Shown: piece after piece, positions 1-34,481 of the stretch
How the letters are laid out: every line of letters begins with the position of its first letter
Numbering within the stretch: position 1 is the first letter of the stretch
Assembly (NCBI GenBank): GCA_028285405.1
Contig: JANQPH010000028.1
Span: 1 to 34,481 of the forward strand
Source: Thermoleophilia bacterium
GTDB lineage: Bacteria > Actinomycetota > Thermoleophilia > Miltoncostaeales > Miltoncostaeaceae
Direction: 5' to 3'
DNA: 34,481 bases
Program-made: the position numbers and the translations under genes
The notes under the pieces: generated by a model
Told to the model about the DNA's origin: nothing
Database searches by the model: none
The model's input: only the letters and a program-made list of their open reading frames with translations

Positions 1-384
<384 letters not shown>

Positions 385-594
385 GAAAACTCGAGACCAG
401 AGCGAGCCTCGCCCAATCCTGCGGCGGGGACCGATGGTCCAAGAGTCGTTGGAGGCCACTGGCCGATCGCTCGACCGGCGGCTGATCCAAGAAATGTCGT
501 TCCGAGGCGCGGCATCGCGCCGGGCCCGGGAATCGACGGGGCTCGTGAATGTCATGGCCGCCGAGTCCGGCATCGCTGCCGACTCGACGCGCGC

Positions 595-610
595 TGTTCA
601 GTTTTCAAGG
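595..610 (-). promoter_or_regulatory. boxA-like rRNA antitermination element
   Basis: The minus strand reads CCTTGAAAACTGAACA here. This resembles the boxA/leader element found ahead of 16S genes in Gram-positive bacteria, where NusB-S10 loads to prevent premature termination of rRNA transcription. It lies about 210 nt upstream of the mature 16S end and inside the transcribed leader. The call rests on motif similarity and position only. Confidence 0.6.
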
Positions 611-761
611 ATCACTTCGGACCGAGCCCGAAACCCGTCGACGGAGTCGTCGCAGCCGTGGTGAGCGCATTCCGCGCTGCCTTCCGCTGGCCGCGGCGTC
701 CCAACGCCGTTGGGGCCCCCGATGTGTCGGCCGCGAAGGCCGTTCCCCACCGGGCCGATGA

Positions 762-789
762 AGAATAGCGATCAGGAGGGGGTTGTCAA
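762..789 (-). promoter_or_regulatory. rRNA operon promoter (-35 TTGACA, -10 TATTCT)
   Basis: On the minus strand a perfect -35 TTGACA (784-789) is followed, after a 16-base spacer, by -10 TATTCT (762-767). Transcription would begin near 755 and run into 16S. It is the closest match to the sigma-70 consensus I found in the window, as expected for an rRNA promoter. It starts only 37 bases after the tyrS stop codon, so read-through from the tyrS operon into rrn is possible. Confidence 0.82.
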
Positions 790-825
790 GCAGCCGGCAC
801 CCGCCGCGCCGGGTTACGCGCAGCG

Positions 826-1980
826 TTACGGCACGATCTCGATCCGTGCGAAACGCCGCTTGCCGACGCGCAGAACCGCTCCGTCGAGGCGATCCGGGGT
901 CAGATCGAGTTCCGACACCGGATCGCCGTCGATCGAGACGCCACCCTGGGCGATCAGGCGCCGAGCCTCGCTGCGGCTCGACACGCCGAGCGCGGAGACC
1001 AGCACCTCGGGCAGGTGGATCGAATCCGCTCCGCGGACGCTGGCGCTCGGCACCTCGTCCGGGACCGAGCGATCACGGATGACCCGGTTGAAGTGCTCCT
1101 CCGCGCGCTCGCCCGATCCGACATCGTGGAATCGGTCGACGATCAGCCGCGCGAGCCGCCGCTTCTCGTCGCCGAGATGCCCCGCTGGCGGCGGCGCGTC
1201 CGGCTCGAGGAGCCGGTACCACTCGGACAGCGCGTCATCGGGCAGGCGCATCACCTTGCCGAACTGCTCCTCGGGGGGCTCCGAGACCCCGACGTAGTTG
1301 CCGGCCGACTTGCTCATCCGCTTCACGCCGTCCGTGCCGGGCAGGATCGGCAGCGTGATCGCCGTCTGGGGCGACTGGCCGTAGGCCTCCTGGATCTCCC
1401 GGCCCAGCATCAGGTTGAAGAGCTGATCCGTCCCGCCGAGCTCGATGTCGGCCTGGACCGCGACCGAGTCGAACGCCTGCATCAGCGGGTAGAGGAGCTC
1501 CAGGACCGAGATCGGCTCCTCCCGACCGATGCGCTCGCCGAAGTCGTTGCGCCGAAGCAGCTGGTTCACGGTCGCCCGCGACGAGAGGCGAAAGAGCTCC
1601 TCGAGGCCCATCCCGGCGAACCACTCCCCGTTTCGCCGAACCTCGGTCCGGTCGGGATCCAGGATCCGATCGACCTGCGCGCGGTAGGTCGCCGCGTTCG
1701 CCTCGATCTCGTCCGCCGCGAGCATCGGGCGGGTGCTCGAGCGCCCGGAGGGGTCCCCCACCCGCGCCGTCCAGTCGCCGATGATCAGGACGGCCAGATG
1801 GCCCGCGTCCTGGAACTCGCGGAGCTTTCGCAGCGCGAGCGTGTGCCCGAGGTGGATGTCGGGCGCGGTCGGATCCACGCCGAGCTTCACCCGGAGCGGC
1901 CTGCCCGAGGCGAGCTGACGCTCGAGCGAGCCGGGTGGCACCTCCTCGACCGTGCGCTCGAGCAGCGCCGCCGCGCTCAT
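826..1980 (-). CDS. tyrS: Tyrosyl-tRNA synthetase
   Basis: Charges tRNA-Tyr with tyrosine in the cytoplasm. The 384-residue protein has the class I signature in the form HLGH (residues 43-46, within VDPTAPDIHLGH) and KRMSKS (220-225), which bind ATP. A C-terminal S4 RNA-binding domain (about 320-384, EVLVSALGVSSRSEARRLI) completes the usual TyrS layout, and the length is typical of the shorter bacterial form. The ATG at 1978-1980 overlaps the TGA of the upstream DNA glycosylase gene by the ATGA arrangement, so translation is probably coupled. A much longer in-frame extension upstream is a shadow of the glycosylase gene. It is the last gene of the ilvE-to-tyrS operon, just before the rRNA promoter. 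Confidence 0.96.
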   Translation of the reverse strand: MSAAALLERTVEEVPPGSLERQLASGRPLRVKLGVDPTAPDIHLGHTLALRKLREFQDAGHLAVLIIGDWTARVGDPSGRSSTRPMLAADEIEANAATYRAQVDRILDPDRTEVRRNGEWFAGMGLEELFRLSSRATVNQLLRRNDFGERIGREEPISVLELLYPLMQAFDSVAVQADIELGGTDQLFNLMLGREIQEAYGQSPQTAITLPILPGTDGVKRMSKSAGNYVGVSEPPEEQFGKVMRLPDDALSEWYRLLEPDAPPPAGHLGDEKRRLARLIVDRFHDVGSGERAEEHFNRVIRDRSVPDEVPSASVRGADSIHLPEVLVSALGVSSRSEARRLIAQGGVSIDGDPVSELDLTPDRLDGAVLRVGKRRFARIEIVP

Positions 1981-2572
1981 GCCTCGGGGAACCGCTTCGA
2001 GACGAACTGGGATCCCGCCAGACCGAACCGCCAGGGCTTCTCGGTCGCTCGCGAGATGCCGATCCGGGGTCCCGAGACCACCTCGCAGGGCTCGCTCCGT
2101 CCGATCACCTCGACCGCGGCCCCCGGCGCCACCGCCGACGCCCCGTTGAGCGCGCTGTCGATCCCCAGGGCCTCGGTGAGCCGTCCGGGGCCCGCACAAA
2201 GCAGCCGATCGACGCTCATCCCCCTGCGCTCGCGCATCAGCCCGATCCCGTCGGTCGGCGCGATCGCGCGCAGCAGCACGGCGGCGCCCCTGCCCGGCTC
2301 CTCGCAGACCAGGTTCATGCACCAGTGGATCCCGTACGACCGGTAGACGTAGATCGTTCCGGGGTCGCCGAACATCACCGCCGCCCGTCCCCGCGGACCC
2401 TTGAAGCTGTGCGATGCCGGATCGTCGTCCTGGTAGCGCTCGACCTCGACGATGACGCCGCCCACCCCGTCGACCAAGAGCCGGCAGCCGATCAGCGCCG
2501 GGGCGACGTCCTCGACGCCCCGCGCGAAGAAGTCGGCGCCGAGCCTCACCCCGGCCGGCGCGTCGACGACGC

Positions 2573-2579
<7 letters not shown>
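1977..2579 (-). CDS. aag: DNA-3-methyladenine glycosylase (AAG/MPG family)
   Basis: A 200-residue base-excision repair enzyme that removes alkylated purines such as 3-methyladenine and hypoxanthine. Family features are visible: LGADFFARG near the N-terminus, then LIGCRLLVDGVGGVIVEVERYQ containing the catalytic-glutamate region (VEVE.Y), then DPASHSF and the FGDPGTIYVYRSYGIHWCMN block typical of AAG proteins (usually P-G-TIYVYLIYGMHYC.N). Length matches bacterial members. The ATG at 2577-2579 lies within the end of argH (ATGGTGA overlap) and its stop overlaps the tyrS start. It sits among amino acid genes with no visible functional link, apparently as a coupled passenger. Family assignment is firm; substrate range is not visible. 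Confidence 0.93.
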
Positions 2580-3944
<1,365 letters not shown>

Positions 3945-3955
<11 letters not shown>

Positions 3956-5090
3956 TGGTCACGGCCCGGGTCGATGCGATGGCGCCGGCGAGCGACTCAC
4001 ACACCCGGTCGACCTGACGCTCGGTCATCCGGGGAAAGAACGGGAGGGCGATCGTCGAGCTCGAGATCGCCTCGGTGACCGGGAACGAGCCCGGAACGTA
4101 GCCGTCGGCGTCGCGGTAGTAGGGCTGCAGGTGGATGCACGGCAGGTACGGCTTCGCCGCGATCCCGAGCGGCTCGAGGGCGCCGATGACCGCGTCGCGG
4201 TCGACGTCGGGGTCGAGCCGGGGCGCATAGACGAACCACGAGCGCTTCTGAGGCCCCTCGTACATCGGCGTGACGCCGTCGATCTCGGCCACCCGCTCCT
4301 GGTACCAGGCCGCGGCACGCGCGCGGCCAGCCATCAGCTCGTCGAGCCGCTCCAGCTGGGCCACGCCGATCGCGGCGTGCACGTCCGACATCCGGTAGTT
4401 GAACCCGAGGCGCGAGTGCACGAGCCATGCACCGTCGTCCGAGCGCCCCTGGTTCGACAGGCTCTTCAGGAGATCCGCCAGCCGCTCGTCGTCGGTGAGG
4501 ACCACCCCGCCCTCTGCGGTCGTGAGCTGCTTGTTGGCGTAGAAGCCATACACGGCCGGGTGCCCGTGGGTGCCGAGCATCTTCCCGTCGTGGTCGCCGT
4601 CGATCGTCTGGCAGGCGTCCTCGACGACGCCGAGGCCGTGCCGCTCGGCGATCGCGCGCAGCGCGGGCACCTCGGCCGGGTACCCGAAGATGTCCACGAT
4701 CAGGATCGCCTTGGTGTTCGGCGTGATCGCCGCCTCGACGGCGTCGGGGTCCATGTTGAACGTCTGCTCGTCGACCTCGGCGAACACCGGCTCGGCGCCC
4801 GTGAACTTGACGGCGTTCGCCGAGGCCACGAACGAGAAGCTCGAGGTCACCACCTCGTCGCCAGGCCCGAGCCCGAGCGCATGCAGGCACATGTGCAGGC
4901 CCGCGGTGCCGGACGAGCAGGCCACGGCGCGGGCGCAGCCGATCCGCTCGGCCCAGGCGTCCTCGAACCGGTCGATCATGGGCCCGAGGCTGAGCTGGCC
5001 CGAGCGCAGCACCTGGTCGACCAGCTCGCGCTCGCGCTCACCGACCACCGGCTGCGCGAGGGGAATGCTCTCGAGCTCGTCCGCGCTCAC
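3945..5090 (-). CDS. DegT/DnrJ/EryC1/StrS-family PLP aminotransferase
   Basis: About 381 residues, fold-type I PLP enzyme of the sugar-aminotransferase family. Visible features are SSGTAGLHMCLHALGLGPGDEV (59-80), the SFVASANAV stretch typical of the family, VEDACQTIDGD (156-166) with the PLP-ring aspartate, and FYANKQLTTAEGG (183-195) where K187 should bind PLP. Members normally transfer an amino group to nucleotide-linked keto-sugars. No glycosyltransferase or nucleotide-sugar gene is nearby; it lies between cimA and argH, 25 bases after cimA. I chose GTG at 5088-5090; an upstream in-frame start at 5159 would overlap the end of cimA and add non-conserved residues. The substrate cannot be read from sequence. 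Confidence 0.88.
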
Positions 5091-5115
5091 GCCACCACCG
5101 CCCCGTGGGCGAGCG

Positions 5116-6714
5116 TCATGTGTGGGCCGCGGTCTGCGCGCGTCGAAGACGGCGCACACCGTGCTCGAGGCTGTCGAGCAGCGCCTCCCACGAGGCCTCG
5201 ATCACGTTCTCGCTGACGCCGATCGTGCCCCACGTCCCGCCGTGGCCGTCGCGGGAGTCGAGCAGCACGCGGGTCGTCGCGGCGGTGCCGTGCGACTCGT
5301 CCAGGATCCGGACCTTGTAGTTCACGAGCTCGATCATCTCGAGCTCGGGGATGCGGCCCCCGAGCGCGCGCCGCACCGCGGTGTCGAGCGCGTTCACCGG
5401 GCCGTTGCCCTCGGCGGTGGCGATCACCCGCTCGTCCTCGTGGACGAGCTTGACCGTCGCCTCGGTCTGGATCCGGCCGTCCTCGCGCTGATCCGTGATG
5501 ACGCGGAAGCTCTCGACGGTGAAGAGCGGCTCGAACTCGCCGGAGTCGCGCTCGATCATGAGCTCGAACGACGCGTCGGCCACCTCGAAGTGGTACCCGC
5601 GGTGCTCGAGGTCCTTCAGCCGAGACAGGATCGCGGCGACCCGCTCCGGGTCCTCGGCGAGCTCGTCGTCGCCGAGCTCACGCGCCTTGGCCACGATCGT
5701 GCCGCGCCCCGACAGCTCGGAGACGAGCATGTTCCGGCTGTTGCCGACCGTCTCGGGGTCGACGTGCTCGAACGTGCGCTCGTCGGCGAGCATGCCGGCG
5801 ACGTGCATGCCGCCCTTGTGGGCGAAGGCGTTGCGGCCGACGTAGGGCGCCCAGCTGTCGAGCTGCACGTTGGCCGTCTCGGCCACCGCGTTGGCGACCT
5901 CGGTCAGTGAGGACAGGGAGTCCTCGGAGACCGTCTCGAAGCCCATCTTCAGGGTCAGCGAGGGGATGATCGAGACGAGGTTCGCGTTGCCCGTGCGCTC
6001 GCCGTAGCCGTTGATCGTGCCCTGCACCTGGCGAGCGCCGCGCTCGACCGCCATCAGGGTGTTGGCGACCGCGCACTCGGCGTCGTTGTGGGTGTGGATG
6101 CCGATCCGGGCGTTGGGCAGCGCATCGCGCACCTCACCGACGATCCGCCCGACCTCATCCGGCAGCGTTGCGCCGTTGGTGTCGCACAGCACGACCCACG
6201 CGGCCCCGTTGCCCTCGGCCGCGCGCAGGCACTCGAGAGCGTAGTCCGGGTGCGCCCGGTACGCGTCGAAGAAGTGCTCGGCGTCGTAGATGACCTCCTT
6301 GCCCTCCCTGACCAGGAAGGCGTTGGAGTCGCCGATCATGGCCAGGTTCTCCTCGCGGCTCACCTTGGTGACCTTCTCGAGGTGGAGATCCCAGGTCTTC
6401 CCGACGATGGTGACGACCGGGGCGAAGCACTCGGCGAGCCCGCGCACGGCCGGGTCCTCCTCGGGGAGCACGCCCCGGCGGCGGGTCATCCCGAACGCGG
6501 CGATCTTGGTGTCGCCGAAGTCCTCGCCGGCGAGCAGGTCGAACAGCTCGCCGTACTTGGGGTTCGACGCCGGGAACCCCGCCTCGACGTAGTGCATGCC
6601 GAACTCGGCCAGGCGCAGCGCGATGTCGAGCTGCTCGCCCGCCGACAGCGACAGGCCCTCTCGCTGCATCCCGTCGCGCAGCGTCGTGTCATAGAGGAGG
6701 ACGGTCTCGCTCAT
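5116..6714 (-). CDS. cimA: (R)-citramalate synthase
   Basis: Condenses pyruvate with acetyl-CoA to (R)-citramalate, the first step of the threonine-independent route to 2-oxobutyrate and isoleucine. The 532-residue protein has the HMGL-like TIM barrel with YDTTLRDGMQREG (8-20; catalytic R13-D14), metal-binding HTH at 207-209 (GIHTHNDAE), NGYGERTGNANL, then a C-terminal regulatory domain (about 370-532) like that of LeuA. The DGMQ form and overall wording match the citramalate-synthase branch rather than isopropylmalate synthase, which is encoded separately at 11464. The ATG (6712-6714) overlaps the ilvE stop by ATGA. The products can be processed by LeuCD and LeuB encoded a few kb away. 2-Isopropylmalate synthase-like activity cannot be excluded without assay. 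Confidence 0.9.
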   Translation of the reverse strand: MSETVLLYDTTLRDGMQREGLSLSAGEQLDIALRLAEFGMHYVEAGFPASNPKYGELFDLLAGEDFGDTKIAAFGMTRRRGVLPEEDPAVRGLAECFAPVVTIVGKTWDLHLEKVTKVSREENLAMIGDSNAFLVREGKEVIYDAEHFFDAYRAHPDYALECLRAAEGNGAAWVVLCDTNGATLPDEVGRIVGEVRDALPNARIGIHTHNDAECAVANTLMAVERGARQVQGTINGYGERTGNANLVSIIPSLTLKMGFETVSEDSLSSLTEVANAVAETANVQLDSWAPYVGRNAFAHKGGMHVAGMLADERTFEHVDPETVGNSRNMLVSELSGRGTIVAKARELGDDELAEDPERVAAILSRLKDLEHRGYHFEVADASFELMIERDSGEFEPLFTVESFRVITDQREDGRIQTEATVKLVHEDERVIATAEGNGPVNALDTAVRRALGGRIPELEMIELVNYKVRILDESHGTAATTRVLLDSRDGHGGTWGTIGVSENVIEASWEALLDSLEHGVRRLRRAQTAAHT

Positions 6715-7661
6715 CGCGCCGCCGCCTCCTCCCCGGGCACCTCGGAGGTCGCGGCGACGACGTCGAGCCATTCCAGGTACTTGGGATCGCGGCCGTGGAT
6801 CGCGGCGTCGAACCGCTGCTGGAGCAGCTTGGTGATCGGTCCGGGCTCGCCGATCTCGTGGTCGTCGACCTCGCGGATCGGGGTGACCTCGGCGGCGGTG
6901 CCGGTGACGAACACCTCGTCCGCGGTGTAGAGCTCGGCGCGCGCGATCTCGCGCTCGACGATGTCGACGCCCTCGTCCTCGGCGATCGTCATCACCGAGT
7001 CGCGTGTGATCCCGGGCAGGATGGATGCCTGCAGCGGCGGCGTCACGAGCACGCCGTCCCGCACGATGAAGATGTTCTCCCCGGAGCCGTCGGCGACGTA
7101 GCCGGCCTCGTTGAGGAGGATGGCCTCCTCGTAACCGGCCCGATGCGTCTCGACCTTGGCGAGGATCGAGTTGAGGTACTGCCCGCCCGCCTTGGCGGTC
7201 GCCGGGATCGTCGTGCTCCCGATCCTCCGCCACGAGGCGATCTTGGCCCTGATCCCGTGCTCGATCCCGTGCTCGCCCAGGTAGGCGCCCCACACCCACG
7301 CGGCGATGGCGACGTCGACCTCCGCGTCGAGCGGGAAGAGCCCCATCGTTCCGTAGCCGCGGAGCACGATCGGGCGGATGTAGCACTCGGACAGCCCGTT
7401 GGTCCGGACCACGTCGTGGACGGCGGAGCGCAGCTGCTCACGGGAGTACGGGATCGGCATGTAGTAGATGCCGGCCGAGGCCTCCATCCGCGCGAGGTGG
7501 TCATCGAGCCGGAACACCGCCGTGCCGATCTCGGTGTCGTACGCGCGAATGCCCTCGAACACGGTGGTGCCGTAGTGCAGCCCGTGCGAGAGCACGTGGA
7601 CCTTGGCGTCGTGCCAGTCCACGAGCTCGCCGTTGAACCAGATCTTGTCGGCTTCCTGCAT
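6711..7661 (-). CDS. ilvE: Branched-chain amino acid aminotransferase
   Basis: Final transamination giving valine, leucine and isoleucine from their 2-oxo acids. The 316-residue fold-type IV PLP enzyme opens with IWFNGELVDWHDAKVHV and SHGLHYGTTVFEGIRAY (25-41), typical of IlvE. The PLP lysine is K157 in ATAKAGGQYLNS; LNEAGYVADGSGENIF and a late TGTAAEVTPIREVD also match. The ATG is at 7659-7661 and a modest GAGG stands upstream. It heads the ilvE-cimA-aminotransferase-argH-glycosylase-tyrS operon. A possible -10 box TAACAT on the minus strand at 7723-7728 would give a leader of about 55 nt, but no clear -35 is seen. Confidence 0.95.
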   Translation of the reverse strand: MQEADKIWFNGELVDWHDAKVHVLSHGLHYGTTVFEGIRAYDTEIGTAVFRLDDHLARMEASAGIYYMPIPYSREQLRSAVHDVVRTNGLSECYIRPIVLRGYGTMGLFPLDAEVDVAIAAWVWGAYLGEHGIEHGIRAKIASWRRIGSTTIPATAKAGGQYLNSILAKVETHRAGYEEAILLNEAGYVADGSGENIFIVRDGVLVTPPLQASILPGITRDSVMTIAEDEGVDIVEREIARAELYTADEVFVTGTAAEVTPIREVDDHEIGEPGPITKLLQQRFDAAIHGRDPKYLEWLDVVAATSEVPGEEAAAR

Positions 7662-7805
7662 CTTCGAGGACCTCGTTCGAGCAGAGGAGATCGCGCCCGG
7701 CGCATGGGCGCCAGGTCGCAGGATGTTACCGGGGACCGTGCCACGAGCCGAGGCGCGTGTCAGCAGCGCGGCTCACTCGGGCCGGGACGGCCGGCGTGCG
7801 TCGAG

Positions 7806-8885
7806 CTATGGCGCGGGCAGCTCCGGCTCCTCGAGCGCCGCCAGGAGCGCCGCCGAGATGTCGGTGGTGGTGGCCGCTCCCCCGAGATCGCGCGGGATCG
7901 GACCGTTCTCGATCACGTGGTCCACCGCGCCCTCGATCCGATCGGCGCCGGCGGGCGAGCCGAGCGAATAGCGCAGCATCATCGCCGCCGACAGGCACGC
8001 CGCGATCGGGTTGGCCACCCCCTGACCGGCGATGTCAGGGGCCGAGCCGTGGACCGGCTCGTACAGCCCGCGACCACCGTCCCCCAGGCTGGCCGACGCG
8101 AGAAGCCCGATCGAGCCGGTGATCATGGCCGCCTCGTCGCTCAGGATGTCGCCGAACATGTTCTCGGTGACGATGACGTCGAAGCTCGCCGGGCGCGAGA
8201 CGAGCTGCATCGCCGCGTTGTCAACGAGCATGTCCTCGAGCTCGACGTCGGGGTAGTCCCCCGCGACCTCGTGGACGACCTCGCGCCAGAGGCGCGAGCT
8301 CTCGAGCACGTTCGCCTTGTCGACCGACGTGACCTTCCGCCGGCGACCCTGCGCGGCCTCGAAGCCGCGCCGGGCGACCCGCTCGACCTCGCCCCGCGAG
8401 TAGACGCAGGTGTCGTACGCCCGGTCGTCGACCCGGGCGCGCTCGCCGAAGTACAGCCCGCCGGTCAGCTCGCGGACGACGAGCAGGTCGGTGCCCTCGA
8501 TCCGCTCCTCCCGCAGCGGGCTCGCCGCGCGCAGGCTGTGCCACGGCTTCACCGGACGCAGGTTCGCGTAGAGGCCAAGGCCCTCGCGCAGTCCGAGCAG
8601 CCCCTGCTCGGGCCGCGGCGCCTCGGGATCGGTCGTGTCCCATCGCGGCCCGCCGACGGCGCCCAGCAGCACCGCGTCCGCGGCGTGGCAGTCCGCCAGT
8701 ACGTCGTCGTGCAGCGCGGTCCCGTACTCGTCGATCGAGATGCCGCCGACATGGCGCTCCTGCCACCGGATCTGGAGCCCGTCGTGCCGCGCCGCCGCAT
8801 CTGCCAGGGCGCGGGCGACCGCGTTCACCTCGGGCCCGATGCCGTCGCCGTCCAGGGCGACCACGTCCGCCTGCCTCGCGCTCAT
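7806..8885 (-). CDS. leuB: 3-isopropylmalate dehydrogenase
   Basis: Oxidative decarboxylation of 3-isopropylmalate in leucine synthesis; it probably also handles the methylmalate produced downstream of CimA. The 359-residue protein has LDGDGIGPEV at the N-terminus, LLGAVGGPRWD, the substrate-binding YANLRPVK region, ELTGGLYFG, SVDKANVLESSRLWR, and the NAD-binding GLYEPVHGSAPDIAGQGVANP block; all are signatures of the LeuB family. The ATG (8883-8885) overlaps the stop of the upstream carboxymuconolactone-decarboxylase-like gene by ATGA. It is the last gene of the leuACD operon; 144 bases separate it from ilvE. Confidence 0.96.
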   Translation of the reverse strand: MSARQADVVALDGDGIGPEVNAVARALADAAARHDGLQIRWQERHVGGISIDEYGTALHDDVLADCHAADAVLLGAVGGPRWDTTDPEAPRPEQGLLGLREGLGLYANLRPVKPWHSLRAASPLREERIEGTDLLVVRELTGGLYFGERARVDDRAYDTCVYSRGEVERVARRGFEAAQGRRRKVTSVDKANVLESSRLWREVVHEVAGDYPDVELEDMLVDNAAMQLVSRPASFDVIVTENMFGDILSDEAAMITGSIGLLASASLGDGGRGLYEPVHGSAPDIAGQGVANPIAACLSAAMMLRYSLGSPAGADRIEGAVDHVIENGPIPRDLGGAATTTDISAALLAALEEPELPAP

Positions 8886-9424
8886 GCGCTCACCGCCTCA
8901 TCGTCGTCGGGAACCACGTCGAAGCCCTTGATCACGCCGCCCATCAGCGCGTACATGCCGACCACCACGGCCATCTCGACCAGACCGTCCGTCCCCACGA
9001 TGCTGCTGAGCCGATCCTGGATGTCGTGTGCGAGCGGCTCGTGGGCGAGGAAGGTGTCGACCCCTCGCAGGACGGTCAGGTAGGGCTCGGGCGGATCCTC
9101 ACCGCCCTCGAGCGCGGCGATCGCCGCTTCGGGAACGCCGGCCTCGCGCGCCAGCGGCTCGTGGTGGTGCCGCTCGTACGCGACATCCCGGCGGGTGGCG
9201 ACGGCGAGCACGACGAACTCGAACACGTCGCGCGGCAGCACCCCGCCGAAGCGGAGATGGTCGCCGAGCTGCTCGACGCGCTCGGCCGCTGCCGGGTTGT
9301 GCATGAGCGTCAGATAGACGCCGGGGATCGTCGCCCCGCGCTCGCCGCGCCGGGCGCGAAGCCGATCCCACGTTGCTCGCCCCTCCGAGTCGAACGACCC
9401 GCGCGGGTCGGGCAGGCGCGCCAC
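8882..9424 (-). CDS. Carboxymuconolactone decarboxylase-like (AhpD-fold) protein
   Basis: A 180-residue all-helical protein with the CMD-family core: a VYLTLMHNPAAAERVEQLGDHLRF helix followed by FEFVVLAVATRRDVAYERHHHEPLAREAGV (68-97). The AhpD peroxidase CxxC pair is absent; there is no cysteine in the whole protein, so a thiol peroxidase role is unlikely. Histidines in the HHHEPLA segment sit where other CMD proteins have catalytic residues. It starts at GTG (9422-9424) 7 bases after the leuD stop and its own stop overlaps leuB, so it is co-translated with leucine genes. Function is unknown; related small-molecule lyase or isomerase roles are possible. Confidence 0.85.
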   Translation of the reverse strand: MARLPDPRGSFDSEGRATWDRLRARRGERGATIPGVYLTLMHNPAAAERVEQLGDHLRFGGVLPRDVFEFVVLAVATRRDVAYERHHHEPLAREAGVPEAAIAALEGGEDPPEPYLTVLRGVDTFLAHEPLAHDIQDRLSSIVGTDGLVEMAVVVGMYALMGGVIKGFDVVPDDDEAVSA

Positions 9425-9431
9425 GCGGCGC

Positions 9432-10049
9432 TCAGCCTCGCGCCGGCGGCTCGGCGAACTGGAGCGTCGCGGTGCCGGGCCGCTCGCGCTCGCGCTCGAA
9501 GTCGGCGATCGCGTCCTCGTGACGGAGCGTGATCGACACGTCGTCCCAGCCGTTCAGGAGCCGCTCGCGGACATGGCCCTCCACCTCGAACGGATGCTCT
9601 CGCCCGTCCGGCCCGACGACGATCTGCCGGTGCAGGTCCACCTCGATCTCGGCGCCGGGCTCGCCGTGCGCCGTCTCGATCAGCTCGAGCACGATGTCCT
9701 CGTGCAGCACGACGGGGAGGACCCCGTTCTTCGTGCAGTTGGTGTGGAAGATGTCGGCGAAGCTCGGCGCGATGATGGCGCGATAGCCGTGGTCTGCGAG
9801 CGCCCACGGCGCGTGCTCGCGCGAGGAGCCGCAGCCGAAGTTGCGCCCGGTCACGAGCACGGGGGCGTCGCGGTACTCCTCGTCGTGCAGGACGTACCCC
9901 TCCTCGTCCCGCCAGTCGTGGAAGACGAACTCGCCGAAGCCGGTCCGCTCGATCCGCTTCAGGAACTGCTTGGGGATGATCTGATCGGTGTCGACGTCGT
10001 GCCGGTGCAGCGGCGCCATCGGACCCCGGACCTTCGTGAACGCGTCCAT
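9432..10049 (-). CDS. leuD: 3-isopropylmalate dehydratase small subunit
   Basis: With LeuC forms isopropylmalate isomerase, converting 2- to 3-isopropylmalate (and citramalate to methylmalate). The 205-residue protein shows the aconitase swivel-domain signatures: HDVDTDQIIPKQFLKRIERTGFG (16-38), TGRNFGCGSSREHAPWAL and SFADIFHTNCTKNGVLPV. Length is normal for bacterial LeuD. The ATG (10047-10049) shares one base with the leuC stop (TGATG), and the next gene begins 7 bases after its stop. Confidence 0.96.
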   Translation of the reverse strand: MDAFTKVRGPMAPLHRHDVDTDQIIPKQFLKRIERTGFGEFVFHDWRDEEGYVLHDEEYRDAPVLVTGRNFGCGSSREHAPWALADHGYRAIIAPSFADIFHTNCTKNGVLPVVLHEDIVLELIETAHGEPGAEIEVDLHRQIVVGPDGREHPFEVEGHVRERLLNGWDDVSITLRHEDAIADFERERERPGTATLQFAEPPARG

Positions 10050-11464
10050 CAGGCCTCCACCAACTCTGCGTCGAAGTTGCGGACGTCGACGAGGTGGCCA
10101 GTCACCGCGGCCGCGGCCGCCATCTCCGGGCTCACCAGGTGCGTCCGGCCGCCCTTGCCCTGGCGACCCTCGAAGTTGCGGTTGCTCGTCGAGGCACAGC
10201 GCTCACCCGGCTGCAGGATGTCGGGGTTCATCCCCAGGCACATCGAGCACCCGGCGTCGCGCCAGTCGAACCCGGCCGCGCGGAAGACCTCGTCGAGCCC
10301 CTCTTGCTCGGCCTGGGCCTTCACCTGCATCGAGCCGGGGACGACCATCGCCCGGACCGAGCTCGCGACCTGGCGCCCCTTCAGCACCCCGGCGGCGGCC
10401 CGCAGATCCTCGATACGGCCGTTGGTGCACGAGCCCAGGAACACCGTGTCGATGGAGATGTCCTCCATCGCCTCCCCGCCGTTCAGGCCCATGTACTCGA
10501 GCGCCCGCCGGATCGAGTCGGCCTCGCCGGCGTCGGCGCCGTCCTCGGGCACGGGGACCCGGCTGGTGATCGGCGCGACCATGCCCGGCGTCGTGCCCCA
10601 CGTGACCTGCGGCGCGAGCGCCGCGACATCGACGAGGACCTCCTGGTCGAAGGTCGCGTCCGGGTCGCTCGGCAGCTCGCGCCAGGCCTCGACGGCCTCG
10701 ACGAAGTCGCCGGGCGCGCCGGGGCGCGCCTCCAGATACGCGAACGTGGTCTCGTCCGGCGCGACCATGCCGGCCCGGCCGCCGCCCTCGATGGTCATGT
10801 TGCAGATCGTCATGCGGGCTTCCATCGACAAGCTGCGCACCGCGGGCCCGGCGTACTCGACGACGTGGCCGGCCGCGCCCCCCACGCCGATCTGACCGAT
10901 CGCGCCCAGGATCATGTCCTTGGCGGTCACGCCGAGCGCGCGCTCGCCCTCGAACGTGATCCGCATCGTCTTGGCGGGCCGCTGATGGAGGGTCTGGGTC
11001 GCCAGGACGTGCTCGACCTCGCTCGTCCCGATCCCGAACGCCAGCGCGCCGAAGGCCCCGTGGGTCGACGTGTGGCTGTCGCCGCAGACGATGGTCATCC
11101 CCGGCTGTGTCAGCCCGAGCTCGGGCCCGATCACGTGCACGATCCCCTGCCGCGGGCTGCGCAGCGAGAACAGCGGGACCCCGAAGTCGGCGCAGTTGCG
11201 CTCGAGCGCGTCCACCTGCTGGGCCGACAGCGGATCCTCGATGCCCTCGGCACGCCCCTCGGTGGGCACGTTGTGGTCCACGGTCGCGAGCGTCCGATCG
11301 GGCCGGCGAACCGTGCGGCCGGCCAGCCGCAGCCCCTCGAACGCCTGCGGCGAGGTCACCTCGTGCACGAGATGCAGGTCGATGTAGAGGATCGCCGGCT
11401 CCTCGCCGATGGCCGGGCGCACCTCGTGGGCCGCCCAGAGCTTGTCGAACATCGTCTGGCCCAT
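10049..11464 (-). CDS. leuC: 3-isopropylmalate dehydratase large subunit
   Basis: Catalytic 4Fe-4S subunit of isopropylmalate isomerase. The 471-residue protein has [19 protein letters not shown] near the start, [34 protein letters not shown], and the three cluster cysteines in FLGSCTNGR and [10 protein letters not shown], followed by [25 protein letters not shown] chose the ATG at 11462-11464 rather than the GTG one codon upstream: it gives [10 protein letters not shown], as in other LeuC proteins, and is preceded by a strong GGAGGGG. This ATG shares one base with the leuA stop (TGATG). Co-transcribed with leuD. Confidence 0.96.
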
Positions 11465-13038
11465 CACACCCCTCCCGCGACGGCTTCTGCTTCACCTTCG
11501 GCGATCGTGCGGCTCGCGTCGACGGCGCGCAGGTACGCGACCGCGCTCGCCTCGAGCACGTCGGTCGAGACCGACTGCCCCGCGACGGTGCGGCCGTTCA
11601 CGTCGCAGACGACCCGTGCCTCGCCCAGCGCGTCCTTGCCGCTCGTGATGGCGGAGACCGCGTACTCGAGCAGCGTCCCGGTGGTGCCGAGTGCCGCGTC
11701 GATCGCCTTCATCAGCGCGTCGACCGGCCCGTCCCCCGCGGCCTCTGCCTCGAGGCGGGCGTCGTCGTCGATCACCACGACCCGCGCCGTCGGCGTCTCC
11801 TGCGATCCGCCCGAGAACGACAGCTGCTCCAGGCGCATGCCGTCCACGCCTTCGGCGCGCATCTCCTCGCCCAGCAGGGCCTCGAGGTCGGCGGCCGAGA
11901 GGCGCCCCTTCTTGTCGGCGACCTCCTTGAACCGCACGAATACCGCGTCCAGCTCGTCGCGCTCGAGCTCGTACCCCAGCTCGGAGAGCGCGTTCTGGAG
12001 CGCATGGCGGCCCGAGTGCTTGCCCAGCACGATCGAGCTCTGGGCCAGGCCGACGCTCGTGGCGTCCATGATCTCGTAGGTCAGGGGGTTGCGCAGCACA
12101 CCGTGCTGGTGGATCCCGGCCTCGTGCGCGAACGCGTTGCGTCCGACGATGGCCTTGTTCGGCTGCACCGGGTACCCGGTCAGCCGGCTGATCAGCCGGC
12201 TCGCGCGTGTGATCTCGGTGGTCTCGATCCCGCTCCACAGGCCGTTCAGGTCCTCGGCCCGCGTGCGGAGGATCATCGCGATCTCCTCGAGGCTGGCGTT
12301 GCCCGCGCGCTCCCCGATCCCGTTCACGCAGCACTCGACCTGGCGGGCGCCGACGTGGACCCCGGCCAGCGAGTTGGCGACGGCCAGCCCCAGGTCGTTG
12401 TGGCAGTGCACCGACAGCGTCACATCCGACAGCGCCGGCACCCGCTCGTAGAGCTCCAGCAGGAAGCTCTGGAACTCGGTGGGCATCGTGTAGCCGACCG
12501 TGTCGGGGATGTTGATCGTCGTCGCCCCGGCCTCGATGGCCGCGCCGACCACCTCGGCGACGAACTCGCGGTCCGAGCGGGTGGCGTCCTCGCACGAGAA
12601 CTCGACGTCCTCGACGATCGATCGGGCCAGCCGCACCGCGTCGACCGCGGCGGCGAGCACCTGGGCGCGATCCATCCGCAGCTTGTGCGCGAGGTGGATG
12701 TCGCTGGTGGCGATGAAGGTGTGGATCCGCGGGCGCTCGGCGGGCTCGACGGCCGCTCCGGCCCTGGTCACGTCCTTCTCGTTGGCGCGCGCGAGGGCCG
12801 CGACGGTGATCCCGGAGACCTCCTCCGAGAGGGCGCGCACCCCCTCGAAGTCGCCGGGCGACGTGATCGGGAAGCCCGCCTCGACGATGTCGACGCCGAG
12901 TCGCGCGAGCTGGTGTCCGATCTCGACCTTGTCGTGCGTGCTCAGGTGGATGCCCGGCGACTGCTCGCCGTCACGCAAGGTGGTGTCGAAGATGTAGACG
13001 CGGTCCTCTGGGCGACCGCTCGCCTCGTCGGCGGTCAT
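11464..13038 (-). CDS. leuA: 2-isopropylmalate synthase
   Basis: First committed step of leucine synthesis: acetyl-CoA plus 2-oxoisovalerate to 2-isopropylmalate. The 524-residue protein has [13 protein letters not shown] (17-29, catalytic R22-D23), HCHND metal-binding residues at 211-215, [17 protein letters not shown], and a C-terminal allosteric domain from about residue 400, the usual site of leucine feedback. The ATG at 13036-13038 is preferred over one eight codons earlier because AGAAGGAG stands six bases before it. A leucine-rich leader peptide and hairpins lie 75-180 bases upstream, suggesting that expression responds to charged tRNA-Leu. It is the first structural gene of leuA-leuC-leuD-CMD-leuB. 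Confidence 0.96.
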
Positions 13039-13077
13039 GCTCGGCTCCTTCTCGATCGGCATCGGTGGCTCGGTGTC

Positions 13078-13092
13078 GCCCGCAGCGCGGGC
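13078..13092 (-). other. Second hairpin in the leuA leader
   Basis: The minus-strand sequence GCCCGCGCTGCGGGC folds as a six-base-pair stem with a three-base loop, 39 bases before the leuA ATG. No U-tract follows, so it is not a classical intrinsic terminator. Together with the hairpin at 13107-13124 it could form alternative structures controlling entry into leuA. Confidence 0.45.
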
Positions 13093-13106
13093 CCGGGTGT
13101 CAGCAT

Positions 13107-13124
13107 CTCCCCCTACCGGGGGAG
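13107..13124 (-). promoter_or_regulatory. Hairpin overlapping the end of the leucine leader peptide
   Basis: CTCCCCCGGTAGGGGGAG is a perfect seven-base-pair stem with a four-base loop. It contains the last leucine, proline and arginine codons and the stop of the leader peptide (13113-13115). A ribosome translating or stalled at the leucine run would cover this hairpin, which is the geometry expected of an attenuator switch. Confidence 0.55.
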
Positions 13125-13214
13125 GAGCAGACCGAGGCCGAGAAGGGCACCCTCGAGCAGCGCGGCGTCGCCGGCGACGATCGGTGAGCTCGAGACGAGG
13201 GTGCGCGAATCCAT
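13113..13214 (-). CDS. Leucine-rich leader peptide upstream of leuA (probable attenuator)
   Basis: A 33-codon frame, ATG (13212-13214) to TAG (13113-13115). Its C-terminal half contains ten leucines' worth of emphasis in little space: LL-E-GA-LL-G-L-G-LLL-PR, i.e. eight leucines in 13 residues, ending in GLGLLLPR. It sits 74 bases upstream of the leuA ATG and is preceded by a -10-like TATCCT nine bases before its start codon. The stop codon lies inside a perfect hairpin. The known parallel is the leader peptide of enterobacterial leu operons and of actinobacterial amino acid operons, in which ribosome stalling on leucine codons sets the downstream RNA fold. No U-tract is seen, so the output could be translational or Rho-linked. 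Confidence 0.68.
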   Translation of the reverse strand: MDSRTLVSSSPIVAGDAALLEGALLGLGLLLPR

Positions 13215-13223
13215 CGGTCGTCG

Positions 13224-13252
13224 AGGATACCGCCTCCCTGGCGGGGATTCCA
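13224..13252 (-). promoter_or_regulatory. Probable promoter of the leu operon
   Basis: On the minus strand, -10-like TATCCT (13224-13229) lies nine bases before the leader-peptide ATG, with a weak -35-like TGGAAT (13247-13252) at a 17-base spacing. Initiation near 13215-13217 would give a leader-peptide mRNA with almost no 5' UTR. Confidence 0.5.
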
Positions 13253-13275
13253 GGCGACCGGCGGGCGCGCCGCGG

Positions 13276-14886
13276 CTACACCCCGAGGCTGACGAACCAG
13301 GCCGCCTCGAACCCCTCGAGCGCCGCGATGCGGTCGGCTTGGTCGGCGGGCACCTGGCTGTCGACGGTGACGGCCATGATCGCCCGCCCGCCCGCCGAGC
13401 CGCGCGACACGGCCGCGCTGGCGATGTTCACGTCGGCCTCGCCCAGGAGCGTGCCGATGCGGCCGATCTGCCCGGGGATGTCCTGGTACCGGAAGATCCC
13501 CATGTGCGGGCCGAGCTCGATGTCGATCTCCTGACCGAAGGCCGACACGAGACGCGGCCGCGACGTGGTGCCCACGGTGGTCCCCGACAGGCTCACGTCG
13601 CCCATGCGAACGGTGATGCGATTGGTGTAGTCGCGGGCCTGCTTGCGGCTCGTCTCGGCCCACTCGATGCCGCGCTCGCTCGCCAGCGACCCCGCGTTGA
13701 CCAGGTTCACCGGGGACGTCACGTAGTCGCGCAGGAGCCCGGCGAGGCATCCCGCCGTGAGCAGCCGGGTGTCGAGCTGGGCCAGCTCGCCCTCGTACGA
13801 GATCTCGAGCGCCCCAAGCTGCCCCTCCGCGAGCGCCGCGACCAGCGCGCCCATCTGGCGGACCAGCGGTAGGAACGGGCCGAGCACCTCCAGCTGCTCG
13901 GGCGCGACCGCCGGGGCGTTGACGGCGAGCGACACGACGCCGCCCGTGAGCGCGGCCGCGACCTGCTCGGCCACGACCGTGCCCGCACGATCCTGCGCCT
14001 CCGACGTCGAGGCGCCGAGATGTGGCGTGACGACCACCCCGGGCAGCCCGAACAGCACACTCTCGGTCGTGGGCTCCTCGCGGAAGACGTCGATGCCGGC
14101 CCCGCCGATGTGCCCGGACTCGATCGCCTCCGCGAGCGCGTTCTCGTCGACCAGGTCCCCACGGGCCGCGTTGATCAGCCGTGCGCCGGGTTTCATCTGC
14201 GCCAGGGCGTCGGCGTCGATCATGCCGCGGGTCTCGGGTGTGGAGGCCACGTGGAGGCTGACGAAGTCGCTCTGGCCGTAGAGCTCAGGAAGCTCCGCGA
14301 TGCGCTCGACGCCGAGCTCGGTGAACCGCGCGTCGGCGATGAACGGGTCGAACCCGAGCACCCGCATGCCGAGGCCCTTCGCCCGCTCGGCGACCAGCTG
14401 GCCGATGCGGCCGAAGCCGACCACGCCGACGGTCTTGCCCGTGACCTCGATGCCACCGAACCTCGACCGCTCCCACCTGCCGTCGACCAGGCTCGCGTAC
14501 GCCTGCGGCACGTTGCGCGCCTGCGCGAGCAGGAGCGCGACCGCGTGCTCCGCCGCCGACAGCGCGTTCGACCCGGCGGCGTTGCAGACCACGATCCCGC
14601 GCTTGGTCGCCGCGTCGACGTCGACGTTGTCCACACCGGTGCCCGCGCGTCCCACGACCTGCAGGCGGCTCGCGAGCCCGATCAGGGGCGCGTCGACCTT
14701 CGTGGCGCTCCGGACGATCAGCGCGTCGTAGTTGGCGACCTCCGCCTCAAGGCGCTCCCGGTCCCAGTCGAGCCCGAGGTCCACGTCGAACTGCCCCTCG
14801 AGCAGCTCGACGCCGGTCTTGGCGATCTTCTCGCAGATCAGCACTCGCGGCGTCGCCGCGCCGTCACCACCGCTCGCCGGGCTCAT
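13276..14886 (-). CDS. serA: D-3-phosphoglycerate dehydrogenase
   Basis: Oxidises 3-phosphoglycerate to phosphohydroxypyruvate, the entry to serine synthesis. The 536-residue protein is the long form: a D-2-hydroxyacid dehydrogenase core with NAD-binding GFGRIG (158-163) and catalytic R242 (NAARGD), E271 (REEP) and H289 (TPHLGAS), then an intervening ASB-type domain and a C-terminal ACT domain (about 460-536; GRIGTLLGEADVNIA) that usually binds serine for feedback inhibition. The ATG (14884-14886) overlaps the stop of the upstream class V aminotransferase by ATGA. It ends just upstream of the leu promoter region. Confidence 0.96.
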   Translation of the reverse strand: MSPASGGDGAATPRVLICEKIAKTGVELLEGQFDVDLGLDWDRERLEAEVANYDALIVRSATKVDAPLIGLASRLQVVGRAGTGVDNVDVDAATKRGIVVCNAAGSNALSAAEHAVALLLAQARNVPQAYASLVDGRWERSRFGGIEVTGKTVGVVGFGRIGQLVAERAKGLGMRVLGFDPFIADARFTELGVERIAELPELYGQSDFVSLHVASTPETRGMIDADALAQMKPGARLINAARGDLVDENALAEAIESGHIGGAGIDVFREEPTTESVLFGLPGVVVTPHLGASTSEAQDRAGTVVAEQVAAALTGGVVSLAVNAPAVAPEQLEVLGPFLPLVRQMGALVAALAEGQLGALEISYEGELAQLDTRLLTAGCLAGLLRDYVTSPVNLVNAGSLASERGIEWAETSRKQARDYTNRITVRMGDVSLSGTTVGTTSRPRLVSAFGQEIDIELGPHMGIFRYQDIPGQIGRIGTLLGEADVNIASAAVSRGSAGGRAIMAVTVDSQVPADQADRIAALEGFEAAWFVSLGV

Positions 14887-16010
14887 CCGCGCTGCGCCGC
14901 CGCCATCACCTGCTGCGCGGCACCCACCGCGGCACCGAGCTCGATCGGCCGCTCGAGCTCCAGCAGCACCAGCTCGAGCGCTCCGAGCGCGGTGACGATG
15001 TCCGAGTAGCCGTAGTAGCCGCAGTGGCCGAGCCGGCCGATCTGGCCCGACAGCTTGCCCTGCCCGCCGGCCATCGAGATCCCGAACCGGTCCTTCATCA
15101 GCTTCGGGATCGCCTTCCCGTCGACGCCGTCGGGAACCCGGAAGGCCGTCACGACGTTCGCCTCGGAGTTCTCGGGACCGAGCAGCTCGAGTCCGGCCGC
15201 TTTTGCGCCCTCGCGGCACATCCGACCGAGGACTCGGTGTCGCTCGAAGACGGCCGCCAGCCCCTCGGTCTCGAGGCGCTCGAGCGCGGCCCGCTGCTGG
15301 GCGACGAGCGTCACGGGGGGCGTGAACGCGCTGCGCGAGGTGCGCTGGCCCTTCTGCGTGCGCTCCCAGTCGAAGTAGAAGGCGCGCGCGCCGCGCTTGG
15401 CCCGCCTGGCCATCGCCCGCTCGCTGACCGCCGCGTACCCGAGCCCGGGCGGGGTCATCAGCCCCTTCTGCGAGCCCGAGCAGACGACATCGATCCCCCA
15501 GGCGTCCATGGGCAGATCCACCACACCGAGCCCCGAGACGGCGTCCGCGACCAGAATCCGATCACCGGCGGCCTCGCGCAGCGCGGGCAGGTCGCTCACC
15601 GCGCCCGTCGAGGTCTCGCTCTGGGTGACGAAGACGACCTCGATGTCCGGCTCCGCGTCGAGGGCATCGGCGAGCGTGGCGGGGTCGATCGGGTGACCCC
15701 ACTCGGACTCGACGTGCACCGCCTCGACCCCGAGGTCCGTGCACATGCTGACCCAGCGGTTGCCGAAGTGGCCGCAGGAGGCGACCAGCACCCGCTCCCC
15801 CGGCGCCGCCAGGTTCTCAACGGCCGACGCCATCGCGCCGCTGCCCGAGGACGCGAAGACCAGTACGTCGCTCTCGGTCTGGAAGACGCGCCCGAGCCGC
15901 TGCAGCATGTCCTCGAAGATCTCGACGAAGTCGGGCGTGCGGGCATAGAGGATCGGCGAGGCGGCGGCCTCGAGGACCTCCGGCGGAAGCGGCGTCGGCC
16001 CGGGGACCAT
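14883..16010 (-). CDS. Class V aminotransferase (serine-pyruvate/alanine-glyoxylate type), SerA partner
   Basis: A 375-residue fold-type I PLP enzyme of the AGXT/PucG-like branch. Visible features: MVPGPTPLPPEVL at the N-terminus, SGSGAMASAVENL (55-67), VADAVSGLG (154-162, PLP-ring aspartate D156), SGSQKGLMTPPGLGY (178-192) with PLP lysine K182, and GQGKLSGQIGRLGHCGY near the C-terminus. The ATG at 16008-16010 has AAGGA seven bases upstream. Because it overlaps serA by four bases, it may perform the phosphoserine aminotransferase step normally done by SerC. The alternative is glyoxylate or pyruvate transamination. The family is certain; the substrate is inferred from context. Confidence 0.9.
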   Translation of the reverse strand: MVPGPTPLPPEVLEAAASPILYARTPDFVEIFEDMLQRLGRVFQTESDVLVFASSGSGAMASAVENLAAPGERVLVASCGHFGNRWVSMCTDLGVEAVHVESEWGHPIDPATLADALDAEPDIEVVFVTQSETSTGAVSDLPALREAAGDRILVADAVSGLGVVDLPMDAWGIDVVCSGSQKGLMTPPGLGYAAVSERAMARRAKRGARAFYFDWERTQKGQRTSRSAFTPPVTLVAQQRAALERLETEGLAAVFERHRVLGRMCREGAKAAGLELLGPENSEANVVTAFRVPDGVDGKAIPKLMKDRFGISMAGGQGKLSGQIGRLGHCGYYGYSDIVTALGALELVLLELERPIELGAAVGAAQQVMAAAQRG

Positions 16011-16227
16011 CAGGATGTCCTTGAGCGCACCGACGCTGCCGGGCGCCGGGCCGCTCCACGGGGCACCGGCGGTTGTCGTCTTCGTGGTCAGCGAAGGCCT
16101 CCTCGAATCGTGCGGATCAATGCGCTGCTCGCCCCTTGCGATCGCGTCTCAAGCATAGACGCGGCTCCCGGGCAGTCCGCCCGATCGACGCGCGTCCGGC
16201 CCGCGTACCGTCTTGCGTTTCAACCCG

Positions 16228-16286
16228 GCCCGAAGATGATCGTCCGGGAGCGCTGCTCCCAGCGATATCGAGCCGACCTGCCCACA
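16228..16286. repeat. Direct repeat, copy 1 (42-bp identical core with hairpin)
   Basis: The core at 16245-16286 is identical over 42 bases to copy 2 at 16396-16437, 151 bases away. A nine-base block GCCCGAAGA at 16228-16236 is also shared, separated from the core by eight unrelated bases. Inside the core, GGGAGCGCTGCTCCC forms a six-base-pair hairpin (16246-16260), followed by the palindrome CGATATCG. Confidence 0.9.
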
Positions 16287-16317
16287 ACCTGCCTTTCAAC
16301 TCCGCCCGGTTCTCAGC

Positions 16318-16347
16318 CTCTGACGATCCTCGATCGGATCGTCAGAG
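16318..16347. terminator. 12-bp-stem hairpin between the repeats (possible terminator)
   Basis: CTCTGACGATCC pairs perfectly with GGATCGTCAGAG around a six-base TCGATC loop. It lies about 100 bases past the ilvC stop codon in the direction of transcription. No U-tract follows on either strand, so an ordinary intrinsic terminator is not proven. It could also be a structural part of the repeat element. Confidence 0.5.
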
Positions 16348-16378
16348 CCCTCGACTGCGGGCTGCGCGGCCGTGGACA

Positions 16379-16437
16379 GCCCGAAGACAAGCATGCGGGA
16401 GCGCTGCTCCCAGCGATATCGAGCCGACCTGCCCACA
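16379..16437. repeat. Direct repeat, copy 2 (adjacent to the ilvC stop)
   Basis: The core at 16396-16437 is identical to copy 1 and has the same internal six-base-pair hairpin (16397-16411). GCCCGAAGA at 16379-16387 matches copy 1. It ends eight bases before the ilvC stop codon, so it would be the first structured element of the ilvC mRNA 3' end. Confidence 0.9.
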
Positions 16438-16444
16438 GCCTCGC

Positions 16445-17440
16445 CTACTCGTCGAACTCGGTGTCGATCCAGCTCATCATCGCGCGGATCTCGCGCCCGA
16501 CCTGCTCGACCTGGTGCTCGGATCCGCGGCGGGCGAGCGCGTTGAAGCGCGGGCGCCCGATCTGGTTCTCGAGCAGCCACTCCTTGGCGAACTCGCCGCT
16601 CTGGATCTCGCCGAGGATCTTCTTCATCTCGGCGCGCGTGTCGTCGTTCACGATCCGGGGCCCACGCGTCATGTCGCCGTACTCGGCCGTGTTCGAGATC
16701 GAGTACCGCATCCCGGTGATGCCCTTCTCGTACATCAGGTCGACGATCAGCTTCAGCTCGTGCAGGCACTCGAAGTAGGCGAGCTCGGGCTGGTAGCCGG
16801 CCTCGACCAGCGTCTCGAACCCGGCCTGGACGAGGGCCGTCGCGCCGCCGCAGAGCACGGCCTGCTCTCCGAAGAGATCCGTCTCGGTCTCCTCGGCGAA
16901 GCTGGTCTCGAGCACACCGGCGCGGGTGCAGCCGATCGCCCGGGCGTACGCGAGGGCGAGGTCACGGGCATTGCCGGTGGCGTCCTGGCCGACCGCCATG
17001 AGGCCCGGGGTCCCCTCCCCCTCGCTGAACGTGCGCCGGACGAGATGCCCCGGCCCCTTGGGCGCGACCATCATCACGTCGACGTCAGGCGGCGCGACGA
17101 CCTGGCCGAAGTGGACGGCGAAGCCGTGCGCGAACAGCAGAGCGTTGCCGGGCTCCAGACCCGGAGCGATGTCCGCCCGGTAGATGTCGCCGATCAGCTC
17201 GTCGGGGACGAGGATCATCACCAGGTCCGCGCGGGCAGCCGCCTCGGCGGGCGGCATCACGGTCAGCTCGGCCTCCCGGGCCCGGTCGGCCGACCGGCTG
17301 TCGGGCCGGAGGCCGACGAGCACGTCGACGCCCGAGTCCTTGAGGTTCAGCGCGTGCGCGTGCCCCTGGCTGCCGAAGCCGATGACGGCAACCGTCTTGC
17401 CAGAGAGGACACTCGGGTCGGCATCGTCGTCGTACAGCAT
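16445..17440 (-). CDS. ilvC: Ketol-acid reductoisomerase (class I)
   Basis: Isomerises and reduces acetolactate and acetohydroxybutyrate in valine, leucine and isoleucine synthesis. The 331-residue length is that of the short class I form. Signatures: [24 protein letters not shown] (14-37, NADPH-binding), [14 protein letters not shown] with the catalytic lysine, [19 protein letters not shown] with metal-binding acidic residues, and [11 protein letters not shown]. The ATG (17438-17440) has GGAG five bases upstream. It follows ilvN after 65 bases that contain an 18-base palindrome. Downstream lies the repeat-bearing region at 16011-16444. Confidence 0.96.
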
Positions 17441-17476
17441 TGCGTCTCCGGTGAGTCGTCGGTTTCGAGTCGATTG

Positions 17477-17494
17477 CGGCGCCGCGCGGCGCCG
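17477..17494. repeat. 18-bp GC palindrome between ilvN and ilvC
   Basis: CGGCGCCGCGCGGCGCCG is self-complementary and can form a seven-base-pair stem with a four-base loop in the RNA. It sits in the short gap between the ilvN stop and the ilvC start. It could be an mRNA processing or partial termination site that sets the ilvN:ilvC ratio; in such GC-rich DNA chance is also possible. Confidence 0.4.
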
Positions 17495-17505
17495 GGGCCC
17501 GCCCG

Positions 17506-17991
17506 CTAGGTGGTGGTCGATCCCCGCCCGAGCGCGACCACTCCGGTCTTGACCAGCTCGATCAGGCCGAAGGGGCGCATCAGCTCCTCGAAGTCGACCA
17601 GCTGCTCGGCGGAGCCCGTGATCTGAACGGTCATCGCGTCGGCGGTGACGTCCGAGATCTCGGCGCCGAAGATCTCGACGAGCTGGATGATCTCGGAGCG
17701 GCTCTTTCCGTCGGCCTTGACCTTCACCAGCGCGAGCTCCCGAGCCACCATGTTGCCCGGGTCGAGGTCGCGGATCTTGATGACGTTGACCAGCTTGTCC
17801 AGCTGCTTCGTCACCTGCTCGATCGGGGATCGCGACGCGTCGACGGTGATGGTCATGCGCGAGTACTCCTCGCGCTCGGTCGGGCTGACCGCGAGCGAGT
17901 CGATGTTGAACCCGCGACGGGTGAAGAGGCCCGAGACGCGCGAGAGCACGCCGGGCTTGTTCTCGACCAGGACGGAGAGAGTGTGCTTCAC
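17506..17991 (-). CDS. ilvN: Acetolactate synthase small (regulatory) subunit
   Basis: Regulatory partner of acetolactate synthase; confers valine feedback control. The 161-residue protein has an N-terminal ACT domain (residues 1-77: [31 protein letters not shown]) and the C-terminal ALS small-subunit domain (about 85-158: [31 protein letters not shown]). The start is GTG at 17989-17991, seven bases after a TAGACT box, so the mRNA is probably leaderless. Usually ilvN directly follows the large-subunit gene ilvB; here it heads its operon, and no ilvB is visible in the window. Naming as ilvN rather than ilvH is by convention. Confidence 0.95.
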
Positions 17992-17998
17992 GGCGGGC

Positions 17999-18004
17999 AG
18001 TCTA
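17999..18004 (-). promoter_or_regulatory. -10 box of the ilvN-ilvC operon (leaderless)
   Basis: TAGACT on the minus strand, seven bases before the ilvN GTG, places the predicted transcription start at the start codon. No good -35 is visible. Confidence 0.55.
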
Positions 18005-18046
18005 TCCCTCGCGCGCGGTCGCTCGTGTCCGGCGCTGAACCTGGGC

Positions 18047-18052
18047 TACCCT
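18047..18052 (+). promoter_or_regulatory. -10 box of the response regulator gene (leaderless)
   Basis: TACCCT ends eight bases before the ATG at 18061. It lies back to back with the ilvN promoter in a 69-base divergent region. There is no ribosome-binding sequence between the box and the ATG. Confidence 0.55.
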
Positions 18053-18060
18053 GAGCAGCG

Positions 18061-18747
18061 ATGGAGGGGCGTTTGCTGATCGTCGAGGACGACGCTCATG
18101 TGCGCCGTGTCCTCACCGACGCCCTCGCCTCGGACGGCTTCGACGTCGAGTCGGTGAGCGACGGGGCAACCGCTCTGGCCGCCCTCGGAGACGAGGAGCC
18201 GCCCGAGCTGATGGTCCTCGACCTGGTGCTGCCCGATCGGGACGGGCTCGAGATCTGCAGGGAGTGTCGCGAGCGGCTCGCCGGCCTGCCGATCCTGATC
18301 GTCACCGCCAAGGACGACGTCGAGGATCGGGTCGCGGCGTTCGACTGCGGCGCGGACGACTACCTGAGCACGCCGGTGTCGACCGCGGAGCTGGTCGCGC
18401 GGGTGCGGTCACTGCTGCGCCGTGCGCGTGGTGAGCGCTCGGCCGACGGCGTCCTGCGCTACGGCGACCTCCAGGTCGACGCACGCAGCCGGGAGGCGCG
18501 GCGCGGTCCCCGCCAGATCGAGCTCACCCCCCGGGAGTTCGACCTGCTGGAGCTGCTCGCGCGCAATCCCGAGCGGGCCTTCTCGCGAGCCGAGATGGCC
18601 AGCGTCGCGTGGGGGCTCGAGGAGAACGCCGAGACGAACGCCGTCGACGTCTACGTGGGCTACCTGCGCCGAAAGCTCGAGGAGGGCGGCGAGTCCCGGC
18701 TGATCTGGACCGTGAAGGGCGTCGGCTACAGCCTCCGCGACACCTGA
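18061..18747 (+). CDS. OmpR/PhoB-family response regulator, orphan, lacking the receiver lysine
   Basis: A 228-residue two-domain regulator. Receiver domain (1-120): acidic pair in VEDD (9-11), phospho-acceptor D54 in MVLDLVLPD, and T82 in VTAK. The C-terminal winged-helix (about 130-226) has ELTPREFDLLELLARNPERAFSRAEM and the NAVDVYVGYLRRKLE recognition helix, ending in TVKGVGYSLRD. The family normally has a Lys-Pro pair after the fourth strand (DDYLxKPF); here it reads DDYLSTPVS, with T104 in place of the lysine that contacts the phosphoryl group. No histidine kinase is nearby; gatB lies convergently 14 bases away. Signal and targets are unknown; it may control the divergent ilvN promoter. 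Confidence 0.92.
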   Translation: MEGRLLIVEDDAHVRRVLTDALASDGFDVESVSDGATALAALGDEEPPELMVLDLVLPDRDGLEICRECRERLAGLPILIVTAKDDVEDRVAAFDCGADDYLSTPVSTAELVARVRSLLRRARGERSADGVLRYGDLQVDARSREARRGPRQIELTPREFDLLELLARNPERAFSRAEMASVAWGLEENAETNAVDVYVGYLRRKLEEGGESRLIWTVKGVGYSLRDT

Positions 18748-18761
18748 GGCGAGCCCGGGCG

Positions 18762-20222
18762 CTAGAGCCCGGCGCGCTCCCGGACGATCTCGCCGACCCG
18801 AGCGGCGTCCGCCTTTCCCCCCGTGGCCTTCATCGCCTGACCCACGAAGTAGCCGGCCACCTTGTCCTTGCCGCCCTGGAGCTGCGCCAGCTGGTCCGGG
18901 TTCTCGTCGAAGAGGCGGTCGACCAGCGCGTACAGCTCGCCCTCGTCGGTGATCTGGCCGAGATCGCGTCGCTCCACGATGTCCGACACCGGGTCGCCGG
19001 TCTCGATCAGCTCCGGCAGGACGACCTCCCGCGCCGGCTTGGCGCCGAGCGACTTGTCCGCGACAAGGCCGATCAGCTCGGCCATGCGCTCGGGTGTCAC
19101 CGCGCTCTCGTGCGGCTCCTGCTTGGTGGTGTCGCGCAGCGCCGAGCGAAGCTCGTTCCGGATCCAGTTGGCGGCGAGCTTCGGATCCGCCCGGCTCGCG
19201 ACCTCCTCGAAGTAGGCGGCCAGGCCGACGCTCTCCGAGAGCACCGTCGCATCCTCGAAGGTGATCCCGAGCTCCTCCTGCCAGCGTGCGCGGCGAGCGC
19301 TCGGCAGCTCCGGGAGCGAGCTTCGGACCTCCTCGACCGCGGCGGGCTCGGTCACGATCGCGACCAGGTCCGGCTCGGGGAAGTACCGGTAGTCGTGCGC
19401 CTCCTCCTTGCTGCGAAGCACGTGGATCGCCCCTGTGTCGGGGTCGAAGTGCACGGTCTCCTGGGCGATCCGCTCGCCGGCCTCGAGCAGGCCGATCTGG
19501 CGCTCGAGCTCCCTGGTGATGCCCTGCTCGATGAAGCGGAAGGAGTTCATGTTCTTGAGCTCGGTCTTGGTCCCGAGCTCGGTGCTCCCGGTCGGCCGCA
19601 CGCTGACGTTGGCGTCGGCGCGCATCGAGCCCTCCTCCATGTTGCAGTCGCTCACGCCCAGGTGGCGGAGCGTGAGCTGCAGCTGGCGCAGGAACTCGGC
19701 CGCCGCAGCCGCCGAGCGCAGGTCCGGCTCGGTGACGATCTCGAGCAGGGGCGTCCCGCCCCGGTTGAAGTCGACGACGCTCTCGTCGGCGTCGGCCCGG
19801 CGCCCGCCGGCCCCCAGGTGCACGAGCTTGGCCGCATCCTCCTCGAGGTGGGCGCGCGTGATCCCGACCGACGTGATCCCGTCCTCGGCGAGCACCGCGA
19901 ACTGCCCGCCACTGGCGATCGGCTCGTCGTACTGGGAGATCTGGTACGCCTTCGGCAGGTCCGGGTAGAAGTAGTTCTTGCGGTGGAAGATCGAGCTCTC
20001 GGCGATCGACGAGCCGAGAGCGAGACCGGTCGCGATCGCGAGCCGGACGGCCTCGGCGTTGAGTGTCGGAAGCGCCCCCGGGTGCCCCAGGCACACGGGA
20101 CAGGTGCGCGTGTTGATCGGCTCGCCGAAGCCGAGCGCACAGCCGCAGAACATCTTCGTCCGCGTCGCCAGCTGAACGTGGATCTCGAGGCCGATGACCG
20201 GCTCGTAGCCGTCGGCGCTCAT
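18762..20222 (-). CDS. gatB: Aspartyl/glutamyl-tRNA amidotransferase subunit B
   Basis: GatB binds mischarged Glu-tRNA-Gln or Asp-tRNA-Asn and activates it for amidation with ammonia supplied by GatA. The 486-residue protein starts with YEPVIGLEIHVQLATRTKMFCGC (6-28) and has a TCPVCLGHPGALPTLN segment, the cysteine pairs of which bind zinc in this family, then DFNRGGTPLLEIVTEPD and MEEGSMRADANVSVR, and ends with the helical YqeY-like tail (GKDKVAGYFVGQAMKATGGKAD) that grips tRNA. The ATG (20220-20222) overlaps the gatA stop by ATGA. Confidence 0.97.
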   Translation of the reverse strand: MSADGYEPVIGLEIHVQLATRTKMFCGCALGFGEPINTRTCPVCLGHPGALPTLNAEAVRLAIATGLALGSSIAESSIFHRKNYFYPDLPKAYQISQYDEPIASGGQFAVLAEDGITSVGITRAHLEEDAAKLVHLGAGGRRADADESVVDFNRGGTPLLEIVTEPDLRSAAAAAEFLRQLQLTLRHLGVSDCNMEEGSMRADANVSVRPTGSTELGTKTELKNMNSFRFIEQGITRELERQIGLLEAGERIAQETVHFDPDTGAIHVLRSKEEAHDYRYFPEPDLVAIVTEPAAVEEVRSSLPELPSARRARWQEELGITFEDATVLSESVGLAAYFEEVASRADPKLAANWIRNELRSALRDTTKQEPHESAVTPERMAELIGLVADKSLGAKPAREVVLPELIETGDPVSDIVERRDLGQITDEGELYALVDRLFDENPDQLAQLQGGKDKVAGYFVGQAMKATGGKADAARVGEIVRERAGL

Positions 20223-21661
20223 GCCGGCTCCGGAGGGGCCTGGTCGAGGGCGAGGGCCTGCTCGAGCGCGTGGGCGACCCCGAGCAGACGGTTCTCGCTG
20301 TATGCGGGGCCCGCGAGCTGCAACCCGATCGGGAGCCCGTCGGCGAAGCCGCACGGGATCGACAGGGCCGGCAGCCCCGCGAGGCTCATCGGGATCGTGC
20401 AGACGTCGGACAGGTACATCGACAGCGGGTCGTCCGTGCGCTCCCCGAGCGGGAACGCGGTCGTCGGCGACGTCGGCGACATCAGCACGTCCACGCGCTC
20501 GAAGGCCCTCGCGAAGTCCTCGACCACCAGCGTTCGGACCTTCTGCGCCCGGAGGTAGTAGGCGTCGTAGTAGCCGGAGGCCAGCGCGAACGTGCCGAGC
20601 ATGATGCGCCGCTTCACCTCGGACCCGAAGCCCTCGTCGCGCGTGCGCTCGTAGTGCTCGAGCAGCGAGTCGGCCCCCTCGGCGGCCCTGCCGTAGCGGA
20701 TCCCGTCGAAGCGGGCCAGGTTCGCCGAGCACTCGGCCGGCGCGATCAGGTAGTAGGTCGAGAGGGAGTGCTCGACCGAGGGGAGGCTGACCTGCTCGAC
20801 CGCGCCCCCGAGCGACTCGACGGTCGCCGCCGCCGAGTCGACGGCGCCCCGGACGCTCGCCTCGATGCCCTCGCCGTTCAGCTCGCTGATGATCCCGACG
20901 CGCAGGCCGTCGAGGCGCTCGCCGGCGGGCAGCTCGATCGGCTCCCGCCACTCGAGCGAGGTCGTGTCGAGCGGATCGCGACCGACGATGGCCTGGAGCG
21001 TCAGCGCCGCGTCACGGACGGTTCGGGCGAGCGGCCCGACCTGATCCAGCGAGGACGCGAAGGCGATCAGCCCCGAGCGGGACACCGCCCCGTACGTCGG
21101 CTTGATGCCCACGCATCCGCAGAGCGCCGCCGGCTGGCGGATCGATCCGCCGGTGTCGCTGCCGAGCGAGAGCGGCACCTGTCGAGCCGCGACGCATGCC
21201 GCCGCGCCGCCGCTCGATCCTCCGGGCACGCGATCGAGCGCCCACGGGTTGCGCGTTGGTCCGTAGGCCGAGTTCTCCGTGCTCGAGCCCATGGCGAACT
21301 CGTCCATGTTGGTCTTGCCGACGATGATCCCGCCGGCACGCTCGAGCCGCTCGACGCATGTCGCGGTGTAGACCGGCCGGAATCCCTCCAGGATCCGCGA
21401 CCCCGCCGTCGTGGTCAGGTCGCGGGTCGAGAGCGCGTCCTTGATGGCGACGGGGATCCCCGCCAGCGGCGGACGCTCCCCGTTGGCATCGATGGCGCGA
21501 GCTCGCTCGCGCGCGCCGTCCTCGTCGACCGCGAGGAACGCGTGCCACGGGTCCGATGTCACCCGCTCGAGCGCGGCATCGACCAGCTCGAGGCTGCTGG
21601 TCTCCCCCGCCTCGATCGCCCGAATGGCCGCTTCGGCGGTGAGCTCGTGAAGCGCGGTCAC
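20219..21661 (-). CDS. gatA: Aspartyl/glutamyl-tRNA amidotransferase subunit A
   Basis: Glutaminase subunit of the GatCAB complex. The 480-residue amidase-signature protein shows the Ser-cisSer-Lys triad: K74 (PVAIKD), S149 in [10 protein letters not shown] (146-155), and nucleophile S173 in [14 protein letters not shown] (169-182). The spacings equal those of the family. [25 protein letters not shown] is the usual GatA stretch. The start is GTG (21659-21661), six bases after the gatC stop. Its presence implies that the organism makes Gln-tRNA and/or Asn-tRNA by the indirect route. Confidence 0.97.
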
Positions 21662-21667
21662 CTGCGG

Positions 21668-21952
21668 CTACGCGCCGATGCCCCGGACCAGGAACCCGCC
21701 CTCGCGAGTCGCCGGAGCCTCCCGCAGCGCGAGCTCGTGCTCGAGACACTCCGTCGGCACGTCCTCGCGCATCACGTTCGCGACCGACTCGACGTGGGTC
21801 GTCGGCGGCACGTCGTCGAGTTCGAGCGCACGGATCCGCTCGACGTGCTCGAGGATCCCCGACAGCTCCGCCTGCATCCGGGCGACCTCGCCCTCGTCCA
21901 GCCCCAGCCGGGCCAGACGGGCGACGTGGCGAACGGTCTGCTCGTCGATCAC
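21668..21952 (-). CDS. gatC: Aspartyl/glutamyl-tRNA amidotransferase subunit C
   Basis: Small 94-residue subunit that wraps around GatA and GatB and stabilises the complex. The N-terminal helix VRHVARLARLGLDEGEVARMQAELSGILEHVERI and the following LDDVPPTTHVESVANVMREDVP are typical. The start is GTG (21950-21952), six bases after TACGAT, so gatCAB is probably transcribed as a leaderless mRNA. It is the first gene of gatC-gatA-gatB. Confidence 0.94.
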   Translation of the reverse strand: MIDEQTVRHVARLARLGLDEGEVARMQAELSGILEHVERIRALELDDVPPTTHVESVANVMREDVPTECLEHELALREAPATREGGFLVRGIGA

Positions 21953-21958
21953 CGCGTG

Positions 21959-21964
21959 ATCGTA
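21959..21964 (-). promoter_or_regulatory. -10 box of the gatCAB operon (leaderless)
   Basis: TACGAT on the minus strand, six bases before the gatC GTG codon. Confidence 0.5.
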
Positions 21965-21991
21965 GCGATCGCGGTCACGCCGGACCTCGGC

Positions 21992-23395
21992 TCACGGAAC
22001 GGGCAGCACCACCAGGAACGCCGCGGCCAGCATGACCGCCGCACCCAGCCCGATCTCGGCGCCGGTCGTGCGCACGAGCAGGCGCGCCGCGCCGCGCTCG
22101 GAGTCGTCGAGCCCGAGCGCCGCCCGCTCGAGGCGGGGATGGAGCACGAGGCGGTTGTAGGCGCCGAGCGCCAGCAGGAGCGCGAAGAGCACCAGCTTGA
22201 CGAGCAGGGCGAGCCCCCAGCCGGAGTCGACGAGGTCGGTCGCGCTCGGCAGCTCCGCGAGGGCGCGATAGACGCCGGTCACGACCAGCACGACGACCGC
22301 GACGATCGCGAGCGTCGAGAACCTTACGACCGCGGCGGCCGACAGCGCGGTCCGATCAGGACCGGCGAGGCCCGCACGGGCGCTCGGAAGCCAGATCGCA
22401 AGGGCCGCGAGCCCACCGAGCCACAGGGCCGCCCCCCAGTTGTGGAGCACGTCGGCTCCGATACCGACGATCCGGTCGTTCCCGGTCGACGCGTGGCCGG
22501 ACCACGATGCCGCGCCGAGTGCCACCGCGGCGGCGGCGGCCGGGACAGCGCCGAGCGCGCGCGCCATGTCCAGGCTCGAGCCACCGCCGGCGCGCCGGAG
22601 CACGAGCAGGCCGGCGCCAGCGAGGAGCCAGGCCAAGGCCATCGCGATCAGCGCGGCACCCGCGCGGGTGTCGCCGAGGAGCGTTCCGCTCTCAGAGAGC
22701 GGTTGCTCGAGCGCGACCAGGTACCCGACCAGAAGCAGCGGCACGCCGATCAGCCAGGCCAGGAGACCGGTCCAGACGGGGGCCCACCACCTCGAGGTCG
22801 CGTTCGTGGCGGATCGCCGCATCCGATCAGCGGCCATCGCTCGCTCCGCCTCCGGGCGCGGCGGGGCGACGCCCCCCGCCCGCCACGCGGGCTCGAGCGC
22901 GAGGAAGCGGACCGCCAAGCCTCCGAGCACGAGGACCGGGCCGACGAGGATCAGCAGCTGGCCCAAGACGAGCAGCGCCTGCGGCGGTTCGCGCACCGGC
23001 GCGCCGGGGTCCGACGCGGCGCCGGTCACTGGCGCGCCCACATCGAAGCGATATCCGCCACCGAGCACGTTCCCGTCCTCGGTGAGCGCCCCGTGGCGCA
23101 CCGCGTACGACCCCTCCTGAGCCGGCTCGAGCTGGACGGTGACGGCCGCGGGGTTCCCGTCGTCCACGAGCGGGGTGCCACCGCCGATCGGCGCGCCGTC
23201 GGGCCCCAGCACGTCGAGCACGAGGAACGAGGTCTCGACGGGGGCCGGGTAGACGACCCTCACGCGGTCGGGCTGGCGGTCCACGACGGCCCCGGGCGAC
23301 GGGTCGGAGGTCACCAGCGGCGTCGCGCCGGCATGGGCACCGGCCGCCGCGAGGAGCAGCAGCACAGCGAGCACGGCCAGGGCCCAACGTCGCAC
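21992..23395 (-). CDS. CopC-CopD fusion membrane protein (copper-related)
   Basis: A 467-residue protein: signal peptide (1-20, cleavage expected after AGA to leave an N-terminal His21), a CopC-type periplasmic domain (about 21-120: TPLVTSDPSPGAVVDRQPDRVRVVYPAPVE...YRFDVG), then a CopD-type region with about eight membrane helices (140-467), including HASTGNDRIVG and HNWGAALWLGGLAAL, the conserved CopD histidine segment. Such fusions are known in Actinobacteria and Bacillota and are linked to copper import or homeostasis. The usual CopC Asp-Gly-His motif reads Asp107-Gly-Asn109, losing one copper ligand. GTG start (23393-23395) is eight bases after TAGCGT. It is divergent from ctaA, consistent with cytochrome oxidase biogenesis. 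Confidence 0.85.
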   Translation of the reverse strand: MRRWALAVLAVLLLLAAAGAHAGATPLVTSDPSPGAVVDRQPDRVRVVYPAPVETSFLVLDVLGPDGAPIGGGTPLVDDGNPAAVTVQLEPAQEGSYAVRHGALTEDGNVLGGGYRFDVGAPVTGAASDPGAPVREPPQALLVLGQLLILVGPVLVLGGLAVRFLALEPAWRAGGVAPPRPEAERAMAADRMRRSATNATSRWWAPVWTGLLAWLIGVPLLLVGYLVALEQPLSESGTLLGDTRAGAALIAMALAWLLAGAGLLVLRRAGGGSSLDMARALGAVPAAAAAVALGAASWSGHASTGNDRIVGIGADVLHNWGAALWLGGLAALAIWLPSARAGLAGPDRTALSAAAVVRFSTLAIVAVVVLVVTGVYRALAELPSATDLVDSGWGLALLVKLVLFALLLALGAYNRLVLHPRLERAALGLDDSERGAARLLVRTTGAEIGLGAAVMLAAAFLVVLPVP

Positions 23396-23403
23396 GGCCG
23401 GCG

Positions 23404-23409
23404 ACGCTA
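23404..23409 (-). promoter_or_regulatory. -10 box of the CopC-CopD gene (leaderless)
   Basis: TAGCGT on the minus strand, eight bases before the GTG start; no Shine-Dalgarno sequence in between. Confidence 0.5.
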
Positions 23410-23496
23410 GCAGCGCCCCGGACCGCCCCGGCCCCCGGCAAGGGGCAACCCGTCCCCACCGAGCGCAGAACGCTCGTCTCATCACGGAGGGCTGGC

Positions 23497-23502
23497 TACG
23501 CT
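23497..23502 (+). promoter_or_regulatory. -10 box of ctaA (leaderless)
   Basis: TACGCT, seven bases before the ctaA ATG at 23510. It is divergent from the CopC-CopD promoter across a 114-base region that also contains a small CGAGCG-CAGAA-CGCTCG hairpin. Confidence 0.55.
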
Positions 23503-23509
23503 GGCCCCG

Positions 23510-24493
23510 ATGTCGAGCAGCGTGCCGATCGTGGGCTGGCTCACCCGGCGACCGGGCCCGCGGACCGTTCGAGCCGCGCTCGTCGCGTCGCTCATCGGGC
23601 TGTGGATCATCGTCCCGAGCGGCGCAGCCGTGCGCCTCACGGCGTCCGGACTGGGGTGCCCCGACTGGCCGCTGTGCGAGGGCAACGAGATCATCCCGGA
23701 GAACTCGATGCACGCCATCATCGAGGGCTCCAACCGCATCCTCTCGGCGCTCGTCGTGGTGGTCGCGGTGTCCGCGTGGCTGATCGCGCTGCGCGCGTCG
23801 AGCACCGGCCGCACGCTGCGGGTCTTCGCCGGCATCGCCGCGCTCAGCTCGATCGGACAGGTTCCGCTCGGCGCGGTCACCGTGCTGCTCGACCTGCACC
23901 CGATCGCGGTCGGCGCGCACTTCCTCCTGTCGATGGTCGCGCTCGGAGCGGGCACGGTGGCCGCGCTCCTCGCGTTCGACCTGGTGGCCCAGCGGCGCCG
24001 GTCGGTCAACTGGGCCCGAGCCCCGCTGGCTGCGATCGCGCTGCTCGCCGGGGCGGTCACGCTCGTCACCGGGATGCTCGTGACCGCCGCCGGACCCCAC
24101 TCGGGGGACCGGGAGGTCGTCGAGCGGTTCGGTGATCTGGCGGACGCCGCGTACGTCCACGTGCGCGCGGCGATGGCCTTCGTCGTCCTGGCCGCAGTGC
24201 TCGTCGCCTGGGTCCTGCGCGACACCCGCTCCGGAACGCTGACCAAGGGTCTCGCGATCGCCCTCGTCCCGGCGCTCGTGATCCAGGTCGGCATCGGCGA
24301 GTACCAGTGGCGAAACGGGCTCCCCGAAGAGGTCGTCGGCGTCCACGTCAGCCTCGGGGCGCTGGTGTGGGCAATCCTGGTCGCGGCCACGGTGACCGCC
24401 GCCCTCCCCAGCGAGGCCACCGAGCGTGCGCCGGCGCACGAGCGGGCCCCGACCGAAGCCGACCGAGGATCGATCGAGCCGTCGACCGTCTGA
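23510..24493 (+). CDS. ctaA: Heme A synthase (COX15/CtaA family)
   Basis: Membrane enzyme that oxidises heme O to heme A for aa3-type cytochrome oxidase. The 327-residue protein has about eight membrane helices. Visible signatures: RLTASGLGCPDWPLCEG (42-58) with the extracellular cysteine pair C50/C56, IIEGSNRI (70-77) with conserved E72, then H137 (VGAHFLL), AGPHSGD (194-200), H217 (YVHVRAAM) and a C-terminal VVGVHVSLGALVW histidine. The first helix-loop normally carries His three residues after the Glu; here it is N75, a variant I recall from actinobacterial homologues. The divergent CopC-CopD gene supports a role in oxidase assembly. Confidence 0.92.
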   Translation: MSSSVPIVGWLTRRPGPRTVRAALVASLIGLWIIVPSGAAVRLTASGLGCPDWPLCEGNEIIPENSMHAIIEGSNRILSALVVVVAVSAWLIALRASSTGRTLRVFAGIAALSSIGQVPLGAVTVLLDLHPIAVGAHFLLSMVALGAGTVAALLAFDLVAQRRRSVNWARAPLAAIALLAGAVTLVTGMLVTAAGPHSGDREVVERFGDLADAAYVHVRAAMAFVVLAAVLVAWVLRDTRSGTLTKGLAIALVPALVIQVGIGEYQWRNGLPEEVVGVHVSLGALVWAILVAATVTAALPSEATERAPAHERAPTEADRGSIEPSTV

Positions 24494-24545
24494 ACGGCTC
24501 GCCGTGAACCTGTAGAACGCCGGGCACCCCGATCCGGAGGTTCCC

Positions 24546-25529
24546 GTGCCCGCTCCACGAAGGTCGCTGCTGATCGGCGCAGCGCTCACGCTCGCACTCG
24601 GCGCATCGGTCAGCGTCGGCTCTGCGGCAGAGGTCGACGTCGAGAACGCGGTCCAGACCCGAGCGTCGCAGGGCGTGTTCGAGGTCCGCTACGCGTATGG
24701 AGCGGCCTGGGTCGCCGCCCCCCGTCGCCTCGTTCGCGTCAGCCCGGACGGCCGGGTCCGGAAGGGCTCGCCCGTCCCCGGAACGATCGTGGACTTCACC
24801 GAGGGATTCGGGCGGATGTGGATCCTCTGGACAAAGGGGCGCGACTCCTACGTCGCCCAGGCCCGCAGGAGCGACGGGAGGATCATCGGCTCGCCCCGGC
24901 GCGCGAAGACCAGGTCGCTGCGAAGCACCATCGCGTCAGGAGCCGGGAGCGTCTGGGTCGGCGGGAGCTCGAACGTGCTCCTGCGTGTCAACCCGCGCAC
25001 GCTCAGGTCCAGACCGACGCGCCTTCCCGGCGGCGGGGCCACCACGCTGTTCGTCGAGAAGGGCACCGTCTACACCATCGCGGGGAGCACCCTTTTGGGG
25101 CACCGTGCGCGCGACCTGCGCCGCACGACGCGTGATCGCCTGCCCGACGGCGCCTGGCAGGGCGCGGTCGCCTATGGCGCGGGCAACTTCTTCTTCGCGT
25201 GGGGCAAGGCCACAGAGGCGGATGCGGCCAACGTGACGCCGGGCGCCGGCGTGACGGCCCGGACGGACATCTCGGCCAGCTTCCCGTCGATTTGGCACGC
25301 GGCCGTCGGGCTGGGCTCGTCGTGGTTCGCCAACCAGCTCATCAACGCCCAGGCCGAGCCGACCGCGGCCAACATCACCCGGCTCGGACCGGGGCTCGCG
25401 AGCTCGGTGTCGGGGTCGTTGCCGGGGACCCAATCGGTCTCGGCGCTGACCACCGGCGGTGGCTGGCTGTGGCTCCTCGACAACGCCAGCGGCGTCCTCT
25501 ACCAGGTGCGACCCGACTCGGTCGGCTGA
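24546..25529 (+). CDS. Secreted beta-propeller-like protein of unknown function
   Basis: A 327-residue protein with a clear signal peptide (about 1-27, RRSLLIGAALTLALGASVSVGSAA as basic start plus hydrophobic core). The mature part contains recurring aromatic blades: YGAAWVAAPRRLVRVSPDG, GRMWILWTKG, GSVWVGGSSNVLLRVNPRT, GSSWFANQL, GGWLWLLDNASGVLYQV. These resemble the repeated strands of propeller proteins (Vgb lyase-like or PQQ-like), but no catalytic residues are recognisable. The start is GTG (24546-24548) with a strong GGAGG six bases upstream; this gene has a normal ribosome-binding site. It follows ctaA by 52 bases. Function unknown. Confidence 0.78.
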   Translation: MPAPRRSLLIGAALTLALGASVSVGSAAEVDVENAVQTRASQGVFEVRYAYGAAWVAAPRRLVRVSPDGRVRKGSPVPGTIVDFTEGFGRMWILWTKGRDSYVAQARRSDGRIIGSPRRAKTRSLRSTIASGAGSVWVGGSSNVLLRVNPRTLRSRPTRLPGGGATTLFVEKGTVYTIAGSTLLGHRARDLRRTTRDRLPDGAWQGAVAYGAGNFFFAWGKATEADAANVTPGAGVTARTDISASFPSIWHAAVGLGSSWFANQLINAQAEPTAANITRLGPGLASSVSGSLPGTQSVSALTTGGGWLWLLDNASGVLYQVRPDSVG

Positions 25530-25566
25530 GCGCCGGCGGGGCCGCCGACCCAGCGAGGACGGACCG

Positions 25567-26562
25567 CTAGGGAATCAGGACCGCGGCGACGTTGACGCTG
25601 CCGTCGGCGACCCGCTGCAGCGCCAGGTTGGCGTCCGCGAGCGGGTGCTCCTCGCGCTCGGTGCGAATCGGGATCTCGGCGGCGAGCGCGATGAACTCCT
25701 GCGCGTCCTGGCGCGTCACGTTCGCGACGCTCTTGATCGACCGCTCGTACCAGAGGGGCTCGTAGGGGAACTCGGGGACGTGGTCGAGGTGGATCGCGTT
25801 GATGGCGACGGTGCCGCCACGATCGAGCGCCTCGAGCGCCGGGGGGATCACCGCCCCGACCGGCGCGAAGGTGATCGCCGCATCGAGCGCGAACGGCGGG
25901 CGCTCGTCGTACCCGCCGGCCCACGCGGCGCCGAGATCGCGGGCGCGCCGCTGCTCGGCCTCGGTGCGGGTGCACACGGCCACCTCGCACCCCCAGTGGG
26001 TGGCCACCTGGATCGTCGTGAGCGCCGACGCCCCGAACCCGTAGAGCCCGAGCCGGCCGCCGGGCTCGATCCCCGACACGCGCAGCGCGCGGTATCCGAT
26101 GACGCCGCCGCAGAGCAGCGGCGCGGCGTCCAGGTCGGCGAAGCTGTCCGGGATCGCGACCAGGTACTCCGCCCTGGCCGTCATCCACTCCGCGTACCCG
26201 CCATCCCGGTCCCAGCCGGTGAACTCGGCCTTGACGCAGAGGTTCTCGCGACCCGAGCGGCAGAACTTGCACTCGCCGCACGTCGAGGCCAGCCAGTAGG
26301 CCCCGACTCGGTCGCCGACGGCGACGGCGCTCACGCCCGGTCCCACGGCCTCGACCACCCCGACCACCTGATGGCCCGGGACGACGGGCTGGCGGTGAGG
26401 CGGCACGTCCCCTTCGGCGAGCTGGAGGTCCGTGCGGCACACCGCGCACGCGCTCACCTTCACGAGCGCCTCGCCGGAACCCGGCTCCGGCGCCAGCAGC
26501 TCGGTTGGCTCAAGCGGACCTGAGGCAACAGGCTGGGGGTGTCGTAGCAGCTGAGCGCGCAT
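25567..26562 (-). CDS. Zinc-dependent alcohol dehydrogenase family protein
   Basis: A 331-residue medium-chain dehydrogenase. Catalytic zinc ligands are in ACAVCRTDLQ and PGHQVVGVVEAVG; the structural zinc site is the four-cysteine loop CGECKFCRSGRENLC. The cofactor domain has LGLYGFGASALTTIQVA as the glycine-rich turn. The wording resembles the actinobacterial AdhA/zinc-binding dehydrogenase subfamily. I use the ATG at 26560-26562, which begins MRAQLLRHPQPV; an in-frame extension of 18 residues upstream is arginine-rich and unlike the family. A TAGTCT box lies 11 bases before this ATG. It is convergent with the propeller gene. The alcohol substrate is unknown. Confidence 0.92.
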   Translation of the reverse strand: MRAQLLRHPQPVASGPLEPTELLAPEPGSGEALVKVSACAVCRTDLQLAEGDVPPHRQPVVPGHQVVGVVEAVGPGVSAVAVGDRVGAYWLASTCGECKFCRSGRENLCVKAEFTGWDRDGGYAEWMTARAEYLVAIPDSFADLDAAPLLCGGVIGYRALRVSGIEPGGRLGLYGFGASALTTIQVATHWGCEVAVCTRTEAEQRRARDLGAAWAGGYDERPPFALDAAITFAPVGAVIPPALEALDRGGTVAINAIHLDHVPEFPYEPLWYERSIKSVANVTRQDAQEFIALAAEIPIRTEREEHPLADANLALQRVADGSVNVAAVLIP

Positions 26563-26642
26563 GCCGCGTGGCGAGACTAACCGGGAACGCCGGCGGGTGG
26601 CAGTCCGACACCTCAAACGAGCTCACAGTCAGGGTGCTCAAG

Positions 26643-26648
26643 TAGCGT
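26643..26648 (+). promoter_or_regulatory. -10 box of the trypsin-like peptidase gene (leaderless)
   Basis: TAGCGT, seven bases before the GTG start at 26656. The compositionally odd gene thus shares the promoter layout of its neighbours. Confidence 0.5.
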
Positions 26649-26655
26649 CCAGTTA

Positions 26656-27543
26656 GTGAGTCTTGAAGCGACCTACGCCGCACTCAAGGAATCTGTCTTC
26701 GCGATCGCAGACACGATCGCCATTGATGAAGACAGGCCGCAAATCGAGGGGCTTCCCCCACTGCCAAACATTCGGGCCACTTGCTTCGCAGTCGACAAGA
26801 GGGGCGTCTTTGCGACGGCAGGACACGCCCTCAGGGCGCTGCACGAGATGAGAAGGCCAGATGGGACCTATCCCGCGAATGTCCTGGCGCCCGTTGAAAC
26901 GAAATCGCGAATCGGTGTAGTCGGAGCGCCGATCGCAGCGATTCGGGAAGTGCGGTTCGCCTCGGGAGAAAAACCACGAGATCTAAGCGGTCTTGCCCCC
27001 GACGTCGGCTTCCTGTTCACCGCACTCGATGGACTTCCAGTTGTTGACCTCCATGAGTCGCCCCTTTCAACCCCTGAGGGTCGGCAAGTCGGCGTAGCGG
27101 GCTATCCGCTCGGGACCAGCCTCGTCACCTACACTGGCGCGCCAACCCACTTCAGCCCGGCACTCCGCTCAGGAATCGTTGCCGCACACCTGGCAAAGGG
27201 CTCAAGCGTCCCAGGGCTCCTCCTCGATCTACTTAACCAAGAGGGCTCCAGCGGGTCCCCGGTCTTCGATGCCAATAGTGGTCGAGTCATCGGACTTCAC
27301 GTACGGGGAACTGTTGAGCAGAGGGTGCCGCTCCGTCGCGGCGACGGAACTACCGATATCGTCGAAATCCTTGCAGGACTCTCCCTCGCGATCGCCTCAA
27401 GCGTGCTTCTAGAGGTAGCCGCAGACTTAGCGGTACCCGATCTTGAGCGGCGGGACTTCGATGACGTCCGAAACAAGGTGATCGAAGAACTCGAGCGGCT
27501 ACCAGAGGGCGCGCCGGCCCTCACCGCTAGGCGAATGCTCTGA
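26656..27543 (+). CDS. Trypsin-like serine peptidase, atypical base composition
   Basis: A 295-residue cytoplasmic-looking chymotrypsin-fold peptidase without signal peptide or membrane helix. The triad is complete: H57 in FATAGHALR, D116 in APDVGFLF, S199 in EGSSGSPVFD (196-205). It lacks a PDZ domain, so it is not a normal DegP/HtrA. The C-terminal 50 residues are helical (AADLAVPDLERRDFDDVRNKVIEELERL). Of the first 40 codons 15 end in A or T, versus five or six for neighbours, indicating recent transfer or a different history. Standalone peptidases of this type occur in defence and stress contexts, but nothing here proves that. It is alone between adh and the DksA-like gene. Confidence 0.87.
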   Translation: MSLEATYAALKESVFAIADTIAIDEDRPQIEGLPPLPNIRATCFAVDKRGVFATAGHALRALHEMRRPDGTYPANVLAPVETKSRIGVVGAPIAAIREVRFASGEKPRDLSGLAPDVGFLFTALDGLPVVDLHESPLSTPEGRQVGVAGYPLGTSLVTYTGAPTHFSPALRSGIVAAHLAKGSSVPGLLLDLLNQEGSSGSPVFDANSGRVIGLHVRGTVEQRVPLRRGDGTTDIVEILAGLSLAIASSVLLEVAADLAVPDLERRDFDDVRNKVIEELERLPEGAPALTARRML

Positions 27544-27586
27544 CGAGCCACACCCCGGTGGACTCGCGCCGCCAGACCGACGGCCG

Positions 27587-27973
27587 CTACCCGCGTCCTT
27601 GCTCCACGAGCCGCTGGCATTCGACGCAGCGGGTCGCGTCGGGCTTGATCTTGAGGCGGCCGGCCGGGATCTCGCCGCCGCAATCGACGCAGATGCCGTA
27701 GGTGCCCTCGCTCATGGCCTGCTCGGCCGCCGCGAGCGCCTCGGCGCGCTCGCGCCAGCGCAGCTGCTCGTGCAGCTCACGCTCGCGCTCGTCCATGTCC
27801 GTGGCGACCTCGGCCGGGTGGTGGTGGCCGTCACCACGATCCTCGGCGCCCTCGGCGAGGTCGTATCGTGCCAGCGCGTCCTCGGCCTGCTCTTTCAGCT
27901 TTGCGAGGCGCTCCACCTGGTCCGCGTCGTGGCCGTTGGCGTCGGCGCCGTTGCGGTCTCGATCGTCCCCCAT
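27587..27973 (-). CDS. DksA/TraR-type zinc-finger protein
   Basis: A 128-residue protein: acidic disordered N-terminus (1-20), a coiled-coil pair (about 20-90, with AEGAEDRGDGHHHPAE at the turn), then a four-cysteine zinc finger C95-x2-C98-x17-C116-x2-C119 (CVDCGGEIPAGRLKIKPDATRCVEC). This is the form of the DksA/TraR family, whose founding members bind the RNA polymerase secondary channel. The tip residues needed for that are not evident, so a transcription role is inferred. The ATG (27971-27973) is eight bases after TACCAT. It is divergent from the ABC exporter genes. Confidence 0.9.
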   Translation of the reverse strand: MGDDRDRNGADANGHDADQVERLAKLKEQAEDALARYDLAEGAEDRGDGHHHPAEVATDMDERERELHEQLRWRERAEALAAAEQAMSEGTYGICVDCGGEIPAGRLKIKPDATRCVECQRLVEQGRG

Positions 27974-27981
27974 CGCCGTTG

Positions 27982-27987
27982 ATGGTA
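27982..27987 (-). promoter_or_regulatory. -10 box of the DksA-like gene (leaderless)
   Basis: TACCAT on the minus strand, eight bases before the ATG. Confidence 0.5.
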
Positions 27988-28029
27988 GCGCCGCCCGACG
28001 GCGGCGGTCGCGGCACTGGACACCTGCAC

Positions 28030-28035
28030 TAACCT
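28030..28035 (+). promoter_or_regulatory. -10 box of the ABC exporter operon
   Basis: TAACCT would start transcription near 28042, giving a short leader of about 27 nt that contains GGGGAGGG five bases before the GTG at 28069. A TTG six bases after the box is in frame but is a poor start. Confidence 0.45.
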
Positions 28036-28068
28036 GGTCAGTTGGCGCCGGCGACGGGGAGGGCTGAC

Positions 28069-29049
28069 GTGAGCGCCGCGGTGCAAGCGACGCGCCTCGA
28101 GCGGCGCTTCAAGGGCGGGATCCTGGCGGTCGCCGGAGTGGACCTCGAGGTCGCCGACGGCGAGGTGTACGGCTTCCTCGGACCGAATGGCGCGGGCAAG
28201 AGCACGACGGTGCGCATGCTCACGACACTGCTGCGCCCGACCGGCGGCAGCGCCGCGGTCGCAGGGCATGACGTCGTGTCAGCGGCCAGCGCGGTTCGCC
28301 GCTCGATCGGCGTCGCGCTCCAGGACGCGTCGATCGATCCGTACATGACCGGTCGCGAGCTCCTGCACCTGCAGGCGACCCTGCACGGGATCTCCCGCCG
28401 GGACGTGAAGCCCCGAGCGACCGCTCTGCTCGAGCAGGTGGGCCTGAGCGACGCCGGGGACCGGCGCGTCGGGACGTACTCGGGGGGAATGCGGCGCCGG
28501 CTCGATCTGGCGCTCGCGCTGGTGCACCGGCCGACGGTGCTCTTCCTCGACGAGCCCACCACGGGCCTCGACCCGACCTCTCGCCTGGCGCTGTGGGACG
28601 AGGTGCGGCGGCTGAACGGCGAGGGGACGACCGTGTTCCTCACCACGCAGTACCTGGAGGAGGCGGATCAGCTCGCGGATCGCGTGGGGATCATCGACGA
28701 CGGGCGGATCGTGGCCGAGGGGACTCCCGGCGCGCTCAAGGCGGAGGTCGGCGACCCGACGCTGAGCGTGACCCTGACCGAGCCCGCCGACGCCGACGCC
28801 GCGCTCGTCGCGCTCTCGGCATACGAGTCGAGCGTCCCGACCAAGGCCGGCTGCATCGCGCTACGGCTCCCACGGGGAAGCGAGGAGGTCGCGGCGGTGA
28901 TCCGCATCCTCGACGGGGCCGACATCGGCGTGAGCGGACTCGATCTCTCGATGCCGAGCCTCGACGACGTGTTCGTCGAGAAGACGGGCCGCCGGCTCGA
29001 GGGCGAGGGTGAGGGCGAGGAGGCCCCGCTGGTCGCCGAGCCGTCGTGA
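28069..29049 (+). CDS. ABC exporter ATP-binding protein (DrrA-like)
   Basis: A 326-residue nucleotide-binding subunit of an ABC-2 type exporter. Walker A is GPNGAGKST, signature YSGGMRRRLDLALAL, Walker B VLFLDEPTTGLDP, and the H-loop position reads TTQYLEEAD, with Gln rather than His as is usual in the DrrA/antibiotic exporter branch. The C-terminal extension ends LSMPSLDDVFVEKTGRRLEGE, also a DrrA hallmark. I use GTG at 28069 because a GGGGAGGG precedes it; the TTG at 28042 adds nine non-conserved residues. Its stop overlaps the next gene by GTGA. The substrate is unknown; drugs or lipids are typical. Confidence 0.93.
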   Translation: MSAAVQATRLERRFKGGILAVAGVDLEVADGEVYGFLGPNGAGKSTTVRMLTTLLRPTGGSAAVAGHDVVSAASAVRRSIGVALQDASIDPYMTGRELLHLQATLHGISRRDVKPRATALLEQVGLSDAGDRRVGTYSGGMRRRLDLALALVHRPTVLFLDEPTTGLDPTSRLALWDEVRRLNGEGTTVFLTTQYLEEADQLADRVGIIDDGRIVAEGTPGALKAEVGDPTLSVTLTEPADADAALVALSAYESSVPTKAGCIALRLPRGSEEVAAVIRILDGADIGVSGLDLSMPSLDDVFVEKTGRRLEGEGEGEEAPLVAEPS

Positions 29050-29876
29050 CCACCGAGACGCTCGCGCCCGACGACCGGGCCGGATGGCTCGGCTCGCTCT
29101 GCCAGCCCGCCCGGGAGACGCTCGCGCTCAGCCGCCGGGCCGTCCTCGGCACCATTCGCCTTCCCCAGGCATGGGTGCCCTCGATCTTCTTCCCGCTCGT
29201 CCTGATGGCGATCTTCTCGGGCTCGTTCGGTCAGGCGCCGGGGAACATCCCGGGCTTCCCCGAGGTGGCGAGCTTCCTCGACTTCGCCGTCGCCGGAGCG
29301 GTGATCCAGGGCATCCTGATCGGCGGCACCACGGCCGGATCGGCCTTTGCGATCGACATCGAGCGGGGCTTCTTCGACCGTCTGGTCGCCTCCCCCGCGC
29401 GCCGCGGCTCGATCGTGGCCGGGCGCGTGATGGGGAGCGTCGCGCTCGGGGTCGTGGGAGCGCTGCTCTTCATCGGCATCGCGGCGATCTTCGGCGCGCG
29501 AGTGGCCGGGGGGTTCGCCGGGATCCTGCTGGTGCTGCTGATGGCGGGAATCCTGGCGGCGGCCGTGGGCGGGCTCGGCATCTACCTCGCGCTGCGCTCG
29601 GGATCCTCGGAGGCCGTGCAGGGCACGTTCCCCCTCTTTTTCGCCCTGCTGTTCTTCTCGTCGGCGTTCTTCCCGCGCGAGACGATGGACGGCTGGTTCC
29701 GGGTCGTCGCGGACCTGAACCCGATCTCGTACCTGGCCGAGGGCATGCGCGCGCCGATCGTCGACGGGCTCGACTGGCCGACGATCCTCATCGGCATCGC
29801 AATCGCGATCGGCCTGGCCGTGATTTCCCTCGCGGCCGCCGCCGTCGCCTTTCGCCGGCGGCTGGGGGCAGGATGA
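29046..29876 (+). CDS. ABC-2 type permease, first subunit
   Basis: A 276-residue membrane subunit with about six helices and the ABC-2 pattern: an amphipathic N-terminus, IERGFFDRLVASPARRGSIVAGR (the conserved cytosolic loop), LFFSSAFFPRETMDGWFRVVADLNPISYLAEGMR, and a C-terminal basic FRRRLG. It starts at GTG (29046-29048) overlapping the stop of the ATPase gene and ends overlapping the second permease (ATGA). The pair probably forms a heterodimeric channel for the DrrA-like ATPase. Confidence 0.93.
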   Translation: MTTETLAPDDRAGWLGSLCQPARETLALSRRAVLGTIRLPQAWVPSIFFPLVLMAIFSGSFGQAPGNIPGFPEVASFLDFAVAGAVIQGILIGGTTAGSAFAIDIERGFFDRLVASPARRGSIVAGRVMGSVALGVVGALLFIGIAAIFGARVAGGFAGILLVLLMAGILAAAVGGLGIYLALRSGSSEAVQGTFPLFFALLFFSSAFFPRETMDGWFRVVADLNPISYLAEGMRAPIVDGLDWPTILIGIAIAIGLAVISLAAAAVAFRRRLGAG

Positions 29877-30643
29877 GCGCCCGCCCGCTGTCGGTGTCCG
29901 CCGGGCTCGCCTGGCGCAGCCTGCTGCTCGTGCGGCGCATGCCGTCGGTGTTCCTGCCGTCGCTGGTCATGCCGCTGTTCATCCTGGTGGCGACCGCCGG
30001 AGCGTTCCGGGGGATCGCGCTGCTCCCCATCTTCGACGGCGCCTCCTACCTGGCGTTCACGATCCCGCTCGCCACCGTCATGGGTGGCGGCTTTGCGGGC
30101 ATCAACGCCGGCATGACGCTCGCCCGCGACATCGAGGGCGGCTTCGTCGACCGCCTGGTGGCGAGCCCGGCACCCCGAATCGCCCTGCTCGGGGGCCCGT
30201 TTCTCGCCGCCTGCGCCCGCAGCCTGTTCACGACCACCGTGATCCTCGTCGCCGGGCTGATCGGCGGCGTGGCGCTGCCGGGGCCCGTGGACGCCGCGGT
30301 CATCTACCTGATGGCGGCGGCGTTCTCGGTCGCGACGGCCGCCTGGGCGATGGGCGTGGCCCTGCAGACGCGCAGCGTGCAGTCGATCCCGCTGATGCAG
30401 GTCGTCGTGTTCCTCTCCGTGTTCCTGTCGGTTGCCTACGTCCCGCGGGAGGCCCAGCAGGGGTGGCTGCGCGCCGCGGCCGACATCAACCCCGTGACCC
30501 GGCTGCTCGAGACCTCGCGGACGGCGGAGCTGACGGGGACGACGTGGGCGTCGCTCTGGCCCGGCCTCGCCGCGGCCGCGATCCTCGTCGTCGTCCTCGG
30601 CGCGTTCGCGCTGCTCGGCCTGAGAACGCTCGGGCGCCGCTAG
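29873..30643 (+). CDS. ABC-2 type permease, second subunit
   Basis: A 256-residue paralogue of the previous permease. Shared features: ARDIEGGFVDRLVASPAPRIALLGGPF and VAYVPREAQQGWLRAAADINPVTRLLETSRT. About six membrane helices. The ATG (29873-29875) overlaps the upstream stop. Two different permeases with one ATPase indicate a heteromeric exporter. Its TAG stop codon is also the beginning of the -10-like TAGGCT of the methyltransferase gene. Confidence 0.93.
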   Translation: MSARPLSVSAGLAWRSLLLVRRMPSVFLPSLVMPLFILVATAGAFRGIALLPIFDGASYLAFTIPLATVMGGGFAGINAGMTLARDIEGGFVDRLVASPAPRIALLGGPFLAACARSLFTTTVILVAGLIGGVALPGPVDAAVIYLMAAAFSVATAAWAMGVALQTRSVQSIPLMQVVVFLSVFLSVAYVPREAQQGWLRAAADINPVTRLLETSRTAELTGTTWASLWPGLAAAAILVVVLGAFALLGLRTLGRR

Positions 30644-30646
30644 GCT
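30641..30646 (+). promoter_or_regulatory. -10 box of the O-methyltransferase gene (leaderless)
   Basis: TAGGCT, seven bases before the ATG at 30654; its first three bases are the stop codon of the permease gene. Confidence 0.45.
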
Positions 30647-30653
30647 CGTCGCG

Positions 30654-31310
30654 ATGGCGCTCGAGCGACGCGGCATCGACGCAGCCCTGGGCGCCTATCT
30701 CGACGGCGCGACGACGGTTCCTGGGCACATCGCGGCCCGCTACGACGAGCACGCGGACCACCCGATGTCGGTGATGATGAGCCACCCGGACATCGGACGC
30801 CTGCTGGCCGCGCTCACCGCCGCGAGCGGCGGTCGCGCGGTTCTCGAGATCGGCACCTTCGTCGGCATCTCGGCCGCCTGGATGGCGGAGGGCCTGCGGG
30901 CGGACGGGCACGTCGACACGCTGGAGCTCGACGCCGACTACGCCCGGCAGACCGAGACCTGGCTCGCACGGGTCGGACTCGCCGAGCGCGTCTTGGTCCA
31001 CGTCGGCCCGGCGACCGACACGCTCGCGGGCCTGCGCCCCGCCGCATACGACCTGTGCTGGATCGATGCCGACAAGGCCGGTTACCCGGCGTATCTGGAG
31101 CACGCGGTCCGCCTGGTCCGGCCGGGGGGCCTGATCCTCGCCGACAACGTCTTCGGCGGAGAGGACGTCGTCGACCCGGCCAACACCGAGCCCCGCGTCG
31201 AGGGGCTTCGGGCCTACCTGACCGCCGCCGTCGAGCATCCGGAGCTGCTCACGGCGGTCATCCCGATCGCCGACGGCCTGGCGCTCTCGGTCAACCGCGG
31301 TCCTTCATGA
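30654..31310 (+). CDS. O-methyltransferase (catechol/caffeoyl-CoA type)
   Basis: A 218-residue SAM-dependent methyltransferase. Motif I is VLEIGTFVGISAAWMAEGL (63-81), followed by VDTLELDADY and the metal-binding LCWIDADKAGYPAYLE with the family's acidic residues, then GGLILADNV. This is the cation-dependent O-methyltransferase family that acts on catechols or similar diols. It lies 10 bases after the exporter operon, so methylation and export might be linked, but a separate promoter is likely. The last 20 bases overlap the convergent small membrane protein gene. Confidence 0.9.
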   Translation: MALERRGIDAALGAYLDGATTVPGHIAARYDEHADHPMSVMMSHPDIGRLLAALTAASGGRAVLEIGTFVGISAAWMAEGLRADGHVDTLELDADYARQTETWLARVGLAERVLVHVGPATDTLAGLRPAAYDLCWIDADKAGYPAYLEHAVRLVRPGGLILADNVFGGEDVVDPANTEPRVEGLRAYLTAAVEHPELLTAVIPIADGLALSVNRGPS

Positions 31311-31476
31311 ACGAGCGCACCGCGAACCAGCCCAGGACCAGCACCAGGAAGCACACGCCCGCCAGGACGGCATTCCCGACGGCCAGGGCGCCGAGCATGA
31401 CGACGAAGAGGACCGCGGTCCCGACGATGGCCCAGATCGCGATGCGCCGTCGCCGGGCCTGCTCTGTCTCGTTCAT
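31291..31476 (-). CDS. Small two-helix membrane protein
   Basis: A 61-residue protein: basic N-terminus (NETEQARRRR), two hydrophobic helices (about 13-33 and 35-54: WAIVGTAVLFVVMLGALAVG and VLAGVCFLVLVLGWFAV), and a short basic tail. No known family is recognised. The ATG at 31474-31476 is six bases after TACCCT, matching the leaderless layout seen elsewhere; an in-frame ATG ten codons upstream is less likely. Its 3' end overlaps the O-methyltransferase gene by 20 bases on the opposite strand. Confidence 0.65.
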   Translation of the reverse strand: MNETEQARRRRIAIWAIVGTAVLFVVMLGALAVGNAVLAGVCFLVLVLGWFAVRSFMKDRG

Positions 31477-31482
31477 GAGCTG

Positions 31483-31488
31483 AGGGTA
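31483..31488 (-). promoter_or_regulatory. -10 box of the small membrane protein gene (leaderless)
   Basis: TACCCT on the minus strand, six bases before the ATG at 31476. Confidence 0.45.
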
Positions 31489-31565
31489 GATCAGGCGATC
31501 GGCCATCAGGAGCACACCGGATCGCAACAACACCCGCCGAACCGGGCCCTGCCCGGGCAAGCGCC

Positions 31566-31571
31566 TAGACT
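31566..31571 (+). promoter_or_regulatory. -10 box of the lysozyme-like gene (leaderless)
   Basis: TAGACT, eight bases before the ATG at 31580, without a Shine-Dalgarno sequence. Confidence 0.5.
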
Positions 31572-31579
31572 GGCCGGCG

Positions 31580-32974
31580 ATGCGGCGCCCCCTCCGGATC
31601 TCGTCTGCAGTTGCGCTCGCGCTCGCCGTCGGCGCCGCGGTCGCGACGGCACAGACCGAGCCTTCACCGGAGGCCCCCGCGCCCGCGCCAGTCGAGGCAC
31701 CCACCGACGCCGCGCCCGCGACGATCACCGAGGGCCCGGACACGCCGCCGGCGCCCGAGCGCGCTGGCCCTGAGCCGCAGCCCGAGGCCGTCCCTGCGCA
31801 GACTCCCGAGCCGGCGACCCCGCCCGACACGGACGCCGGCAGCCTGGTGACCCCGCAGCCGGAGCCGGCGCCCGGGGAGCCGTCCACTCCGCCCGGCGGC
31901 ATCCAGGCCGCCTTCACGTGCCTCGCCCCCACCGACGTCGCCGGGATCGACGCCGTCCTCGCCCGCGCCGGGAGCCCGCTCGCCGGCCACGGGATCGACT
32001 TCGTCGACCGGTCGCGGGAGGTCGGGCTCGATCCCCGGTTCCTCGTCGCGGTGGCCGCGCACGAGACCGTGCTGATGACCTACGGGCCATCGCGGCTCAT
32101 CTCGAACCCGTTCGGGCTCGGGCCGGGCTGGTCGTTCGAGGGCCCGGCGGAGGCGATCGACACGGCGACGGACGTGCTCGCTGACGGCTACCTCTCGCAG
32201 GGGCTCACGACGGTCCCCGCGATCGGCGCGAAGTGGGCTCCGGTCGGAGCGGCGAACGACCCGACCGATCTCAACTCGGCCTGGCCCGCTGGGGTGGGCA
32301 GCTTCTACGCGGCGCTCGGCGGGGACCCGGCGGCGCAGGTGCTGCTGACCGTCCAGGGCGCCCGGCCGGGCTGCGCGCCGGGCAGCCCGGCCCAGCCCGC
32401 GCAGACGCCCGCGCCGACGCCCGGGACTCCCGCCGACTCCACGACCCCGGGACCCGTGGTCGTGAACGCATGGGACGGCACCGAGCCGACCACACTCGGT
32501 CCGGGGCCCACAGGCGGGCATGACCCGCTGCGGGGCGCGCCGGCCACGGTGTCGGGTTTCGTCTTCCCGGTCGCCGCACGCCTCGCCGACGCCATCGCGT
32601 ACCGCGACCCGCGGGCGGTATCGGGCGGTGCCGGCTGCGCCGTCGGAGGGCCCTGCGCCATCCGAATCGAGGCTGGAGCGGGAGCCCCGGTGATCGCGAG
32701 TCGGACGGGCACCATCGCGCGGGCCTCCATCGCCGAGCAGGAGGCGGGCATCGGATTCTGGATCCAGCCCCGCACCGGCATCCGCGTGGGCTACGGCGCC
32801 CTCGCCGCCTACGCCGACGGCATCCGGGCCGGACAGCGGGTGACGTCGGGCACGCTCCTCGGCGCGAGTGGCGAAGCCGTCACGTTCGCGCTCGAGCACG
32901 GAGGCCAGCGCATCAACCCCTACCCGCTTCTCTCGGTGACCCGCCCGCCAGCGTCGCCGCCGAGCGTTCCCTAG
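31580..32974 (+). CDS. Secreted lysozyme-like protein with degenerate M23-like C-terminus
   Basis: A 464-residue exported protein. Residues 1-24 form a signal peptide; 25-108 are a Pro/Glu/Ala-rich linker fitting a cell-wall-spanning segment. Residues 112-260 resemble a glucosaminidase/lysozyme-like domain: FLVAVAAHETVLMTYGPSRLISNPFGLGPGW, with E162 as probable general acid and the NPFG motif. A second Pro/Thr linker (264-315) follows. The C-terminus (about 325-455) has the shape of an M23/LytM domain (APVIASRTGTIARA, GYGALAAYADGIRAGQRVTSGTLLGASG, RINPYPLL), but the zinc ligands are missing: the HxH region reads VTFALEH. A role in peptidoglycan turnover is inferred. Confidence 0.75.
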   Translation: MRRPLRISSAVALALAVGAAVATAQTEPSPEAPAPAPVEAPTDAAPATITEGPDTPPAPERAGPEPQPEAVPAQTPEPATPPDTDAGSLVTPQPEPAPGEPSTPPGGIQAAFTCLAPTDVAGIDAVLARAGSPLAGHGIDFVDRSREVGLDPRFLVAVAAHETVLMTYGPSRLISNPFGLGPGWSFEGPAEAIDTATDVLADGYLSQGLTTVPAIGAKWAPVGAANDPTDLNSAWPAGVGSFYAALGGDPAAQVLLTVQGARPGCAPGSPAQPAQTPAPTPGTPADSTTPGPVVVNAWDGTEPTTLGPGPTGGHDPLRGAPATVSGFVFPVAARLADAIAYRDPRAVSGGAGCAVGGPCAIRIEAGAGAPVIASRTGTIARASIAEQEAGIGFWIQPRTGIRVGYGALAAYADGIRAGQRVTSGTLLGASGEAVTFALEHGGQRINPYPLLSVTRPPASPPSVP

Positions 32975-32981
32975 GGAACGC
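32964..32981. repeat. 18-bp perfect palindrome at the gene junction
   Basis: GCGTTCCCTAGGGAACGC is fully self-complementary. It spans the stop codon of the lysozyme-like gene (TAG at 32972-32974) and ends four bases before the ATG of the next gene. It could be a protein-binding operator or an RNA hairpin that limits entry into the next gene; AGGG in its right half may serve as the ribosome-binding site. Confidence 0.6.
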
Positions 32982-32985
32982 CGAG

Positions 32986-33723
32986 ATGTGCGCCGCCCGA
33001 CGAGAGGATCGTGCGGCGCTGGATGCGCGCGTCGACGAGCTCGTCTGGTCGTCGCTGCGCGCGGAGGTGGCCCGCCGCGCACAGATCGGCCAGGAGGACG
33101 CGGGCGCGAGCACGGCGGCGCTCGCCGCGCTGCTCGAGGACGACGAGCTGGCGCGCGGCCCGCTCGACGACGCCGCCGATGCCCGCCGGAGACGCATCCT
33201 GTTCGACGAGTACGACACGGGCCCACGCCAGCGCCGCGTCGACCGGGAGGCGGAGGTCCACGCGGCGGTGGGGCGCCTGACCCTTCGCGCCGAGCTCGTC
33301 GCGGACGGCCTCGACCGCGTGGTGCTCCCCGGCTACGGGGTCGGAACCTGGCGAGCGATCGCCGCGCTCCGCGAGCACCCCGCGGGCTCGGGCTGGGCCG
33401 CGGCGGTCGCGGCGGGCCCGGCGGCGGATCTGGGCGAGCACGCACCCCGGTTCCTGCGCCAGCTCGATCCGGATCCACGCCTGTCCGAGCCGGCGGCGAA
33501 GCTCCACATGCTCCAGGCGCACCGCCAAGACGTCCGCAACGCGCTGATGGTCGCCGAGTTCGCCATCGGGGTCGCGATGGAGGCCGAGAACACGCAGGGG
33601 ATCGAGTCCCTGAGCCAGGAAGCGGCGACCTGCGCGCGGCAGCTCGAGTTCCTCGATCGCGAGATCGACACGGCCTGGGCCGACGGCGAGCGCGCGGCGC
33701 TCAGCTACGCTCCCGCGCCGTGA
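32986..33723 (+). CDS. Hypothetical helical protein
   Basis: A 245-residue protein I do not recognise. It is rich in Ala, Arg, Glu and Asp and looks mostly helical. The N-terminal third is charged (REDRAALDARVDELVWSSLRAEVARRAQ); the middle holds LVADGLDRVVLPGYGVGTWRAIAALREHP; the C-terminal half has long helices (KLHMLQAHRQDVRNALMVAEFAIGVAMEAEN...). No signal peptide or membrane helix. The ATG at 32986 follows the preceding gene by 11 bases. Its stop overlaps the GTG of the M42 peptidase gene (GTGA), so the two are probably co-translated and may work together. Codon use is normal for the window. Confidence 0.7.
   Translation: MCAARREDRAALDARVDELVWSSLRAEVARRAQIGQEDAGASTAALAALLEDDELARGPLDDAADARRRRILFDEYDTGPRQRRVDREAEVHAAVGRLTLRAELVADGLDRVVLPGYGVGTWRAIAALREHPAGSGWAAAVAAGPAADLGEHAPRFLRQLDPDPRLSEPAAKLHMLQAHRQDVRNALMVAEFAIGVAMEAENTQGIESLSQEAATCARQLEFLDREIDTAWADGERAALSYAPAP
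33706..33711 (+). promoter_or_regulatory. Possible internal -10 box for the M42 peptidase gene
   Basis: TACGCT lies eight bases before the GTG at 33720, inside the end of the preceding gene. Because the two genes overlap, this may be coincidence or an internal promoter. Confidence 0.3.
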
Positions 33724-34481
33724 GGCGCGAGCTGCTCGACGAGCTGGTTCAGGCGGAGGGAACCTCGGGGCGCGAGGCCGCCGTTCGCGACGTCGTCGAG
33801 CGGGAGCTCGACTCCGCGTGCGACCGCATCGAGCGGGATCCGCTCGGCGGCCTGGCGGGAATCGTGGGTGACGGTCGGCCCCGGCTCGCCCTGGCGGCCC
33901 ACATGGACGAGATCGGCCTGATGGTGACCCAGGTCGAGGACTCCGGCTTCCTGCGGTTCGTGGCGCTGGGCGGATGGGATCCGCGCACGCTCGTGAGCCA
34001 GCGCGTCGTCGTCCACGGCCGCGAGCGCCTTCCGGGAGTCGTCGGCTTGCGTCCGGTGCACCTGCTCGAGGAGGCGGAGCGCAAGACGGCCCCGAAGCTC
34101 GACGCGCTGGCAGTCGACATCGGCCTGCCCGGGGACAGGGCCAAGGAGCTCGTGCGCCGAGGCGACGTCATCACGCGCGAGAAGCGGCTGGTCGAGGTGG
34201 GCGATCTCCTGACGGCGCCGTCGATCGACGACCGCGTTGGCCTCCTGGTGATGATCGAGGCCCTGGCGGCCGCCCAGCCCGCGTCCGAGGTGTTCGCGAT
34301 CGCGACCGTGCAGGAGGAGGTCGGCCTGCGCGGCGCGCGCGTCGCGACGGCCCGCATCGAGCCCGATGTGGCCGTCGCCATCGACACGTGTGTCGCCGAC
34401 GACGGGCCCGGTGGCTCGGCCGCGCGCAGCGCCAAGGTCGGAGGGGGCGCGGCGATCCGCGTGATGGACGCGAGCGCGATC
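33720..34481 (+). CDS. M42 family metallopeptidase, N-terminal part (runs off the right edge)
   Basis: The first 254 residues of a dinuclear-zinc aminopeptidase of family M42 (glutamyl aminopeptidase/TET type). Visible: LLDELVQAEGTSGREAAVRDVV at the start, the metal-binding LALAAHMDEIGLMV, a bridging aspartate in APSIDDRVGLLVMIEAL, the catalytic glutamate pair in ATVQEEVGLRGARVA, and VAIDTCVADD. The order of these motifs is that of the family, whose members are about 340-360 residues, so roughly the last quarter is outside the window. The GTG start (33720-33722) overlaps the stop of the hypothetical gene. Cytoplasmic peptide trimming is the likely role. Confidence 0.92.
   Translation, partial: MRRELLDELVQAEGTSGREAAVRDVVERELDSACDRIERDPLGGLAGIVGDGRPRLALAAHMDEIGLMVTQVEDSGFLRFVALGGWDPRTLVSQRVVVHGRERLPGVVGLRPVHLLEEAERKTAPKLDALAVDIGLPGDRAKELVRRGDVITREKRLVEVGDLLTAPSIDDRVGLLVMIEALAAAQPASEVFAIATVQEEVGLRGARVATARIEPDVAVAIDTCVADDGPGGSAARSAKVGGGAAIRVMDASAI

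What the first reader, a model, noticed from the sequence alone, without database searches (positions are those of the whole stretch)
13078..13252. Leucine-rich leader peptide and hairpins upstream of leuA: a probable attenuator without a U-tract
A 33-codon frame on the minus strand (13113-13214) has eight leucines in 13 residues near its end and stops inside a perfect 7-bp hairpin (13107-13124); a second hairpin lies at 13078-13092 and leuA begins 74 bases after the leader stop. A promoter-like TATCCT lies nine bases before the leader ATG, so the leader itself may be leaderless. Ribosome-mediated attenuation of leu operons is known in enterobacteria and other actinobacteria. The absence of a U-tract suggests a translational or Rho-dependent version here.
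Basis: partly seen in the sequence, partly recalled or inferred. Interest (0 to 1): 0.75.

Follow-up and report, generated by a model that had tools for sequence, protein, structure and literature searches.

The report
Leucine-sensing leader before leuA
Just before the gene for the first enzyme of leucine synthesis lies a tiny leucine-rich gene whose RNA can fold over and hide that enzyme gene's ribosome-binding site; the arrangement is conserved across this bacterial class, and the likeliest reading is that a ribosome stalling for lack of leucine uncovers the site and switches leucine synthesis on.

Summary
The window comes from class Thermoleophilia (probably order Miltoncostaeales). All 30 same-family leuA genes with readable upstream DNA carry the leader, a hairpin holding its stop codon, and a second hairpin; both hairpins covary. 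A 21-base core of the element occurs 31 times in 84,980 species genomes, and 29 copies sit directly before leuA. The leader start lies 6-9 nt behind a TANNNT -10 box in 30/30 family members (71/108 class-wide, 0/108 in other frames), almost never with a Shine-Dalgarno (SD) sequence, so it is probably leaderless. New here: the Leu codons pair with the region up to and including leuA's SD (base stem P0); cognate pairs beat permuted ones (p<1e-4, one per genus). In one family the element also precedes leuA'/leuB'/ilvB genes, and leaders switch from Leu to Ile/Val codons. No U-tract follows either hairpin. Best reading: translational attenuation, a ribosome stalled on Leu codons opening P0. It works like the actinobacterial LEU element (Seliverstov 2005) and shares its base stem, but covariance models of the two do not recognise each other, and Rfam has no such family. 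New variant of a known kind; no expression data.

The parts
13224..13229 (-). -10-like box TATCCT, 9 nt before the leader ATG
   Evidence: Sequence; TANNNT at 6-9 nt before an in-frame start in 30/30 family members and 71/108 class elements, 0/108 in the other frames
13113..13214 (-). leader peptide ORF, MDSRTLVSSSPIVAGDAALLEGALLGLGLLLPR*, probably leaderless
   Evidence: conserved frame in 30/30 family loci
13122..13160 (-). leucine codon run (residues 19-31, 8 Leu)
   Evidence: Leu enriched at codons -3 to -11 from the stop in 67 leuA leaders
13125..13148 (-). base stem P0, 5' strand (inside the Leu-codon region)
   Evidence: Predicted fold; cognate-versus-permuted test
13107..13124 (-). hairpin P1, CUCCCCC-GGUA-GGGGGAG, with the stop codon UAG (13115-13113) starting in the loop
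13095..13101 (-). conserved joining segment GACACCC, role unknown
   Evidence: Alignment of family elements
13078..13092 (-). hairpin P2, GCCCGC-GCU-GCGGGC
   Evidence: Present in 30/30 family loci; pairs 4, 5 and 6 change on both sides
13044..13071 (-). base stem P0, 3' strand, reaching over the leuA SD
   Evidence: Predicted fold
13045..13050 (-). Shine-Dalgarno sequence AAGGAG of leuA
   Evidence: Sequence
11464..13038 (-). leuA, bacterial-type 2-isopropylmalate synthase, the regulated gene
   Evidence: TIGR00973, 677 bits over a cut-off of 599

Best explanation
A ribosome-mediated leucine attenuator acting on translation initiation of leuA. Transcription starts at or next to the leader AUG, so the leader is translated leaderlessly (inferred from promoter spacing). 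With ample leucine the ribosome runs through the Leu codons to UAG and leaves; the RNA folds into base stem P0 (Leu-codon region x leuA SD region) closed over hairpins P1 and P2, and leuA's SD is hidden. When charged tRNA-Leu is short, a ribosome stalls on the Leu run, occupies the 5' strand of P0 and frees the SD, and leuA (probably with leuCD behind it) is translated. Shown here by computation: conserved frame and Leu run, P1/P2 covariation, P0 complementarity kept by co-change, leader codons that follow the pathway. Inferred: transcript start, translation, stalling, repression and its direction. Rho action on the untranslated message may add to the effect.
For: 30/30 family conservation; P1 and P2 covariation; P0 cognate duplexes beat permuted ones, 26 genera, -25.35 vs -21.92 kcal/mol, p<1e-4, with a control region at p=0.96; leaderless promoter geometry in frame only; Leu enrichment at codons -3 to -11; Leu to Ile/Val switch before ilv-type genes, p<=5e-5, both kinds in four genomes; 29/31 core matches in 84,980 species lie before leuA; computed SD openness 0.19 free, about 0.5 with a ribosome on the Leu run, 0.32 at the stop; no U-tract.
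Against: No expression data of any kind. SD-openness gain is modest and model-dependent; in several relatives the SD is re-masked by other pairs. P0 test not significant in f4 (p=0.13) or f3 (p=0.65). Single-sequence fold no better than shuffles. In the published S. coelicolor leuA case, leader mutants did not fit classical attenuation (reported in PMC1262725).
Confidence: 0.7

Rival explanations
1. Leader-peptide attenuation at the level of transcription: ribosome release at UAG exposes untranslated RNA to Rho (or P1/P2 halt the polymerase), while a stalled ribosome protects it; the SD helix is secondary.
For: Same leader evidence; C-rich RNA between leader and leuA; intrinsic terminators are used in leuA leaders of other actinobacterial genomes (L042-L045, hairpin plus U-rich tract).
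Against: No U-tract after P1 or P2 in the window or family; nothing here measures Rho use; the P0 result singles out the SD region.
Confidence: 0.2
2. A protein-bound or ligand-bound RNA element, as Seliverstov et al. proposed for the LEU element, in which the Leu-rich frame is a by-product.
For: The GACAYCC joining segment is nearly invariant in the family; S. coelicolor mutant data as reported in PMC1262725.
Against: Ile/Val recoding before ilv-type genes, -10 box and start only in the coding frame, and no primary-sequence core shared by all families of the class apart from P1.
Confidence: 0.05
3. The Leu run is only a consequence of the base stem: CUC/CUU codons are the natural complement of SD sequence, so the element is a structural translational brake without amino acid sensing.
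For: Leu codons do lie on the strand opposite the SD, and SD sequence reversed reads as CUC/CUU.
Against: Ile/Val codons before ilv-type genes are not explained; Leu is also enriched outside the paired stretch.
Confidence: 0.05

Closest known systems
LEU element upstream of leuA in Actinobacteria (Seliverstov et al. 2005, PMC1262725)
   Same: Leu-rich leader ORF upstream of leuA; base stem of Leu codons with the leuA SD; no terminator.
   Different: Inner structure: P1 (often holding the stop codon) and P2 instead of the GCCGCGRCGRGG core and pseudoknot; reciprocal covariance models do not cross-match; usually before bacterial-type leuA; also found before leuA'/leuB'/ilvB genes with Ile/Val codons.
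leuL1 of Streptomyces lividans (MRFGLLLLSCRGEGL, PMC8079986) and the leu leader of C. diphtheriae (PMC5784534)
   Same: Leu-rich leader before leuA without a typical intrinsic terminator; leuL1 measured as leaderless.
   Different: These belong to the actinomycete (LEU) form; sequence and inner fold differ.
Classical leu/ilv transcription attenuators (trp/leu type of enterobacteria)
   Same: Codon run for the end product in a short leader before the biosynthetic gene.
   Different: No U-tract terminator and no antiterminator/terminator pair here.
Translational attenuators of erm/cat resistance genes (own knowledge)
   Same: A ribosome stalled in a leader ORF opens a helix that hides the next gene's SD.
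   Different: Stalling there is drug-dependent; here it would be caused by missing charged tRNA, and the sensing codons themselves lie in the masking strand.

Membership tests
LEU element (Seliverstov 2005) | Leader ORF with a run of Leu codons upstream of leuA | tested here: met
LEU element (Seliverstov 2005) | Base stem between the Leu codon run and the leuA SD | tested here: met
   Fold of the window and permutation test
LEU element (Seliverstov 2005) | Conserved inner core/pseudoknot of actinomycete elements | tested here: not met
   Model R2 of 7 actinomycete leaders finds 3 held-out ones (53-86 bits) but no Thermoleophilia site including 13036-13130; R1 finds none of L032-L045. R2 carries the main inner stem only; the pseudoknot itself cannot be modelled with these tools
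Classical transcription attenuator | G+C-rich terminator hairpin followed by a U-tract | tested here: not met
   No U-tract after P1 or P2
Classical transcription attenuator | Leader peptide rich in the regulated amino acid | tested here: met
Translational attenuator (stalled ribosome frees a masked SD) | SD of the regulated gene in a helix whose other strand lies in the leader ORF | tested here: met
Translational attenuator (stalled ribosome frees a masked SD) | Stalling raises translation of the downstream gene | not testable with these tools
   Needs reporter or ribosome profiling; calculation agrees only in direction
Any Rfam 15 family | Match at gathering score | tested here: not met

The most novel reading that the evidence does not exclude
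Thermoleophilia carry a class-wide, undescribed family of branched-chain amino acid attenuators in which the sensing codons are themselves the strand that masks the next gene's SD, and the same scaffold has been re-coded from Leu to Ile/Val before ilv-type operons. It works from a leaderless leader and without terminator or antiterminator.
Probability: 0.6. Interest if true: 0.68.

Novelty: new variant of a known kind. Interest (0 to 1): 0.55.

Why it matters
The mechanism behind leuA leaders in Actinobacteria was left open in 2005: a Leu-rich leader with a base stem to the SD but no terminator, and ambiguous mutant data from Streptomyces. This class gives a cleaner case: the Leu-to-Ile/Val recoding on one scaffold argues that leader translation is the sensor, and the SD-masking stem names the controlled step. 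It can be tested by moving the leaders into a laboratory reporter, and a finished genome of a named strain that carries one (Svornostia abyssi J379) is in the public record. It would also add an RNA family absent from Rfam.

Tried and rejected
Intrinsic termination: rejected, no U-tract. Rfam match: none. Membership in the LEU element proper: reciprocal covariance-model test negative. Energy of the single sequence as evidence: z -0.9, not informative. Pair counts on MAFFT alignment A1 with a hand-given structure: the string was misplaced by gap columns and P2 was misaligned, so that result is not usable; the same string was used to build R1, whose P2 and outermost P1 pairs are therefore imperfect and which works largely as a sequence profile with P1. 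Pairs were counted instead on register-fixed hairpins. A second frame starting at 13106 (GGGGGAG-AUG) and running into the leuA start is not conserved in relatives, so dropped. R1 hits in G707 elsewhere in the phylum are repeats not at leuA. The one Gallionella pattern match has no leuA nearby and is taken as chance. Own-genome ilvB-like gene: one upstream region was inspected, no ILV leader seen.

Full report
What is there. On the minus strand between serA and leuA lies a 33-codon frame, 13214-13113, encoding MDSRTLVSSSPIVAGDAALLEGALLGLGLLLPR*, with eight Leu in residues 19-31. Its UAG begins in the tetraloop of hairpin P1 (13124-13107); hairpin P2 lies at 13092-13078; leuA starts at ATG 13038, 74 nt after the leader stop, behind SD AAGGAG (13050-13045). 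TATCCT sits nine bases before the leader ATG. leuA is a bacterial-type 2-isopropylmalate synthase (TIGR00973, 677 bits), followed by leuC and leuD (identified by reading the ORFs).

Where it comes from. The genome is a 2.4-Mb draft. Contigs that match same-family relatives are named Miltoncostaeales or Thermoleophilia bacterium in the public record (two carry what looks like a wrong Bifidobacterium label), and Miltoncostaeales is an order of Thermoleophilia.

Conservation in the family. A search of 61 genomes gave 30 family loci with the leuA start and upstream DNA, the window included. All 30 have a leader in the same place, ending in LPR* or LPL*, with the stop in the loop of P1 and 67-78 nt to the leuA start. 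P1 pair 5 is C-G in 26 and U-A in 4; P2 is present in all, with pairs 4, 5 and 6 changing on both sides while staying paired. The joining segment GACAYCC is nearly invariant.

Distribution. A covariance model (R1) finds the element in 114 of 399 genomes of the class (a handful of the weakest are chance hits in other genes) and, at E<=0.001, in only 16 of 396 genomes of a phylum sample, all but one in the class; the exception is a repeat not at leuA. Class genomes not hit in that stricter search still have the Leu run and a P1-like hairpin upstream of leuA in 12 of 12 leuA loci read; in families f2, f5 and f6 the stop lies 3' of P1 instead of in its loop. P1 was recognised in 126 of 127 sites, CTCCCCC/GGGGGAG 71 times and CTTCCCC/GGGGAAG 16 times (the set includes a few chance hits). 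One class genome holding a yeast-type leuA (L047) showed no such leader. A pattern with 21 fixed bases has 31 matches in 84,980 species genomes; 29 are followed by leuA within 420 nt.

Is the leader translated? Three independent signs. First, an in-frame start has TANNNT ending 6-9 nt upstream in 71 of 108 elements (30 of 30 in the family) and in 0 of 108 for each other frame; only 2 of the 71 have an SD-like stretch, so the leaders look leaderless, as reported for leuL1 of S. lividans (PMC8079986). Second, Leu is at 100, 91, 73, 79 and 57% at codons -3 to -7 from the stop, against 4-9% at -17 to -20. Third, in family f3 (and one f47 locus) the element also stands before a short leuA-like gene lacking the C-terminal part, and before leuB-like or ilvB genes; there the last 14 codons hold on average 2.9-3.0 Ile, against 0.12 in 59 leuA leaders (Ile+Val difference 3.9, permutation p<=5e-5). 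Four genomes (G038, G043, G397, G415) hold one of each kind. A codon content that follows the pathway is hard to explain unless a ribosome reads it.

The base stem. The predicted fold of the window pairs 13148-13125 with 13071-13044, so the Leu-codon region is one strand and the SD region of leuA the other; P1 and P2 stand inside. The same topology is predicted for relatives with unrelated sequences, for example CUUCUUCUUC/GAAGAAGAAG in L173 and UUCUCCUGAUU/GAUCAGGAGGAA in L114, and GCUUCUCC/GGAGAAGC can be read directly in L178. With one element per genus, leader-SD duplexes are stronger for cognate than for permuted pairs: f1 p=0.018, f7 p=0.0002, f4 p=0.13, together (26 genera) -25.35 versus -21.92 kcal/mol, p<1e-4. 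The same leaders against the P2 region give p=0.96. Family f3 alone (n=7) showed no effect. Relatedness among genera may inflate these p values.

Mechanism. I commit to translational attenuation. With leucine, ribosomes clear the leader, P0 closes and hides the SD. Without it, a ribosome stalled on the Leu run holds the 5' strand of P0 and the SD is free. Partition-function calculations agree in direction: SD openness in the window is 0.19 free, about 0.5 with a ribosome on the Leu run and 0.32 at the stop; the mean over 16 family members is 0.13, 0.27-0.49 and 0.26. The effect is modest and model-dependent, and several members re-mask the SD by other pairing, so I do not lean on it. The absence of any U-tract, the conserved stop-to-start distance in the family and the P0 test favour control at translation initiation; Rho may act on the untranslated message.

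Comparison with the known. Seliverstov et al. 2005 (PMC1262725) described the LEU element before leuA in Actinobacteria: Leu-rich leader, base stem of Leu codons with the SD, and a pseudoknot; they noted that S. coelicolor mutants did not fit classical attenuation and proposed a binding protein. The present element works like it in the first two features. It is not the same RNA: a model of seven actinomycete elements finds three held-out ones at 53-86 bits but no Thermoleophilia locus, and R1 finds no actinomycete element. The actinomycete elements precede the yeast-type leuA; here the bacterial-type leuA is usual, yet in f3 and in one genome of the window's own family (G003) the same scaffold precedes a yeast-type leuA, so the leader appears to have followed the function rather than the enzyme type. 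Rfam has no match, and the open paper library held no paper with leader peptide, attenuation and Thermoleophilia together; most subscription journals are not in it.

Open points. The role of the stop inside P1 and of GACAYCC is unknown. Whether the short f3 leuA-like gene serves isoleucine or leucine synthesis is not settled; the Ile codons suggest a branched-chain operon.

Noticed in passing
L114, L107, L161 (short leuA-like gene); L103, L123, L131, L132, L139, L165 (leuB-like gene): Family f3 carries a short leuA paralogue without the C-terminal part and a divergent leuB-like gene, with ilvB behind the leuB-like gene in some, all led by Ile/Val-rich leaders of the same scaffold; their substrate is unclear (the leuB-like protein scores far below the leuB cut-off).
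   Followed up: partly
L042-L045, upstream of yeast-type leuA: In these phylum members the Leu-rich leader is followed by a G+C-rich hairpin and a U-rich tract, i.e. it looks like a classical terminator-type attenuator.
   Followed up: no
window 17991-18020 (-): The ilvN-like ORF starts GTG about seven bases after TAGACT, so it may be leaderless as well.
   Followed up: no
window 5164-6720 (-): Citramalate synthase (TIGR00977, 637 bits): the genome seems to have the pyruvate route to isoleucine near its leu genes; no R1 element was found before it.
   Followed up: partly
L203 (G027 contig 75), 126-149 and 521-544: The element occurs twice in inverted orientation at a contig end; probably an assembly artefact.
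   Followed up: no
L196, L219: Two public contigs labelled Bifidobacterium breve match contigs of Thermoleophilia genomes in length and carry this element; the labels look wrong.
   Followed up: no
L159 (G216): A related leader (LILGLILPR*) with a P1-like hairpin precedes a leuC gene (TIGR02083) while the same genome has a separate leuA element (L130).
   Followed up: partly
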